Below the pieces are notes generated by a model. It saw nothing but the letters and a program-made list of their open reading frames with translations, did not search any database and was not told the origin of the DNA. The position numbers and the translations under genes are program-made. 64,000 nucleotides of DNA from Planctomycetota bacterium (GTDB lineage: Bacteria; Planctomycetota; Planctomycetia; Planctomycetales; Planctomycetaceae). Below are positions 1-64,000 of the stretch, one piece after another. Positions within the stretch are counted from its first letter, which is position 1. Each line of letters opens with the position of its first letter. Where the stretch lies: contig QQVO01000019.1 in assembly GCA_003388505.1 (NCBI GenBank), positions 62,001-126,000 of the forward strand, written 5' to 3'.

Positions 1-222
1 GGCCTGATCGCGCCCCGCGCGCTCCACATGAACTTCGGAGACCAGGACGGCGGCAGCCCGATCGATGAAGTCCGCGCCGGAGTGGAAGTGATTCAGAAGG
101 CTTACGAGTCGATGCATGCCGAGGACAAGTTCTCCTATTTCATTGAAGAAGACACCGGCCACGTCCTCTCGGACGAAATGTGGCGACGCACGAAGGAATG
201 GTTCGCGAAGCATCTTGCATAG
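1..222 (+). CDS. alpha/beta hydrolase family protein, C-terminal fragment
   Basis: The frame is open from base 1 to a TAG at 220-222, so the start lies outside the window. The 73 visible residues begin LIAPRALHMNFGDQDGG and contain a late GHVLSDEMW segment. This fits the C-terminal end of an alpha/beta hydrolase (dienelactone hydrolase or acetyl-xylan-esterase-like): an Asp-bearing loop after the penultimate strand, then a catalytic His (here in TGHVLS) before the last helix. Many planctomycetes have secreted multi-domain members of this family. The nucleophile Ser region is not visible, so substrate cannot be judged. Family assignment is inferred from this short tail. Confidence 0.6.
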   Translation, partial: GLIAPRALHMNFGDQDGGSPIDEVRAGVEVIQKAYESMHAEDKFSYFIEEDTGHVLSDEMWRRTKEWFAKHLA

Positions 223-346
223 GCGATACGTCCACGAAGGTTGTGCCCCCGAACGCTGTGAGTCGATTGTGCTTCCGAGACGGACGAAAACTGAGTGCGG
301 CTTTCGCCAGTCATCCCACGCGTGACAGATCGAATTGAAGGTGTGA

Positions 347-1108
347 ATGTCCGACGAACCGCTGATTGCCGTCTTTGTCGACTTTGAGAACCTGGCGCTG
401 GGCGTCCGCGACGTGCATGCCGGGAAATTCAAAATCCAGCTCGTCCTCAAGCGACTGCTGGAGAAGGGTCGCATCGTCTACAAGCGGGCGTACTGCGACT
501 GGAGCAACTATCGCGACGCCGTGCGGGAGTTTCACGGGCACGGCGTGGAGTTGATCGACATCCCGCAGTCCCGCATGAGCGGCAAGAACAGCGCCGATAT
601 CCGGATGGTGGTCGACGCGCTCGACCTCTGTTATTCGAAGGCTCACATCGACGTCTTCGCCCTCATCTCGGGCGACAGCGATTTCTCCCCGCTCGTCTCG
701 AAGCTGAAAGAGAACAATCGCCGGGTGATCGGCTGCGGGGTCAAAAGTTCCACGTCCGATCTGCTGATCGGGAACTGCGACGAGTTTCTCTACTACGACG
801 ACCTGCTGCGCACCGCCGAAAAGGGCAAGGCGCCCGCCAGAAAACAGGGCAAGCAGCCGACCGACAAGAAGACCGAAGCAGCCGAACGGCTGCTGGAAGT
901 GCTGATTTCGGTCGAACAGGATTACGATCCCGTGTGGGGCTCCCTGCTGAAGCAGACGATCCGGCGGGTGTACCCAGGCTTCAACGAGAGCTACTACGGT
1001 TTCGAGAGCTTCTCCGACCTCCTTGAGTATTTCGCCGACGAAGGGATGATCGATCTGGAGTACGACGAGGACCGTCGGAACTACCAGGTGATCCGGAAGA
1101 AGAAATGA
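347..1108 (+). CDS. NYN domain (LabA/DUF88) nuclease-like protein with OST-HTH/LOTUS domain
   Basis: A 253-residue protein. Residues 5-150 form a NYN/PIN-like domain with the expected acidic residues: D12 in VFVDFEN, D84 in NSADIRMVVDA and D110/D112 in SGDSDFSPL. These usually coordinate a metal for RNA cleavage. After a basic linker (about 152-172), residues 175-250 match an OST-HTH (LOTUS) winged-helix domain, which binds RNA in other proteins. The combination is a known bacterial architecture and suggests an RNA-processing or RNA-decay enzyme, but the substrate is unknown. It starts at ATG 347. It is followed by a GC hairpin and appears monocistronic. Confidence 0.85.
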   Translation: MSDEPLIAVFVDFENLALGVRDVHAGKFKIQLVLKRLLEKGRIVYKRAYCDWSNYRDAVREFHGHGVELIDIPQSRMSGKNSADIRMVVDALDLCYSKAHIDVFALISGDSDFSPLVSKLKENNRRVIGCGVKSSTSDLLIGNCDEFLYYDDLLRTAEKGKAPARKQGKQPTDKKTEAAERLLEVLISVEQDYDPVWGSLLKQTIRRVYPGFNESYYGFESFSDLLEYFADEGMIDLEYDEDRRNYQVIRKKK

Positions 1109-1133
1109 CCCGCGCGACGACAAACGCTCAACG

Positions 1134-1155
1134 CCCGCCGGCTGCGTCCGGCGGG
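1134..1155 (+). terminator. GC-rich hairpin after the NYN gene
   Basis: CCCGCCGG and CCGGCGGG form a perfect 8-bp stem with a 6-nt loop, 25 nt past the NYN stop codon. No T-run follows, so it is a weak terminator candidate or an mRNA 3'-end stabiliser. Confidence 0.35.
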
Positions 1156-1240
1156 ATTCGAAACAGCAGCGACCCTCTTTCGTTTTCCACGTCGCAGTCG
1201 GCCGTTCGCGAAGACCGCACTCGTTCAACAACCGGCAACC

Positions 1241-2371
1241 ATGACATCGCTCGACTACACACGTCAACTCGTCGCGTTTGATTCCATCAGCCTCAAGTCG
1301 AACGTGCCGGTCACGGACTTCGTCGAGCAGACGCTGCGGCGGTTCGATTTCGAGACGGAGCGGCTCGAATACGACGATCGCAACGGAGTCCGCAAGGCGA
1401 GCGTTGTCGGGAAGAAAGGCAAGGGAACCGGGGGCATGGCCTACTTCGGCCATACCGACGTCGTCCCGGCCGACGACTGGAAGTTCGACGAGCACGGGCC
1501 GTTCGAACCGACCGAGATCGACGGCCGCCTCTATGCGCGCGGCAGTTGCGACATGAAAGGCTCCGTCGCCTGCGCGCTGGCGGCGGCGGAACAGGTTTCG
1601 GCGGACGAACTGAATCAGCCGTTGTACGTCGTCTGCACGGCCGATGAAGAAATCGGCTATCTTGGCGCCCGGCAGGTCGCGGACGAGTCGCGATACTTCC
1701 AGGAAATGGTGGCGCACGGGACGAAAGGAGTCATCGGCGAGCCGACGCTGCTCGAAGTCGTCTATGCGCACAAGGGCGTGTGCGGGTTGGTCGCGACCTC
1801 GCACGGCCGGGCCGCCCATTCCAGCACGCGCGAGGGAGTGAACGCCAACCTGGCGATGATTCCGTACCTGGCCGAGATGAAAGCGATCTTCGATGAGACC
1901 GAGGCCGATGCGGCCTGGCAGAACGAGGAGTTTGATCCGCCGACGATTCGCTGGAACATCGGGATCAACGACCACACGCGGGCCGTCAACATCACCCCGC
2001 CGCAGAGCGTCTGCACGGTTTACTTCCGTCCGATGCCGGGCACCGACGTCGACGCGCTGATCAACCGGGCACAAAAGAAAGCCGAAGAGTGCGGACTCGA
2101 TTTCGAAGTCCGCATCAACGGCAAGCCGCTCTACATCGAACCGGACGCGCCGTTCGTCGCCGAATGCCTCGACCTCGCCGGCCGCGAACAAGCGAAAACC
2201 GTTTCATACGGGACCGACGGCGCCATGCTGGGCGCGCTGCAGAACCTGCTCGTATGCGGCCCCGGCAGTATCGCACAAGCGCATACGCATGATGAGTGGA
2301 TCGAACTTGAGCAACTGCAAGAAGGGACGGAGTTGTATCTGCGGATGATCCGCCGCTGGTGTTGCGCGTAA
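1241..2371 (+). CDS. M20 family metallopeptidase (ArgE/DapE-like deacylase)
   Basis: A 376-residue cytoplasmic zinc hydrolase of the M20 family, which contains acetylornithine deacetylase, succinyl-diaminopimelate desuccinylase and related amidohydrolases. Visible ligands and catalytic residues: H71 and D73 (GHTDVVP), bridging D104 (GSCDMKG), and E136/E137 (TADEEIG). The late His in AHTHDEWI fits the fourth metal ligand. A dimerisation domain occupies about residues 175-290 (starting near VCGLVATSHGRAAHSS). No arg or dap genes lie nearby, so the substrate is not fixed. ATG start at 1241. Odd point: the C-terminus ends WCCA. Confidence 0.88.
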   Translation: MTSLDYTRQLVAFDSISLKSNVPVTDFVEQTLRRFDFETERLEYDDRNGVRKASVVGKKGKGTGGMAYFGHTDVVPADDWKFDEHGPFEPTEIDGRLYARGSCDMKGSVACALAAAEQVSADELNQPLYVVCTADEEIGYLGARQVADESRYFQEMVAHGTKGVIGEPTLLEVVYAHKGVCGLVATSHGRAAHSSTREGVNANLAMIPYLAEMKAIFDETEADAAWQNEEFDPPTIRWNIGINDHTRAVNITPPQSVCTVYFRPMPGTDVDALINRAQKKAEECGLDFEVRINGKPLYIEPDAPFVAECLDLAGREQAKTVSYGTDGAMLGALQNLLVCGPGSIAQAHTHDEWIELEQLQEGTELYLRMIRRWCCA

Positions 2372-2451
2372 CGGCCCGGTAGAGTGGGTTTCCAACACTG
2401 GACTCCTGGTCCGTCAAGTCAAGACTTTCGGGTGGGACGGTACGGCCGGCA

Positions 2452-2476
2452 GCACGAATCCCGCAGGGTTTCGTGC
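2452..2476. repeat. intergenic palindrome
   Basis: The sequence beginning GCACGAATCCC is followed after a 3-nt loop by GGGTTTCGTGC, an 11-bp stem with one mismatch. It lies between the M20 peptidase and the transporter, with GC-rich sequence around it. No T-run follows. It looks like one of the extragenic palindromes scattered through this window. Confidence 0.5.
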
Positions 2477-2553
2477 GGATGGTTCCATACGCCTGCCGGT
2501 AAACAAAGACCTGACAGGGCACTCCATCGAACTTTCAGCGAGACGATCTTCCT

Positions 2554-3936
2554 GTGAGCGACACCCAGAGCACTCCGTCCACCGGCCTCAAGATCTTCAA
2601 GCACATCGGACCCGGTCTCGTCACCGCCTGCGTGGTCATCGGTCCGGGCAGCATTCTCACGAGTTCGTCCGTTGGAGCAAAAAACGGTTACGCCCTGGGC
2701 TGGATCGTGGTCATCGCCTGCCTGTGCATGATGGTCTACACCACCCTGGGCGCGAAGCTGGGCGTCATTTCCGGCGAGTCGACCGGCAAACTGATTACCG
2801 ACCGCGCCGGGCGGGGAGTCGCGGCGTTCATCGGCGTGAGCGTGTTCTTCATCGCCAGTGCGTTCCAGTTCGGCAACAACGTCGGCGTGCACTCCGCCGT
2901 TCAGGAGTACGTCGACTTTGATCAAATTGCCAGGGACAACGGGCTTCCTCCCGTGGTGGAAGCTCATTTGAAGCTGTCGCCGATCATCGTGTTTAACGCG
3001 ATCGCGCTGATGTTCCTGTTCGGCTTCCGCAACCTGTACAAGGTCGTGGAGCGGCTGATGGCCACGTTTGTCGCGTTGATGCTGATTGCGTTCGCCATCA
3101 ACCTGTTCAATGCGGCTCCCGACCCGGTGGAAGTCGGGATGGGACTGATCCCGCTCGCGGGAAGCGAGAATCAACTCAGCAACCTCGATCTCTCGGTCAT
3201 GGGATTGGTCGGGACGACGTTCGTCATTCCCGCCGCCTTCTATCAATCGTACCTCGTGCGGTTTAAGGGCTGGAAAGAGGGCGAACTTCGCGACGGACTG
3301 ATCGACGCGCGGGTGAGTGCGACGATCATGGCGCTGATCACTCTGATGCTGATGTACACCGCCGGTTCTGAACTTCGCGGTCAAACGCTGGGAGGCGTGG
3401 GAGACGTTGCGGCCGGACTGAGAACGACATTCGGAGAATTCGGGCACCTCTTCTTCTGCCTCGGACTCTTCGCGGCGGCGTACTCGTCGTTTCTGGTCAA
3501 TTCGATGATCGGCGGCTTCATGTTGGCGGACGGATTGGGTCTCGGCAGCACGCCGGATGACAAGTGGCCGCGTTTGTTGACTGCAGCCGTCTTGCTGACG
3601 GGGGCCGGAATGGGCGCGTACGTCGTGTTGTCCGGCAATGCTCCGGTTCCCGCGATCATCGCGGCGCAGGCGGTGACGGTTCTGGCTGCCCCGGCCGTCG
3701 CGGCCGCCTTATGGTGGTTGAGTAATCGCGAAGATGTGATGCGCGGCCATCGCAGCGGACCGGTGATGAACGTGCTGGCCGGGTTCGGTTTCCTGCTGCT
3801 GCTCGGCATCGCTGCCAACACCGCGATCAACGGCATTCCGAGCCAGCTCAAGAAGCTGCGGGATGCGCCGGCCGAGCAGGCGGTGGAAGCGGAGGCGGCG
3901 TCGCCGGCATCGCCCGCAAGCCGGGTTGCGGGTTGA
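2554..3936 (+). CDS. NRAMP-fold divalent metal transporter-like protein, divergent metal site
   Basis: A 460-residue integral membrane protein with about 11 hydrophobic segments and the NRAMP layout: a GPG.. entry, a TM1 signature at residues 28-35, and long TMs through about residue 425, followed by an Ala/Glu-rich tail. NRAMP Mn/Fe transporters bind metal with a TM1 DPGN motif and a TM6 MPH motif. Here TM1 reads GPGS (residues 30-33), and the TM6 region (about 218-232, GTTFVIPAAFYQS) has no Met-Pro-His. The protein is therefore an NRAMP relative that probably moves another substrate or works differently. The start is GTG at 2554 with no strong Shine-Dalgarno. It stands alone, with no mntR/fur gene visible. 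Confidence 0.75.
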   Translation: MSDTQSTPSTGLKIFKHIGPGLVTACVVIGPGSILTSSSVGAKNGYALGWIVVIACLCMMVYTTLGAKLGVISGESTGKLITDRAGRGVAAFIGVSVFFIASAFQFGNNVGVHSAVQEYVDFDQIARDNGLPPVVEAHLKLSPIIVFNAIALMFLFGFRNLYKVVERLMATFVALMLIAFAINLFNAAPDPVEVGMGLIPLAGSENQLSNLDLSVMGLVGTTFVIPAAFYQSYLVRFKGWKEGELRDGLIDARVSATIMALITLMLMYTAGSELRGQTLGGVGDVAAGLRTTFGEFGHLFFCLGLFAAAYSSFLVNSMIGGFMLADGLGLGSTPDDKWPRLLTAAVLLTGAGMGAYVVLSGNAPVPAIIAAQAVTVLAAPAVAAALWWLSNREDVMRGHRSGPVMNVLAGFGFLLLLGIAANTAINGIPSQLKKLRDAPAEQAVEAEAASPASPASRVAG

Positions 3937-4073
3937 GAGCTTGGTAATGCCGCTGATCGCGTTCGCGGGCGGGATGCTGCTCGGCCCGGCTTTCCAAGGC
4001 CGTGAGACCCGGCGTACGTTTGTTGTTCGCGTCGATTGCACTGAAGCTCGATCACTCTGGGATGGCCCCGACG

Positions 4074-4424
4074 ATGCCGGAACAACCGCGGGTTCTGCTG
4101 GTGTGCAGCGATCTGTTCTTCTCGACGCAACTGAAGGGCCGGGCCGAGTCGGCCGGGGCGGCGGTCGATGTCGAGTTGTCGCCGGGACGCGTGGCGGAGC
4201 GGGTCAGCGGCGGGGATTACAGCCACATCGTGCTCGACCTGGAGTCAGCCGGACTCAACGTGGCCGGTTTGCTGGACGGGCTCTCCGCTGAAGGGCGGCC
4301 GGAGGTAATCGCCTTCGGCCCGCATGTGCAGACCGCGCGGCTCGAGGCGGCGCGGGCGGCCGGTTGCGACCACGTCGTCTCACGCGGTCAGATCGCCTCG
4401 TCGCTGGCGTTGCTGCTCGGTTGA
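4074..4424 (+). CDS. degenerate response-regulator receiver-like protein
   Basis: A 116-residue single-domain protein starting at ATG 4074; an in-frame ATG at 4062 is also possible. It has the CheY-like pattern: RVLLVCSD, then HIVLDLES with D55 at the phospho-acceptor position. However, the paired acidic residues after strand 1 are reduced to CSD. The Thr/Ser and Lys switch residues expected in strands 4 and 5 are replaced (VIAFGP, VVSRGQ). It may be a pseudo-receiver that acts as a protein-binding module. No kinase is adjacent. It converges with the next gene on the opposite strand. Confidence 0.55.
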   Translation: MPEQPRVLLVCSDLFFSTQLKGRAESAGAAVDVELSPGRVAERVSGGDYSHIVLDLESAGLNVAGLLDGLSAEGRPEVIAFGPHVQTARLEAARAAGCDHVVSRGQIASSLALLLG

Positions 4425-4486
4425 ACACCGGCGAACGACCGGGCAGTCTGTGCAAGAGGCGCATCGGCGCAGAAACTGCGAGACCG

Positions 4487-4855
4487 CTACGCCGCGGGAA
4501 GCGGACCGGCGGCGACGAGTTTCTTCAGTCGCGAATCAACCGTCAAATTGAGGCCTTCGAGTGTGCGGGCGCCAAGCAGTAGAAGGTCTCCCTCCTCAGC
4601 AAAGACGACCTCATCGATCGTAAACGCGCTCTCGACGTGAACGATGGCGAATCCCACAGAGCGGGTCACCAGCGTCCCATTCGCCATCACAAACGACACG
4701 TCTTTTTTCTCCCGCGCGACGCCGATCTGAGAGAGAAGGCCTTCCGAAATCCATGTATACTCGCGGCCTGTGTCGACGAGCAAACGCGCGACATCGACAG
4801 ATTTGTCGCGATCCACGATGTGCTGTACGCGACATGACGTATGAAATGTGCCCAT
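4487..4855 (-). CDS. retropepsin-like (clan AA) aspartic protease family protein
   Basis: A 122-residue protein with LLVDTGREYTWIS (D28-T29-G30), a hydrophobic-hydrophobic-Asp-Thr-Gly active-site motif. It is followed by ANGTLV (flap-like region) and LLLLGARTLEG, the second hydrophobic-hydrophobic-Gly strand of the retroviral-protease fold. Small single-domain proteins of this type occur widely in bacteria, often as conserved hypotheticals, and would act as dimers. There is no signal peptide, so the location would be cytoplasmic. No integrase, reverse transcriptase or other mobile-element gene is next to it, so a retroelement origin is not supported. Confidence 0.7.
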   Translation of the reverse strand: MGTFHTSCRVQHIVDRDKSVDVARLLVDTGREYTWISEGLLSQIGVAREKKDVSFVMANGTLVTRSVGFAIVHVESAFTIDEVVFAEEGDLLLLGARTLEGLNLTVDSRLKKLVAAGPLPAA

Positions 4856-4958
4856 CTTCTTGCCGTCCTGAACAAGTTGCGACCTGCCGGGGGGCGGGTC
4901 ACTTCATTCTACAAGGAGTTCGTTCAAAACGAGAACCGCGTCGGCGAATTCTGCTGAC

Positions 4959-6743
4959 TTACAAGCCGAACTCCGCCAGCAGGGCGGCGTGGGCGGCCTG
5001 GCCCTGGTCGCTGGCCACGACGATGCTCGTACAGACTTCGCTGGTGTTGATCATGCGGACGTTGATTCCCAACCCGGCGAGGGCGCGGAACATTTTCTCG
5101 CCGACGCCGGTGTGAGTCCGCAGGCCGATGCCCATCACCGAGAGCTTCGCGATCTGCTGTTCGAAGTGGAGCGACGTCTCGGGCCATTCGCTCATGACCT
5201 CACGGACAAGCAGCAGGGCCGGCTGCAGTTCCTCGGCATGGGTCGTGAACGAGACTTCGGCGCGGCCGCTGCGGCTGACGTTCTGCACGATCATGTCGAC
5301 CATGATTCCGCCTCCGGCGACGGCGCCGAAAAGCTGCGCGCAGACGCCGGGGCTGTCGGGCAGGTTGTCGATCGTGATGCGGGCCTGCCGCTCGTCGAGG
5401 CGGACCTGGCTGACCACGATGTCTTCCATGTGCGCCAGCCGGCTGACCACGGCTTCGAGCAATTCGTCGTTTGACGCCACCGGTTGAGCGGGCGCGGTTT
5501 GTGCGACGCCCACGGACGGCGCGACGACCGCTTCGGCGTCGAGGTTGAATCCGCGATGCACGGCCTTGAGCGCGGCGTCGCACTTCTCGCGGGCCACGAG
5601 GGCGGAAATCTTGATCTCGCTCGTCGTGATCATTTCGATGTTCACGCCGGCCTGGGCGAGCGATTTGAACATCTGGGCGGCGACGCCGGAGTGCGTGCGC
5701 ATTCCCGAGCCGACGACCGAAACCTTGGAGACGTTGGTTCCGCTGTGCACTGACCCCGCGCCCAGGCTCCTGACCGCTTCGTCGGCGGCTGTCAGCGCCT
5801 CGGCCAGTTCCGACTCCGGGACGGTGAAGGAGACTTCGGCCGTGCTGCCGGCGCCGACGTTCTGCACGACCATGTCGAGGGCGATCTTGCGGGCGGCCAT
5901 CCGCTCGAAGATCGTGCTCATCACGCCGGGCCGGTCGGGGATGTCGGACAGGCTGACGCGGGCTTCGTCACGAACGCGCGCCAAACCGGTCACGACGCGG
6001 TGAACGTCTTCGCCGTCGGGCGCAATGAGGGTCCCTTCCGCCGACGACCCGGCCGGGCGGACGCGCAGCGGGACGGCGAACTTCTTGGCGAACTCGATCG
6101 AACGGGAGTGCATGACGCCCGCCCCGAGGCTGGCCATCTCGAGCATCTCGTCGTAGGAGATGCGGGGAATGAGACGGGCCATCGGGACGATGCGCGGGTC
6201 GGTGGTGTAGACGCCGTCGACGTCGGTGTAGATCTGGCATTCTTCCGCGCGGAGCGCGGCGGCGAGCGCGGTGGCGGTGGTGTCGCTGCCGCCGCGGCCG
6301 AGGGTGGTGATGTTCTTGTCGTGGTCGACCCCCTGGAATCCGCAGGCGACGACGATGCAGCCCTGGTTCAGGTGCCGGCGGATGCGGTCGGTCGAGATGC
6401 GGTGGATGCGGGCGCGGGTGAAGGAGGAATCGGTTTCGATGCCGATCTGGCCGCCGGTCAGGCTGACCGCTTCGTGGCCCAGCTTGCGAATGGCCATGGC
6501 CATCAATGCGACCGCTTCCTGCTCGCCGGTCGCGAGGAGCATGTCCATTTCGCGGGGTTGGGGGTCGCTCGTCATTTCGGCGGCGAGGCTGACGAGTTCG
6601 TCGGTCTTCTTGCCGCGGGCGCTGACGACCATGACGACCTGCCAGCCTGCCTCCTTTGCGGCGACGGCGCGCTGGGCGGCGGCGACGATTTTTTCGGGCG
6701 TGGCGACGCTCGTTCCCCCGAATTTCTGGACAATCAACGACAC
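4959..6743 (-). CDS. lysC: aspartate kinase with four ACT domains
   Basis: Aspartokinase phosphorylates L-aspartate, the first step to lysine, threonine, methionine and diaminopimelate. The N-terminal kinase domain begins SLIVQKFGGTSVATPEK and runs to about residue 250. Four ACT domains follow, starting near residues 258, 336, 451 and 531: a duplicated ACT pair where most bacteria have one pair. This layout is known from cyanobacteria and planctomycetes and should allow feedback control by lysine and/or threonine. The start is set at GTG 6743 (594 residues), with GAGG about 6 nt upstream. A start farther upstream would add a poorly conserved basic stretch. It is a single gene, with no asd or dap genes beside it. 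Confidence 0.93.
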   Translation of the reverse strand: MSLIVQKFGGTSVATPEKIVAAAQRAVAAKEAGWQVVMVVSARGKKTDELVSLAAEMTSDPQPREMDMLLATGEQEAVALMAMAIRKLGHEAVSLTGGQIGIETDSSFTRARIHRISTDRIRRHLNQGCIVVACGFQGVDHDKNITTLGRGGSDTTATALAAALRAEECQIYTDVDGVYTTDPRIVPMARLIPRISYDEMLEMASLGAGVMHSRSIEFAKKFAVPLRVRPAGSSAEGTLIAPDGEDVHRVVTGLARVRDEARVSLSDIPDRPGVMSTIFERMAARKIALDMVVQNVGAGSTAEVSFTVPESELAEALTAADEAVRSLGAGSVHSGTNVSKVSVVGSGMRTHSGVAAQMFKSLAQAGVNIEMITTSEIKISALVAREKCDAALKAVHRGFNLDAEAVVAPSVGVAQTAPAQPVASNDELLEAVVSRLAHMEDIVVSQVRLDERQARITIDNLPDSPGVCAQLFGAVAGGGIMVDMIVQNVSRSGRAEVSFTTHAEELQPALLLVREVMSEWPETSLHFEQQIAKLSVMGIGLRTHTGVGEKMFRALAGLGINVRMINTSEVCTSIVVASDQGQAAHAALLAEFGL

Positions 6744-7137
6744 GACGACCTCGTGCCCTGTCAGGGCTTTATTTTCGGATTGGCCGGACTGCTCAACCCG
6801 AAAATCTTCAATTGACAAACCGCTCGGCGTTTTCGGCGGTCTCAGCTTTTGAAACGCAGCGCGGGAGCATCGCAGGCGTGGTCCGCGGAGCGGACCCTCC
6901 TGCCTGCGCGGGAGCATAGCAGACGGGCGGGGTCAGCAGAAACGAGTGATTATTGAGCGCGGGGTGGGGGAACGGGCCTCGGATGGGGCGGCTTGGGCGG
7001 ATTGACGCGGATTGGGAATGCCCGGCGCAGGCGTTGCCGGCAGGACTGTTGACGAGCACAGCCTTGGAAGACTGTCAGTTACACACGATTCTCCCGAAAC
7101 CCTCGTGGACGTTGGCCAGAAACGCCGGCTGCGAGCG

Positions 7138-7279
7138 ACGCTGAAGGCGTCGCACAGCAAAGCCGGGGGTCGCGACGACAGGAGCGCACCCCCGGTCTGC
7201 TGAATCCTTGCCCACGACAACCCAGGGTGACGCGGCTGCGCCGCTCACCCTGGGCTCCGCTGTCCTACGCCTTCAGCGT
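7138..7279. repeat. nested inverted-repeat block in the lysC-ABC intergenic gap
   Basis: The 6744-7359 gap holds no convincing gene but has one structured block. Its ends (7138-7158 and 7259-7279) are 21-nt inverted repeats matching at 19 positions; the outer arm begins ACGCTGAAGGCGT. Inside are two further hairpins: CCGGGGGT/ACCCCCGG (7163-7170 and 7188-7195), and CCCAGGGTGACGCGG/CCGCTCACCCTGGG (7221-7254). The arrangement resembles a compact REP cluster or a small MITE-like element. No direct repeat flanking it was recognised. Confidence 0.6.
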
Positions 7280-7359
7280 ACTGAACTTGTCGGCGGCGGC
7301 GCTGTCTGCCAGAATCGCCTGCGGTTGTGCAAAATTCAAAATCAGCGAGGGATGCGCCG

Positions 7360-9789
7360 ATGCGATACGACTGGAGAGCTTGCTTACTCTGCTCACTCCT
7401 GGCCTGCCTGCTGCTCGCGGGTTGTCCGGGGTCTTCGGAGGAGAGTTCCAACCGTTCCAGCGGGGAGACATCGACGAAGGGCGCGAACGCCGACGACGGC
7501 ACAACAGCGGCGGCCGACCGGTCGGGCGAGGGTTGGCCAGAATACCCCGACGTGCCGTTCGTACCGATCATGGAAGAGGTGGACGGGATTCCGATCCCGA
7601 GGTTCGACCGACAGGAGACCGACTTCGAGGCTGGGGGGGAAGTTCCGGTCGACGTGGGGAATGAATTCGCAAAGGCCCACCCGGGCGAGCCGACGACGGG
7701 AGGTTGGCTGACGATCCGGCTGTCTTCCGAACCGGAGTCGCTGAACCCGATCGTCGAGACTTCGGCGGTGCAGACCTACATCATGGGGCCTGTCTCGGAT
7801 GCGCTGGCGACCCAGGATCCGGAGACATTCGAGTTCTTGCCGAAGCTGGCTCGGGAGTGGGTGATCGAGGACTCGATCAAGCTCGCGCCGGACTATCCCG
7901 GGCAGGAACGGCGAATCGCACAGGCCGACGCTGACCCGGCCCTGGAACTGGAAGTCACTTATGCGGCCGGAGACGACGAGGAGCCGTTGAGTGTGGAATT
8001 CCAGACGAGCGACGCCGAGGGATCGGCACTTGGCGAGGTGTGGGTGGGGCTGATGCCGGTCAATCTGGAGGAGATGCCGGGGGTTCCGACGACCGGCTAT
8101 CACTACTGGAGCGACGAGGAGGGCAAGCTTTCAGTGTCCGGAGTCGTGGACGGGACGTATCGAGTTCTGGTTGGAGCGGAGATCTACGGGAAGGCGACGC
8201 GCAACGACGACGGTTCGATCACGGTGAGGGCCGCGACGGAAGAGAATCCTCTGACCGAACGGCTGGCATCGGACGGGAACGACGCGCTGGAACTCGCCGA
8301 AGGGGAGTGGATCGACATCCAGGAACAGACGGTCTTCACGTATTACCTCCGCGACGAAGCCGCGTGGTCGGACGGGTCGCCGTTCACGTCGCAGGATCTG
8401 GAATTCGGGTACGCCGTGATCAACAACCCCTACGTGGACGGCGAGTCGCTGCGGATTTACTACCAGGACTTGACCGAATGCACTCCGCTGGGTCCGCAGA
8501 CGGTGCGGATGCGATACCGCCAGCAGTATTTCAAGGCGTTCGATTTCACCTACGGGCTGGCGGCCTATTCTCCCCCCTGGCATTTGTTTGAGCAGTTCTT
8601 CGCTGAGGAGGGGAAGACGCTGACGATGGAGCCGTTGACGCCTCAAGAGGAGGACGAGACAAAACAGGTCAGCGTGCACGGCCAGCAGTTCGGGAAGTTT
8701 TTCAACACCGATCCGCGGTACAACGAACGTCCGCTGGGAACGGGGCCGTATACGGTGGGAGACTGGGAGCGGGCCGACAAGGTGGAAGTCCTGCGGAACG
8801 AGGATTACTGGGACACCGAAGACGCGGGCTATCTCGATCGCATCATCTTCAAGTTCATCCCGGACAGCGTGACTGCGATGCAGGCCTTGCGGGCCGGCGA
8901 GATCGACTTTTTCTACGGCATGGAGGCGGAGCAATTCTTCGAGGATCTGAAAGGGCCGCCGGACTGGTTCAAGGGGCGGTACGTGAAGGCCTCCTGGTAC
9001 AGTCCCGGTTTCGCTTATGTCGGTTGGAACATGCTGCGGCCGAAGTTCCAGGACCGTCGCGTGCGACTGGCGCTGAAACTGCTGTTCGACACGGAGGAGT
9101 ACGTCGAGAAAAAGATCTACGGCGAGGCGGTGATTGTTTCGGGGAGTCAGTACTTCTTCGGTCCGGGCAACGATCCGACCCTCCGACCGATCGGATATGA
9201 CCCCGAGGCGGCCGCCGATCTTCTGGCCGACGCGGGGTGGGTCGACACCGACAACGACGGGATCCTCGACAAGGACGGGGAGCCGTTTGAGTTTGAGTAT
9301 CTGTTGCCTCCGGGGAGCACGGCTGCTGAGGAACAGGCGCAGCTCATCCAGCGGAACCTGAAGCAGGCGGGCATCAGGATGGAGGTCCGCACGTTTGAGT
9401 GGGCCTCATTTATCGAGAAGCTTCGCTCGAAGGACTTTGACGCCTGTCGGCTGGGATGGGCGCAGCCTCTTGAAAGCGACCCGTATCAGATCTGGCATGG
9501 ATCGCAGGCCGGGGCGGACAAGCGGGGCAGCAACCATGTTTCGTTCTCGGACCCGCTGGCGGACGAGCTGATCGAGATGCTGCGGCTGACTTTGGACGAA
9601 GAGAAACGGAAGCGGATTCACTGGTCGTTCCAGCGGATTCTGGATCGGGAGCAGCCGTACATGTTCCTGTATACGTCGAAGGATTTCGGCGCGTATCACC
9701 AGCGGTTTCAGGGGGTCAAATGGTATGCGCTTCGGCCGGGCTTCGACTTGCGGGAGTGGTATGTGCCGAAGGATCAGCAACAGCATTGA
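7360..9789 (+). CDS. ABC transporter substrate-binding lipoprotein, peptide family 5
   Basis: An 809-residue exported lipoprotein. The N-terminus has hydrophobic residues 8-20 and a lipobox ending LLLAGC, with C22 as the lipidated Cys. The body matches SBP_bac_5 (oligopeptide/dipeptide/nickel binding): LSSEPESLNPIV near the start, WSDGSPFTSQDLEF, TGPYTVGDWER and GWVDTDNDGILDKDGE. It is longer than typical members (about 500-600 residues) because of a Thr/Ser/Asp-rich linker after the Cys and an extra beta-rich segment at about residues 180-320. ATG 7360 is chosen with AGCGAGGG upstream; GTG 7327 in frame is less likely. First gene of an operon with two permeases. Confidence 0.88.
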   Translation: MRYDWRACLLCSLLACLLLAGCPGSSEESSNRSSGETSTKGANADDGTTAAADRSGEGWPEYPDVPFVPIMEEVDGIPIPRFDRQETDFEAGGEVPVDVGNEFAKAHPGEPTTGGWLTIRLSSEPESLNPIVETSAVQTYIMGPVSDALATQDPETFEFLPKLAREWVIEDSIKLAPDYPGQERRIAQADADPALELEVTYAAGDDEEPLSVEFQTSDAEGSALGEVWVGLMPVNLEEMPGVPTTGYHYWSDEEGKLSVSGVVDGTYRVLVGAEIYGKATRNDDGSITVRAATEENPLTERLASDGNDALELAEGEWIDIQEQTVFTYYLRDEAAWSDGSPFTSQDLEFGYAVINNPYVDGESLRIYYQDLTECTPLGPQTVRMRYRQQYFKAFDFTYGLAAYSPPWHLFEQFFAEEGKTLTMEPLTPQEEDETKQVSVHGQQFGKFFNTDPRYNERPLGTGPYTVGDWERADKVEVLRNEDYWDTEDAGYLDRIIFKFIPDSVTAMQALRAGEIDFFYGMEAEQFFEDLKGPPDWFKGRYVKASWYSPGFAYVGWNMLRPKFQDRRVRLALKLLFDTEEYVEKKIYGEAVIVSGSQYFFGPGNDPTLRPIGYDPEAAADLLADAGWVDTDNDGILDKDGEPFEFEYLLPPGSTAAEEQAQLIQRNLKQAGIRMEVRTFEWASFIEKLRSKDFDACRLGWAQPLESDPYQIWHGSQAGADKRGSNHVSFSDPLADELIEMLRLTLDEEKRKRIHWSFQRILDREQPYMFLYTSKDFGAYHQRFQGVKWYALRPGFDLREWYVPKDQQQH

Positions 9790-9982
9790 TTCGACGGCAG
9801 GCGGCAGCGGCATTCGTGAGGCGACTGTCGAGAGCTAACAACCATACCGGGTTTAACCTACTGCGCTGCTCAGCAGGAGCTTCGCCTTCCCGAGGCGCGG
9901 CTCGTGAGGCTTGGCCAGTTTGCAAGACTCGATCGTCCTTTGACAGCGCCGGGCGTGGGGACCACGACAGGGATGACGGCAC

Positions 9983-10993
9983 GTGTTTGAGTACCTCGTC
10001 AAGCGGTTGTTGATCATGATTCCGACGGTGTTCGGGATCATGGTCGTCTCATTCATCGTGGTCCAATCGGCTCCCGGCGATCCGGCTGCGCAGAAGTTCG
10101 GCGGCGCGGGGCAGGCCACGGCCGGACTCAACGCGGAGCGGGGCACGGAGGCGGCCGAGAAACGATTCCGCGAGAAATATCACCTGGATGAACCGCTCTA
10201 CGTGCAGTTCGGCTACTTCCTGCAGCGGTTCATCAAGTTCGACATGATTTATTTTCAGCAGGAGAAGCCGATCTGGCCCGATCTGCGGGACGCGATTCTG
10301 GTGACGGTGAAGATCAATCTGATCGTGTTCTTTCTGATCTACCTGATTGCGATTCCGATCGGAATCTACAGCGCCGCCTTCCCGCATACTCCGCTGGACA
10401 GGCTGACGACCGTAACGCTCTTCGTGCTGTACAGTCTGCCGTCGTTCTGGGCGGCGGAGATGCTGCGGATCTGGCTGACCGACAAGACGGGCGCGGTGTG
10501 GTTTCCGGTGATGGGGCTGCACTCGGACAACTGGCGGCAGATGTCAAGCATGGAACGGTTCCTGGACTACCTGCATCACATCGTGCTGCCGGTGACGTGC
10601 CTGACCTACGCCGGGCTGGCGTACATCAGCCGTCAGATGCGGGCCGGGATGCTGGAAGTGATCCGGCAGGACTACATCCGCACGGCGCGGGCCAAGGGGT
10701 GCAGCAAACCGCGGGTGATTCTGGTGCACGCGCTGCGCAACGGCCTGTTTCCGATCATCACGCTGTTCGCGTCGCTGCTGCCGTTTCTGATCGGGGGCAG
10801 CGTGATTATCGAGACGATCTTTTCGATTCCGGGAATGGGGCGGTTCGCGTTTGAGGGGATGCTGCGGCGCGAATACGACCAGGTGATGACGACGCTGACT
10901 CTCTCGGCAGTGATGACGCTGCTGGGGATTCTGATTTCGGACATCGCGTACGTGCTGGTCAATCCGCAAGTGACTTTTGACGAACGGAGCTGA
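9983..10993 (+). CDS. ABC transporter permease, DppB/OppB type
   Basis: A 336-residue inner-membrane permease. The N-terminus VKRLLIMIPTVFGIMVVSFIV and the GDPA motif right after TM1 are typical of DppB/OppB. The C-terminal half has the EAA loop that contacts the ATPase (DYIRTARAKGCSKPRVILVH), followed by ALRNGLFPIIT and the final IETIFSIPGMG. It starts at GTG 9983. It lies 193 nt after the lipoprotein gene and 6 nt before the partner permease, so the three genes probably work as one importer. No ATPase gene is in the cluster; a shared ATPase elsewhere is inferred. Confidence 0.9.
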   Translation: MFEYLVKRLLIMIPTVFGIMVVSFIVVQSAPGDPAAQKFGGAGQATAGLNAERGTEAAEKRFREKYHLDEPLYVQFGYFLQRFIKFDMIYFQQEKPIWPDLRDAILVTVKINLIVFFLIYLIAIPIGIYSAAFPHTPLDRLTTVTLFVLYSLPSFWAAEMLRIWLTDKTGAVWFPVMGLHSDNWRQMSSMERFLDYLHHIVLPVTCLTYAGLAYISRQMRAGMLEVIRQDYIRTARAKGCSKPRVILVHALRNGLFPIITLFASLLPFLIGGSVIIETIFSIPGMGRFAFEGMLRREYDQVMTTLTLSAVMTLLGILISDIAYVLVNPQVTFDERS

Positions 10994-10999
10994 CCGATT

Positions 11000-12616
11000 G
11001 TGACGACCTCCGGCCCGACACCACCGGCCGAACCGCGGCCGCCGGCCGTCGCTGAAGAGCGGCCGAACCAGGGCCAGTGGGCGCTGATCGTCCGCGAGTT
11101 CCGGAAGCGGCGTCTGGCGGTGATTTCGCTGTGGATCATCGCGCTGCTGGTGACGACGAGCGTGTTTGCGCCGTTTCTCGCGAACGATCGCCCGATCACT
11201 TACGTGGGTTTTAACCGGTTCGACTATTCCGAGTCATTCCGAACGATCCGCGCCCTGTTGAACGAGCTGGCGGCGGCGGACGAAGATGCGGTGCGGACGC
11301 CCGAGGAGACCCGCGCGATTATTGGAGTGCATCTCAGCGCGATGGCGGGTCAGGTCGACGACGAGACGAGCGCGAGCTTGAAGGAGTTTCGCACCCAACT
11401 GAATGACGCGCTCGAATTCGAAGACCAGGAGTCGCGATCGGGGAATATCCGGGCACTGCAGAGTGAGATGCGCTCCAGATTCGGCCCGCGGAATGCGGAG
11501 TTCGTCAGTCGGCGGCATTATCCGGTGATTGCTTCGCTGACGATGGTGGACGCCGGTTTCATGGCGCTGAATCTCCTCTTTCTCACTGCGCCGCTGTGGC
11601 GATGGGTGGTGAGAAGAGTTGTCCGGAGCGCGAATCCTCTGCGGACTCAGTGGCGAGTGACTCTCGCCCTGTTTTTCGTATTGCCGCTGGCGTCGGCGCT
11701 GATCTGGAAATCGGCTGTGCCGGAGCGGGTGGATCGCACGCGGTATAAACAGTTCGCGGATGCTGCTGACTCGGAGGGGACGGCGCAGGTGCATTACGAG
11801 TCGGTGGTCTGGCCGCCGATTCCGTATGGACTGGATGAGGACAACCTCGATGCGAAGCATCTGCCCCCGGCGTGGTGGGACACTGCGGACGCAGCGGAGA
11901 GTGCAGCCGAGAGTCCTTCCGTTCTGAATGCGCCCCACTGGCTGGGGACGGACGGGATCGGGCGGGACATTCTGTGCCGGATGATCTGGGGCGGGCGCGT
12001 GAGCCTGGCGGTGGGGATCGTGGCGGTGTCGATCTATGTGACGATCGGAGTCATTGTGGGATCGATTGCGGGCTACTTTCGCGGCGCGGCCGACATCATC
12101 ATTTCTCGGGTGATCGAAGTTGTGATCTGCTTTCCGAGTTTCTTTCTGATTCTGACGATCATCGCGTTCATCGGTCCGAGCATTTTCAACATCATGGCGG
12201 TGATTGGCCTGATCGGGTGGACGGGCGTGGCGCGTCTGGTGCGGGGCGAGTTCCTGCGGTTGGGCGAGCAGGACTTTGTGCAGGCAGGGCGGGCGCTGGG
12301 ATACAAGCCGCATCGCATCATCTTTCGACACGTCCTGCCGAACGCGATGGCGCCCGTGCTGGTGGCGGCGACGTTTGGAATCGCCGGGGCGATTCTGACG
12401 GAGAGCGGGCTGTCGTTTCTGGGGTTCGGGATTACGGTGCCGACGCCGTCGTGGGGGGGGATTCTTTCGAACGGGCGGGAGAATATCTTTCGGGCTCCGT
12501 GGATGATCTATTTCCCAGGGTTTGCGATCTTCATCACGATCACGTGCTACAACCTGGTCGGCGAGGCGTTTCGGGACGCGGCTGATCCCCGGTTGCGTGA
12601 CGGGGGGCGGGCGTAG
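11000..12616 (+). CDS. ABC transporter permease, DppC/OppC type with large insert
   Basis: A 538-residue partner permease (usual length about 300). TM1 lies at about residues 36-55 after a Pro-rich N-terminus. The core permease resumes near residue 312 with APHWLGTDGIGRDILCRM, the conserved GTDxxGRD segment. The EAA loop is RAGRALGYKPHRIIFRHVLPN, and the protein ends GLSFLGFGIT..PSWG. Between TM1 and the core there is an insert of roughly 250 residues carrying a charged region and two extra hydrophobic segments (about 190-212 and 222-240). GTG start 6 nt after the dppB-like stop. The insert may be periplasmic and interact with the unusually long lipoprotein; that is inference. Confidence 0.88.
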   Translation: MTTSGPTPPAEPRPPAVAEERPNQGQWALIVREFRKRRLAVISLWIIALLVTTSVFAPFLANDRPITYVGFNRFDYSESFRTIRALLNELAAADEDAVRTPEETRAIIGVHLSAMAGQVDDETSASLKEFRTQLNDALEFEDQESRSGNIRALQSEMRSRFGPRNAEFVSRRHYPVIASLTMVDAGFMALNLLFLTAPLWRWVVRRVVRSANPLRTQWRVTLALFFVLPLASALIWKSAVPERVDRTRYKQFADAADSEGTAQVHYESVVWPPIPYGLDEDNLDAKHLPPAWWDTADAAESAAESPSVLNAPHWLGTDGIGRDILCRMIWGGRVSLAVGIVAVSIYVTIGVIVGSIAGYFRGAADIIISRVIEVVICFPSFFLILTIIAFIGPSIFNIMAVIGLIGWTGVARLVRGEFLRLGEQDFVQAGRALGYKPHRIIFRHVLPNAMAPVLVAATFGIAGAILTESGLSFLGFGITVPTPSWGGILSNGRENIFRAPWMIYFPGFAIFITITCYNLVGEAFRDAADPRLRDGGRA

Positions 12617-12929
12617 CGCTCCAGCGGCTGCGAGTGAGGGTGGGTTCGGACGGATCCGCCGGCTGACGCCTGGCGGCTCGTCTTGGTTGGGGCGTTGCTC
12701 TCGGGGGAGTGCTGGGTACCGGGCTTCGAAGGCCGGTGTCCGGGAAGCAGAACGCTCCCTGCGGGTCGCGGCTGAACGGATATTTCAAACCGGGTTGGTT
12801 ATTGCGGAATGGAGCGCTGTGGCTGCTGTGATGGACGGTTGCGTGGGAGGGTGTTTATTCTTGGGGCTGGAGCGAACAGCGGTTTTCGCCTTCGCGTGCG
12901 AATTGACGACTCATACCTGGAGGATTGGA
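12617..12929. other. intergenic gap with one dispersed repeat copy
   Basis: Between the permease and the HMA protein. The only structure seen is a copy of a repeat with core CTGCGGGTCGCGGCT (about 12753-12776), also found near 13484 and 18971. A GGAGG Shine-Dalgarno for the next gene lies at 12919-12923. Confidence 0.6.
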
Positions 12930-13457
12930 ATGCGTATCGCCAGCCTTGTGTTGATGGGTGTTGTGGGATTGATGGGAATTGCTTCGGCCGGTGAAGTTGA
13001 AGTGAAGGGGGTGCATGTGTGCTGTGGCGCGTGTGTGAAGGGGGTGGAGAGTGCGCTAAAGGATGTGGAGGGGGTTTCGGGCGTGAACTGCGACCGCGCG
13101 GCGAAGACGGTTGTGTTCGAGGCGGATGACGCGGACGCGGCGGCGGCCGGGATTGAGGCGCTGGCGAAGGGTGGTTTTCACGGGACAGCCGCGCACGAGG
13201 GTGAGGCGATTGAGTTCCCCGACTCGGGGGCGAAAGAGGACGCCAAGGCGAACGAGATTACGCTGACGAACGTGCATCTCTGCTGCGCAGCTTGCGTGAA
13301 GGCTGTGGATGCGGCGGTCAAGGACATCGAGGGGGTCAGCGAGGCCGTCTGCGACCGGGATGAGTCGACGGTCAAGGTCTCCGGCGAGAATGTGAGTGTG
13401 GAGGCGGTGGTGAAGGCGTTGAACGATTCGGGCTTTCACGCGACCGTGGCGGATTGA
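12930..13457 (+). CDS. exported tandem heavy-metal-associated (HMA) domain protein
   Basis: A 175-residue protein: signal peptide at residues 1-20 (ending GIASA), then two HMA-like ferredoxin folds at about 22-84 and 108-172. Each carries a Cys-Cys-X-X-Cys site (C31-C32-C35 and C118-C119-C122) where cytosolic copper chaperones have GMTCxxC. The two halves are clear repeats of each other (both have VKxVxxAxKDxEGVS and CDR). A role in binding or moving a soft metal such as Cu in the periplasm is inferred; mercury-binding MerP-like function is an alternative. The ATG at 12930 has GGAGG 6 nt upstream. Repeat copies flank the gene on both sides. Confidence 0.8.
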   Translation: MRIASLVLMGVVGLMGIASAGEVEVKGVHVCCGACVKGVESALKDVEGVSGVNCDRAAKTVVFEADDADAAAAGIEALAKGGFHGTAAHEGEAIEFPDSGAKEDAKANEITLTNVHLCCAACVKAVDAAVKDIEGVSEAVCDRDESTVKVSGENVSVEAVVKALNDSGFHATVAD

Positions 13458-13483
13458 GGCGGGGGCGCAGCAGATGACGAGTA

Positions 13484-13513
13484 GCGCTCCCCTGCGGGTC
13501 GCGGCTACACGGA
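13484..13513. repeat. dispersed repeat copy (core CTGCGGGTCGCGGCT)
   Basis: GCGCTCCCCTGCGGGTCGCG followed by GCTA. The same string occurs at 18971-18994 and, with one base missing, at 12753-12776. All three copies lie just outside coding regions; this one abuts the stop codon of the transglutaminase gene. Confidence 0.6.
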
Positions 13514-15859
13514 TTAGCTGGGTGGGTGTGCACGCTCGGGGGGCGCTTTTCTTCGGGAGCGGAAGTCCTGGAGCGTCCGTTCGTAGTCTTGAAGGAGTTC
13601 GTCGACTTCGGTCTGCTCTTCCCTGCCGAGGGTCTTTCCGCCAAAGCGTACGGCGTAGAAGTAGTCTGTCAGTCTGACCGGGATTCCGTCGGGCGGGACG
13701 GCGTCAACGGGTTGCCCCGCCAGGCTGTCGTGAACTTCGTGCGCGAATTCCTGTTGGGTTTCGAAGGACGTGCGGTGGAATCCGGCGCGGGCCGAGAGGC
13801 GGCAGAACCGTTCGTAAAACGGGATGGACCTGGAGCGCGTTTCGGCGTCGATCCGTCTCTTGCCGAAGCGGACAAGGCCGGCAAGTTTGCGAATCAGGGC
13901 GTTTAATCCGAAGGCGAGCAACAGCAGGAGGGCGACGGTGAGTCCGCCGCGCCAACTGAGCCATTCCTGCGGCGAACTGGCGAGTCTCCTGAGAAACCCG
14001 GTGAAACGCGAGGCGGTGCCGCGCAAGTCGCTGAGGGCGTCCCAGGACGTCTGAAAGCCGTCTCTGAGGGGTGAATAGATGAGTCGATTCTGTTCGGCTT
14101 GTGAGAGCCGGACGCCGCGGTTCCAGAGGGCGCCCCAGCGACTGGTGAGGTTTTCGAGCGCTGAGGTTTCGGTGACCTGGGCGGCAATGCTTTCACTGCG
14201 GCCCGCGGGGGTCGGGTCGAGGGGTTGCCACTTCCCGTCGATGAAGGCCTCGACCCAGGCGTGGGCGTGGAGTTGACGCACCTCGTAGCGGCCGGTGGCG
14301 GAATTGAGCTGTCCGCCCTTGAAGCCGCTGATCATGCGGGAGGGGATGTTCTGGCTTCTGAGCATGATGGTGAGGGCGGATGCGAAGTACTCGCAGTGGC
14401 CCTGTTTGCGATTGATCAGGAAATCGACCAGCGGGTCGACGCCGGGATCCTGTATGGAGAGGTCGAGCGAGTACGAGAATTCGCTTGAGTTCTGCAGGAA
14501 GGCGAGCATGCGTTGCGCTTTCTCGCCGTCGGAGAGTGGTTGGGCGGCAGCCGTCTCTTGCAGGAGTTCTTCGGTAATGCGGGTGATCGGGCGGAGTTCG
14601 GCGCGGGGATAGACGAGGCAGATCTCCCGGTAGACGCGATTCACGCCGCGATCCCACGGATCCCGACGCGACGAGTAGGCGATGTAATCGAATTCCTCGG
14701 ATGTGTCGGCGTCCGGATCTCTCCGATAGGTATTGGCGTTGTTTTCCGTTTCAATCCGGATACCCGGTTCTTCGGGGACGCAGGTGACGACGTGGCCGGC
14801 GCCGAAGATGATGGGTGTTCCGACCGGTTGCAGGCGGATTCTCTGCTCCAACGTGTCGCGTTCCGAGACGCGGCGGCGGGCGCGGTTCCAGGAAAAGCGG
14901 GACTCGCGAAACCAGCGGCCGTTCTCGTAGCTCTCGAGTACCTGACCTCGAATCAGAGGTTCCGCTCCTCCGAGTTCGCGTTCGTAATCTTCGGTGTCGA
15001 TCGGTTGTCTCGTCGCCTCGTCGAAGAGTTCAATCTCCAACACGAGGTCGTCGCTTTCGAGGATTTCTCCCATGTCTCCGAGAGTCACCTGCTCGGTGAA
15101 TCCCGTGAGCGGGCGGGTTCCTGCGAGTGGAGAATTGTCAAACAACTGCACCCGAGACACCCAGACGCGCGGGATCAGGAGGAAGAAGAGGGTCGTGATC
15201 GCGAGTGAAACGAGAGTTGTGACGGCGGCCCCTCCGGTAAACCGCCAGCCGATCAGACGGTCTTTGGCATCGTAGGGCGCTGCGCTGTCGACTTCGCTCG
15301 ATGCGGCGCCGAATGACGGCGCGAATCTGCGCAAGTGCTCGTCGCGTCCGCTGCGCGCGGCGGGTTGTTCATCACGCGCTCCGCCGGTGACCGTGAGGAC
15401 GGCGCGGTGGATCGTGAAGAGTCCCAGGGTCCATAGGGCGAGCGCAGCGTACGCCACCAGGGCGGCGCCGAACCAGCCGGAGTTGGTCAACAGCGCCGCG
15501 ATGGCGAGTTGCAGGACGCTCAGACCGATGAGCATCCAGTAGCGCCGCGTCAGTTTTTTCTGCAGGAGAAAGATCCACGCGAGATAGAACAGCAGGTGCG
15601 CCGGCGCAAGCAGACGGGCTTCGATATCTCCCAGAAGCAGTTCGGCCGTCGCCGCACTGAGTGCGAGCAGGCCGAGCAAGAGCGAGGTCTTCGGTCCGAT
15701 GCCGGGACTTCCCTTCTGATCGACGGCCAGCCAGGAGAAAACGGCGATCGGAATCGTGATGGCGGCGAGCGGACTTCCTTCTGCGGCGGCAAAGGTGACG
15801 GCCGCCAGGCAGAGCAGGAGCAGCATGCTCAGTTGGAAACGAAATCGCAACGACTCCAC
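13514..15859 (-). CDS. TgpA-like transglutaminase membrane protein (DUF3488-transglutaminase-DUF4129)
   Basis: A 781-residue membrane protein. The N-terminal part (about 1-250) has five or six membrane segments of the DUF3488/TgpA-N type. A periplasmic transglutaminase-like domain holds the triad: C489 (GHCEYFASA), then His in LHAHAWVEAF and Asp in PLDPTP. One more membrane segment follows at about residues 630-650, then a DUF4129-like cytoplasmic tail. It starts at GTG 15859 with GAGGAG about 8 nt upstream. The DUF58 gene is 48 nt upstream on the same strand, the usual partner. The MoxR ATPase normally found with this pair is not next to it. Function is thought to be envelope protein maturation; the substrate is unknown. 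Confidence 0.9.
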   Translation of the reverse strand: MESLRFRFQLSMLLLLCLAAVTFAAAEGSPLAAITIPIAVFSWLAVDQKGSPGIGPKTSLLLGLLALSAATAELLLGDIEARLLAPAHLLFYLAWIFLLQKKLTRRYWMLIGLSVLQLAIAALLTNSGWFGAALVAYAALALWTLGLFTIHRAVLTVTGGARDEQPAARSGRDEHLRRFAPSFGAASSEVDSAAPYDAKDRLIGWRFTGGAAVTTLVSLAITTLFFLLIPRVWVSRVQLFDNSPLAGTRPLTGFTEQVTLGDMGEILESDDLVLEIELFDEATRQPIDTEDYERELGGAEPLIRGQVLESYENGRWFRESRFSWNRARRRVSERDTLEQRIRLQPVGTPIIFGAGHVVTCVPEEPGIRIETENNANTYRRDPDADTSEEFDYIAYSSRRDPWDRGVNRVYREICLVYPRAELRPITRITEELLQETAAAQPLSDGEKAQRMLAFLQNSSEFSYSLDLSIQDPGVDPLVDFLINRKQGHCEYFASALTIMLRSQNIPSRMISGFKGGQLNSATGRYEVRQLHAHAWVEAFIDGKWQPLDPTPAGRSESIAAQVTETSALENLTSRWGALWNRGVRLSQAEQNRLIYSPLRDGFQTSWDALSDLRGTASRFTGFLRRLASSPQEWLSWRGGLTVALLLLLAFGLNALIRKLAGLVRFGKRRIDAETRSRSIPFYERFCRLSARAGFHRTSFETQQEFAHEVHDSLAGQPVDAVPPDGIPVRLTDYFYAVRFGGKTLGREEQTEVDELLQDYERTLQDFRSRRKAPPERAHPPS

Positions 15860-15907
15860 TGCGCAGGTCTCCTCAAGCTCGTTTTGATGTTCTGGAGTTC
15901 GACGACA

Positions 15908-17305
15908 TCAGGCTGTTCTCCAGTCGACGAGTGATCCGACTTTCTCCGGGTCTGCGGCGAGCACCTGGATGGACTCTGACGTGCGGCGGGAGTCTGCGGC
16001 GCCGTTTCCGGACTGTTCTGCAAGCCGCTGTCCGGCCTCGGTGGGTCGAGTCGAAACGAGGAGCAGCCGGGAACGAGCTGAGAGGCGGCCGTTCAGGCTC
16101 GCCAGCAGCGCCTCGAGGTCGTCGTTGGAGGTCGGGGCGTAGAGGGCGAACTGATCGAGGAGGCCTTCCAATCGGCCCTGGGTGCTGCTCCAGTCGATGC
16201 CGGGGTCGCCGGCTGCGGAGACGGTGAGGTGCGATTCGCGGCTGTTGTGCAGATGGTGAACGCAGATGGTCGCCGCGAAGCTGATTGCGCATTCGACCCG
16301 TTCGCGGTCGTCCCCAGACGGTCGAGCGGGCGCCCAGGCGTCGACGAGAACGGTGAGGGCGCGGTCGCGGCTTTCGCGGAACTCGCGGATCATCAGTTCG
16401 TCTCGCCGGGCCGATGTTTTCCAGTGAATGGCGCGGGGGTCGTCTCCGGGTCGGTATTCGCGGAGCTTGTGAAACTCATCGTCGAAGGGGCCGCTGCGCG
16501 GGCTGCGGTGCGGGACGAGGTCGGTCGCGGCTTGCGTCCGGATCTGCCATTGGGCGGTGAGGCGGCCGATCCGTGGATAGACCAGGATGGAACTGGCGGA
16601 CTCGACCGCGAGCGTGCGTTCGGCCAGCCCGAGCGGGAACCGGGTGCTGATCGACATGGGCCCGATTTCGTAACGGCCGCGTTTGGCCAGCTTGAGACGG
16701 TACCGCGCTCGACGTTCGCCCCTGGGGGGCACGCGGGGGACGAGGGCTTCGGCGGTCAACTGCTCGCCGGGCCCGGAGATGCGGTCGCGCATGATCATGA
16801 CCCACGCCGAGAGCCAGCGCTTGCCGTTCTTGAGGACGACCTCCACCGACGCCGGTTCGCCGGCCATGATGCGCACAGGGGCTTTCCGCTCGACCGACAA
16901 GCGTTTGAGCAGGACGAAACTGATCCAGCCGTTGACGACGTAAGGCCCCGCCATGGCGGAGAAGACGAGCAGGAGCGGGTTCGATCGTCCCAGCAGGGCG
17001 CCGGCGAACAGCACGATCATCATCAGGAGGTAAACGCGGCCCTCGACCGGAAATCCGGAGCGATGCCGCGTGAAGCCGCGGCTGCCCAGCGCCGGCCACC
17101 AGCCGGCGATGAGTTCCTTGAGACCCCAGACGGAGAACCCGACTGCGCAGACCAGCACGACCGCACGTCCGATGCCGCCGAGGCGCATCAGGACCAGTCC
17201 GTAACGCAGTTCGAAGGCGGCCATCCCGAGCCCCATGCCCATGGCGACGAGTCCGGGCGTCGAGAGAGAACGAGACGCCTGTTGACGGGATGACTCTGCA
17301 ATCAT
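15908..17305 (-). CDS. DUF58 domain-containing protein
   Basis: A 465-residue protein with two or three N-terminal hydrophobic segments (about 15-65 and 90-130). The DUF58 signature follows near residues 270-300: FHKLREYRPGDDPRAIHWK, continuing TSARRDELMIREFRE. The C-terminal half is a VWA-like fold (LTVLVDAW). DUF58 proteins usually act with a MoxR ATPase and a transglutaminase; the latter is the next gene downstream. ATG start at 17305. Confidence 0.9.
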   Translation of the reverse strand: MIAESSRQQASRSLSTPGLVAMGMGLGMAAFELRYGLVLMRLGGIGRAVVLVCAVGFSVWGLKELIAGWWPALGSRGFTRHRSGFPVEGRVYLLMMIVLFAGALLGRSNPLLLVFSAMAGPYVVNGWISFVLLKRLSVERKAPVRIMAGEPASVEVVLKNGKRWLSAWVMIMRDRISGPGEQLTAEALVPRVPPRGERRARYRLKLAKRGRYEIGPMSISTRFPLGLAERTLAVESASSILVYPRIGRLTAQWQIRTQAATDLVPHRSPRSGPFDDEFHKLREYRPGDDPRAIHWKTSARRDELMIREFRESRDRALTVLVDAWAPARPSGDDRERVECAISFAATICVHHLHNSRESHLTVSAAGDPGIDWSSTQGRLEGLLDQFALYAPTSNDDLEALLASLNGRLSARSRLLLVSTRPTEAGQRLAEQSGNGAADSRRTSESIQVLAADPEKVGSLVDWRTA

Positions 17306-17507
17306 GGTCGGACGCCGGGCGCGAGATGCGTCGGATGCTTTCTCGAGCGCAGGCGAGTCGCGCTCGACTTCAAGGGGCAGCTATGATTGTTCCGTGCATT
17401 GGCCGAACCGGCAAGCGTGCGGGAAGTGGGTGAAGGGAAAAAGGGCGCAGCGGAGGTACGTGGATGCGGCGAGAGTGTGGGAGGACGGGCCTTGAGAATC
17501 GCGGGGT

Positions 17508-17536
17508 TTGTGCCCAAAACGGAAGTTTGGGCACAA
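17508..17536 (-). terminator. perfect 11-bp inverted repeat downstream of the release-factor-like gene
   Basis: TTGTGCCCAAA and TTTGGGCACAA form a perfect 11-bp stem around a 7-nt loop. It begins 29 nt after the stop of the gene at 17565 and lies about 200 nt before the DUF58 start. It lacks a long T-run, so it could be a terminator or an operator for the DUF58 operon. The rest of 17306-17564 shows nothing else. Confidence 0.45.
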
Positions 17537-17564
17537 GGTGAGCTTCTGATTGAGAGTCCTAACA

Positions 17565-18089
17565 CTAACGCAGGGGACGCAATTCACGTGATCTTCGCTT
17601 GGCGTTCACAAGAGAGAGGGCGCGCGGTTCCTTGCGGAGGAGATTGACGAGTTGACTCGAGGTGCAGCCGAGTCGTTCGGCCGCGGGAGGGATGTTCCAG
17701 TCGTGCGACTCCAGGAGGTCCAACGCTTTGCTGAGCAGGCTGGGGAAATCGGCGTGATCCACACTGACGTGCAGCTTGCCGCCGCGGCAGCGTTCGCGCC
17801 AGAGTTGGCTGGGATCCTGGGCTTTGTGCGTTGATCGGTGCTCGAGTGCGAGGTTCACGCGCAGGCGGCGGAGCGCGACGCGCTGATTGTCCGCCTGACG
17901 GCGGCGTTCGCTGGCCTCGGCGCGAATGCCTGTCGGCCGGTGCGTGAGGACGATTGCCGTTTCGACTTTGTTGCGATGCTGTCCGCCCGGCCCGGATCGG
18001 CGCGTACGGTGCACTTCGCAGTTGCAGAGCAGTTTTTCTTCCGGAAGACACGCCGGATGAATTTCCTGCCCGTCTCCTGCGTCGGTCAT
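17565..18089 (-). CDS. RF-1 domain (GGQ) peptide-chain-release-factor-like protein
   Basis: A 174-residue protein that is essentially one RF-1 domain, with TRRSGPGGQHRNKVETAIVL (GGQ at 35-37), the loop that triggers peptidyl-tRNA hydrolysis. No codon-recognition domain is present, as in ArfB/YaeJ-type rescue factors. However, the C-terminus is not simply a basic tail: residues about 120-174 carry a helix-turn-helix-like stretch (WNIPPAAERLGCTSSQLVNL) before a basic end. A ribosome-rescue role is inferred. Start ATG 18089 overlaps the upstream stop as ATGA, so translation is probably coupled. Confidence 0.8.
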   Translation of the reverse strand: MTDAGDGQEIHPACLPEEKLLCNCEVHRTRRSGPGGQHRNKVETAIVLTHRPTGIRAEASERRRQADNQRVALRRLRVNLALEHRSTHKAQDPSQLWRERCRGGKLHVSVDHADFPSLLSKALDLLESHDWNIPPAAERLGCTSSQLVNLLRKEPRALSLVNAKRRSRELRPLR

Positions 18090-18904
18090 TGCTCGGAGAG
18101 CCTCTGCATCAGGGTTTTGTGCACCGAGACGAGTTGATCGGCGAAGAACCGGCTGTCTTCGGTATCGATTCGCTTCAGTTCTGCGACGCAGCGGTCGAGT
18201 TCCGCGCCGTGCTCGGCGTTGTTTGTGTCGGCATGGAATCGGGCGATGGCGACGTAGCCGCAGCACATCATTTCGAAGTCTTCGCGCTCGGCTGCCCGGG
18301 CCTGCTCAATCGCGTTCTGCAGTTCTTGGGCGGCGGCGTCCTCTTCACCGGCGACCATGAGGTGGACGCCGAGCAGCCAATGGGCGTTACAAAGGGGCAG
18401 GGGATCTCGTTTGAGTTCGATTGCGAGTCTGAGATTCAGTTTGGCCGCATCGAGTCCGATGTGGGCGTCGGAATCGGTCACGACGATTCCCTCATCGTCC
18501 CAGCCGGGCCATGTGTTGGCGCCAAGGTTGAACGACATGGCTTTCGCCGTGCCGCGCAGTTTCTCAGCCGTTTCGGGATCGGACTCCTGCAACCGTTCGG
18601 CTTGCGCCAAGCCGTAATGAATTCCGGCGCGGGAGATGGCAATCATCCCTGCGACGTCCTTGTTGGTGTAATGCAGCCACTGGGCCGTCTTGAAATAGAG
18701 GGACATGACTTCCTGCGGGGCGCCCTGGCGCTCGATGTATTGCAGGGCGGCGAAGGAATCCTGCGTCAGCAACAGGTTCGCGACTTCATGAAAGTGGGTT
18801 TCATCGGTCACGGCGTTCTCCGGGGAGGAATCAGCGGCTGATGCGTACAGCGCGAGGATGATTGCGAAGACGGGAGCGTAACTGAAAGCGCTGTAGAGGT
18901 TCAT
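18086..18904 (-). CDS. exported TPR-like hypothetical protein
   Basis: A 272-residue protein with an N-terminal signal peptide (hydrophobic 10-22, then ASAADSS). The rest is all-helical, with alternating Ala/Leu pairs like tetratricopeptide repeats (for example AAAQELQNAIEQARAAERED). No catalytic motif is seen. It ends in a 4-nt overlap with the GGQ protein. The pairing is odd, because one product should be exported and the other cytosolic. Confidence 0.65.
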   Translation of the reverse strand: MNLYSAFSYAPVFAIILALYASAADSSPENAVTDETHFHEVANLLLTQDSFAALQYIERQGAPQEVMSLYFKTAQWLHYTNKDVAGMIAISRAGIHYGLAQAERLQESDPETAEKLRGTAKAMSFNLGANTWPGWDDEGIVVTDSDAHIGLDAAKLNLRLAIELKRDPLPLCNAHWLLGVHLMVAGEEDAAAQELQNAIEQARAAEREDFEMMCCGYVAIARFHADTNNAEHGAELDRCVAELKRIDTEDSRFFADQLVSVHKTLMQRLSEQ

Positions 18905-18970
18905 TTGAGAGTGGCGGTTGCCGGTTGTTCGGTTTCGGAATGGACGGGCGGGTTGTGATGCCGACGTGCC

Positions 18971-18994
18971 GCGCTCCCCTGCGGGTCGCGGCTA
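18971..18994. repeat. dispersed repeat copy (core CTGCGGGTCGCGGCT)
   Basis: Third copy of the repeat at 12753 and 13484, lying between the TPR-like gene and the DUF1570 gene. Confidence 0.6.
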
Positions 18995-19030
18995 AATGGA
19001 ATCTGCCGAAGCCTGTCGGCAACGTCGAGC

Positions 19031-20191
19031 TTACCGTCGGCCCTGTCGACGGATGAATCTTACGAAGTCTTCTTCCAGGTCTGAGACGTTCCCGAATGCA
19101 TCGACGAATTCCTGCCGCCGGTCCTCGGCCGAGTCCCAGCGGAGTCGTGGTTTGGATGAGAGAGCTTTCAGGTAGGCGACCATCTCTTCCCGGCGGTTGC
19201 GGATGAGGAAGTAGGTCAATGCCCAACTCTCCGCGTAGGCGTCGGCGACGCTCTCCGGATCGCGGAATCGATCTTCGTTCACGATCAGGGAGAGTAACGA
19301 GTCGTCGCGGCGACTCGCCTCGGAGAATCTGCGAAAACGGTTGAGGCGAGGGAGGTTGAGCTTGCCGATGGCTTTCCAGCCGCTGCCGGAGCGGAGGTCG
19401 GGGGTTTCGCAGTACATGGCGATGCCTTCGAGCAGCCACATGGGATTGTCGGCGTAGCGGGTGTGCATGCCGCAGTTGAAGGCGATCTGGTGCGTCGCCT
19501 CGTGCACGATGGTGGCGACGTTCTCCGGAGAGGCCCGCAGCCGTCGTTCGATTTCGTTTGCGGACCTTGAAGACGCTCCGCCTGCTTCGCTCGTGAGGTC
19601 ATAGAGGACGATGCGATTCGTCCGGATGGAATAGTAGCCGGCGGCGTCGGCAAGCTGCGGCCCGGCGTCACGGGCGGCGAACTCGGCGTATTCCTGCTTG
19701 GTCCGGAAGACGATGGCGGGCAGCGGGGCTTGCGGTTCGTGCAATTCCAGTCCGGCCCGCTGCCACGTGTCGAGAAACGCCCTTTGCAGACGTTCGAACA
19801 GCTTGCCGACCCATTCGGAGTAGGCGGCTCCGGCGCTGGTGCAGATGGCGTAGTGCTCGGTCTCGACCAGTGTGAATTCGTCGCCGTGTTGTGCGAGGAG
19901 ATGTCGGCCGAGTTCCTCGCCGTCGAACGGCTGAAATTCGCCTGCCAATGTTTCGCGGGATAGCAACTGATCCGGCGTGACCGTCCAGAGTTCGCGGCTG
20001 CGATCTTCGACAAGCAGTCCGCCGTCGGCCGCTTCGACGAGGATGCGGCCTTCGATCGAGCGGTCCTCTTCGGTCGCTTTGTCTGTCAGCGTGACGCGGA
20101 CAAGTTCGTCGGCGCTTTGCGCGAGATTGGCGTGCGCCGCGCCAATCATCACGACGGCGATCAACGACAGCGGACCGCTTCTTGTGCTCAT
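19031..20191 (-). CDS. exported DUF1570 zinc metallopeptidase-like protein
   Basis: A 386-residue protein with a signal peptide (about 1-27, ending NLAQSA). It contains IVHEATHQIAFNCG (H230-E231-xx-H234), a gluzincin HExxH motif, with a downstream MWLLEGIAMY segment in which E255 is the likely third ligand. DUF1570 is abundant in planctomycetes; members are secreted and uncharacterised. ATG 20191 is chosen; an in-frame GTG at 20203 would add four residues. The substrate is unknown. Confidence 0.82.
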   Translation of the reverse strand: MSTRSGPLSLIAVVMIGAAHANLAQSADELVRVTLTDKATEEDRSIEGRILVEAADGGLLVEDRSRELWTVTPDQLLSRETLAGEFQPFDGEELGRHLLAQHGDEFTLVETEHYAICTSAGAAYSEWVGKLFERLQRAFLDTWQRAGLELHEPQAPLPAIVFRTKQEYAEFAARDAGPQLADAAGYYSIRTNRIVLYDLTSEAGGASSRSANEIERRLRASPENVATIVHEATHQIAFNCGMHTRYADNPMWLLEGIAMYCETPDLRSGSGWKAIGKLNLPRLNRFRRFSEASRRDDSLLSLIVNEDRFRDPESVADAYAESWALTYFLIRNRREEMVAYLKALSSKPRLRWDSAEDRRQEFVDAFGNVSDLEEDFVRFIRRQGRR

Positions 20192-20248
20192 CACTGGAGG
20201 CACTTAGGATCGAAGTGGGCGGGGTTTGGTGCCCACGAGGTTCGCGAG

Positions 20249-20272
20249 GCCCACGGGGCGCGGCCCGTGGGC
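20249..20272. repeat. perfect palindrome upstream of the DUF255 gene
   Basis: GCCCACGGG and CCCGTGGGC form a 9-bp perfect stem over a 6-nt GC loop, between the divergent DUF1570 and DUF255 genes. It could be a shared operator or an extragenic palindrome. Confidence 0.45.
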
Positions 20273-20337
20273 GTTTGTGGCTTTGATGAGATTGTAGCGA
20301 CGAGACCGGTCCTCGTGACCGGAGATTGGAATTCGGC

Positions 20338-22437
<2,100 letters not shown>

Positions 22438-22502
22438 CGCGAGATCACCGGGGCATCCCTCGCTTCGCTCGGTCCAGCTCCCGGCCACACGAGCGTGCCG
22501 GA

Positions 22503-22718
22503 TCAGTCTGAGTCGTCTGAGCGGCTGCGATTGCCGTCAATCAACTGGCGGGCTGCGGCGAGGAGTTGGGCGTCTTCGATGTCCCAGATGTTGTGCGGTT
22601 CGCTGCCGCCGGCGGCCTGGACCAGATTCGCGATCAGTTGGCCCATCCGCCAGTCTGGGAACAACGTGCGAAGTTCGGAGATCGCGTCGAGCAGTTCGTC
22701 TGTTGCGGAAGTGGTCAT
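22503..22718 (-). CDS. small WRMGQ-motif protein, copy 1
   Basis: A 71-residue protein with core FPDWRMGQLIANL and IWDIEDAQLLAAARQ. It aligns from the first residue with the 70-residue protein at 31567-31779; the shared spacing supports ATG 22718 over the GTG at 22772. It has no known catalytic motif and is predicted acidic and helical. It lies 78 nt downstream of the ParE-like toxin on the same strand, so it may belong to the same transcript. I know of similar small conserved hypotheticals in planctomycetes but no assigned function. Confidence 0.65.
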   Translation of the reverse strand: MTTSATDELLDAISELRTLFPDWRMGQLIANLVQAAGGSEPHNIWDIEDAQLLAAARQLIDGNRSRSDDSD

Positions 22719-22796
22719 GAGATCATTGACTGCGTCAGACGAGTTGGATGACCTGGTCTTCGCAATACTCACTTTGACCCGACGATGCAGTCATGG

Positions 22797-23120
22797 TCAT
22801 TCGACGTCGCGATCATTGACTGGCCCCTGACCGGGGCCTCGCAGGCGGAGGATAAAAACTTCCTCTGCTTCGATGATGAACAATGCACGATAAATGCGAC
22901 CGCGGCGCGTCTTGAAGAATGCTTCCTTGACCTCCATTTCGAGGTCGGCATTCTCAAACGATTCGGCGAAACTGTCGGCGTTTGATTTCAGCCGTTCAAT
23001 CAAGCGGTCGTAGGCCGCCAGCCACGCAATTGCGCCGGGACGGGATCGCTGGTGAAGCCATTCAAAGATTCGACGCTTGTCGACTCTTGCCTTGCGCAGT
23101 TCTCGAACTTTGAAGGTCAT
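22797..23120 (-). CDS. RelE/ParE family type II toxin
   Basis: A 107-residue basic protein with the ParE/RelE fold pattern: KRRIFEWLHQRSRPGAIAWL, then a Phe-rich middle and KTRRGRIYRALFIIEAEEVFILRLRGPGQG, the usual C-terminal beta hairpin. ParE-type toxins act on gyrase and RelE-type toxins cleave mRNA; the target here cannot be read from sequence. The start overlaps the stop of the upstream antitoxin by ATGA, the common coupled arrangement. Confidence 0.85.
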   Translation of the reverse strand: MTFKVRELRKARVDKRRIFEWLHQRSRPGAIAWLAAYDRLIERLKSNADSFAESFENADLEMEVKEAFFKTRRGRIYRALFIIEAEEVFILRLRGPGQGPVNDRDVE

Positions 23121-23371
23121 TCCTGTTCGATTCCGAACTGTTGTCGGAGGTTGTCGGAATCTTGTCCGGCCGGAGTGCCGCGGTCGCCGGTGCGGAAGTC
23201 TTCGATTGCGGCGGCAATGGCGGCGACGTTTTCGGCGTACAGTTCGTCGGACGGGTTCTCAGTCCGCCAGAGATCGAACAGTTCATCGAGAGTGAGATCG
23301 GGGCCTCCGTTCGAGAGCCGTTCCCGTGCGAATTCGTGGAAGCTGTTGAGTTCTTCAGTGGTCGTGGGCAT
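23117..23371 (-). CDS. antitoxin of ParE-like toxin
   Basis: An 84-residue acidic protein (MPTTTEELNSFHEFARERL at the start) placed directly before, and overlapping by 4 nt, the ParE-like toxin. It has a helical N-terminus, a DELFDLWR segment and an Ala-rich helix; the flexible Asp/Gln-rich tail fits a toxin-binding region. No classical RHH or HTH DNA-binding motif is obvious. Assignment rests mainly on gene order. Confidence 0.75.
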   Translation of the reverse strand: MPTTTEELNSFHEFARERLSNGGPDLTLDELFDLWRTENPSDELYAENVAAIAAAIEDFRTGDRGTPAGQDSDNLRQQFGIEQE

Positions 23372-23766
23372 CGGGCAACAATCCTCGGATTATCGGTCGC
23401 GTCGTCTTCCAACCATTACAGTCCGCGCCCGGTGGGATGTCAAACTGAAGAGATGAGAGTCGAGGGACAAGAGACCGGAGTGCTGGATGCGTGTGGCAAC
23501 GGGAGATTCCGTTACGACCGGAATGACGCGGGACGGGTGGCACGACCCGGAACGGAGTGACGGGCGTGGCCGATTGCAGGATTGATGCACCCGGTGATCG
23601 AGCCATTCGATCCGAACTTGCTCAATTGACCACGCCCACCGTTCCGCTGCGCTCGACTCAGGGTGTGCCACCCAACGCCTCTGCGATCAGCGGGACGCAC
23701 GCAAGGCTGCGTGCGCTACGTGGCTGGGTTGCGGGCGATGCCCGCGCCGTGCGAATCGCTCGGTTC
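23372..23766. other. gap between antitoxin and DUF1559 gene, with two hairpins
   Basis: No gene is supported. Next to the DUF1559 stop are two hairpins: GCACGC..GCGTGC (23697-23714) and GCGGGC..GCCCGC (23731-23745). On the reverse strand they follow the DUF1559 stop and may act as a terminator. The region also shows short GC-rich degenerate repeats. Confidence 0.5.
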
Positions 23767-24780
23767 TCAGAATTCGCCGAGGACTTCTTTTCCGGCGCGG
23801 GTTGCGAGGGCCCACCAGGTGTTGCGGTCGATGTTTTCGCTGATGGAGCGGGCGGAGCCGTCGAAGAGCGCGACGTTGACCATGCCTTTGTGATAGCTGC
23901 GGGAAGTAATCATGGCGTAGGAGGGACTTCCGGCGGAACCGTCACGGCCTTCCTGCCAGGAGTTGTAGTCCATTTCGGTGTACGATGTTGTGCCGTTTGT
24001 GTAGTGGACTTCGGTGTTGGGAGTGAGGGTGGCGGTGAATCCGGTGTGATGCACGCGGCCGTCGGGCCACTCGGTATGGCCGGTGTCTTTGAACTGCGCC
24101 CCTGAAGCGACGACGGCCTCGGCCTCGGCGACCGACATGGGTCTTGTGGTCTGAGAGGGACCGCCATTGCGCATATAGGGGGTCCAGGCCTTGACCTCGG
24201 CGGCGAGCAGAGTGTTGGAGGAACCGTCAAGCGCGTCGCGAAAGGTGAGGCTGGCGTTGGGGTAGAAGAGGCCGTCGCCGCCGCGGTTGGTCGCCGGGTC
24301 GAAGACAAACCAGGTTCCGTAGTTGAAACCGTAGCTGGTGGGGTAGAGCGTGACCTTTCCACCGCCGGGATCGCGCGACCGGTCGCTGCCAATGTCGGAC
24401 GGACAGGCGTAGACGGGGATCTTCACGGCGTGGATGGCGGTCTGGAAGTCCCAGGCGATCGATAGATCGACGTTGTTGTACAGGCTGCCCTGTTCGAGAT
24501 GGGGAAGAATCCGGCCGTGGACGCCCCAGGAACCGTTGTTGCCCGTTGACGTCACGGCGAGGTCGACTGCGGCGCCGGGGGGAAGTTTGGTGAAGGTGTC
24601 GATATAGTTGTGGACGGCGAGGCCGAGTTGCTTGAGGTTGTTTCGGCATTGCGTGCGACGGGCCGCTTCCCGGGCCTGCTGAACGGCGGGCAGCAGCAGG
24701 GCGATGAGAATGGCGATGATGGCGATGACCACCAGCAGTTCGATCAGTGTGAATCCTCGACGGCGTGTGATTTGCTGCAC
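23767..24780 (-). CDS. DUF1559 domain-containing prepilin-like protein
   Basis: A 337-residue protein with a class III/type II pseudopilin N-terminus: [20 protein letters not shown] then [17 protein letters not shown]-type helix, giving a prepilin peptidase cleavage site at G-FTLIE. The DUF1559 body ends in the typical [13 protein letters not shown] segment. These proteins are present in dozens of copies in planctomycete genomes and are probably surface-associated. The start is set at GTG 24780, with AAAGGA about 6 nt upstream; the longer frame upstream lacks a prepilin-like leader. Confidence 0.9.
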
Positions 24781-24923
24781 GTGATTCCTTTCCCTGGAGT
24801 GATTCTTGGATTGCCAGTCGGCGGGGCGGTTGTGGAGAATCCTGTTAACCAGCCATGCAAAGCGCATTCCGAGCGCAGCAAAGCGATCGACGTGCGATTT
24901 GCCGGAGGGGTGACAGACTGGTG

Positions 24924-24994
24924 CTGTAGCCGAAGTCGTGAGACTTCGGACGCACTTGAGCAGCAACCGCCGGAAGTCTCCCGACTTCCGCTAC
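24924..24994. repeat. inverted repeat pair upstream of the sensor kinase
   Basis: CTGTAGCCGAAGTCGTGAG (24924 onward) and a reverse-complement-like copy ending CGACTTCCGCTAC (24971-24994) face each other across about 22 nt, with about 20 of 23 positions matching. The left arm recurs at 63101-63130 with one mismatch in 26. The rest of 24781-25153 holds no gene. Confidence 0.6.
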
Positions 24995-25153
24995 GGAGCT
25001 TCCGGAGACGTGTTCCGGTCCCGGTCGCTTCAATGGAGCTGGTTTCAGCCGACTTGTGTGTAACTGACAGGTTGGAAACCTGTCCTGCTCGGGGCGAGAA
25101 ATTCGCCGGTTGTGGCGGTTTTTTCGCCACGTGTCTTGTGATGTGAGGCAGTG

Positions 25154-26590
25154 ATGCGTTGGCCGCTCCGCAACCAGATTCTGGTGCCGTTCCTGTCGAT
25201 TCAGGTCATCACGGTCGTCGCAGTGGCGGCGACATCGGCCTGGAACGCCGTTCGGCAGGTTGACCGGGACTTGAAACAGCGCCTCGACGGCGTGGTGGCG
25301 ACCCTGGAATCGGCTTCGTATCCCCTCACAACCCGCGTTCTGAGTCAACTGCACGATCTCTCCGGGGCTGAGTTCATCGTGATGGACGCCGATGATTCGC
25401 TCGTCATTGCGACGTTGTCATCGGTCGAGTCGGACGAGTTGTCAGCCGTTCCTGTGATTCGCGGTGACGACGAGGCGGCAGTCAGCAATCGGTCGGTGAT
25501 TGACGTTGGCGGGACTGCATATATCTCGGGGTTCGCTCGCAGGCGGACGGGACCGTCCGGGTCGTGGGTGCTGGTTTTGTATCCTGAGCGTCGCTGGGCG
25601 CTGGCCCGCTGGGAGGCGATGTTTCCCCCCCTCCTGATGGGGGCGGCCCTGATGTGTTTGACGCTGGCGGTCTCTGTCTGGGTCTCGCGACGGATTGCGC
25701 GGCGGATTCAGCGGGTGCAGCAGCACGTGTCGCGCATCGCGGGGGGGGACTTTACGCCCGTACCGCAAATGGCGTTCAACGACGAATTGCGCGATCTGTC
25801 GGACGGTGTGAACCAGATGGCGGGGTTGGTCGATCAGTCGATGCGGCGGGTGCGGGAGAGTGAGCGATCGACACTGCTGAACCAGCTTGTGGGAGGACTG
25901 GCGCATCAGTTGCGGAACTCTCTCACGGGGGCCCGAACTTCCATTCAATTGCACCGGCGTCACTGCGATCTCGAGAATGACGAAGCGATTGAAGTGGCGC
26001 TGCGGCAGCTCACGCTGACGGAAGAGCAGATTAAGGCTCTGCTGCGCCTGTCGAAGGGTGAGTCTCCGGCGCCGACGCGGGAACGACTGGCTGCGATTGT
26101 CGACGACGTGACGTCGCTGGTGCGGCCGCTGGCTCAACACAAGAAGGTCGACTTTGTCTATGACCGGACGGAGACGGACAGCGAGGTGTGTGACGCGGAC
26201 GCGATGCGGGGGGCGCTGCTGAACCTGATGATCAACGCGATGGAAGCGACCGACACGGGAGGCGAGGTCCGGGTTGTTGTGGAGTACGATGCAGACTCGG
26301 TGACGATCGACATCGTGGACAACGGACCGGGGATTCCGGCATCGATTCGAGAGAAGGTGTTTGTTCCGTTCTTCACGACGAAGCCGGAAGGGGCCGGCCT
26401 GGGACTGGCGTTGGCTCGTCAGGCTGTGGAAGATTGCGGGGGGACGCTGGAACCGGTGGACGCCGAACGGGGCACGAGATTTCGCGTGCGCATTCCGAGT
26501 CACGTTCCCGGCATCCGGGATGATCGCGAAGCGTGCGCACTGCGACCGGCAAAGAGCGGCGTCCCGACAATGAGCGAAGTGGCACGATGA
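25154..26590 (+). CDS. membrane sensor histidine kinase
   Basis: A 478-residue kinase. TM1 is at about 10-30, a periplasmic sensor region at 31-155, TM2 at about 158-178 and a HAMP domain at 179-232. The H-box is LAHQLRNSLTGA, with H251 the phospho-acceptor. The ATPase domain follows: NLMINAMEA (N-box), DNGPGIP (G1), FVPFFTTKPEGAGLGLA. The residue after the His is Gln where most kinases have Glu. ATG 25154 is preferred, with GAGG 5 nt upstream. It overlaps the NtrC-type regulator by ATGA, so the two form a cognate pair. The stimulus is unknown. Confidence 0.92.
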   Translation: MRWPLRNQILVPFLSIQVITVVAVAATSAWNAVRQVDRDLKQRLDGVVATLESASYPLTTRVLSQLHDLSGAEFIVMDADDSLVIATLSSVESDELSAVPVIRGDDEAAVSNRSVIDVGGTAYISGFARRRTGPSGSWVLVLYPERRWALARWEAMFPPLLMGAALMCLTLAVSVWVSRRIARRIQRVQQHVSRIAGGDFTPVPQMAFNDELRDLSDGVNQMAGLVDQSMRRVRESERSTLLNQLVGGLAHQLRNSLTGARTSIQLHRRHCDLENDEAIEVALRQLTLTEEQIKALLRLSKGESPAPTRERLAAIVDDVTSLVRPLAQHKKVDFVYDRTETDSEVCDADAMRGALLNLMINAMEATDTGGEVRVVVEYDADSVTIDIVDNGPGIPASIREKVFVPFFTTKPEGAGLGLALARQAVEDCGGTLEPVDAERGTRFRVRIPSHVPGIRDDREACALRPAKSGVPTMSEVAR

Positions 26591-28002
26591 GCCGAATTCT
26601 GATCGTCGACGATGAACCGTCGATCTGTTGGGCGCTGGAACAGGCGCTGACGGAAGACGGGCACGAGGTCGAGACAACGGCCACAGCCGAGGAGGCGCTC
26701 ACGCTCGCCGAACGAATGAGAACGGATGTGGTGGTGATGGACATCCGGCTGCCGGGGATGGACGGATTGTCGGCGCTGGAGACGCTGCGCAGCCGGCTGG
26801 GGGACGTGCCGATCATCATGATCACGGCGTTCGGAAACCTGAGCACGGCGGTCGAGGCGATCCGTCGCGGGGCGTTCGAGTATCTGACAAAGCCGTTCGA
26901 TCTGGAAGATGCCGTAGAGGTTGTTCGCCGGGCGCTGGGAGAGCAGGAGCCGACTCTTGAAGAGGCGGATTCGCAGTTCGAGACCGACGCCGGGGGGCAG
27001 ATTCTCATCGGGACATCCCCGGCGATGCAGACGGTGTTTCGGCAGATCGCGGTCGTCGCCGAATACGACGTTCCCGTTCTGATTACGGGGGAGAGCGGGA
27101 CCGGGAAGGAACTGGTGGCAACGGCGATTCATCATTACAGCCAACGGTCGTCCGGTCCGTTTGTGCCGGTGTGTGTGCCGGCGATGAATGAATCTCTGAT
27201 TGAAAGCGAGCTGTTCGGGCACGCGGAGGGCGCGTTTACGGGCGCCCGCCGGAGCCGGCGCGGGCTGCTGGAGAGCGCCAATGGAGGGACGGCGTTCTTC
27301 GACGAGATCGGGGACATTGCCGCGGCGACACAGGTGAAGCTGCTGCGGGTGCTGGAGACGCGGGAGATCACTCCCGTAGGAGGCGATCGTTCGCGCGCGT
27401 CGGACTTTCGGTTGATCGCGGCGACCAATCAGGACGTGGAGGGGATGGTTGCGGCCGGAACATTCCGGGAGGATCTGTTTTACCGGCTGAATGTATTCCG
27501 CATCGAAATGCCCCCGCTGCGCGAACGTCCGGAAGACATTCCGCATCTGGCGCGGCATTTTCTGAGGAGGCTCGATCCGGGTGGGGAGGTGCGGTTGACC
27601 GAGCCTGTGCTGGAAGAATTGACGTCGCGGTCCTGGAGCGGGAACGTGCGCGAGTTACGAAATGCGATCGAGCGGGCCGTGGTGGTGACTCGCGCAGGAG
27701 AGATCGCCGTCGACAGTCTGCCCTCTCCGCGGGCGACGGCGGAAGGGGAGAAGGCATCGTGTCATCTGGAGGAGGCCGTGCGTCGGTGGTGGATCGAGCA
27801 GGTTCATTCGAGTTCCCAGTCGCCTCAGGGAAGCAGGAATTATGAGGCGTTGCTGTCGCGGATCGAGCCGGTGCTGTTCAGGGAGGCTTTGAAGCTGACG
27901 AAGGGGAACCGGCAGGAGGCGGCGCGGTTACTGGGACTGCACCGGCAAACGCTGCGCGAGAAGCTGCGGGGATATGATCTCGATCCGGACGAATTTGCCT
28001 GA
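26587..28002 (+). CDS. sigma-54-dependent response regulator, NtrC family
   Basis: A 471-residue protein. The receiver domain (3-120) has D52 in VMDIRLPGMDG. The AAA+ domain (about 140-375) has Walker A GESGTGKE at about 168, the sigma-54 contact loop GAFTGA at about 214 and Walker B TAFFDEIGD. The Fis-type HTH (about 430-468) is NRQEAARLLGLHRQTLREKL. It activates sigma-54 promoters after phosphorylation by the kinase encoded immediately upstream (4-nt overlap). The target genes are not evident here; the next gene is on the opposite strand. Confidence 0.95.
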   Translation: MSRILIVDDEPSICWALEQALTEDGHEVETTATAEEALTLAERMRTDVVVMDIRLPGMDGLSALETLRSRLGDVPIIMITAFGNLSTAVEAIRRGAFEYLTKPFDLEDAVEVVRRALGEQEPTLEEADSQFETDAGGQILIGTSPAMQTVFRQIAVVAEYDVPVLITGESGTGKELVATAIHHYSQRSSGPFVPVCVPAMNESLIESELFGHAEGAFTGARRSRRGLLESANGGTAFFDEIGDIAAATQVKLLRVLETREITPVGGDRSRASDFRLIAATNQDVEGMVAAGTFREDLFYRLNVFRIEMPPLRERPEDIPHLARHFLRRLDPGGEVRLTEPVLEELTSRSWSGNVRELRNAIERAVVVTRAGEIAVDSLPSPRATAEGEKASCHLEEAVRRWWIEQVHSSSQSPQGSRNYEALLSRIEPVLFREALKLTKGNRQEAARLLGLHRQTLREKLRGYDLDPDEFA

Positions 28003-28105
28003 GCCCGATGACGATGAATCGCGACCAGATCATCAATCGCTGAGGGGCGTTTCTGAGGAGCCGATGGGCGATGCGGTTCACAGCGAGACATCGCCTGAGC
28101 ACCGT

Positions 28106-28969
28106 TCAATCGTCGGCCAGCGCCTCGAATGTCCTCTCGATGTGGGATGTGAGAGTATCCCAGGGGTTGTCAGCGGGATTCTCGTACGGGTCGTCAGTCA
28201 CGTAGACCCAGCGGACGTATTTGCGCATCACTTTGAACGCTTCCTCGTTCCAATCGCGTTGCGAATGGACCAGCGCTGCGCGTGTGAAGGGAGGGTAGTC
28301 GGAATATCCACCGAAGTAGTCGCCTTTGAGTGACGTGTCGTCGGGATACTCCGCGGCTTCGTGAATGACGATCACATCGGCCGCCCGGCCTGTGAAGTAC
28401 TCGCCCGGCGTGCCTGTCCCCGGATTGGCGAAGACCGGCCAGAAGCCCTCCTCGTGACAGAACTGTGTGAGGGCCGCATAGTGCTTGATATGAGCCTCTC
28501 CCTCCGCGCCGAGATCGTTGGTCATCTCATCCAGAAAGACGCCGTTCGTGCGGGGATAGAATTCCTGCCAGCGCTTCACATCGGCTTTGACGCCGGCATC
28601 GTCGCGCTCGGCGTAGGCAGTCGACACGTAGCCGAGCGCGACGATGCCGGCGCCCTGCAGGCGGTCAATCGCTTTGGTGTAGTTGGCGTCGACCGCCTCT
28701 CCCGGTCCGTTGGCGGGGTTCATGATCGCGCAGACGGGAACGGTCGGGTGCTCGAGTTTAAGGTCGATCAACCGGTTGTAGGCCGCGTTGGTGTGGATGT
28801 CGGCGGGGTAGAGGTAGAGCGGGATCAGGATGCCGGTCGGCTGATTGGCGAGCTGCATGAACCGCTGGTTCTCGGCGAGGCGGTCGGCTCCGGCCCACTG
28901 CGCGTTTGCCGATTGAGTCGCCACCAGAGTGGCAACGAGTAGGATGGAGGCTTGTGTGAAATGCGGCAT
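28106..28969 (-). CDS. exported spherulation-specific family 4 (spherulin-4-like) protein
   Basis: A 287-residue protein with a signal peptide (ending ATQSANA). The body matches the spherulin-4 family: ILIPLYLYP near the start, CAIMNPANGPG, GIVALGYVSTAYAERD and NGVFLDEMTND. The fold is TIM-barrel-like and related to glycoside hydrolases; D/E residues in FLDEM are candidates for catalysis. An extracellular polysaccharide-related role is inferred. ATG 28969 is the first start that gives an intact signal peptide. Confidence 0.83.
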   Translation of the reverse strand: MPHFTQASILLVATLVATQSANAQWAGADRLAENQRFMQLANQPTGILIPLYLYPADIHTNAAYNRLIDLKLEHPTVPVCAIMNPANGPGEAVDANYTKAIDRLQGAGIVALGYVSTAYAERDDAGVKADVKRWQEFYPRTNGVFLDEMTNDLGAEGEAHIKHYAALTQFCHEEGFWPVFANPGTGTPGEYFTGRAADVIVIHEAAEYPDDTSLKGDYFGGYSDYPPFTRAALVHSQRDWNEEAFKVMRKYVRWVYVTDDPYENPADNPWDTLTSHIERTFEALADD

Positions 28970-29467
28970 CGTTCGTTCCGTTGGGGGTATTGTGTGATAC
29001 GAATGGGCCGCGGATGGCGCTGGTCTTCGCAGATTGCCTTCTCGCGGCTTCTGGCCTCTGGCCTTCTCCTGACTCCTGAATTGAACCTTTAAGTCACACA
29101 CGAGTCGGTCCTTCGGTTGAATCGACGACGAAGACACAAAGGGCACGAAGCCAGCTCAGGCGTTCGTGGTCCTCGAAAACTCATTCACAGTGACGATGTT
29201 TGGTGTCCTTTGTGCCTTTGTGGTGAGCCAATCGAACGCCGGACACGAATTCGACAGAGGCGTCTGCGACCTGATCACGACACAAACCAATCAGCGTCAA
29301 TCCGCAGCATCCGCGACATCCGCGGTCTATTCGGGAATCCCACGCAAACAGGTCGAACGATGGGCGTGTGGAGCGTGTCGCCGGTTGGTGTGAGTCTCTA
29401 TCATGTCGCGAATCAGGCCGCAAATGCCACGCTCTCGATTTCTCAACAACCTGGATTCAGACAGACG
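28970..29467. other. divergent intergenic region with dispersed repeat fragments
   Basis: No gene supported. It contains a 25-nt string (29200-29224, core CTTTGTGCCTTTGTGGT) that recurs at 47868-47892 with one difference, and a GGGCCGCGGATG string also seen near 59567. These short AT/GC tags are common between planctomycete genes. The promoters for the spherulin gene and ilvD must lie here but none is clear. Confidence 0.55.
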
Positions 29468-31171
29468 ATGCCACAGCTCAACAAATATTCATCCCGCGTG
29501 ACTCAACCGGCGTCCCAGGGGGCCTCGCAGGCCATGCTGTACGGGACCGGCATGACGGCCGAGGACATGAACAAGCCGCAGGTGGGAATCGCTTCCGTCT
29601 GGTACGAAGGCAACACCTGCAACATGCACCTGCTGCACCTGGCGGAGAAGGTGAAGGAGGGGGTGGAAGCGGCCGGCGCGGTCGGGATGCGGTTCAACAC
29701 GATCGGAGTCTCCGACGGCATCTCGATGGGGACGGAAGGGATGAGCTACTCCCTGCAATCCCGGGATTTGATTGCCGATTCGATCGAAACGGTGATGGGC
29801 GCGCAGTGGTACGACGCGCTGATCGCGCTGCCCGGGTGCGACAAGAACATGCCGGGCTGCCTGATGGCGATGGGCCGGCTCAACCGGCCGGCGATCATGG
29901 TCTACGGCGGGACGATCCGCGCCGGTTGTTCGAGCGCGCTCGAAGGCATCGCCGGCGTGACGGCCGACAAGCTCGACATCGTCTCGGCGTTCCAGTCGTA
30001 CGGGCAGCACCTCTCCGGGTCGATTACCGAGGAGCAGCGAAAGGAGATCGTGAAGCATTCCTGTCCCGGCGCGGGCGCCTGCGGCGGGATGTACACCGCC
30101 AACACGATGGCGAGCGCGATCGAGACGCTCGGCATGTCGCTGCCGTATTCGTCGTCCACGCCGGCGGAGGACGCCGACAAGTTGCGGGAGTGCTTCCAGG
30201 CCGGTGCGGCGATCTACAATTTGCTGGAACTGGATCTCAAGCCGCGGGACATCATGACGCGGACGGCGTTCGAGAACGCGATGGTGGTCGTGATGGCGCT
30301 GGGCGGCTCGACGAATGCGGTGCTGCACCTGATCGCCATGGCCCGCAGCGTGGGCGTGGAACTGACGATCGACGACTTCCAGAGCGTGAGCGATCGCATC
30401 CCGTACATTGCCGACCTGAAACCGTCCGGCAAGTACGTGATGGAAGACCTGCACAAAGTGGGCGGCACGCCGGCGGTGATCAAGTACCTGCTGGAGAAGG
30501 GTCTGCTGGAGGGGGACTGCATCACCGTCACCGGCAAGACGCTGGCCGAAAATGTGCAGGACGTGGCCGGTCTCTCCGAAGGTCAGGACATCGTGCATCC
30601 GGTCGAGACGCCGATCAAGGCGACCGGACATATCCGAATCCTGCGGGGCAACGTCGCCCCGGAGGGAGCGGTCGCCAAGATCACCGGCAAGGAGGGTCTC
30701 AAGTTCACCGGTCCGGCCCTCTGCTTCGACAGCGAAGAGGACATGCTCAAAGGTCTCGAAGAGGGGCGGATCAAGGGGGGCGAGGTGATCGTCATCCGCT
30801 ACGAAGGCCCGCAGGGCGGCCCCGGGATGCCGGAGATGCTCACGCCGACTTCAGCCCTGATGGGGGCCGGCCTGGGCGACAAGGTGGCGCTGATGACCGA
30901 CGGCCGCTTCTCGGGGGGAAGTCACGGTTTCATCATCGGGCACGTGACTCCGGAAGCGCAGGTAGGCGGGACGATCGCGCTCCTGCGGAACGGGGATGAG
31001 ATCACGCTCGATGCAGAGGCGAACCGGATTGACGTGGCGCTGAGTGACGAAGAGCTTGCGAAACGCCGAGGCGAATGGACGCCGCCGCCGCTCAAGGCCG
31101 AGCGGGGGACGCTGCACAAGTACATCAAGACCGTGAAGAGCGCCAGCGAGGGGTGCGTGACGGATGAGTGA
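29468..31171 (+). CDS. ilvD: dihydroxy-acid dehydratase
   Basis: A 567-residue enzyme of branched-chain amino acid and CoA/pantothenate precursor synthesis that dehydrates 2,3-dihydroxy-3-methylbutanoate and -pentanoate. The three Fe-S cluster cysteines are in the expected places: C51 (NTCNMH), C124 ([10 protein letters not shown]) and C199 ([11 protein letters not shown]). The C-terminal half has [11 protein letters not shown] 29468 gives the standard family length. It is not linked to ilvBN or ilvC. Confidence 0.96.
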
Positions 31172-31267
31172 GCAGTCCGGCCGTTGAGGACGCGCGCAGT
31201 GAGAATCAGGCGAAACATACCGCAATTCTCGCGACTTGTCGTGTAGAATGCCTTGGGATGAGTAACG

Positions 31268-31570
31268 ATGGCGGGACCGATTGTCGTCCGTGTTGACCCC
31301 CGCGCGTTGCATCTTCCGACGACTCGTCCTGAGGGTGCGGATCCGGCAAAGCTCCAACGACAGATTGCACGTTTCGGACGGTCGTCGGATGGGATGCCTG
31401 AGATCCAGGAGACGCGCGGAAGTGACGGGCATTTCATGATCAATGATGGAGTGACGCGTGCGACCCGGATTGCCAAACTTGCTCCGGGGGATGACGTGCC
31501 TGCGATCATCATCGCCCAGTCTCGGCATCCCGTCGGAATGCTGCGCACGATTCAGGAGAAGCTGCCATGA
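31268..31570 (+). CDS. small ParB-like domain protein
   Basis: A 100-residue protein with a ParB/Srx-like pattern: VRVDPRAL at the start, then KLQRQIARFG and MINDGVTRATRIAKL, which resembles the ParB GERR box in place but not in sequence. It has no HTH or C-terminal dimer domain, so it is not a chromosome-partition ParB. The last codons overlap the following gene (ATGA). The fixed pairing suggests the two products act together. Confidence 0.65.
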   Translation: MAGPIVVRVDPRALHLPTTRPEGADPAKLQRQIARFGRSSDGMPEIQETRGSDGHFMINDGVTRATRIAKLAPGDDVPAIIIAQSRHPVGMLRTIQEKLP

Positions 31571-31779
31571 GTGATGAGACGCGAACAGAGTTGCTCGAGA
31601 TTCTCCGGCAACTTAGCGACGAGTTTCCCGAGTGGCGGATGGGACAGATGATTACGAATCTCGCCGGTCTCGCGCGGGGGCACGAGGTTGAGTCAATCTG
31701 GGATGCAGAAGACGACGAACTGATTGAGGCCGCCCGGCAGATGCTGGAGCAGAAACGTGCCGTCAGTCAGTCGACCTAG
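31567..31779 (+). CDS. small WRMGQ-motif protein, copy 2
   Basis: A 70-residue acidic protein with core FPEWRMGQMITNL and IWDAEDDELIEAARQ. It is homologous along its whole length to the 71-residue protein at 22503-22718. It overlaps the ParB-like gene by 4 nt. Neither partner has a catalytic signature that I recognise. It may be one half of a two-gene regulatory or toxin-antitoxin-like unit. Confidence 0.65.
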   Translation: MSDETRTELLEILRQLSDEFPEWRMGQMITNLAGLARGHEVESIWDAEDDELIEAARQMLEQKRAVSQST

Positions 31780-31845
31780 CATTCGAATCGAGTCGGCTTG
31801 GTCTTCACTCCCAATCGTCACTCACTGTAGCCGGACCCTCTCTCG

Positions 31846-33375
31846 ATGATGCGATGCGCTCCCTCCCTGTTTTTTTCTTTGGTCTGCGTTTGGCTGACGA
31901 CGTTTGCAGCATCTGCGGAAGCCGCGCGCCCGAATGTTGTGATTATCCTCGCGGACGACATGGGCTACGGCGACGTCCGGGCGCTGAATCCCGAGTCGGT
32001 GATTGCGACGCCGCATCTGGATCGGATTGCGGCTGAAGGGATGACGTTCACCGACGGGCATTCACCGTCCGCGGTCTGTACGCCGACGCGGTATGGGTTG
32101 CTGACCGGGCGGTATTGTTGGCGGACGAGTCTGAAGAGCGGTGTGCTGGGGGGATACAGTCCGCCGTTGATCGAGGCAGATCGACTGACGCTGGCCGGGA
32201 TGTTGCAGGAGCACGGCTACCGGACCGGCGCAGTCGGGAAGTGGCATCTGGGCATGGCGCTGCCGTTTCTGGATCCCGACAATGCCGATACGTCCCCTTG
32301 GGACGGCGACCCGGGGATCGATTTCGCCGGGGTGATCAGCGATAGCCCGGTTCATCACGGGTTCGGCAGCTACTTCGGGGTGAGCGCGTCGCTCGATATG
32401 GCGCCGTTTGTCTATATCCGGGACGACCGGTTCACGGCGCTGCCGACGATTCAGCAACCGATGGTGAAGTTCCCGCACTTTGTGCGAAAAGGACCTCGTG
32501 CGGAGGATTTCATCATCGACGAAGTGCTCGACCGGCTGACGGAAGAGGCCGTGCAGTTCGTCGAAGAGGCGGCGGAGGGGGAGCAGCCGTTCTTTCTGTA
32601 CATGCCGCTCACCGCGCCGCATAAGCCGACACAGCCGCATGAGCGGTTTCGCGGCAAGACCGGACGCGGCGAGTACGGCGACTTCGTCGCACAGGTCGAC
32701 TGGACGGTGGGACAGGTGCTGGAGGCTCTGGACCAGACGGAGACGGCCGACGACACGTTATTGGTCTACACGTCGGACAACGGCTCGTACATGTTCCGCT
32801 TCGATGACGAATCGCGGAAGGACCACGTGGACGATGCGACGATCCAGGGGTTTCGCGCGGGCCGTCACCGGGCGAACGGGCCGTTCCGGGGGACGAAGGC
32901 CGACATCTGGGAGGCGGGTCATCACGTGCCGCTCCTGGTCCGCTGGCCGGGGAACGTGGAGGCCGGTTCGTCGTGTGACGAAGCGGTGTGTCTCACCGAT
33001 CTGTTCGCGACGGTCGCCGAGATCGTTGGGGTGGATATTGACAACAGCGTGGCCGAGGACAGCTTCTCATTGGCGTCGATGCTGGCCGGTGAGCAGGTCG
33101 AGCGGGGCGCGCCGGTCGTCCATCATTCGGTGGGCGGGATGTTCGCGATCCGGGACGGGAAGTGGAAACTGGTGCTCGGGAATGGCTCCGGCGGACGGGA
33201 GCAGCCTCGCGGGAAGCCGTTCGAGAAGCCGTATCAGTTGTTCGATCTATCGAGCGATATCAGTGAGGAGTCGGATGTGGCGGATGCCCATCCGGAGGTC
33301 GTCGAGCGGTTGACGCAGCGGCTGGAGGAGATTCGCAAGCGGGGGAGGAGTGTTGAGCGGGAAAACCCCAGATAG
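31846..33375 (+). CDS. secreted arylsulfatase-type sulfatase
   Basis: A 509-residue protein with a signal peptide (1-25, ending ASAEA). The sulfatase opening PNVVIILADDMGYGD supplies two metal-binding Asp residues. C78 in VCTPTRYGLLTGRYCW is the Cys of the C-x-P-x-R motif that is oxidised to formylglycine. The later SDNGS segment supplies further metal ligands, and the end of the protein reads DLSSDISEESDVA. Planctomycetes carry many such enzymes for sulfated polysaccharides; the exact substrate cannot be told. It stands alone, with no maturation factor beside it. Confidence 0.93.
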   Translation: MMRCAPSLFFSLVCVWLTTFAASAEAARPNVVIILADDMGYGDVRALNPESVIATPHLDRIAAEGMTFTDGHSPSAVCTPTRYGLLTGRYCWRTSLKSGVLGGYSPPLIEADRLTLAGMLQEHGYRTGAVGKWHLGMALPFLDPDNADTSPWDGDPGIDFAGVISDSPVHHGFGSYFGVSASLDMAPFVYIRDDRFTALPTIQQPMVKFPHFVRKGPRAEDFIIDEVLDRLTEEAVQFVEEAAEGEQPFFLYMPLTAPHKPTQPHERFRGKTGRGEYGDFVAQVDWTVGQVLEALDQTETADDTLLVYTSDNGSYMFRFDDESRKDHVDDATIQGFRAGRHRANGPFRGTKADIWEAGHHVPLLVRWPGNVEAGSSCDEAVCLTDLFATVAEIVGVDIDNSVAEDSFSLASMLAGEQVERGAPVVHHSVGGMFAIRDGKWKLVLGNGSGGREQPRGKPFEKPYQLFDLSSDISEESDVADAHPEVVERLTQRLEEIRKRGRSVERENPR

Positions 33376-33443
33376 CGTTTCCCCAATGCGAGCCGCAGGC
33401 GTCAGCCTCCGGTTGCGACCGATCCCGCTCAGAGCATTGACCG

Positions 33444-35069
33444 TCATTCTTCGTCCGCCGCTTCCTCCGGTTTCCGCCAGGCATGTTCCGGGCGTGCGAG
33501 GATTTCGTCGATGACGGCGTTGACCGCGTCCGCCTGTTCCTGCTTGCCCTCCTTGGCCGCGTGCGCGGCGATCTCGCGGGCCTGCGGAATCAATTCGATG
33601 TAGAAGCGCTCGGCCACCTCGTACATTCCGTGCCAATGGGAGTAATCGGGCGCCATCATCGAGGCGCCGTGGCGAGCCCGCCGGCCCTCGTGATGCCAGA
33701 GGTAGAACCAGGTCCACTCGATCTCTTCGTCGAACTGGGTACTCGTGATCAGTTCCTGCTTTCCGAGTTCCGCCATGATGGCCTGGCCGGGCTTGGCGAA
33801 CTTCTCGTTATAGAGCACCACAAAGTCGTCGTATTGCTTGTAGAAGGAGTTGACGTAATCGTTCGTGTGGCAGTGCAGGCAGACCTGCTTCATGTTCATT
33901 CTCTTTTGCTCGGCTGTATGAACAACCAGTTCGCGGCGGACGTCCGGGTCGGTCTCGGTGACGATTTTGCCTTCGGCGTCGGTGTCGAGCCACGCGCTGA
34001 CCGGCGGACGGTTGGACCAGGAGATTCTCTGGCCGGCGTCGTGCGTGACGGTCGGCGTGCCCTGCCTCGAGTGGGCCGACATGTGGCAGGTGGCGCAGGT
34101 GGGCGCCTGGGTGTAGTCCTGACCCAGCACCCAGTTTTCGGCATCCAGATTCATGTGTTCCTTCAGATCACGGAAGGCGACGCCGTGCTTGGACTCTTCG
34201 TAGATCTCCTTCTGCGGGTGATCCGGGCCGAGGTGGCACTTGCCGCAGTTCTCCGGCTGTCGGGCGCGGCGGGGTGAGAAGTCGTGCCGGCTGTGACAGG
34301 CGGAGCAGGAGCCGAGCGAACCATCCAGATTGATGCGTCCGATCCCGGTGTTGGGCCAGGTGCCCGGGTGGAACTTCGGTCGTCCGTCCTCGTCCTTCTC
34401 CAGCTTGTCGAGTACGGCGAGGTTTGTGGGTTTGCCCGATTCATCCGGTTTGAGATCGTCCACGGTGATCGCCGTGCCGTCGGTTGCGAGCAGTCCCACT
34501 TTGCTGCCGTGACATTGCTGGCATCCGACAAAGGCGCTGGCCATGCCGTTGACTTCGTCGATCTCGGGACGTCCCGGCGTCGGCGAATGCGGGTTGAAGA
34601 AGTGCCGTCCTCCCTCATCGGCACGGAATCCCTCCACCTCCTCGGCGAGGAAGTTGTCCAGCGAAGCGAGAATATTGCCCCCCTTGGCGTGGTGGCTACC
34701 CTCGAATTCCTGGTACTCCTTGGGATGGCAACGAGAGCAGTCCAGGGGGGTCACCACAGTGGCAATGACCGCGTCGTAGTGGGTGAAGGCGTCGACGTCG
34801 TCCGGGTCGGCGCGATGGCAGTCCACGCAGCCGACTCCCTTTTGCGCGTGCGTGCTGTCCTCCCAATGATCGACGATTCCGGGAGACTGCTGCGGCTGCC
34901 CGTGGCAGGTCACGCATGACTGGGAACTGGCCGGCACGATGACGTGGGCCGCTGCCAGCCCCGCCTGTTCGCGCCGGTGCGCGACTTCCAATGCCTGCAC
35001 GAGGACCAGCGAGAGCATGAACAGCAGGCCGAGCAGGCCGATCACAGTGCGTTTCGTTCGAAGTTGCAT
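33444..35069 (-). CDS. octahaem cytochrome c, HAO-like, membrane anchored
   Basis: A 541-residue protein with an N-terminal membrane segment (7-27) and exactly eight CxxCH sites: C52, C81, C111, C183, C255, C275, C325 and C397. The C-terminal part is the hydroxylamine oxidoreductase-family end: WHHEGRRARHGASMMAPDYSHWHG, with Y476 in the region where HAO has its haem-crosslinking Tyr, and a long helix to the end. It is the last gene of an operon with a Rieske protein and a cytochrome b, and probably takes the place of cytochrome c1/f as electron acceptor of that complex. Catalytic hydroxylamine or nitrite chemistry is possible but not shown. Confidence 0.88.
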   Translation of the reverse strand: MQLRTKRTVIGLLGLLFMLSLVLVQALEVAHRREQAGLAAAHVIVPASSQSCVTCHGQPQQSPGIVDHWEDSTHAQKGVGCVDCHRADPDDVDAFTHYDAVIATVVTPLDCSRCHPKEYQEFEGSHHAKGGNILASLDNFLAEEVEGFRADEGGRHFFNPHSPTPGRPEIDEVNGMASAFVGCQQCHGSKVGLLATDGTAITVDDLKPDESGKPTNLAVLDKLEKDEDGRPKFHPGTWPNTGIGRINLDGSLGSCSACHSRHDFSPRRARQPENCGKCHLGPDHPQKEIYEESKHGVAFRDLKEHMNLDAENWVLGQDYTQAPTCATCHMSAHSRQGTPTVTHDAGQRISWSNRPPVSAWLDTDAEGKIVTETDPDVRRELVVHTAEQKRMNMKQVCLHCHTNDYVNSFYKQYDDFVVLYNEKFAKPGQAIMAELGKQELITSTQFDEEIEWTWFYLWHHEGRRARHGASMMAPDYSHWHGMYEVAERFYIELIPQAREIAAHAAKEGKQEQADAVNAVIDEILARPEHAWRKPEEAADEE

Positions 35070-35139
35070 GATGGTCTATGGCGGATGGCTAATGGCAAAT
35101 GGTTAGCGGGCGGAAACTGAAGACCCACGTCGAACGGTC

Positions 35140-36189
35140 TCAGTGTGGAACGAGCGCCTCCCAGGTGGTCAGGGCGACGAGCAGAAAGACGCCGACGATT
35201 CCGATCCAGACGCTGATCTCCTCGATGCGCGTCACTCGGCGGAGGAGCGTGTCGATGAACGGCCACGTGAACATCACGAACACGATGAATCCCATGCTGA
35301 GCACGGCGAACGTCCCGGAGAAGAGTTTGAGCCACCGGAACGTGGCGTAGAAAAACCATTCCGGCTTGATGACCTCGGGGGTCGTCAGCGGATCTGCACG
35401 GGGGCCCATGATCGCGGGAAACACGGTTGCGAGCACGCTGAGCAGGATCATCAAGACCAGGCCGATGATGAGTTCGGTGTAGAAGTGATCGGGGAAGAAG
35501 TCGTAGTGACCCGGGCCGTCGTCCGTCTCGTCCTCGAATTTGAGTTCGGACACGCCGTGCATGCGGATCAGCGCGATGTGGACGACGAGCAACAGGATCA
35601 TCGTGGCGGGCAGAATGGCCGCGTGCAGGATGTAGAACCGCGGCACGGTGTTCTCGTTGTACTCGTCGCCGGCCAGCAAAAGTTGTTTTGCGAGGCGTCC
35701 CACGAAAGGAATCATGTCACAGATGTTCGCGGCGACGGTAGCGCCCCAGTAACTCAACTGCTCGAACACGAGGCTGTAGCCGGTAAAGCCGATCAGCAGC
35801 GTGCACAGCAGCAGGCACATGCCGATCATCCAGTTGATCTCGCGCGGCCGCCTGTACGCACCGGTGAAGTAGACGCGCATCTGGTGAAGGATCACCGAAG
35901 CGATCATCAGCGTGGCGGCCCACTTGTGCACGCTCCGGATGTACCAGCCGTAGTTGACCTCTTCGGTAATGCGGCGAACCGACTCGTACGCGGTTTCCGG
36001 AGAGGGCTGGTAATAGACCGCCAGCAGAATGCCGGTGACGATCTGCACGACGAACAGGTAGGCCGGCGTCCCGCCCAGGCAGAACCACCAGCGCCGGAGA
36101 TGGTTGGGCACGGGCTCGTTCGTCACTTCGGCGAGTTCGACGCCGCTGACGGGAATCCGCTCCTGAATCCAGTTCCTGACTCCATTCAT
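35140..36189 (-). CDS. cytochrome b, b6-type fused with subunit IV-like part
   Basis: A 349-residue quinol-oxidising membrane subunit. Haem ligands are H88, H102, H189 and H204; 14 residues separate the second pair, as in b6 rather than mitochondrial-type cytochrome b. C37 in WWFCLGG aligns with the Cys that covalently holds haem cn in b6f complexes. The quinol-site motif is PEWF (276-279). The C-terminal region (about 235-345) supplies three further TMs, like subunit IV, in the same chain. It lies between the Rieske and octahaem genes (gaps 90 and 70 nt). Confidence 0.93.
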   Translation of the reverse strand: MNGVRNWIQERIPVSGVELAEVTNEPVPNHLRRWWFCLGGTPAYLFVVQIVTGILLAVYYQPSPETAYESVRRITEEVNYGWYIRSVHKWAATLMIASVILHQMRVYFTGAYRRPREINWMIGMCLLLCTLLIGFTGYSLVFEQLSYWGATVAANICDMIPFVGRLAKQLLLAGDEYNENTVPRFYILHAAILPATMILLLVVHIALIRMHGVSELKFEDETDDGPGHYDFFPDHFYTELIIGLVLMILLSVLATVFPAIMGPRADPLTTPEVIKPEWFFYATFRWLKLFSGTFAVLSMGFIVFVMFTWPFIDTLLRRVTRIEEISVWIGIVGVFLLVALTTWEALVPH

Positions 36190-36279
36190 GGATCGGTCAA
36201 TGGCTGTTCGTGAAGTCCGATGAATGGGGGGTGTCGATGACCGGGTGCCGACCCGGGACCGACGACGCTTGCGGGTGAT

Positions 36280-36807
36280 TCAAGCCAGTCGATCCGTCCC
36301 TGCCTGGATGAAAAGCAGGTTGTTTTCGACCTTGAGTGGAAACTGCGGCAGGGGTTGATTGTCGTCCTTCGGGGGCCCGGAGAGGGGCTGTCCCGCCGCG
36401 TCGAACGCCCCGTTGTGACAGGGACAGAAAAACCGATCGTTCTGTGACTCCCAGTGTACCTGGCAACCGAGATGCGGGCAGATGCTGGACAAGGCAACAA
36501 AGTCGCCCGCGTTCCCATCGTCCTTCAACCGGGAGATGACGACCTGCTGCCCCCTGGGCGAGCGGAACAGGAGCGACTGCCCGACCGGAAACCCGCCGAG
36601 ATCGGTAACGAACTGCCAGACGCCGGAGAAATCGCGGTTCGGATAGAGAAACCGGCCGATGAGTGCGGCAAACATGCCGTAGCCCGCGGCCAGCCCGGAG
36701 ACCATCAGAAATGATGCGAAGCGACCGAGGACGCGCCGACGCCCCGTCCGGTCTGCATTCTCCGCAGCGGAAAGATCAGTGTGCGCGTCCTGCGCTTCGT
36801 CCGGCAT
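36280..36807 (-). CDS. Rieske 2Fe-2S protein of a cytochrome b complex
   Basis: A 175-residue protein. A basic RRR precedes a single membrane segment at about 30-52, as in Tat-inserted Rieske proteins. The cluster-binding boxes are CPHLGC (C110, H112, C115) and CPCHNGAFD (C128, C130, H131), each with the usual structural second Cys. It is the first gene of the Rieske/cytochrome b/octahaem operon. ATG 36807 is preferred, with GGGAAG upstream; a TTG at 36840 would add 11 residues. Confidence 0.9.
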   Translation of the reverse strand: MPDEAQDAHTDLSAAENADRTGRRRVLGRFASFLMVSGLAAGYGMFAALIGRFLYPNRDFSGVWQFVTDLGGFPVGQSLLFRSPRGQQVVISRLKDDGNAGDFVALSSICPHLGCQVHWESQNDRFFCPCHNGAFDAAGQPLSGPPKDDNQPLPQFPLKVENNLLFIQAGTDRLA

Positions 36808-37405
36808 CTGTGTGGGCTTCCCGAAACGGAATCGATCCAAGCGCTTGTTGGGTCAAGCGACGGCCCGTCGTTTGCCAACGTGATGCGTCAGGCGAGATCA
36901 CCGCGATGCGACCGCATCGACTCACAGTGAACAGCCCGATACATCATTCTCACCGGGAATGTGCATGTGGTAATCCATCGCTCTGAGAATGACAAGGCAA
37001 GATGAACGCCGGAAGCGGCGCTCCGTATCGACGCTCCCGTTCGAGTTGCGTGTACGCAATCCGACTTCGCCGGGCGACCGCAGCATGTGATCGATTACTT
37101 CGATCCGATGCCGGAACTTGTCTGAGCGGCAGGCGTCAGCGCGCGAGCGGCCTCATTGACGCCGGCGATCGGCAGTGCTGTCGCCGCGTTCGCGGCTCGG
37201 GATCGATGGGTGGGCTTGGGCGCCATGAGCTTACGCTCACGGCTATATGCTGGCGCGGCTACGCCGCTTAACGAGGCGCTGCTCCCTGACACCCATGGTG
37301 TTACTGGCTCGCGTGGGTGCGCCGCTGATGGTTGACGCGGGGACTTTTGCGCTGGTGCGCGATATACTGCGCTGCGTCGATCCTCCATCTCGAAGGGACC
37401 CCATC
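36808..37405. other. divergent intergenic region with a dispersed 45-nt repeat
   Basis: About 600 nt without a supported gene, between two divergent genes, so promoters of both should lie here. It contains a repeat at 37223-37267 (begins CCATGAGCTTACGCTCACGG) that recurs inverted at 47815-47859 with 42 of 45 positions equal. No clear operator or sigma-54 site was seen. Confidence 0.6.
37223..37267 (+). repeat. 45-nt dispersed repeat, copy 1
   Basis: Contains an internal near-palindrome (GAGCTTACGCTC) and ends GGCGCGGCTACGCCGC, itself a small hairpin. The inverted second copy is at 47815-47859. Confidence 0.7.
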
Positions 37406-38770
<1,365 letters not shown>

Positions 38771-38831
38771 GGGACGGGCTTCAGTGTCCAGGCGACAACC
38801 GGTGTGGTCCTGGTAGACCAAGTGACCTGTT

Positions 38832-38857
38832 GGGTGCCACTGGCTTTGCCAGTGCGA
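38832..38857 (+). repeat. REP-like palindrome, left of RAYT
   Basis: GGGTGCCACTGGC then TTTGCCAGTGCGAA: an imperfect hairpin (CACTGGC/GCCAGTG). Its reverse complement lies right after the transposase at 39501-39523, and close copies are at 54201-54274. Confidence 0.8.
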
Positions 38858-38910
38858 ACAGGAGACGATGATGGGACCGGGCAGAACCGGTGCTCAGGAT
38901 CGGGCCTCTT

Positions 38911-39489
38911 ATGTCACATCGCAAGCAGATCAAGCACCACCACGAGCCGGGGCACCTTCACGAATTCACTTTCTCGACCTGTTGCCGAAGGCCGTTACTC
39001 ACGAATGACACTTGGAGAGAAAAACTGGCCGCAACGCTCGACGTCTCGAATCGGGAGTTTCGGTTTCAACTCGTGGCGTTCGTGTTCATGCCCGAACATC
39101 TTCATCTCCTGACATATCCTCTGGATGAGCGGCCGCGGTTCGGAGAGTACCTCGCTCACATCAAGCAGCCTTTTTCGAAACAGATCAAAGAGATTCTGGT
39201 CGAAAGCCATTCCCGGTTGCTTGAGCAACTCACCGTTCAAGAACGTCCGGGCAAATCCTGCTTTCGATTCTGGCAGGAAGGTCCCGGCTACGACCGCAAC
39301 ATCACGTCGCACAATGCGATTGTCAGCGCAATTGAATACATCCACGAAAACCCTCTCCGTCGCGGACTGTGCAGAAGGGCGGTCGACTGGAAATGGTCTT
39401 CGGCTCGGTATTACCTGAACGTTCCGCCCCGACAACAGGAAGCGAACCTGCCGTTCATTCACGGCCTGCCGGACGGTGCACTCGATTAG
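38911..39489 (+). CDS. REP-associated tyrosine transposase-like protein (RAYT, IS200 superfamily)
   Basis: A 192-residue Y1 transposase-like protein. The HUH metal-binding motif is H63-L64-H65 in FMPEHLHLL. The catalytic region is FRFWQEGPGYDRNI and YIHENPLRRGL, the conserved RAYT C-terminal block. RAYTs are single-copy, domesticated relatives of IS200/IS605 TnpA that bind and cut REP palindromes. Here the gene is flanked by inverted palindromes 54 nt upstream and 11 nt downstream. Start ATG 38911 is preferred over GTG 38890. There is no tnpB. Confidence 0.88.
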   Translation: MSHRKQIKHHHEPGHLHEFTFSTCCRRPLLTNDTWREKLAATLDVSNREFRFQLVAFVFMPEHLHLLTYPLDERPRFGEYLAHIKQPFSKQIKEILVESHSRLLEQLTVQERPGKSCFRFWQEGPGYDRNITSHNAIVSAIEYIHENPLRRGLCRRAVDWKWSSARYYLNVPPRQQEANLPFIHGLPDGALD

Positions 39490-39500
39490 CCCCCGCATCG

Positions 39501-39523
39501 GCACTGGCAAAGCCAGTGGCACC
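39501..39523 (-). repeat. REP-like palindrome, right of RAYT
   Basis: GCACTGGCAAAGCCAGTGGC then ACC: exact reverse complement of the left copy over 23-24 nt, so the transposase gene sits between inverted REP-like ends. Confidence 0.8.
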
Positions 39524-39549
39524 CGACGGTTGGATCGATTGGCGGAGTC

Positions 39550-39897
39550 TCACAGTAACTCGTTGACGTTCTCCGGCGGGCGCCCAAGCACGGCGCGGTT
39601 GCCTTTGACGACGATCGGGCGTTCGATGAGCTTGGGGTTCTCGACCATGATCCTGATCGCCTCCTTGCGCGACAGTTCTTTATCACCCAGGCCGAGTTCC
39701 TTGTAGACGGCTTCGCCTTTGCGCATCAGTTCTTGCGGTTCGAGGCCGAGCATCTTCAGCAGGCCGTCGAGTTCCTTCTGTGTCGGCGGGGTCTGCAGGT
39801 ACTCGATGACTTCCGTTTCTTCGCCGGCGTCACGGATGAGTTCGAGCGTCTGCCGGCTCTTGGAACAGCGCGGGTTGTGGTAGATGCGGATGGTCAT
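39550..39897 (-). CDS. arsC: arsenate reductase, glutaredoxin type
   Basis: A 115-residue ArsC-family protein: IYHNPRCSKSRQTLEL with the active C11, then VIEYLQTPPT and the RPIVVKGNRAVLGRPPE box that supplies the Arg residues for arsenate binding. It reduces As(V) to As(III) using glutathione/glutaredoxin. No ars operon is linked, so a function as an Spx/YffB-like member is an alternative. It is 22 nt downstream of the MOSC gene on the same strand. Confidence 0.9.
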   Translation of the reverse strand: MTIRIYHNPRCSKSRQTLELIRDAGEETEVIEYLQTPPTQKELDGLLKMLGLEPQELMRKGEAVYKELGLGDKELSRKEAIRIMVENPKLIERPIVVKGNRAVLGRPPENVNELL

Positions 39898-39919
39898 TGG
39901 TCGTCGGGGCAGGGCGATT

Positions 39920-40471
39920 TCAATCGGAGAGTTTGCGAACGGTCTGGCCGACTTCGATACGGCCGGGCTGGGTGACGCGGGCGTAGATGCCGCGGAGGTT
40001 GAGTTCGCGTCCGACGTCTGAGTTGACCCAGAGCATGGCGTCTCGCCCGAAACGTTCGATGAACTTACGGCAGCCTGTGTGAGGCTCGGCGGTGATCTCG
40101 ATGACGGCTTCGCCGATGGCGAGTCGCGTGCCGGGGGGAAGGTTCTCAGTGGAGAGATCGAGGTCGAGATAGAGTTGGTCTCCGGCGAGTTTCCAGCGGT
40201 CGCGCTCCTGGGCGATGAGCGCGATCGTGCGGGAGTTCATCAGCGTGAGCTGAGTTTCGACGCGAGGTGGGTCGCCGGACGACGCCGCGCCGTTGGGATT
40301 CCAGCAGTCGCCGGCGAGGCCTTCGGCATCGTTCAATTCGCCGGTCTGGAGTTCTTCGCGCCGTTCCGATTGTGGTCGCCGAACGATTGAGTCGAGACGC
40401 CCGGAGTCCTGTGGGGACTGGCGGATCTGGTCGAGGCCGGCGTTGAGTTCGTCGGTGTTGAGGTGCTGCAT
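39920..40471 (-). CDS. MOSC domain protein
   Basis: A 183-residue single MOSC domain protein. The conserved Cys is in EPHTGCRKFIERFG; earlier features are ELQTGELNDAEGLAGD and the beta strands around LSTENLPPGTRLAIG. MOSC proteins act on molybdenum cofactor or on sulfur transfer (YiiM/mARC-like, 6-N-hydroxylaminopurine resistance). It likely shares a transcript with the arsC-like gene. Confidence 0.88.
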   Translation of the reverse strand: MQHLNTDELNAGLDQIRQSPQDSGRLDSIVRRPQSERREELQTGELNDAEGLAGDCWNPNGAASSGDPPRVETQLTLMNSRTIALIAQERDRWKLAGDQLYLDLDLSTENLPPGTRLAIGEAVIEITAEPHTGCRKFIERFGRDAMLWVNSDVGRELNLRGIYARVTQPGRIEVGQTVRKLSD

Positions 40472-40711
40472 GCGGATTGCGTTGTCGTGTTGTCGGCTTG
40501 GGAATGGTCCCGAATCTATGAAGGAGCTTTCGCCTCGGAAACCATACTCGGCGATCGTCGCCGGCCAATGTAGCCGACTCGCGAATCGGTTGGCACTCGT
40601 TCACGCGCGTGCCCCAGAATCGCGAGCGCGAGTAAATCGTGGTTGGGAGAGAAACCGGGCCTCTTGCTTTCGACGTGCGCACATGCGACTCGCGGAGCGA
40701 GTCGCCAACGG

Positions 40712-41902
40712 TCAATGCCGCAGCACCCGGCGGAGGAGCAGGTAGCCGGCGAAGGCGAGGGCGGCGTTGCCGATCCACATGGCCCACATGGGGTCGACGT
40801 GGCCCTTCTTGGACTGGGCCATCATGCCGAGGACGAGCGGGTAGTAACCGGTCGTGATGGGGACGAAACAGTAGAGGAAGCTGGTAAGAAAGCGGGCCTT
40901 GGCCTTGAGGACGGCCAGCGGCGCGCCGACCAGCACGAAGAACAGACAGCTACAGGCCATTGCGTAGCGGCTGTGAATCTCGGTGTGCATGCGGTCGGTT
41001 CGTTCGTCGATATCGGCGAGCAGCCGCTTGCGGCGGCTCTTGGGATCGATGAGGGTTTCAAACTTGCCCTGCGTCATGGCAAAGGCGGCTTCAATGGCCA
41101 TGCGTTCGTCGGCCCGCGTCTTTTCGAGAGCGACCGCATCCAGTTCGCGGTTGATCTGCCGAATCGGGAGGTGCCGGGGCTGCGTCTCGTTCTTGGAAGA
41201 CCTCCAGCCAATCCTGCGGGTCTCTTCGCGGTTGATGTAGATCTTCTGCCGATTCGGCAATTCGATCGTTCCCCGACTCAATGTCACGAGAATCTCGTCG
41301 TTTTCGGGATCGAGGCGGATTGTGGCTTCGTCGGCCCACATCGTGGCCGCCTGGCTGTCGCCGCGCTGGTACTGGAAGACAGGACGCTTAAGGACGCGTC
41401 CTTCGACCGATTCGACCGTTACGTGGAGCCCACTGCGGCGGTCGCCGAACTGGCGTTCGGTCCTGAGCCGGTCGAGAACGATTTCCTCCATCGCCTCGAC
41501 GACGGTTCTCTGGATGTTTCCGACGGCCCAGGGAATCGCCTGATCGATGAGGATGAGGCTGAAGGCGCTTAGTGCGGCGCCGATGACGAAAGACGGCCAG
41601 AGCAGCGAACTGACGCTGATGCCGGCCGCTTTGGCGGCGGTAATTTCCAGGTCGCCGGCGAGTCGCCCGTAGACGATGGAGACGGTGAGGAGCAGCGCGG
41701 CGGGGATCGTGAAGGGGAGGAGACTGGGGACGATGTAGGGCAGGATGCGGATGAGCTGCATCGGCCCCAGGCCGCTCTGACTGGCCTGCTGGAAGACGCC
41801 GACGAAGATCAGCAGGACGGTGAGACAAAGCACGACGAACGTGAAAATCCGCAGCACTTCGGCAAAGACGTATCGCTGCAAGAGTGGGATCTGGAATCTC
41901 AT
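40712..41902 (-). CDS. LptF/LptG family permease
   Basis: A 396-residue inner-membrane protein: three N-terminal TMs (LLQRYVFAEVLRIFTFVVLC at the start, then 50-75 and 95-118), a large periplasmic domain (about 130-300) and three C-terminal TMs, the fold of LptF/LptG. These form the lipopolysaccharide extraction ABC permease with LptB. Only one of the pair is encoded here. ATG 41902 is preferred to GTG 41911. The presence of Lpt permeases fits a Gram-negative-type outer membrane. Confidence 0.85.
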   Translation of the reverse strand: MRFQIPLLQRYVFAEVLRIFTFVVLCLTVLLIFVGVFQQASQSGLGPMQLIRILPYIVPSLLPFTIPAALLLTVSIVYGRLAGDLEITAAKAAGISVSSLLWPSFVIGAALSAFSLILIDQAIPWAVGNIQRTVVEAMEEIVLDRLRTERQFGDRRSGLHVTVESVEGRVLKRPVFQYQRGDSQAATMWADEATIRLDPENDEILVTLSRGTIELPNRQKIYINREETRRIGWRSSKNETQPRHLPIRQINRELDAVALEKTRADERMAIEAAFAMTQGKFETLIDPKSRRKRLLADIDERTDRMHTEIHSRYAMACSCLFFVLVGAPLAVLKAKARFLTSFLYCFVPITTGYYPLVLGMMAQSKKGHVDPMWAMWIGNAALAFAGYLLLRRVLRH

Positions 41903-42277
41903 ACGTCTCACGCCGATGGCACGGTTCGATCGCGAGGGGCCTGATACGCGACGGCGCGGATCTCGTCAATACGACTGCCGCGCCGGAAAGCTGGGGAAAC
42001 TAGGGGGATTTGGAGGGATGTTCGCGATGGTCCCGGTCAGCAGGCAGAGGTTGCCGGTTCGGAGCGGACGTCAGAACTGGCAAGCTTTCCCCCAAGAGCA
42101 CGCCGTTCTGAATACGGCGAATTCCGCCGCTTCGGGAACCGGTGCCGATGGAGGAGTGCGGGGCGGTGGTCGAAGATGAAGAACAGGTTGGTCCCCCCGG
42201 GACCGGCGGCGGGTTCGCGATGATGCGGATGGTCGATCGGACAGGAAATCGAATGTGGGACAGAAAGGCGCAATCGC
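41903..42277. other. gap between lptF/G-like gene and small membrane protein
   Basis: About 375 nt in a divergent arrangement. I see no gene, terminator or strong repeat in it; a purine-rich AAAGG lies upstream of the ATG at 42278. Confidence 0.5.
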
Positions 42278-42490
42278 ATGGATATCGTGCAGGGAATCAG
42301 TGACGATCAACTGGCGCTGCTCGGTTGCGCCGGCGCTCTGCTGGCGGCGTTTACGGTGATGGGCGTCAGCTACCACGTCGGTCGGTTATTGCGGGGCGAG
42401 CAATCTTCGACGACTTCGGGGCTGTCGCGGGCCATCGTGCCGAACGTGGAATCTCAGCGCGCCGAGGCGTCGCAGCGGAGAGCCGCGTGA
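42278..42490 (+). CDS. small single-TM hypothetical protein
   Basis: A 70-residue protein with an acidic N-terminus, one hydrophobic segment (about 13-34, LALLGCAGALLAAFTVMG) and a basic/polar tail. AAAGG lies about 10 nt upstream of the ATG. I do not recognise the family. It is 368 nt before the next exported protein. The reading could be chance, but the codon bias and membrane segment support it moderately. Confidence 0.5.
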   Translation: MDIVQGISDDQLALLGCAGALLAAFTVMGVSYHVGRLLRGEQSSTTSGLSRAIVPNVESQRAEASQRRAA

Positions 42491-42858
42491 GATAGCGCGC
42501 AAGGCTCGCTGCGGCGGAGGCGCGACCGGAAGAGACCGTCCCCGTTGACCGTCTCGCGAGGCAGGGTCTTGCCAGCGGCCGTGAGGGCCGGATATCCTGA
42601 ATGGAGACGGAAACTCGAGCGTTGTTCCGGTTCCGATGAGTTCGATGCGCCGGCCGGACGGTTCGCGAGACGAGTTCGGCAAGCGCCGGGCGACGATCTG
42701 AATCATCGATTGATGACGGCAGGTTTGAGATGGAACATCAGTGGGTTGAGCGGAAGGCTTCCCACAGTCATTGAACAGAGAACAGCAGCGGGCGCGATCA
42801 TCCGGCGGAGGCGATCCGGGCGATTCGTCCGGCGAGAGATCCAGTGGGAGAGCAAGTC
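42491..42858. other. intergenic gap, no feature seen
   Basis: About 370 nt with no supported gene or clear repeat. A GGGAG precedes the next start. Confidence 0.5.
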
Positions 42859-43362
42859 ATGCGACGATTCATCAGACGCCGTTGGAAGCCGGCGGCATTC
42901 GGGACGGGTATGCTGGCGGTCGGGTACCTGCTGGGGGCGGTCGGCGCTTTCGACGCACGGCAACTGCCTGCTCAGGACGCCGACCAGTTTTCGGTGACGT
43001 CCGATACGGCTGACAAGATCTATGCGGCCGATCGCGCCCTGCGGGAGGCGGCCGACGCCCTGCGGGGCGAAGGGAAGTATGAAGCGATCACCGACGGTGT
43101 GAACGCCTTTCTCGTGCTGGGCGGCGGCGGCAATGCGCGGGAAGACCTGGAGAACGGCGCGGCGGTCGATCCGGAGACGTACGCAGCCCTGTATTCGGGC
43201 CAGGCGATCCCGGAGATTGCCGACTATCTCGACTACGACGATCAAAACCGGCTGACTTACAACGGACAAGTTGTGCGGATGTATCCGAAGTCGCGGTTAC
43301 GGAGGATCTATGCGGAACGTTTAAAGCTGGTGGACGATGCGTTTCGTCCGGATGCGTTCTGA
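42859..43362 (+). CDS. exported or membrane-anchored hypothetical protein
   Basis: A 167-residue protein: basic N-terminus RRFIRRRWK, hydrophobic segment about 13-32 (signal anchor), then a soluble domain with ADRALREAADALRGEGKYE and VNAFLVLGGGGNAREDLE. No known motif recognised. ATG 42859 has GGGAG upstream; GTG 42844 is an alternative. It precedes the large VWA gene on the same strand with a 278-nt gap. Confidence 0.65.
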   Translation: MRRFIRRRWKPAAFGTGMLAVGYLLGAVGAFDARQLPAQDADQFSVTSDTADKIYAADRALREAADALRGEGKYEAITDGVNAFLVLGGGGNAREDLENGAAVDPETYAALYSGQAIPEIADYLDYDDQNRLTYNGQVVRMYPKSRLRRIYAERLKLVDDAFRPDAF

Positions 43363-43453
43363 GGATTCCGGCGGCACAGTCCGGCGATCTGGAACTCGAT
43401 GCGAGTCGTCTCGGTGAATCGGCGGTTTGGGGAGTTTTTTCAAGCGAATTTCC

Positions 43454-43481
43454 TTGGGGGGCGACCGAGACAGAGTATACA
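43454..43481 (+). promoter_or_regulatory. possible sigma-70-type promoter of the VWA gene
   Basis: TTGGGG and TATACA are separated by 16 nt, about 160 nt before the ATG at 43641. The surrounding sequence is AT-richer than its neighbours. Proposed from motif shape only. Confidence 0.35.
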
Positions 43482-43640
43482 ATCGACCTTGCGCCGGGAG
43501 CGATGCTCCTCGCGCAGCGGTATGATCGGTACGACTGTTCAAGTCGAACTTCATTTCAGCGGCATCGATCGGAACGCGCCAGCCGGCAGGTCTTGCGGGC
43601 TGCGGCGTTCCGGTGTGACTGAACTTTCGGGAGTTGTGAC

Positions 43641-46232
43641 ATGCTTCGCGTTCCGAACCACGGCCTGACTCTCGGCAGCACAATCGCCTGCCTCCTGTGG
43701 GCGGGTGTATTGGCTCAGTCCGCCGAACCGGACCAGTCTCCGGCTGTTGTGCACAGCTATACGACCCCCCAGGGCGAGACTTACTTCGCGATCGGCCTGC
43801 AGGGAGAAGAGCTTCCGAATCGTCCGCAGCCGCACGATCACGTGATTCTGGTCGATACGTCGGCCAGTCAGATCGGTGAGCACCGCCTGCAGTCTTTCGC
43901 GGTTCTGCGCGAGTTGCTTGAGTCGCTGCCGGTGAACGACCGCGTGGCGGTCTCTGCGGTGGACCTGACGTACGAGTCGCTGACGGAGGGCTTCGCGGCG
44001 CCGGAGAAGGCTCTCGCCCAGGCCATGCCGCAACTCGAGTCGCGTTTCCCGGCGGGGACGACCGATCTGCCGAACGCATTGCAGGCCGCGCTGAGGTCGA
44101 TGCGGGGCGATCGGCCGGGCTCGGTGATTTACATCGGCGACGGAATGAGCATCGCGAATCTGCTCGAGAAGGGCGACCTGCAGTCGCTGATCTCCGAGTT
44201 CCGCGGCCGCGAGATTCCGGTCCACAGTTTTGCAGTCGGCTCGAATACCGATCTGCAACTGCTCGGTGTTCTGGCCCAATGGACGGGCGGGGTGGTCATG
44301 ACCGACAACGCCGACGATCCGGAGCAGTCGGCCGAGACGATCGGCCGGGAACTCGCGCGAGCCGTCGATCTGCCGGTGGTGTTCCCCAGCGATCTCCGCG
44401 TTGCTTCGAGCGGCGTCGCCCTGCTGCCGAACGAACCGCTGCCGCTGCGGAGCGACCGGCGAACCGTGTATCTGGGCCGCGGCGCGGCGGGAACGAATGA
44501 TTCGGTCCGCATGACGGTCAGCTTCGACGATCAGAAGCGGACGATGGAGTGGACGATCCCGGCCGCCAGGTACACCCGGGAAACAACTTACATCGGTCAT
44601 CTCTGGTCGCATGCCGAGCAGACGGCCGGCCTCGCCAATCCGCTGGCCGGCGACGTGATGCTGGCGGCGGCCCGGCAGAGCTTCCTGAACGATGTCGCCG
44701 TGATGGAGACCCAGGCCGAAGCGGCGCTCGCCCTCGGCCGGATGGAGGACGCCGCGCGGATCGGAAACGAGATTCTGCGGGTTGATCCTGAGAACGTGCG
44801 GGCGGCGACGTTTATCGACCCGCCATCTGATCTGCCGGTGCGGACGATCGCCCAGGCGGACGATGAGAATGCTCCCCCGCCCGCCCCGACCCCGGACCCC
44901 GATCTTGAGGCGCGGGAAGGCGAGAGCGAGAGCGACCTGCTCGATGTCGTCGAGCAGGAACGCCGGATCCGCACCCAGAGAATGCAGACAGCCGTGGAGA
45001 GCGGGATCGAGACGGCTCAGCAGGCGCTGCAGGAGAATCCTGAGTTCGCCCGGGCGACACTCGAGGACTTGCTGACGCAGTTGAAGGCCGACAACCGGAT
45101 CAATGCGGAGGCCAAGGAGCAGATGCGCCGCCGGGTGGAGCAGGAACTCGCAGGGGTCTTGAGCCAATTGGAGAGCCTGGAAGACCAGCGGCAGCAGTAC
45201 AACCGGAAACTGGCCGTCGAGGAGGCGCAGCGGCGGTTGCTCGACGCCGCGATGCAGGACGACATGCGAATCCAGGAATTGACCGATCGCGTGGTGTCGC
45301 TGATCATCGACGCGTATCACGGCAACACCGCGGCCTTCGAAGAAGCGGAAGCGGTCGGCCGGATGATTGAAGATCAGCGGCCGGGAACAGCGATCGGCAC
45401 GCAGAGCGTGTTTCTGCCGGAGGCGGCCGGGCAGCTTGACAAGGTCTACCGTCTGCGTCTGCTGCGTTCCGACCGGTTTCTGGCGACGCTGTACCAGGTC
45501 GAACTGTCGCACGTGCCGTTCCCGGATGAGCCGCCGATCCGTTATCCGCCGGCCGAAGTCTGGCAGTTGCTGACGGAGAAGCGGCGGAAGTGGAAGTCGG
45601 TGGACCTTCACCAGAACAGTCCGAACGAGCAGCGGATCTACGAGGCGCTGGAATCGACGACCACGTTGGAGTTTCCCGGCAACCCGCTGCGGGACGTGCT
45701 GGACTACATCTCACTGGTTCACAACTTCCCGATCATTATCGACGAAGAGGAACTGCAGAACGAAGGTGTGACGCCGGACGAGGAAGTGAACCTGGTTCTG
45801 ACCGACATCCGCCTGCGGAGTGCTCTGAAGATTCTGCTGGAGAACGTGGCGGGCGTCGAGTTGGCGTACGTGATTGAAGACGAAGTGATGAAGATCACGA
45901 CGAAACTCGTTGCGGACGACAAGATGCAGACCCGCGTGTATCCGGTGGCTGACCTGGTGATTCCGATCCAGACCATCGGCGGCGGATTTGGCGCCGGCGG
46001 CTTCGGCGGCGGCGGCCTGTTCGGCGGCGGCGGCGGTGGCGGGTTCGGCGGCGGCGGGTTCGGCGGCGGCGGCTTCGGCGGCGGCGGCGGCTTCGGCGGC
46101 GGCGGCGGTGGCTTCGGCGGCGGGTTCTTCAGCGTTCCCGACCCGGAAAAGCCCGCTGATGCGCAGGCCGGAGACGTCTTCGATGCAGCGGCGGTCGATC
46201 GCTTCAAAAAAAAACCGGCCGCAGCGCGGTAA
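43641..46232 (+). CDS. exported VWA domain protein with STN-like region and glycine-rich end
   Basis: An 863-residue protein. The signal peptide is about 1-27 (ending LAQSA). The VWA domain (about 65-250) has an intact metal site DTSAS (D72-S76). A coiled, Glu/Arg-rich region (about 430-560) follows. Residues about 670-770 resemble a secretin/TonB short N-terminal (STN) domain (FPGNPLRDVLDYISLVHNFP). Then comes a GGFGGGG repeat tract (about 780-830) and a short tail with three Lys encoded by an A9 run. The reading frame stops 16 nt after that run, while the -1 frame stays open to 47701, so this is probably only the first part of a longer product. Confidence 0.8.
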   Translation: MLRVPNHGLTLGSTIACLLWAGVLAQSAEPDQSPAVVHSYTTPQGETYFAIGLQGEELPNRPQPHDHVILVDTSASQIGEHRLQSFAVLRELLESLPVNDRVAVSAVDLTYESLTEGFAAPEKALAQAMPQLESRFPAGTTDLPNALQAALRSMRGDRPGSVIYIGDGMSIANLLEKGDLQSLISEFRGREIPVHSFAVGSNTDLQLLGVLAQWTGGVVMTDNADDPEQSAETIGRELARAVDLPVVFPSDLRVASSGVALLPNEPLPLRSDRRTVYLGRGAAGTNDSVRMTVSFDDQKRTMEWTIPAARYTRETTYIGHLWSHAEQTAGLANPLAGDVMLAAARQSFLNDVAVMETQAEAALALGRMEDAARIGNEILRVDPENVRAATFIDPPSDLPVRTIAQADDENAPPPAPTPDPDLEAREGESESDLLDVVEQERRIRTQRMQTAVESGIETAQQALQENPEFARATLEDLLTQLKADNRINAEAKEQMRRRVEQELAGVLSQLESLEDQRQQYNRKLAVEEAQRRLLDAAMQDDMRIQELTDRVVSLIIDAYHGNTAAFEEAEAVGRMIEDQRPGTAIGTQSVFLPEAAGQLDKVYRLRLLRSDRFLATLYQVELSHVPFPDEPPIRYPPAEVWQLLTEKRRKWKSVDLHQNSPNEQRIYEALESTTTLEFPGNPLRDVLDYISLVHNFPIIIDEEELQNEGVTPDEEVNLVLTDIRLRSALKILLENVAGVELAYVIEDEVMKITTKLVADDKMQTRVYPVADLVIPIQTIGGGFGAGGFGGGGLFGGGGGGGFGGGGFGGGGFGGGGGFGGGGGGFGGGFFSVPDPEKPADAQAGDVFDAAAVDRFKKKPAAAR
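45979..46131 (+). repeat. glycine-rich coding repeat (GGFGGGG)
   Basis: Runs of GGCGGC and GGCTTCGGC triplets encode a Gly-Phe repeat just before the A9 tract. The low-complexity DNA makes this stretch prone to slippage and to read errors. Confidence 0.85.
46206..46214 (+). other. A9 homopolymer: candidate frameshift or slippage site
   Basis: Nine A residues encode three Lys in the 0 frame; the stop TAA follows at 46230-46232. Shifting to -1 at this run keeps the frame open through 46409 and on to 47701 without a stop. One extra A in the mRNA or in the true genome would join the two ORFs. Confidence 0.7.
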
Positions 46233-46408
46233 CTGAAGAGACTGGCGAAACTGGGCAAGAGAGAGGCGAGGCCGAGCGGTCCCGCCTCTCCGCCCCTCGG
46301 GATTCTGTCTACTCCGCCAGCGCACGCGCAGCGAGGCAGACGAGCGAGGAACGGCAGCAAGAACAGGCCGTTCCCTTCCCGGACTGGCGAGGACGCAAGC
46401 CGGAGGAG

Positions 46409-47701
46409 GTGTGGCCGGCCTATTTTCGCGAGAACCGTCCCACGCCGACCGCGGTCCAGGCGCAGATGATCAAGCTGCACAGCGCCGGCGAGCATGAGCA
46501 TGTGATCTCGGCGCTGCAGTCGGCCGTGATCAACGGGCAGTCGCAGCCGTGGATGTATGAAGTCCTGGCGCTCTCGATGGAACTGGCCGGCCGACCCGCC
46601 GAGCAGATTGAGCGGGTCGTGCACTCACTGAGCGATTTCGGCGGCGCGGACTTCCAGAGCATGATGTACTCCGCGGCGTACCTGGCGCGGCTTGACCGAC
46701 GGGCTGCTGCCTTGCGGTTGTATCAGCAGGCGGCCAAGATCGCGCCGGAACAGCCGGAACCCTACATCCTCGGACTCCCCCACGCGCGGCATCTGCGCGA
46801 CGCGGACGGCGTCGAGTGGGCGGCCTGCGGAATCCTGCGATACGGGTGGACCCGCGACTATGCCGCGCTGCAGCGTGATGCGGAGAACGCGGCGCTCGAG
46901 GCCGAACAGGGCCTGCGCCGGTCGGGGCATGCCGAGCGGGCCGACTCGCTGGCAGCGGCGGTCGCCCAGGCCCGCCAGCGCGATCTGCTGATCCGGCTGG
47001 AATGGAGCGGCCGCGGCGACCTGGATTTGAGCGTCGAAGAGCCGGTGGGAACGATCTGCTCGTTCGAGAACCGGGATACGGCCGGAGGCGGAGTCCTCAC
47101 ACACGACGGATATGGACCGCAGGCGGAAAACTGCTACGACGAGTACGTCTGCGCCTACGGCGCCAAAGGCGCTTACCGGATTCGGATCAAACATGCCTGG
47201 GGCACGATCGTGGGCGATCGGGCCCGGCTGACCGTGACGCGACACGTGGGAACCGATCGCGAAGAATCGCTTCAGAAAACGATTGTGCTCGACCGGCCGG
47301 AGCAGGTGGTGCAGGTCAATCTGCCCGACGGCCGCCGCACAAAACTGAAAACTGTCGCCACGTTTGATCTCAACGCGCGATTCGACGCGGCGGAGTTCGT
47401 TCGTCATCAGGCTCCCGAAAGGACGGGGCGGGATGGGGTGAGGCAGGCGGCCCTCGAAGAATTCGAGCGGTCGCGGGACGAGCGCGTGCGCCGCGCGGGA
47501 GCGGTCGGATTCCAGCCGGTGATCGCCGTGATTCCGGAGGGAATTCAGTTGACGACCGGTGCGGTGGTTTCCGGCGACCGCAGGTATGTGCGGATCAGTG
47601 CGTTTCCGGTGTTTTCGAACATCACAGACGTCGTCCAGTTCAGCTTCGTGGGCGGAGCCGGCGGCGCGGCGGGAGGCGGTGGCGGAGCGAACGCGCCGTG
47701 A
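46409..47701 (+). CDS. downstream ORF, likely C-terminal continuation of the VWA protein
   Basis: A 430-residue ORF from a GTG at 46409, but the same frame is open back to the A9 run at 46206 (about 67 more codons, including VPFPDWRGRKPEEVW just before). There is no ATG and no Shine-Dalgarno, as expected for a continuation rather than an independent gene. The content is TPR-like helices (about 10-190), then a beta-rich domain (LLIRLEWSGRGDLDLSVEEP, a YfaP/DUF2135-like pattern) and a Gly-rich end. The joined product would have about 1,350 residues and an exported fate. Confidence 0.7.
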   Translation: MWPAYFRENRPTPTAVQAQMIKLHSAGEHEHVISALQSAVINGQSQPWMYEVLALSMELAGRPAEQIERVVHSLSDFGGADFQSMMYSAAYLARLDRRAAALRLYQQAAKIAPEQPEPYILGLPHARHLRDADGVEWAACGILRYGWTRDYAALQRDAENAALEAEQGLRRSGHAERADSLAAAVAQARQRDLLIRLEWSGRGDLDLSVEEPVGTICSFENRDTAGGGVLTHDGYGPQAENCYDEYVCAYGAKGAYRIRIKHAWGTIVGDRARLTVTRHVGTDREESLQKTIVLDRPEQVVQVNLPDGRRTKLKTVATFDLNARFDAAEFVRHQAPERTGRDGVRQAALEEFERSRDERVRRAGAVGFQPVIAVIPEGIQLTTGAVVSGDRRYVRISAFPVFSNITDVVQFSFVGGAGGAAGGGGGANAP

Positions 47702-48015
47702 GTTCGCGCCAGTGGCACGAGCGCCCATTATTTATCAAGAATTGCACCACACAGACACAGAGTCCCCAGCGCGGGCCTCCGGCCGAAACCCAACCGGAGA
47801 CGAATCGACAGGGAGCGGCGAAGCCGCGCCAGCATGTAGCCGTGAGCGCAAGCTCATGGAAAACTTCTTGGTGTTCTTTGTGCCTTTGTGGTCGTCCAAT
47901 TGAGCACGCGAACGCTAAACGGGCTGGCAGAATTTTCGCACCACGCACACCCAATCTTCTCAGTGCCTCGGTGTCTCCGTGGTGAATCATCCGGGCGTGC
48001 GCACTCGCCCGGACG
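47702..48015. other. intergenic gap with dispersed repeats
   Basis: No gene. It contains the inverted copy of the 45-nt repeat (47815-47859) and directly after it a copy of the 25-nt CTTTGTGCCTTTGTGGT-type tag (47868-47892, shared with 29200-29224). Confidence 0.65.
47815..47859 (-). repeat. 45-nt dispersed repeat, copy 2
   Basis: Reverse-complement match to 37223-37267 at 42 of 45 positions; ends AGCTCATGG. Confidence 0.7.
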
Positions 48016-49041
48016 TCACGGCATCCGGATCAGTCCGGGCGTAACGTCCATGTCCAGCGACCCCGCCTGACCGCGCTCCAGCGCTTCCCAGGCGATGGCG
48101 GCCATCGCCGCATTGTCGGTGCAGTATTCCCCGGGCGCGAAGTGGACTTCGGCCCCGATCGAATCGACGGCTGCGCCGAGTTTCTCACGGAGTCGCCGAT
48201 TGGCGGCGACGCCGCCGCCAACGAGCAAGGTGGAGCGATTGCACCGCCGGAGCGCCTGCCGGCACTTGGCCGCCAAAACGTCGACCACAGCCTCCTGAAA
48301 ACCGGCCGCGACGTCGGCGCGTCGCTGTTCGGTCATGGCAGGGGTCGGGCGGTCGTCTCCCGGGCGGCCTTTCACTTCGTACAATACGGCCGTTTTGAGG
48401 CCGCTGAAGCTGAACTCCAGTCGATCGCTGTGAATCATCGGCCGGGGGAAACGGATCGCGTCTTCCCGCCCGTTGCGGGCGGCCTGCTCGACGGCCGGTC
48501 CGCCCGGATAGCCAAGTTCGAGAATGCCGGCGACCTTGTCGAACGCTTCCCCGGCCGCGTCGTCGATGGTGGTTCCCAGAAGCTGAAATTCGGCCAGCGA
48601 ACGGCAGTCGTACAAGTTCGTGTGGCCGCCGCTGACGACCAGGCCGACGGCGGGAAAGATCTCGGTCCCCGCGGCGAGCCGGCAGGCGTACAGGTGGGCA
48701 TGGACGTGGTTGACCGGAATGAGCGGCTTGTCGAGCACCCAGGCGAGCGTCTTGGCGGCAGTGAGTCCGACGAGCAGCGAGCCGACGAGGCCGGGTTCGG
48801 AGGCAACGGCGATCGCGGCGACGTCACAGAGTGCGACCTCCGCCTCGCGAAGCGCCGCATCGATGACCGGCAGGATGTTCTCGACGTGGGCCCGCGACGC
48901 GATTTCCGGGACGACGCCGCCGAACCGCTGGTGCAGGCTGTCCTGCGAAGCGACGACATTCGAGAGGACGCGACGCTCGCGGTCGATCACCGCTGCGGCA
49001 GTCTCATCGCAGGAGCTTTCGATGGCCAACAGGTATGCCAC
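48016..49041 (-). CDS. tsaD: tRNA N6-adenosine threonylcarbamoyltransferase
   Basis: A 341-residue TsaD/Kae1/Qri7 protein that transfers the threonylcarbamoyl group to A37 of ANN-decoding tRNAs. It opens with AYLLAIESSCDETAAAV, and the metal-binding HVHAHLYACR fits the HxxxH-type site. GTG 49041 is chosen, with GGAGGAG at the right distance; it gives the normal length, whereas a longer start would add 41 non-conserved residues. It is 134 nt downstream of the ctp gene on the same strand. Confidence 0.95.
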   Translation of the reverse strand: MAYLLAIESSCDETAAAVIDRERRVLSNVVASQDSLHQRFGGVVPEIASRAHVENILPVIDAALREAEVALCDVAAIAVASEPGLVGSLLVGLTAAKTLAWVLDKPLIPVNHVHAHLYACRLAAGTEIFPAVGLVVSGGHTNLYDCRSLAEFQLLGTTIDDAAGEAFDKVAGILELGYPGGPAVEQAARNGREDAIRFPRPMIHSDRLEFSFSGLKTAVLYEVKGRPGDDRPTPAMTEQRRADVAAGFQEAVVDVLAAKCRQALRRCNRSTLLVGGGVAANRRLREKLGAAVDSIGAEVHFAPGEYCTDNAAMAAIAWEALERGQAGSLDMDVTPGLIRMP

Positions 49042-49175
49042 CCGCCGCTCCTCCCAGGAAAGGATCTCGCCTCGATAACCAACCGGTCGCAGGCGAGCGG
49101 CCGGGCGTGAGCCGGCAGTTGGGCCCGACGCCCGGCGGGCGCGTATCGTCCCGGGCGCCGTCACGTGTGAAGAAC

Positions 49176-50693
49176 TCAGGCGGCGCGGGTCAATTTCATG
49201 CGGACGAGAGGAATCAGATCGCGGTCGAGTGCTGCGCCTGCGCCTTCGTCGTCGGAGTCGTCGCTCTGTTTCTTTTCGTCTTTTGCTTCCGTCGCTTTCT
49301 CCTCATCGGCGGGCCGGTCGGGGGTTTCGCCCGTCAGTTCACCCGTAATGTACTCCACCGCCCTGTCCAACTGAGTGTCGACAAAGTCCGCCCCCGCCGG
49401 TTCATCGACTTGCGGCAGGTCTCGCGCGCGGCGGTACTCCTGATAGCGGGTCACCTCTTCCAGTGAGAACGCGACCTCGAATCCTTCGTTGGGGGAAACA
49501 CCCCACTCGTCCTCTTCGGAGGCGTCGGGGAAGCGATGGATGTTCTTCCCGCTGGGCCGGTGATAGCTGGCGGTGGTGAGCTTGAGCGCGCTGTCCCCGC
49601 CTTCAAGTTCGATGACGTTCTGCACGCTCCCCTTGCCCCACGACCGCTGCCCGATCACGACGGCCCGTTCGTGGTCCTGGAGACAGGCGCTGAGGATCTC
49701 GCTCGCCGAGGCGCTGAAACGGTTGACGAGCACGGCCATCGGGAAATGGGAGTAGGTTCCGAACCGCTTGGCGTACCAGCTTCGCGGCCGGCTGTTGCGG
49801 CCGTCGGTGCTGACAATCACACCCTCTTCGATGAACATGTCGGAGATTTCGATGGCTGCCTGCAACAGGCCTCCAGGATTGAACCGCAGATCGAGAATCA
49901 GCGCCTGCATGCCGTCGTCACGGAGGCCGCGGAGCGCTTCCCGCATTTCATCAGCGCTGCGCCGCGTGAAATGGGTCAGGCGGATGTAGCCGATCTTCCG
50001 CTCTTCATCGAGCATGAAGTTCCAGGTGCCGTCGGCGTTGCGGGTGTCCCCCAGAACGGTGTCGAGCTGGATGATGTCCCGGGTGAGCTTGATCGTTTCG
50101 ATTTCCTCGACGTCCGGATGCTTGACGCCGACGGACACTTCCTCACCGGGAGGGCCTTTGAGCATTTCAACCGCCTGTTGCAACTCGCGGCCTTCCGGGA
50201 AGCCCTTCACCGGTTCCCCTTCAATCTCCACAATGCGGTCCCCGGCGCGGATTCCGGCGGCATAGGCGGGACTGCCGGGCAGCGGCGTGACGACTTCGAT
50301 TTCGCGGTGTTCGGCGTCCCAGTGCACCTGGATGCCGACGCCTCCAAATTCCTGGTCGATGACCTCTTTGAACTCCGCCAGATCGTCGGGGCTGATGTAG
50401 TCGGAATAGGGGTCGAGTTTGGCGAGCATGCCGCGGACGGCCGCCTCGACGAGTTCCCGGCGGTCGATGTCTTTCACGTAGTTGCGGTCGATCTGCTCGA
50501 ACGTGTCGACGAACACCCGCATCAGTTCGTAATACTCTTCGCTGTCGGGCTGCTGGTCGGCCGCCGGCTGTTCCTGCCCGGCCGGCGCGTCCGGGGCTTC
50601 GTCCTGGGCGCGAGCCACGGTGATCCCGGCGGAAAACGCGGTGATTCCAATGGCCGCGATCCATGCCATGCGTTGCAGCGCCTTGTCCATCAT
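49176..50693 (-). CDS. C-terminal processing peptidase, S41 family
   Basis: A 505-residue exported protease with signal peptide 1-29. The N-terminal helical region (52-115) is followed by a PDZ domain (about 115-205, with FGGVGIQV and AGIRAGDRIVEIEG) and the S41 core. Catalytic Ser is S329 in VNRFSASASEI and Lys is K354 in RSWGKGSVQ, 25 residues apart as in CtpA. A low-complexity Glu/Lys/Asp tail ends the protein. The first ATG is 50693; the second (50690) is better spaced from GGAG. Confidence 0.93.
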   Translation of the reverse strand: MMDKALQRMAWIAAIGITAFSAGITVARAQDEAPDAPAGQEQPAADQQPDSEEYYELMRVFVDTFEQIDRNYVKDIDRRELVEAAVRGMLAKLDPYSDYISPDDLAEFKEVIDQEFGGVGIQVHWDAEHREIEVVTPLPGSPAYAAGIRAGDRIVEIEGEPVKGFPEGRELQQAVEMLKGPPGEEVSVGVKHPDVEEIETIKLTRDIIQLDTVLGDTRNADGTWNFMLDEERKIGYIRLTHFTRRSADEMREALRGLRDDGMQALILDLRFNPGGLLQAAIEISDMFIEEGVIVSTDGRNSRPRSWYAKRFGTYSHFPMAVLVNRFSASASEILSACLQDHERAVVIGQRSWGKGSVQNVIELEGGDSALKLTTASYHRPSGKNIHRFPDASEEDEWGVSPNEGFEVAFSLEEVTRYQEYRRARDLPQVDEPAGADFVDTQLDRAVEYITGELTGETPDRPADEEKATEAKDEKKQSDDSDDEGAGAALDRDLIPLVRMKLTRAA

Positions 50694-50910
50694 GCCGCTC
50701 CAGGTAGACTACGGGTCGAGAATGAATAATCGCACGTGGCGAGCGTCTTGCGCAGCGCCGTCGCGGTGGAATGTCTGGGCCGCCGCGCCGCGCGCGGTTT
50801 GCAGGTTGCAGTTGCGTTTCTCGCAACTGCCGGGCCCGCCCAGCCGCATGGAATTCTAGGGGAACGATAGTCTGCCAGCAAGATGCGACGCATCGGACCG
50901 GCTGCGTTGG

Positions 50911-52131
50911 ATGAACGACTTGAACGTCAGCGACGAATGCCGTCTGCTGGAGACCCTGCAGAGCACGCCGGCGATCTTCATGGAGATCGGCGGATCGGGC
51001 GCTGACGAACTGTCGCTGCAACGCCGTTTGCGGGACCGTTATGACGCGGATGTGGTGCGGGCCGCTCTGACGACGGCGGAGTTGCGGCGGCGGGCGGCGG
51101 GAAAATTCTCACTCGCTTCCCGCATGTGGTTCACCCGCCGGGGGCTGGAGCAGTCCACCGGGGAGGCGATCGCCCGTCACAAGGCGGAGCGGTTCCCCAC
51201 TGGCGAACTGGTCCACGATCTGTGCTGCGGCATCGGCGGGGATACGATCGCGCTGGCCGGTCGCGGCCCGGTCCGTGCGGTCGACCGCGATTGCGCGAAT
51301 ACGATGCGGGCCGCTTTGAACGCAGCAGTTTACAACGTCGCCGGCTCGCTCGATGTCGTTTGCGGAGACGTCGCCGGGGAGAACCTCGACGATTGCCTGG
51401 TGCATCTCGATCCCGATCGGCGGATCGGCCGGGAAAGGCGCGCCAGACGAGTCGAACAGTACCAACCCGATCTGACATGGATTCGGGAGATGATGCAGCG
51501 GGCGCGGGGAGGAGCGGTCAAGCTCTCGCCGGCGGCGGATTTCGCGAGCGCGTTTCCGGATCGCGAGGTCGAACTGGTCAGCCTCCACGGAGAATGCCGC
51601 GAGGCGACGGTGTGGTTCGGAGCGTTGGCCGGGCTCGCAGCGCGGCGGGCGAGCGTGCTGCCGGCAGGGGAGACGCTTCTCGCCCTTCAGAACCCCGCCC
51701 CGGCCGAAATCTCCGCTCCGGGAGACTTTCTATTCGACCCCGACCCGGCCGTGGTCCGCGCCGGTCTGATCGACGAGCTGTCCGCAAAGCTCGGCGTGCG
51801 GCGCCTCGATGCGTCCGAAGAATACCTGACCGGTAATGAGCCGGTGGCGTCGCCGTTTGTGCAGACGTTCCGGATCGAATCGGTGCATGCGTTCGATACG
51901 AAGGGGCTTCGGCGGGTCGTCCGGCAGTCGGAGATCGGCGAGCTGGAGATCAAGGCGCGTCATACGCGGGTGGACGTCGAACGGCTGCGCAGGCAGTTGC
52001 GTCCTGACGGAGCGCTGCGGCGGACGCTGGTGATCGCGCGGTTTGAAGGAAAAACCCGCGCGATCATCGCCGAGCGTTTGACGAACACCGGGAAGTCGGC
52101 GGCGTTGAATCGGTCCGGCCGCTATTCCTGA
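50911..52131 (+). CDS. class I SAM methyltransferase with THUMP-like domain
   Basis: A 406-residue protein. Residues about 95-230 form a Rossmann methyltransferase: VHDLCCGIGGDTIALA (SAM-binding glycine loop, near 99), then acidic VDRD and HLDPDRR. The C-terminal part (about 310-400) is the THUMP-like domain described for this family. The target is probably RNA but is not fixed. The gene converges with the next one and overlaps it by 10 nt. Confidence 0.85.
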   Translation: MNDLNVSDECRLLETLQSTPAIFMEIGGSGADELSLQRRLRDRYDADVVRAALTTAELRRRAAGKFSLASRMWFTRRGLEQSTGEAIARHKAERFPTGELVHDLCCGIGGDTIALAGRGPVRAVDRDCANTMRAALNAAVYNVAGSLDVVCGDVAGENLDDCLVHLDPDRRIGRERRARRVEQYQPDLTWIREMMQRARGGAVKLSPAADFASAFPDREVELVSLHGECREATVWFGALAGLAARRASVLPAGETLLALQNPAPAEISAPGDFLFDPDPAVVRAGLIDELSAKLGVRRLDASEEYLTGNEPVASPFVQTFRIESVHAFDTKGLRRVVRQSEIGELEIKARHTRVDVERLRRQLRPDGALRRTLVIARFEGKTRAIIAERLTNTGKSAALNRSGRYS

Positions 52132-52616
52132 ACTTCCCGGAAGGAGAAGAAGTCGATCGGGACGAGCGTCTGGACCGGTTGGGGCCCGGCCGTCTGGTTG
52201 TAGGGAAAGCCGTACATCGCAACTTTGCCCGAATTGAGTTCCGCGACGAAGATGCCGCCGTTGGCGGGCGTTCCGCCGCCGCGCTGCGGAATGGCGACTC
52301 GTCCCGGAACGATCGCGTACTGTGCATTCTCCGAGACCTGAAAGTCGCGTGCCAGGTTGCGAACGTACATCTGGTTGAACCGGCCGGTGTTGGTGCTGTA
52401 AGCGCCGCCGACCAGGCGCCCTGTGACAAAGTCGAGGACGAACACGGCGTCGCTGTTCCCGGCCGTTGTGTCGGATGTGATCAAGGCGATCTTGCTGGCG
52501 CGGTCGACGGAAGTCGCCTGGACCTGTTCTGTGGGCCAGTAGAGGGAGACGGCCACTCCGAATACGGCGCCAACGACGAGCCAGGCGGCGCGGCTTTCAA
52601 ACAATCGAGATTTCAC
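52122..52616 (-). CDS. membrane-anchored hypothetical protein
   Basis: A 164-residue protein: TM/signal anchor at about 10-27 (WLVVGAVFGVAVSLYW), then a beta-rich domain with VFVLDFVTGRLVGGAY and GGIFVAELNSGKVAMYGFPY, resembling half of a beta-propeller or a small seven-strand domain. GTG start at 52616 with GGAG upstream. It is found as a short conserved protein in planctomycetes, with no known role. Its 3' end overlaps the convergent methyltransferase gene. Confidence 0.7.
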   Translation of the reverse strand: MKSRLFESRAAWLVVGAVFGVAVSLYWPTEQVQATSVDRASKIALITSDTTAGNSDAVFVLDFVTGRLVGGAYSTNTGRFNQMYVRNLARDFQVSENAQYAIVPGRVAIPQRGGGTPANGGIFVAELNSGKVAMYGFPYNQTAGPQPVQTLVPIDFFSFREVQE

Positions 52617-52964
52617 GGCGGAACTCCTGCTGACGGGAAACTGCGAGGTGGAAGTTTGTCAGGTCGTGATCGTTGATATGCGGAGATCTCCCCGCTGGCT
52701 GACATAGCTAATATTATCCGATTCGGCAGATCCGAGCCAGAGGCGATCGATGGGCAGGGCTCCCTTTCGTTTCGTGAAGAGCGGGGCCTCTCGATGCGAC
52801 TCTTTGGCGGCTGCGAAGCGGTTCAACTTCTTAAAGGACACGAACTTGCGGCCGGTTGTAATCGCCTGCGTCCGGCAGTATTCTGACTTCACGCCCAGGT
52901 CGCGTCACGCAAGCGCGCCCCCGATGCGCCCTCAATCGAACCAGCAGCCGGTCAGGAGACGAGC
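52617..52964. other. intergenic region, divergent promoters expected
   Basis: About 350 nt; no gene is supported. A locally AT-rich stretch near 52700-52725 (AGCTAATATTATCC) may hold a promoter. AGGAG precedes the next start. Confidence 0.5.
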
Positions 52965-54164
52965 ATGGAAACGACCAATGGATCGCTGAACCGCAAGCTC
53001 CGGATGGGACTGGTCGGCGGGGGACAGGGAGCCTTTATCGGCCGCGTCCATGCCACGGCCGCTGTCATCGACAACCGGGCCGAACTCGTCGCGGGAGCGC
53101 TCTCGTCCGATCCGGAGAAAGCGAAGGCGTCGGCGCCGTCGTACGACATCAAGCCGGACCGCGCCTACGGGTCGTATCAGGAGATGCTCGAATCAGAGTC
53201 GGCCCGGCCGGAGGACGAGCGGATCGACTTCGTCAGCGTGGCGACGCCGAACCATACGCACTTTGACGTCGCCAAAGCGGCCGCCGAGGCCGGCTTCAAC
53301 GTGATGTGCGACAAGCCGATGACGTTCGATCTGAAGCAGGCCGAGGAACTCGCCAGGGTCGTGGAGTCGACGGGCGTGGTGTTCGCAGTGACGCACAATT
53401 ACACGGGAAATCCACTGGTCCGGCAGGCGCGGGAGATGATTCTGGCCGGCGAACTGGGCGAGATTCAGGCGATCCGCTCATCCTACATCCAGGGGTGGCT
53501 CAGGACGCGGCTGGAGCAGGAAGGGCAGAAGCAGTCGGCCTGGCGGACCGATCCCAGCAAGTCGGGCGCGGCGGGCTGCTTCGGCGACATCGGCACCCAC
53601 GCCTACAACCTCGCCCGCTACATGACGGGGCTCCTGCCGCAGGAGATCTCGTGCCATCTGAAGACCTTCGAAGAGGGCCGCCGGCTGGACGACTACGGGA
53701 CGGCCGTGATCCGTTTTGACAACGGCGCACTGGGCACCGTGACGGCCAGTCAGATTTCCCACGGCCGGGAGAACGATCTGTTCATCGAAGTGGACGGGAC
53801 GAAAGGCGCGCTACAGTGGCGGCAGGAAGAACCGAATGCCATGACGGTCCGCCAGAACGGAAGGCCCCACCAGATCTACTTCCGCGACCCCAACGCTCCC
53901 TTTGCGAGCGACCTGCACAAGTCCGCCTGCCGCATCCCGGCGGGACACCCCGAGGGATATCTCGAAGCGTTCGGTAACGTCTACCGCTTCGCCTTCGACG
54001 CGATGGTCCAGCGCGCCGCCGGCGAGTCATTCGAGACCCGCGATACGATCTACCCCAACGTCTACGACGGCGTGGACGGCATGCACTTCATCCAGCAGTC
54101 GGTCGCCAGCAGCGCCGAGAACGGGGCCTGGCTGCCGCTGAGCCATCCCGCCACGAGACGGTGA
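52965..54164 (+). CDS. Gfo/Idh/MocA family oxidoreductase, cytosolic
   Basis: A 399-residue enzyme without signal or Tat leader. The Rossmann domain starts RMGLVGGGQGAFIGRVH, and the family motif is NVMCDKPMTFD near residue 111. The C-terminal domain has GCFGDIGTHAYNLARYMTG, the region that carries the catalytic His/Asp. Likely an NAD(P)-dependent sugar or polyol dehydrogenase; the neighbours do not define the substrate. AGGAG lies 7 nt before ATG 52965. Confidence 0.92.
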   Translation: METTNGSLNRKLRMGLVGGGQGAFIGRVHATAAVIDNRAELVAGALSSDPEKAKASAPSYDIKPDRAYGSYQEMLESESARPEDERIDFVSVATPNHTHFDVAKAAAEAGFNVMCDKPMTFDLKQAEELARVVESTGVVFAVTHNYTGNPLVRQAREMILAGELGEIQAIRSSYIQGWLRTRLEQEGQKQSAWRTDPSKSGAAGCFGDIGTHAYNLARYMTGLLPQEISCHLKTFEEGRRLDDYGTAVIRFDNGALGTVTASQISHGRENDLFIEVDGTKGALQWRQEEPNAMTVRQNGRPHQIYFRDPNAPFASDLHKSACRIPAGHPEGYLEAFGNVYRFAFDAMVQRAAGESFETRDTIYPNVYDGVDGMHFIQQSVASSAENGAWLPLSHPATRR

Positions 54165-54200
54165 CGACGCGAGAAACAACCGGCACTCGGCGCAGCAATC

Positions 54201-54274
54201 GGGTGCCACTGGCTCCGCCAGTGCGAATTTGGAGTGACGCCATCGGCGAAGGCACTGGCGGAGCCAGTGGCACC
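54201..54274. repeat. BIME-like pair of REP palindromes
   Basis: Two inverted copies of the RAYT-flanking palindrome (54201-54226 and 54252-54274; GGGTGCCACTGGC with a CTCC/GGAG loop instead of CTTT/AAAG) are separated by 25 nt. The nearest RAYT is about 15 kb away. Confidence 0.8.
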
Positions 54275-54343
54275 CTGTTTTCGTGGCAGCCGCTGCGGAC
54301 GGGATTGCTGAACTGACGCGAATTGCTGCGGCCGGAGACGGGA

Positions 54344-55819
54344 ATGTCTGAAACTACACCGCACAGCAACCGTCTGACGATGTGGATCGTCATCGCGATC
54401 GTCGCCGCGATCGCCGTGGCGCTGCTGCTGCCGGTCGTGTTCGGACTGGGGATTTCCGCGGACAACGTCGCTGAAGCCGCCGAGAACTACCCGGACGTGG
54501 CCGCCCTGATCGCTGACGGGAAGCGGGCCGAAGCGCGCCAGGCGTATATCGCTCACCGCGCAGAATCGCTGATCGTGCCGCTCAGGCTGGGCGGTGAGAT
54601 CTTCCTCCGCGTCCTCAAGATGATCGTCGTCCCGCTCGTCGTCGCCTCGGTGATGACCGGCATCCTGGGCATGGGAGACGTTCGCAAGCTGGGACGCCCT
54701 GGCGGATACACGCTTCTGTACTATCTGTCGACGACGGTTCTGGCGGTCATCGTGGGTCTGATCCTGGTGAACATCATCCGCCCGGGAAAAGGCATGCAGG
54801 AGGACGTGCCCCAGATTCAAACGGCCCAGCAGAAACTCTATCAACATCTTGCCGAAGAGACTGATCTGAGCGACGACGACGTCGCAAAGGTCTTTGGCGA
54901 CACCGAATACTCCGAACGGAAGAACCCGGGCATCGGGCGGGTGCTGGAGAACCTCGCCCTGATGCTCTTCACCGACAACCTGATCCTCGCCGCCGCCGAG
55001 ACGCAACTGCTGCCGTTGATTGTCTTTTCGATCGTCTTTGCGGGACTGCTGACGACGATGGGCGAGCGGGTTGCGACGCTGACGCGGTTGATCCCGGAGA
55101 TCAACGACGCGCTGCTGGCGCTGATCCTGATGATCATGAACTTCGCGCCGCTGGGCATCTTCTGCCTCGTTGCGGCGCGGTTCGGCGAAGCGAATGCGGA
55201 GGGTAAGTTCCTGGACGAACTCGCGAAAACCGGATGGTATTCGGCGACCGTCCTGATCGGGCTCGGCATTCACGCCTTCGTCACGCTCTCCGCGATCTAC
55301 TGGTACTTCACTCGTAAGAATCCGTGGACATTCATTGCGCAAATGTCCCAGGCGCTGCTGACGGCGTTCTCGACCGCGAGTTCGTCGGCGACGTTGCCGG
55401 TGACGATGGAGAGCGCGGTCGACCGCGCCGGCGTGTCAAAGAAATCGGTCGACTTCGTCCTGCCGCTCGGCGCGACGATCAACATGGACGGCACGGCCCT
55501 GTATGAAGCCGTGGCCGCGATCTTCATCGCGCAGGTCACGGCGGCGGACATGTCGTTCACTCAGCAGATTATCGTCGCGGCGACGGCGACGCTGGCCGCG
55601 ATCGGCGCCGCGGGAATTCCAGAGGCGGGCCTGGTGACAATGATCATCGTTCTCACGGCCGTCGGGCTGCCGATCGAGTACATCACGCTGATTCTCGCCG
55701 TCGACTGGCTGCTCGACCGCTTCCGCACGACCGTCAACGTCTTCGGCGACGCCTGCGGTGCGGCGATCATCGACCGCACCATGCCGCCCGATGAGCCCCC
55801 CCCACCCGGCGCGGCGTGA
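54344..55819 (+). CDS. dicarboxylate/amino acid:cation symporter (DAACS)
   Basis: A 491-residue sodium- or proton-coupled symporter of the glutamate/aspartate transporter (GltP/DctA) family. TM1 is at about 10-32. An unusual hydrophilic insert of roughly 80 residues occurs at about 148-205 (many Gln/Asp/Glu). The signature is LPLGATINMDGTALYEAVAA, the conserved NMDGT binding loop near residue 380. ATG 54344 has GGAG upstream. Single gene. Confidence 0.9.
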   Translation: MSETTPHSNRLTMWIVIAIVAAIAVALLLPVVFGLGISADNVAEAAENYPDVAALIADGKRAEARQAYIAHRAESLIVPLRLGGEIFLRVLKMIVVPLVVASVMTGILGMGDVRKLGRPGGYTLLYYLSTTVLAVIVGLILVNIIRPGKGMQEDVPQIQTAQQKLYQHLAEETDLSDDDVAKVFGDTEYSERKNPGIGRVLENLALMLFTDNLILAAAETQLLPLIVFSIVFAGLLTTMGERVATLTRLIPEINDALLALILMIMNFAPLGIFCLVAARFGEANAEGKFLDELAKTGWYSATVLIGLGIHAFVTLSAIYWYFTRKNPWTFIAQMSQALLTAFSTASSSATLPVTMESAVDRAGVSKKSVDFVLPLGATINMDGTALYEAVAAIFIAQVTAADMSFTQQIIVAATATLAAIGAAGIPEAGLVTMIIVLTAVGLPIEYITLILAVDWLLDRFRTTVNVFGDACGAAIIDRTMPPDEPPPPGAA

Positions 55820-55825
55820 ACTCAT

Positions 55826-55851
55826 CAGTAGGGCCGGCTGCGCCGGCCGAT
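55826..55851. repeat. palindromic repeat, second family (core GGGCCGGCTGCGCCGGCC)
   Basis: AGTAGGGCCGGCTGCGCCGG then CC: a GGCCGGC/GCCGGCC hairpin between the convergent symporter and mutS. Copies occur at 58661-58688 and 58729-58754. Confidence 0.75.
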
Positions 55852-55891
55852 TGCGTCGCCGATCGGTCGCGGCCCGCACAGCCGGCTCGCT

Positions 55892-58573
<2,682 letters not shown>

Positions 58574-58660
58574 GATTCCTCTGCTGCGCCGTTTCGCTCG
58601 GATGCGTGTGTCGCTGCCAGCGTACTGTCATTGCCACTGGAATGGTACGGTTCCGCAGAC

Positions 58661-58754
58661 CAGTAGGGCCGGCTGTGCCGGCCACCGATTTTCCGGCGGG
58701 AGACAGTCAGCCAAAGTCGGCGTACACCATCGGCCGGCACAGCCGGCCCTACTG
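58661..58754. repeat. BIME-like inverted pair, second palindrome family
   Basis: Left copy 58661-58688 and right copy 58729-58754 are inverted relative to each other around a 40-nt spacer. Each contains GTAGGGCCGGCTGTGCCGGCC. The remainder of 58574-58902 holds no gene. Confidence 0.8.
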
Positions 58755-58902
58755 TTACTGGGAATCGAGCGCGATTGGTACGGTGCAGGGACGCCGTGAA
58801 ACGGCAAGCCGGGTGGCTTTGAGGTGCGAGAGGCGGGGCGATCGCGTAGAATGAGCGCTTGGAGGAATTGAGTTTCACCCCGATTCAGAGGAGTTCGCGC
58901 AT

Positions 58903-59487
58903 ATGAGTTTCACCCGTGGAGTTTTGTTCGCTCTGACGTCGGTCCTGTTCCTGGGCGCCGCCTTGGGAGCCGCCGACAAGAAGGATGAAGACGTGCCCGC
59001 CGTGCTGGATTTCGAGATGAAGTCGCTGGATGGCGAGGATGTGAACCTGGCCGACTACCAGGGCAAGGTGGTGCTGATCGTCAACGTGGCGAGCCAATGC
59101 GGAGCGACGCCGCAGTATGAAGCCCTCGAGGATCTGAACCGCAAGTACAAGGATGAAGGGCTCGTCGTGCTGGGATTCCCCTGCAACCAGTTCGGACAGC
59201 AGGAACCGGGCACGGCCGAGGAAATCCGCGACTTCTGCACGTCGACGTATGACGTGACGTTTGACATGTTCGCCAAGATTGACGTGAACGGCGACGACGC
59301 GGCCCCGCTGTACAAGTACCTGACCTCGGAAAAGACGAATCCGAAGCACGCCGGGAAAATCGACTGGAACTTTGAGAAGTTCCTGATCAGCCGCGACGGC
59401 GAGGTTGTGGCCCGCTTCAAGACGCGGATCGCTCCCGACACGGACGACGTCGTACAGGCGATCGAAGAGCAGTTGGAGAAGGAGTAG
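58903..59487 (+). CDS. exported glutathione peroxidase-like protein
   Basis: A 194-residue thiol peroxidase. The signal peptide is about 1-24 (LFLGAALGAA). C66 in NVASQCGATPQYEAL is the peroxidatic residue; Q100 (FGQQEPG) and W155/N156 (DWNFEKFL) complete the tetrad. It is a Cys rather than a selenocysteine enzyme. Reduces hydroperoxides, probably with thioredoxin-like donors in the envelope. Followed by a good terminator. Confidence 0.92.
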   Translation: MSFTRGVLFALTSVLFLGAALGAADKKDEDVPAVLDFEMKSLDGEDVNLADYQGKVVLIVNVASQCGATPQYEALEDLNRKYKDEGLVVLGFPCNQFGQQEPGTAEEIRDFCTSTYDVTFDMFAKIDVNGDDAAPLYKYLTSEKTNPKHAGKIDWNFEKFLISRDGEVVARFKTRIAPDTDDVVQAIEEQLEKE

Positions 59488-59521
59488 CGGTTCGATTTGA
59501 TGAGTTTGCAAATAACCAACG

Positions 59522-59550
59522 CCCGGTTGCGAAAGTGCAACCGGGTTTTT
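59522..59550 (+). terminator. Rho-independent terminator after the peroxidase gene
   Basis: CCCGGTTGC and GCAACCGGG form a 9-bp perfect stem with a 6-nt loop, directly followed by TTTTT. It begins 35 nt after the stop codon. Confidence 0.85.
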
Positions 59551-59836
59551 CTTGCGCGGTTCGAATGGGCCGCGGATGAAGCGGATTCGGCGGATTGGCG
59601 CCGGTTTAATTTGTCATAACCTGCTCTGTCAGGGGAGGATATGTGGAACTCAGCATGTGAGCGATCGTTGCCGCGTGGCGGGTCATGGAACGCCGTCCAC
59701 GGCCGTGATAGGCCGCAACCGGCGCCGCGCAAAACGATCTCCCGATGGTGGGCGTCGTGACGTAGAATCCCGCCGAAACCTGCAAATCTGATCGGCGACC
59801 GGTTTGGACGCCGGAGGGCCCGTCATGGAGGACGAA
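59551..59836. other. intergenic gap after the terminator
   Basis: No gene supported. It has the GGGCCGCGGATG tag also seen upstream of the spherulin gene, and GGAGG at 59827-59831 that sets the next start. Confidence 0.5.
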
Positions 59837-62800
59837 ATGCCACGCATGCGCTGCGTCGCCGTAGTGACGATCTGTCTGTACTGGTGGGCTGGTTCGGTTT
59901 GCGGCCAGACATCGTTGCCGCTCGCTCCGCAGGCAGTTTCGGTACACCCGGCGCCGGAAGAAGACGACGCGACGTTGCACGACGTGCAGCTCGTGGGGGA
60001 GCGGCATGGCTGGGCGGTCGGCGATCGGGGGGGCGTGTGGAAAACAACCGACGGCGGAAAGACTTGGTTATTCTCGAAAGCGCCGGTCGAGTGTTCGCTG
60101 CGGAGCGTCTGTTTTCTGACCGATCGAATCGGCTGGATCGCCGGCGGAGGAATCGCGCCCCATGCGCGGCATCACTACGGCGTGGTGCTGGCGACGCAGG
60201 ACGGCGGGGAGACCTGGAAATCGATCGGCCCGACCACGTTGCCGTATGCAGTGCACGTCCAGTTTTTCGATCTGGATCACGGCGTCTGCGTTTGTGAACC
60301 GACCGCTCGGCGGCCAAGCGGCGTGTTGATCACGGAGGACGGCGGGACAACCTGGACGAATGCGGAAGGAGTCGCTCCCGCCGGTTGGCGGGCGGCGGCG
60401 TTCGTCGATTCTTCCACCGGATATGTCGGCGGCCTGCGCGGGGAGCACGCGGGGGTCTCCGCCGGATCGGTGCGTCCCCGGCCGCTCCAGAACATGGGGC
60501 TCTCAGGGATTCATGCCCTCACAACGGACAGCGCCGGCCGACGCTGGATGGGGGGCGACGGGGCGCTGCTGCTGATGAGCGAAACGGCTGGAGCAACCTG
60601 GCAGGATCCGGTCGGGGCGTTGCCGGGCCAGTTGCGGGAATTCTTCGACATTCGCGCGATTGCGGCAGAGGGAGACATGGTCTGGGCGGCGGGATCGCCC
60701 GGCGGCGTGATCTGGCATTCGATCGACGGCGGCCGCAGTTGGGAACCACTGCCGACAGGCGATCCGACTCCGATATCGGCGATCGACTTCGCGAGTCCTG
60801 ATCGCGGGTGTGCGGTGGGACCGTTCGGCAAGATTCTCGTCACCGAGGACGGCGGATATCACTGGACCGCGGCCCGCGCCGGCGGACGGCGGCTGGCGCT
60901 GCTGGTGCTCGCGCCCGACTCCGCGAGAACTCCCCTGCAGTTGCTGACGCAGACTTCGGGTGAACAGGGATATCGGTCGGCCGTGGCGCTGACCGCGCGA
61001 CGCGACGTCGGTCCGGACGGCCATCTCCAAACAGACATCGATTTGAGACTGCACGACGCCGTGGTCGCGGCGGGGGGATGTGAAACGGAATTCGACTGGC
61101 GGCTGCCGATTTCGCTGCCGGGGCTCGATGACGACTATGACCGTCTGGTCGAGCACTTCTCGCAGGCGACCGACGGCAAGTTGCCCGACGTGATGCTGGG
61201 CCGTGTTGTGGCTCAACTGCGGACTTATCGGCCGGAAGTCCTGGTGCTGGATGCACCGGCCGGCGACGGAGCGGCGGCGGGCAAGCTGTTGAATCAGGCG
61301 ATTCTGTTCGCCGTTGAACAGGCCGCGGACGAAACCCGGTTCGCGGATCAGATTCGGTGGGGCGGGCTCCAGCCGTGGACCGTGCAGAAAGTCTTCGCGC
61401 GTCTCCCTACGGGTGACGCGGGGACGGTGATGTTGAATCCGCATACGATTCTTCCGGGACGGGGGATGACGGTTTCGCTGGCGGCGGATGCGGCCGTCTC
61501 GCGGCTGCACGCGAGCACGGAAGATCCGAATGAACGGCAGGGATTCCGGTTGATTCACAATTCGGCCGGCCCGGTTGACTCCGCGGAATTCAATCGCGGG
61601 CTGTTCAGCGGTCTGCACTTGCCGGCCGGCGGCGACGCGCGGCGGGCGGCCCGCATCATTACGCAGCTCAACTACGACGAACTGGAACATCGGGCGCAGC
61701 ATCAGCGCAACTTTGCGGAATGGTCGCGGCGGGCGCTGGGCAACGAACGCGCTGCGGCGCAACTGATCGCCCAGCTTTCCGACATCGTGGGGAACGCCCC
61801 GGACGAACAAGCGGCGCTGCAGCTTGCCGACCTGGCCGAACAATACAAGGCGGCGGGCCGGTGGCAGTTGGCGGAAGACACGTCGGTGCAGCTCGTGCAG
61901 CGCTATCCCCGAGAACCCGTGGCGGTCGACGCCATGCGGTGGCTGCTGAAGTTGTGGACCAGTCAGGAAATGGGATGGAGCCGGCTGCAAAACTTCTCGT
62001 ACGGGGAGAACCAGGTCACAGTCGACGGCAAGGTCGCGCGGGAAAACGTCGAGCGAACCCGGGAACTGCTTGAGCGTCCCGAGGGGCTGGAACGGCTGAG
62101 GGAAATGGCCGACTCCCCGAACTCACCCCTGCTCATTCAACCCGTCGGCGGCGATGTCACGGTCGCAGGACGGAGCGGGCACCGGGAGGAGGAGGCGGGC
62201 CAATGGTACGAAAAGGCGTCCCGGTTGGCGGATGCGCTGCGGCGCATCGATCCCGTCTCCTTCGAACAACCGGATGTGCAGTTTACCTATGCAGCGCTGC
62301 TGCGACATCGCCGCGAGTATGAGCGGTCGGACGAGATCTATCGCGGTTTCTTCAACGAGACCGATCCGTTGTGGCAGCAGACGGCGCGGGGTGAAGTGTG
62401 GGCCCTGCACGGACCGGTGCAGTCTCCCAAGCCTGTGTTCCGTTGTCGCACCACGGCGGCGCCGCCCGTGCTGGACGGGGTGCTGAGCGATTCGTGCTGG
62501 CAAGAGGCGGAAGAGGTGTATCTGGAAGAAGCAGCGGCAGCGTCCGACAACAGCGATCAGTTTATCGGATCGGATCGGGTCACCGAAGACGGATCACTTG
62601 TGCGCAGGAGGAACCCGGATTCCGAGCGGGCGCTTGTCATGCTCGCGCACGACGAGAAGTACCTGTACTTTGCGGCGACGGTTCCACGACGCGAGGGGCA
62701 GCGGGACGCTCCTGTGCAACTGGCCGGTCGCGAACACGATGCGGACCTGACCGGCTTCGACAGGTTGAGCCTGCAACTCGACGTCGATCGCGATTACGCG

Positions 62801-63088
62801 ACGTGGTACCGGTTCGACGTTGATTCGCGCGGCCAGACGCGCGAAGCATGCTGGATCAATCAGGCATGGAATCCCGCATGGTACCTTGCCGCGCAAGGCG
62901 ACTCGCGGAGGTGGACAATCGAGGCGGCGATTCCGCTGGAGGCGCTGGTTCCGGCGGCGCCCGGTCCCCGAGCCACCTGGTCGATTGGCATCTCCCGCAT
63001 CATGCCGGCCGAGGGCGTGCAAAGCTGGACGCAGCCTGCCGGTTCGGTGCCGCGAGGAGAGGCAATGGGGTTGCTGCGGTTCGAGTGA
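59837..63088 (+). CDS. exported Ycf48-like/degenerate PIG-L/CBM9-like multidomain protein
   Basis: A 1083-residue exported protein with signal peptide about 1-25. Residues about 35-360 carry Ycf48/BNR-type repeats (WKTTDGGKTW, ATQDGGETW, TEDGGTTW, SIDGGRSW, TEDGGYHW). Residues about 360-545 resemble the PIG-L/LmbE deacetylase fold, but HPDDE is replaced by APDSA. A helical TPR-like part follows (about 610-830). The last 200 residues are a CBM9-like beta-sandwich starting APPVLDGVLSDSCWQEA. ATG 59837 has GGAGG 5 nt upstream. The whole looks like an extracellular glycan-binding protein; that is inference. Confidence 0.72.
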   Translation: MPRMRCVAVVTICLYWWAGSVCGQTSLPLAPQAVSVHPAPEEDDATLHDVQLVGERHGWAVGDRGGVWKTTDGGKTWLFSKAPVECSLRSVCFLTDRIGWIAGGGIAPHARHHYGVVLATQDGGETWKSIGPTTLPYAVHVQFFDLDHGVCVCEPTARRPSGVLITEDGGTTWTNAEGVAPAGWRAAAFVDSSTGYVGGLRGEHAGVSAGSVRPRPLQNMGLSGIHALTTDSAGRRWMGGDGALLLMSETAGATWQDPVGALPGQLREFFDIRAIAAEGDMVWAAGSPGGVIWHSIDGGRSWEPLPTGDPTPISAIDFASPDRGCAVGPFGKILVTEDGGYHWTAARAGGRRLALLVLAPDSARTPLQLLTQTSGEQGYRSAVALTARRDVGPDGHLQTDIDLRLHDAVVAAGGCETEFDWRLPISLPGLDDDYDRLVEHFSQATDGKLPDVMLGRVVAQLRTYRPEVLVLDAPAGDGAAAGKLLNQAILFAVEQAADETRFADQIRWGGLQPWTVQKVFARLPTGDAGTVMLNPHTILPGRGMTVSLAADAAVSRLHASTEDPNERQGFRLIHNSAGPVDSAEFNRGLFSGLHLPAGGDARRAARIITQLNYDELEHRAQHQRNFAEWSRRALGNERAAAQLIAQLSDIVGNAPDEQAALQLADLAEQYKAAGRWQLAEDTSVQLVQRYPREPVAVDAMRWLLKLWTSQEMGWSRLQNFSYGENQVTVDGKVARENVERTRELLERPEGLERLREMADSPNSPLLIQPVGGDVTVAGRSGHREEEAGQWYEKASRLADALRRIDPVSFEQPDVQFTYAALLRHRREYERSDEIYRGFFNETDPLWQQTARGEVWALHGPVQSPKPVFRCRTTAAPPVLDGVLSDSCWQEAEEVYLEEAAAASDNSDQFIGSDRVTEDGSLVRRRNPDSERALVMLAHDEKYLYFAATVPRREGQRDAPVQLAGREHDADLTGFDRLSLQLDVDRDYATWYRFDVDSRGQTREACWINQAWNPAWYLAAQGDSRRWTIEAAIPLEALVPAAPGPRATWSIGISRIMPAEGVQSWTQPAGSVPRGEAMGLLRFE

Positions 63089-63100
63089 CCTTTGGCCGGT

Positions 63101-63130
63101 CCTGTAGCCGAAGTCGTGAGCCTTCGGGCG
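63101..63130 (+). repeat. copy of the CTGTAGCCGAAGTCGTGAG repeat
   Basis: Matches 24924-24949 with one difference in 26; it lies between the convergent large protein gene and the MtfA-like gene. Confidence 0.65.
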
Positions 63131-63152
63131 AACACAGGCCTGGAAGCGTGTT

Positions 63153-63938
63153 CTACGTGGCTGGGAGGAGTCGGGTGGCGGGATCCTGGCGGTAGAAGTG
63201 GCTCAATGTTTCGTAGAGCTGGGGGTGGCGGCGACGGAGCCGGACCGGTTCCTGGAAGAATGTCTCGGTCGCCACGGCGAAGAACTCAGCGGCGTTCTCG
63301 GCGCCGTAGCAGTCGAGCAGCGAGGGTTGGCCGGAGCGGCAGTCGCGGCAGAGGTTGCTGAATTCTTCCGTCATCACCGACTTCCAACGCTCAGCGTCTA
63401 CGGGAGAATGCATGGGGGGCGTTCCATCGGCAGAACCCCCGTTGAGCATGTCGAGTTCGTGAGCGAACTCGTGAAAGACAAGATTGGAGCGCCGCCCCTC
63501 TCGACGCCCGCCGGAGAGAACATCCGGCCAGGAAAGGACGACGGGGCCGCGATACCAGGCTTCCCCCAGTCGGTGCGAGCGGCCTTCGACGACGAGTGAT
63601 CCGCTGACAGTGAACTGTTGCGGAGCGGAGTAGGCGTTGGGATAGATGAGGATTGACTGAACGCGGTCGTACCAGCCGATGTTGAGTCCGACGATGAGAT
63701 AGCAGGCCTGCGCGGCGACGGTCACGCAGACTTCGTCGTTGATCTCCTGCCCGTACACGCCCTCCCAGTTCTTTTCCGCGACGAAGACCTGGACGTTGCT
63801 CTCCAGTTGCAATCGTTCCGGCTCGCTGAGTCGGGCGACGTGGCGGACGTTGTCCTCGATGATCGTTTCCCACTCGGCGGGAAACGGCGCGTCCCGGAGT
63901 TTCCGTCGCCTTCGATTTCGAAACCAGGAGAAAAGCAT
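63153..63938 (-). CDS. mtfA: MtfA-type M90 zinc peptidase
   Basis: A 261-residue protein: VFHEFAHELDMLNG carries H156-E157-xx-H160, and a downstream Glu in ENAAEFFAVATETFF supplies the third ligand. Length and order match MtfA (YeeI), the zinc peptidase that in E. coli is linked to Mlc/PTS control and carbohydrate use. ATG start at 63938. The 62 nt after it to the window end hold nothing recognised. Confidence 0.9.
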   Translation of the reverse strand: MLFSWFRNRRRRKLRDAPFPAEWETIIEDNVRHVARLSEPERLQLESNVQVFVAEKNWEGVYGQEINDEVCVTVAAQACYLIVGLNIGWYDRVQSILIYPNAYSAPQQFTVSGSLVVEGRSHRLGEAWYRGPVVLSWPDVLSGGRREGRRSNLVFHEFAHELDMLNGGSADGTPPMHSPVDAERWKSVMTEEFSNLCRDCRSGQPSLLDCYGAENAAEFFAVATETFFQEPVRLRRRHPQLYETLSHFYRQDPATRLLPAT

Positions 63939-64000
63939 GGGGATCCCCCTCGGGCGGTTCGGTTCCGCGTCAAGGAACGCGCCATTTTCCGCCGCAATCA

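Follow-up and report, generated by a model that had tools for sequence, protein, structure and literature searches.

A putative quinol:nitrite oxidoreductase encoded by Rieske, cytochrome b and HAO-family octahaem cytochrome c genes in Planctomycetota

The stretch of planctomycete DNA analysed here, 64,000 nucleotides long and referred to below as the window, carries on its minus strand three open frames in tandem, for a Rieske protein, a cytochrome b and an octahaem cytochrome c of the hydroxylamine oxidoreductase (HAO) family, hereafter OCC (Table 1). It is proposed, with moderate confidence, that they encode a putative quinol:nitrite oxidoreductase, in which a dedicated Rieske/cytochrome b complex would run a Q-cycle and its electrons would leave through the HAO-family octahaem reductase. 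The initial annotation had described the three genes, their motifs and their order, and open frames, Pfam matches and motif counts bear it out. It had also suggested a quinol:multihaem oxidoreductase acting on nitrogen or metal; nitrogen is retained as the best reading, and metal gained no support from gene scans that were general rather than aimed at metal reduction.

Table 1. Features of the three-gene locus (positions in the window)
Feature	Position	Strand	Basis
Rieske [2Fe-2S] protein gene	36280..36807	-	175 aa; PF00355 1.3e-11, cluster boxes, hydropathy
Rieske cluster box 1, CPHLGC, residues 110-115	36463..36480	-	sequence
Rieske cluster box 2, CPCHNGAFD, residues 128-136	36400..36426	-	sequence
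Cytochrome b gene	35140..36189	-	349 aa; Cytochrome_B PF00033 1e-51, C-terminal domain PF00032 1.5e-8; best PDB match cytochrome b6, 1q90_B, 5e-53
Cytochrome b Cys37	36079..36081	-	aligned with the near-N-terminal cysteine of b6
OCC (octahaem HAO-family cytochrome c) gene	33444..35069	-	541 aa; eight CxxCH, Multi-haem_cyto PF13447 1.7e-20
OCC hydrophobic N-terminal helix, about residues 8-28	34986..35048	-	hydropathy, model
OCC Asp283-His284, equivalents of HAO Asp267-His268	34218..34223	-	alignment to 1fgj
OCC His480, column of HAO cross-linking Tyr467	33630..33632	-	alignment including 6m0p

Layout and conservation of the three-gene unit

The Rieske frame starts at an ATG (36807), with an alternative TTG start at 36840, and gaps of 90 and 70 bases separate the Rieske from the cytochrome b gene and the latter from the OCC gene. 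No cytochrome c1 or f subunit was found among the scanned neighbouring genes, a copy elsewhere in the genome being possible, and its place is taken by OCC. The six neighbouring genes scanned around the operon include no nitrogen-oxide gene. A consensus scan recovered no promoter at all at the locus, so that it says little on the transcription of the three genes.

The gene order is conserved across other genomes far beyond chance. Among 80 related loci, which cannot be counted as independent (one MAG supplied both L078 and L081, and L084 resembles L081 gene by gene), cytochrome b lies upstream of OCC in 76 of 77 testable cases and the Rieske gene in 66 of 68. The module was found in genomes labelled Planctomycetota, Acidobacteriota and Gemmatimonadota. 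An orthologous cytochrome b (at least 58%, a cut-off chosen after seeing the search results) is present in 10/11 OCC genomes and in 0/48 others (p 2e-10); the former carry an OCC of at least 70% identity or, in the case of G041, of 48%, and the latter include five with a distant OCC of 30-33% (G001, G032, G046, G050 and G052). The distances of OCC and cytochrome b correlate over 86 loci (r = 0.91, permutation maximum 0.42). Conserved order, a dedicated cytochrome b and correlated divergence argue for one functional unit with OCC at the c1/f position, as first annotated.

It is quite improbable that the Rieske protein and cytochrome b supply a common pool of cytochrome c, their adjacency to OCC being mere co-regulation: this would suit the variable spacing, with cytochrome b/OCC gaps of up to about 940 bases, and the one genome with OCC and NapAB but no pair, yet the cytochrome b orthologue was never found without OCC in the 59 genomes, and the window's genome holds two further cytochrome b loci and an alternative-complex-III-like cluster. 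That pairless genome (G026, locus L033, with the order OCC-NapA-NapB) and some OCCs of the clade that stand alone speak against the proposed model.

The Rieske protein and cytochrome b

Hydropathy gives the Rieske protein a single hydrophobic helix at about residues 32-51, preceded by an arginine-rich stretch. The first cluster box is present in 93 of 95 aligned copies. In the second, Gly and Phe stand at the positions held by Ser and Tyr in high-potential Rieske proteins, and these hydrogen-bond donors are missing in 95/95; the role of the Ser/Tyr pair in high-potential clusters is treated in excerpts of PMC12954380.

Cytochrome b is a single chain in which a four-helix b6-like part is fused to a partial subunit-IV-like region. 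Its haem-b ligands, counted on alignment A2, are H88/H102 (13 residues between) and H189/H204 (14 between), and all four are kept in 96/96 aligned copies (106 loci supplied). The pair thus has the marks of a Rieske/cytochrome b complex, namely the cluster boxes, the four histidines and a PEWx motif at the Qo site, here PEWF, and those of the b6 type, namely the 14 residues between the helix-D histidines and Cys37. The earlier label of b6-type cytochrome b stands as to haem spacing, with the nuance of the joined subunit-IV-like region. Cys37 had been called a haem-cn cysteine, and it does align with the b6 cysteine that we take to be the attachment site of haem cn (ci); it is, however, not general, the column holding Cys in 67, Ala in 26 and Ser in 3 of 96 copies, that is, Ala or Ser in 29.

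The octahaem cytochrome

OCC has exactly eight CxxCH motifs (residues 52, 81, 111, 183, 255, 275, 325 and 397), conserved in all 81 core rows, and scores 73.9 bits against the Multi-haem_cyto threshold of 21.9. Profile matches include 4qo5 (1.4e-55), 6h5l (4.2e-34) and HAO itself, 1fgj (4.1e-23), and alignments to HAO-family chains confirm the HAO-like C-terminal block noted at the outset; the C-terminal third, when run by itself against the PDB, returned mainly unrelated repeat and designed proteins. A phmmer search with E up to 10 listed no chain labelled OTR, ONR or MccA among its matches, and the NrfA match was both weak and incomplete (1qdb, E 0.0054). The HAO-family match, the weak NrfA match and the lack of any listed chain labelled tetrathionate reductase place OCC on the HAO side, and not with unrelated tetrathionate or nitrite reductases, in keeping with the annotation.

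An AlphaFold2 model built on alignment A1 (30 rows) has a mean pLDDT of 67.5, with much of residues 261-358 below 50. Compared through VIA-align, this weak model ranks HAO-family chains in the top six places (Z 7.7-10.0, best row rmsd 18.9), which may be taken as mild support; NrfA, ONR and MccA rows stand at Z of 4.3 or less, and low rank or absence in this list excludes nothing. In the model a helix spans residues 3-35, with residues 1-30 at pLDDT 84-94, and is predicted to be a membrane anchor or an uncleaved signal. The mean majority fraction in A1 is 0.68 for residues 1-35, 0.67 for 141-235 and 0.88 for 236-360.

Asp267 and His268 are catalytic in HAO, and their equivalents are D and H in 81/81 core rows (a count that, like the others on active-site residues, excludes L184_3), so that OCC is read as an enzyme rather than a wire. 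It is improbable that OCC, instead of acting as an enzyme on nitrogen oxides, is an electron conduit to a soluble carrier, to metals or to further acceptors outside the cell. A multihaem cytochrome next to a quinol oxidiser would fit such a conduit, as would an outer-membrane protein cluster found at 7/81 loci; the invariant Asp/His pair does not, nor do NapAB, Hcp and globins near some loci. One member of that outer-membrane cluster matches PF13372 (alginate export).

The column of the cross-linking tyrosine holds His in 81/81 core rows. Here Tyr491 of 6m0p was taken as mature Tyr467, the P460 cross-link residue of Nitrosomonas HAO; the region was left unaligned to HAO by profile A1 and was aligned by the mixed profile A3. 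An invariant His in place of this Tyr points to a reductase, since the reducing members of the family are described as differing from the oxidising ones in the absence of the tyrosine (excerpts of PMC3701875). An invariant Tyr476 lies four residues from His480. The tyrosine rule meets a possible counter-example, as the anammox OCCs linked to Rieske/cytochrome b (R/b) genes carry Tyr in the column (2/2), yet nitrite reduction has been proposed for kuste4574 (excerpts of PMC8862662). Hydrazine dehydrogenase was rejected as an identity (NF052343 score 56.7 against a cut-off of 900), and from its sequence OCC would not be of the oxidative HAO, HOX or hydrazine dehydrogenase type. It is accordingly very improbable that OCC oxidises hydroxylamine or NO as HAO does, with its electrons entering the quinone pool or passing along a bc route: against family membership and the Asp/His pair, which would allow it, are set His480 (the nearby Tyr476 notwithstanding), the low hydrazine dehydrogenase score and the NapA neighbours described below.

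Nitrogen-oxide gene context

In 20 of 69 testable loci a NapA gene of the same orientation lies no more than 2.5 kb downstream of OCC, each time followed by a NapB-like gene; the L069 NapA, the only one scanned, passes TIGR01706. Among the 80 loci, Hcp is near OCC in 3, protoglobin in 5 and globin in 7, Rrf2-type regulators occur near some, and NapC gave no match. Beside sister OCCs, NrfCD or NapC modules stand in for Rieske/cytochrome b: an NrfD-type gene adjoins them in 10 loci, 6 of them with NapA too, and NapC/NirT at L155, L156 and two named plasmids. Both kinds of module are known quinol donors of respiratory nitrite reductases. NapA behind OCC and these modules beside its sisters make nitrite the likely substrate.

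At the genome level, NapA or NarG is present in 6/11 OCC genomes against 5/48 others (p 0.003). A strong NrfA match occurs in 0/11 against 12/48 (p 0.10), which is suggestive only of avoidance. Cut-offs were set after seeing the results (NapA at least 45% identity and E < 1e-115; NrfA E < 1e-80). Short multihaem matches just above the Pfam cut-off for NrfA in the OCC genomes G006, G015, G020, G029 and G035, some of which pass only with their neighbours in frame, were judged not to be NrfA. The window's genome, 98.8% complete, has no NapA at E 1e-60, no NarG at 1e-20 and no NrfA above the cut-off; this, and the restriction of adjacent NapA to a minority of loci, weighs against the nitrite model.

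It is unlikely that the same complex chiefly detoxifies or scavenges NO or hydroxylamine instead of respiring nitrite. The Hcp, globin, protoglobin and Rrf2-type neighbours and the lack of a detected nitrate reductase in the window's genome agree with such a role; a dedicated Rieske/cytochrome b pair would, by our reasoning, exceed its needs, and the adjoining NapAB and the respiratory kind of alternative quinol modules beside sister OCCs also disfavour it.

Proposed mechanism

The scheme that follows is inferred as to formation of a complex, passage of electrons straight from the Rieske protein to OCC, the kind of quinone, the Q-cycle, the substrate and the product. Menaquinol would be oxidised at the Qo site of cytochrome b. 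The first electron would pass through the low-potential Rieske cluster to OCC, which would replace cytochrome c1 or f, and the second would reach the Qi site by way of haems b, in this protein probably with haem cn as well, giving proton movement by a Q-cycle. OCC would be held at the membrane by its N-terminal helix, and its catalytic haem, lacking the tyrosine cross-link, would reduce nitrite, most likely to ammonium, possibly with release of some hydroxylamine or NO. More tentatively, at somewhat less than an even chance, a single membrane complex may tie the oxidation of quinol straight to the reduction of nitrite, its Rieske cluster docking on an HAO-fold octahaem that is acceptor and enzyme at once, with no c1, f or soluble carrier and with energy conserved by the Q-cycle; such a complex would be distinct from anammox R/b and would have been missed by nrfA/onr surveys.

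The nitrite step of nitrate ammonification, by NrfH/NrfA or NapC routes, is usually taken as not proton-coupled. If the proposal is true, nitrite reduction in these bacteria would, unlike those routes, be proton-motive, Rieske/cytochrome b complexes would have taken on HAO-family reductases as partners in each of two separate lineages, and planctomycetes without nrfA would have a testable candidate for nitrite reduction. Organisms with this type of OCC may be undercounted, since a census of ammonifiers searched genomes for nrfA and onr, HAO and IhOCC being treated only as distant homologues (excerpts of PMC10716430).

Relation to known systems

For the phylogeny, 18/156 rows were removed at 90% identity or more, and 26 of the L030-L109 rows entered the first tree. 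The final tree has 69 rows, 24 of them R/b-linked, leaving out L184_3 (a stray ORF), L214, L165, L151, L144 and L142; the ORFs L074_1, L168_0, L168_1, L184_0 and L184_2 were not counted as OCC, and L164 and L212 had no usable ORF. One clade uniting OCC with the R/b-linked proteins of anammox type is rejected (AU p 1.2e-86). The one-clade test on the R/b-linked rows outside anammox, 24 in all, set against NrfCD/NapC-linked rows and four anammox rows, gives no rejection (p 0.52). A single origin of the pairing is possible; so is an ancient pairing with later losses. Descent of the operon from anammox bacteria finds no support in the tree or the AU test.

The closest solved structure to OCC by sequence is the Ignicoccus hospitalis octahaem cytochrome (4qo5), which has Val at the HAO His268 position, where OCC keeps His. 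We know of no link between the Ignicoccus protein and a Rieske/cytochrome b pair.

The likeness to a Kuenenia complex drawn at first holds as shared design, not as close kinship. Kuenenia R/b-3 (kuste4569-4574) likewise brings together a Rieske/cytochrome b gene set and an octahaem of HAO-like type (excerpts of PMC12954380 and PMC8862662), kuste4574, for which nitrite is the proposed substrate (the latter source). It differs in that b6 and subunit IV are separate and that an NAD(P) module and a further multihaem subunit belong to it (excerpts of PMC12954380); in the window cytochrome b is fused, and the scanned neighbouring genes include no separate subunit IV, extra multihaem c or NAD(P) oxidoreductase module. 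Its Rieske protein, Kuste4569, has Ser and Tyr and a potential of +303 mV according to the same excerpts, whereas the window's lacks the pair, and the anammox Tyr of the cross-link column is His in OCC. The split b6/subunit IV layout is also present in L147 and L172, taken as kuste4574 relatives from their neighbours, not by name. The octahaem itself, which was to be compared with the Kuenenia R/b subunits, falls in another clade than these two.

In Nautilia profundicola, a reverse-HURM set of NapAB, HaoA, NapC-like CycB and Hcp is described in which a tyrosine-less HAO-family octahaem, linked to Nap and to quinol, reduces nitrite (excerpts of PMC3701875). OCC shares with the reverse-HURM and epsilon-Hao proteins the lack of the cross-link tyrosine; the quinol module is a NapC-type tetrahaem in those excerpts and a Rieske/cytochrome b pair in the window.

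The three-gene arrangement is already reported in Caldithrix abyssi, where Rieske (Cabys_2558), cytochrome b (Cabys_2557) and epsilon-Hao octahaem (Cabys_2556) follow, by locus-tag number, the order of the window, and the octahaem, beside NapA, is said to lack the tyrosine ligand (excerpts of PMC5317091). The same excerpts place the pair in a Nap cluster with NapM, NapG and NapH, do not settle on a partner for it and suggest that its electrons pass either to NapM or straight to the octahaem. The likeness is one of description and gene order; the window's pair accompanies OCC and has no Nap neighbour. The present loci bear on the question of whether the Caldithrix pair serves Nap or the octahaem, for the pair is near-constant, present in nearly every testable locus, though NapA is not adjacent in 49/69.

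Organization and conservation of the operon

The initial annotation placed a Rieske, a cytochrome b and an octahaem cytochrome c (OCC) gene side by side on the minus strand, and both the coordinates and the family matches bear this out (see the table below). A simple consensus scan, a method that says little, yielded no promoter-like site and one terminator-like site, on the opposite strand. The window's own genome contains one OCC match.

Genes of the operon and its flanks, with positions in the window
Feature	Position	Strand	Remark
Rieske protein	36280-36807	-	first of three head-to-tail genes
Cytochrome b, 349 residues	35140-36189	-	90-base gap after Rieske
OCC, octahaem cytochrome, 541 residues	33444-35069	-	70-base gap after cytochrome b
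Sulfatase	31846-33375	+	convergent with OCC
GFO/IDH/MocA oxidoreductase	37247-38770	+	divergently oriented to Rieske
Y1-type (IS200-like) transposase family gene	38890-39489		upstream of operon
ArsC-like, MOSC and LptF/LptG genes	39550-41911		upstream of operon, beyond transposase gene

Relatives were collected by a pattern scan of GTDB genomes, of which the best 80 of 224 stretches, 66-79% identical, were kept. According to the record titles, these 80 comprise 62 Planctomycetota, 9 Acidobacteriota, 3 Gemmatimonadota, 1 Myxococcota, 1 Pseudomonadota and 4 unassigned, mostly MAGs whose labels may err. Among these best 80, loci that are not fully independent, cytochrome b lies directly upstream of OCC in 76 of the 77 with enough flank, and a Rieske gene upstream in 66 of 68. 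The exceptions are L033, where the Rieske/cytochrome b (R/b) pair is absent, and L108, where cytochrome b matched only in part and Rieske not at all. In the first of these (L231/L033, contig C353 of genome G026), OCC, NapA and a NapB-like gene stand in a row with no R/b pair upstream, and the orthologous cytochrome b was not found in this 97% complete genome. Across 59 related genomes, 10 of the 11 that have OCC also carry this cytochrome b, against 0 of the 48 that lack OCC (p 2e-10). Pairwise distances of the three proteins, nearly full length in 86 of 106 loci, correlate at 0.91 (OCC-cytochrome b), 0.77 (OCC-Rieske) and 0.83 (cytochrome b-Rieske); the permutation maxima are 0.42, 0.29 and 0.23, and shared ancestry contributes to the correlations. 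The three-gene module is real and conserved, and apparently dedicated; its predicted function is well supported by the gene context in relatives. An outer-membrane protein cluster lies near the operon in 7 of 81 loci (L038, L043, L062, L066, L094, L096 and L104), and its member in L094 matches PF13372 (alginate export).

The octahaem cytochrome and its catalytic site

OCC scores well above the PF13447 cut-off, and its nearest structures in a profile search are 4qo5 (1.4e-55), the octahaem of Ignicoccus, 6h5l (4.2e-34), labelled Kustc0457/Kustc0458 and matched through Kustc0458, and Nitrosomonas HAO (4e-23). Its Asp283-His284 pair aligns with Asp267-His268 of HAO and is present in all 81 core rows, as well as in all sister rows examined (NrfCD 10, NapC 2, divergent R/b 9, solitary 8, anammox solitary 5, short 13). 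The HAO cross-link residue Tyr467 (6m0p Tyr491, precursor numbering) shares its column with His480 of OCC, and His occupies this column in 81/81 core rows, 12/12 further core loci and 8/9 divergent R/b rows, with the caveat that an invariant tyrosine, Tyr476, lies four residues away. Hanson et al. tell reducing members from oxidising HAO by the missing cross-link tyrosine (PMC3701875). This rule may not be absolute, since L147 and L172, the R/b-linked anammox loci, carry Tyr at the cross-link column, and PMC8862662 proposes that kuste4574, the octahaem of Kuenenia R/b-3, reduces nitrite.

A shorter OCC group (L137-L143, L162, L166, L167 and L169-L171), mostly of about 410-440 residues, has Phe in the column of Tyr476 and Asp in that of Tyr319, each in 12 of 13 members; for L162, L166, L167 and L169-L171, the R/b, NrfD and NapC queries all gave no match.

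Nitrogen-oxide gene context

Of the 69 loci having 2.5 kb downstream, 20 have NapA after OCC in the same orientation, followed every time (20/20) by a NapB-like multihaem protein. The L069 NapA exceeds the TIGR01706 and NF010055 cut-offs and the L163 NapB matches PF03892, the others having been found by tblastn. Within the DNA covered, 3 of the best 80 of 224 loci contain Hcp, 5 protoglobin and 7 globin, and two queries for Rrf2-type regulators matched in 9 and 7 loci. Among the 59 genomes, 6/11 with OCC have NapA or NarG, versus 5/48 others (p 0.003); the counts are 4/11 versus 5/48 for NapA alone (p 0.05), 4/11 versus 1/48 for NarG alone (p 0.003) and 0/11 versus 12/48 for NrfA (p 0.10). Against nitrite as substrate counts the window's own genome, in which NapA (E 1e-60), NarG (E 1e-20) and NrfA (above cut-off) were all not found.

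Proposed electron transfer from quinol

The cytochrome b is b6-like, with haem ligands H88/H102 and H189/H204, a b6 as best PDB match and a partial subunit-IV-like region fused in the same chain. Its Cys37 aligns with the b6 cysteine that holds haem cn. The annotated b6 character and haem-cn cysteine hold for the window, but Cys37 is not universal: the 96 aligned copies have Cys in 67, Ala in 26 and Ser in 3, so that the system does not depend on haem cn.

The Rieske protein matches PF00355, with cluster boxes CPHLGC and CPCHNGAFD, and 95 of 95 aligned copies lack the two hydrogen-bond donors of the cluster, Ser and Tyr. PMC12954380 reports that loss of the Ser or Tyr donor in yeast Rieske lowers the potential by about 130 or 65 mV, respectively, and that Kuste4569, the R/b-3 Rieske of Kuenenia, has both and stands at +303 mV; Kustd1480, which lacks the Tyr and has a potential of +335 mV, cautions that residue-based prediction can go wrong. 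Lacking both donors, the Rieske here would have a lower potential and would thus suit menaquinol. In the simplest scheme, electrons would pass from menaquinol through the Rieske protein and OCC to nitrite, and the second quinol electron would be recycled via haems b.

The window's genome apparently encodes several quinol-oxidising complexes, named here from their sequences. An NrfD match lies inside a cluster like alternative complex III (L228, C43), beside an oxidase-subunit-like gene; L227 (C32) has a Rieske-like gene and an ORF for a cytochrome b that contains two CxxCH; and L226/L232 (C15:37500-53000) has a Rieske, a b6-type cytochrome b, a subunit-IV-like gene and a 1598-codon stop-to-stop ORF with eight CxxCH. 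The latter Rieske, in contrast to the window's, has Ser in its cluster box (CPCHGSGFY). Matches to b6-type cytochrome b at about 40-47% occur in many of the 59 relatives. Given these other complexes, the operon looks like an extra, specialised branch.

Sister octahaems with other quinol modules

In sister OCCs, whose identity to the window's is 36-48% where measured, the Asp/His pair and His480 are retained and the partner varies. Ten lie beside an NrfD-type membrane protein (L157, L158, L160, L181, L186-L188 and L192-L194); 4Fe-4S and tetrahaem queries match nine of these loci, L188 stopping at a contig edge, and NapA is nearby in six. Pfam was used to identify proteins of L157 and L158 and the NapA of L160. 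L158, L160, L186, L187 and L192 each hold one cluster of tetrahaem cytochrome, 4Fe-4S protein, NrfD, OCC and NapA, in which an HAO-family octahaem is combined with an NrfBCD-like donor. The partner is a NapC/NirT cytochrome for the L155 and L156 OCCs, and likewise for plasmid copies of Desulfobaculum bizertense and Desulfosarcina ovata (36-37% identity). On the D. ovata plasmid, Do28_1 (L217), typed as mobilizable, the NapC/NirT and octahaem genes adjoin norR and a gene for nitric-oxide reductase. NapAB accompanies divergent R/b forms in L163, L182 and L183. OCC, often with Nap, thus pairs with three known kinds of quinol-oxidising module, and such exchangeability is as expected of a respiratory nitrite reductase; the R/b version would be the proton-motive one.

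Within the stretches covered, solitary copies are the anammox-type L176-L180 and L161, L185, L189-L191, L197, L199 and L201. In the genomes of L176-L180 (G268, G144, G323 and G127), a stand-alone OCC of the window's clade accompanies an anammox-type HAO-like set.

Relation to known systems

Close kinship with the R/b octahaem of anammox Kuenenia, with which the initial annotation compares the operon, is not supported by the OCC tree. Its 69 rows split with 100/100 support into 59, including the window, and ten anammox rows, including L147 and L172, which are taken as kuste4574-like on account of the adjoining hexahaem, subunit-IV-like and b6-like cytochrome b proteins. A single clade of all R/b-linked OCCs is rejected (lnL 517 lower, p 1e-86), so that R/b is paired with an HAO-family octahaem in two distinct lineages. 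Without the anammox rows, the R/b-linked OCCs may form one clade (not rejected, p 0.52). Two separate gains of the pairing are probable, an ancestral pairing followed by losses being a possible alternative.

A search of open-access literature, partly in excerpts, found no description of the operon for Planctomycetota, Acidobacteriota or Gemmatimonadota. Onr-like octahaems of Phycisphaerae were found by a Hao model in a paper whose main text lacks the word Rieske (PMC11266412), and PMC10732223 records hao in several MAGs of Planctomycetota and R/b genes in some of Phycisphaerae; the nearest relative among the best 80 of 224, L030, comes from its MAG OFTM22. In Caldithrix abyssi, according to PMC5317091, the three-gene order is that of the window, with Nap adjoining, and it has already been suggested there that Rieske/cytochrome b passes electrons to the octahaem. 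The R/b-3 complex of Kuenenia is a parallel case.
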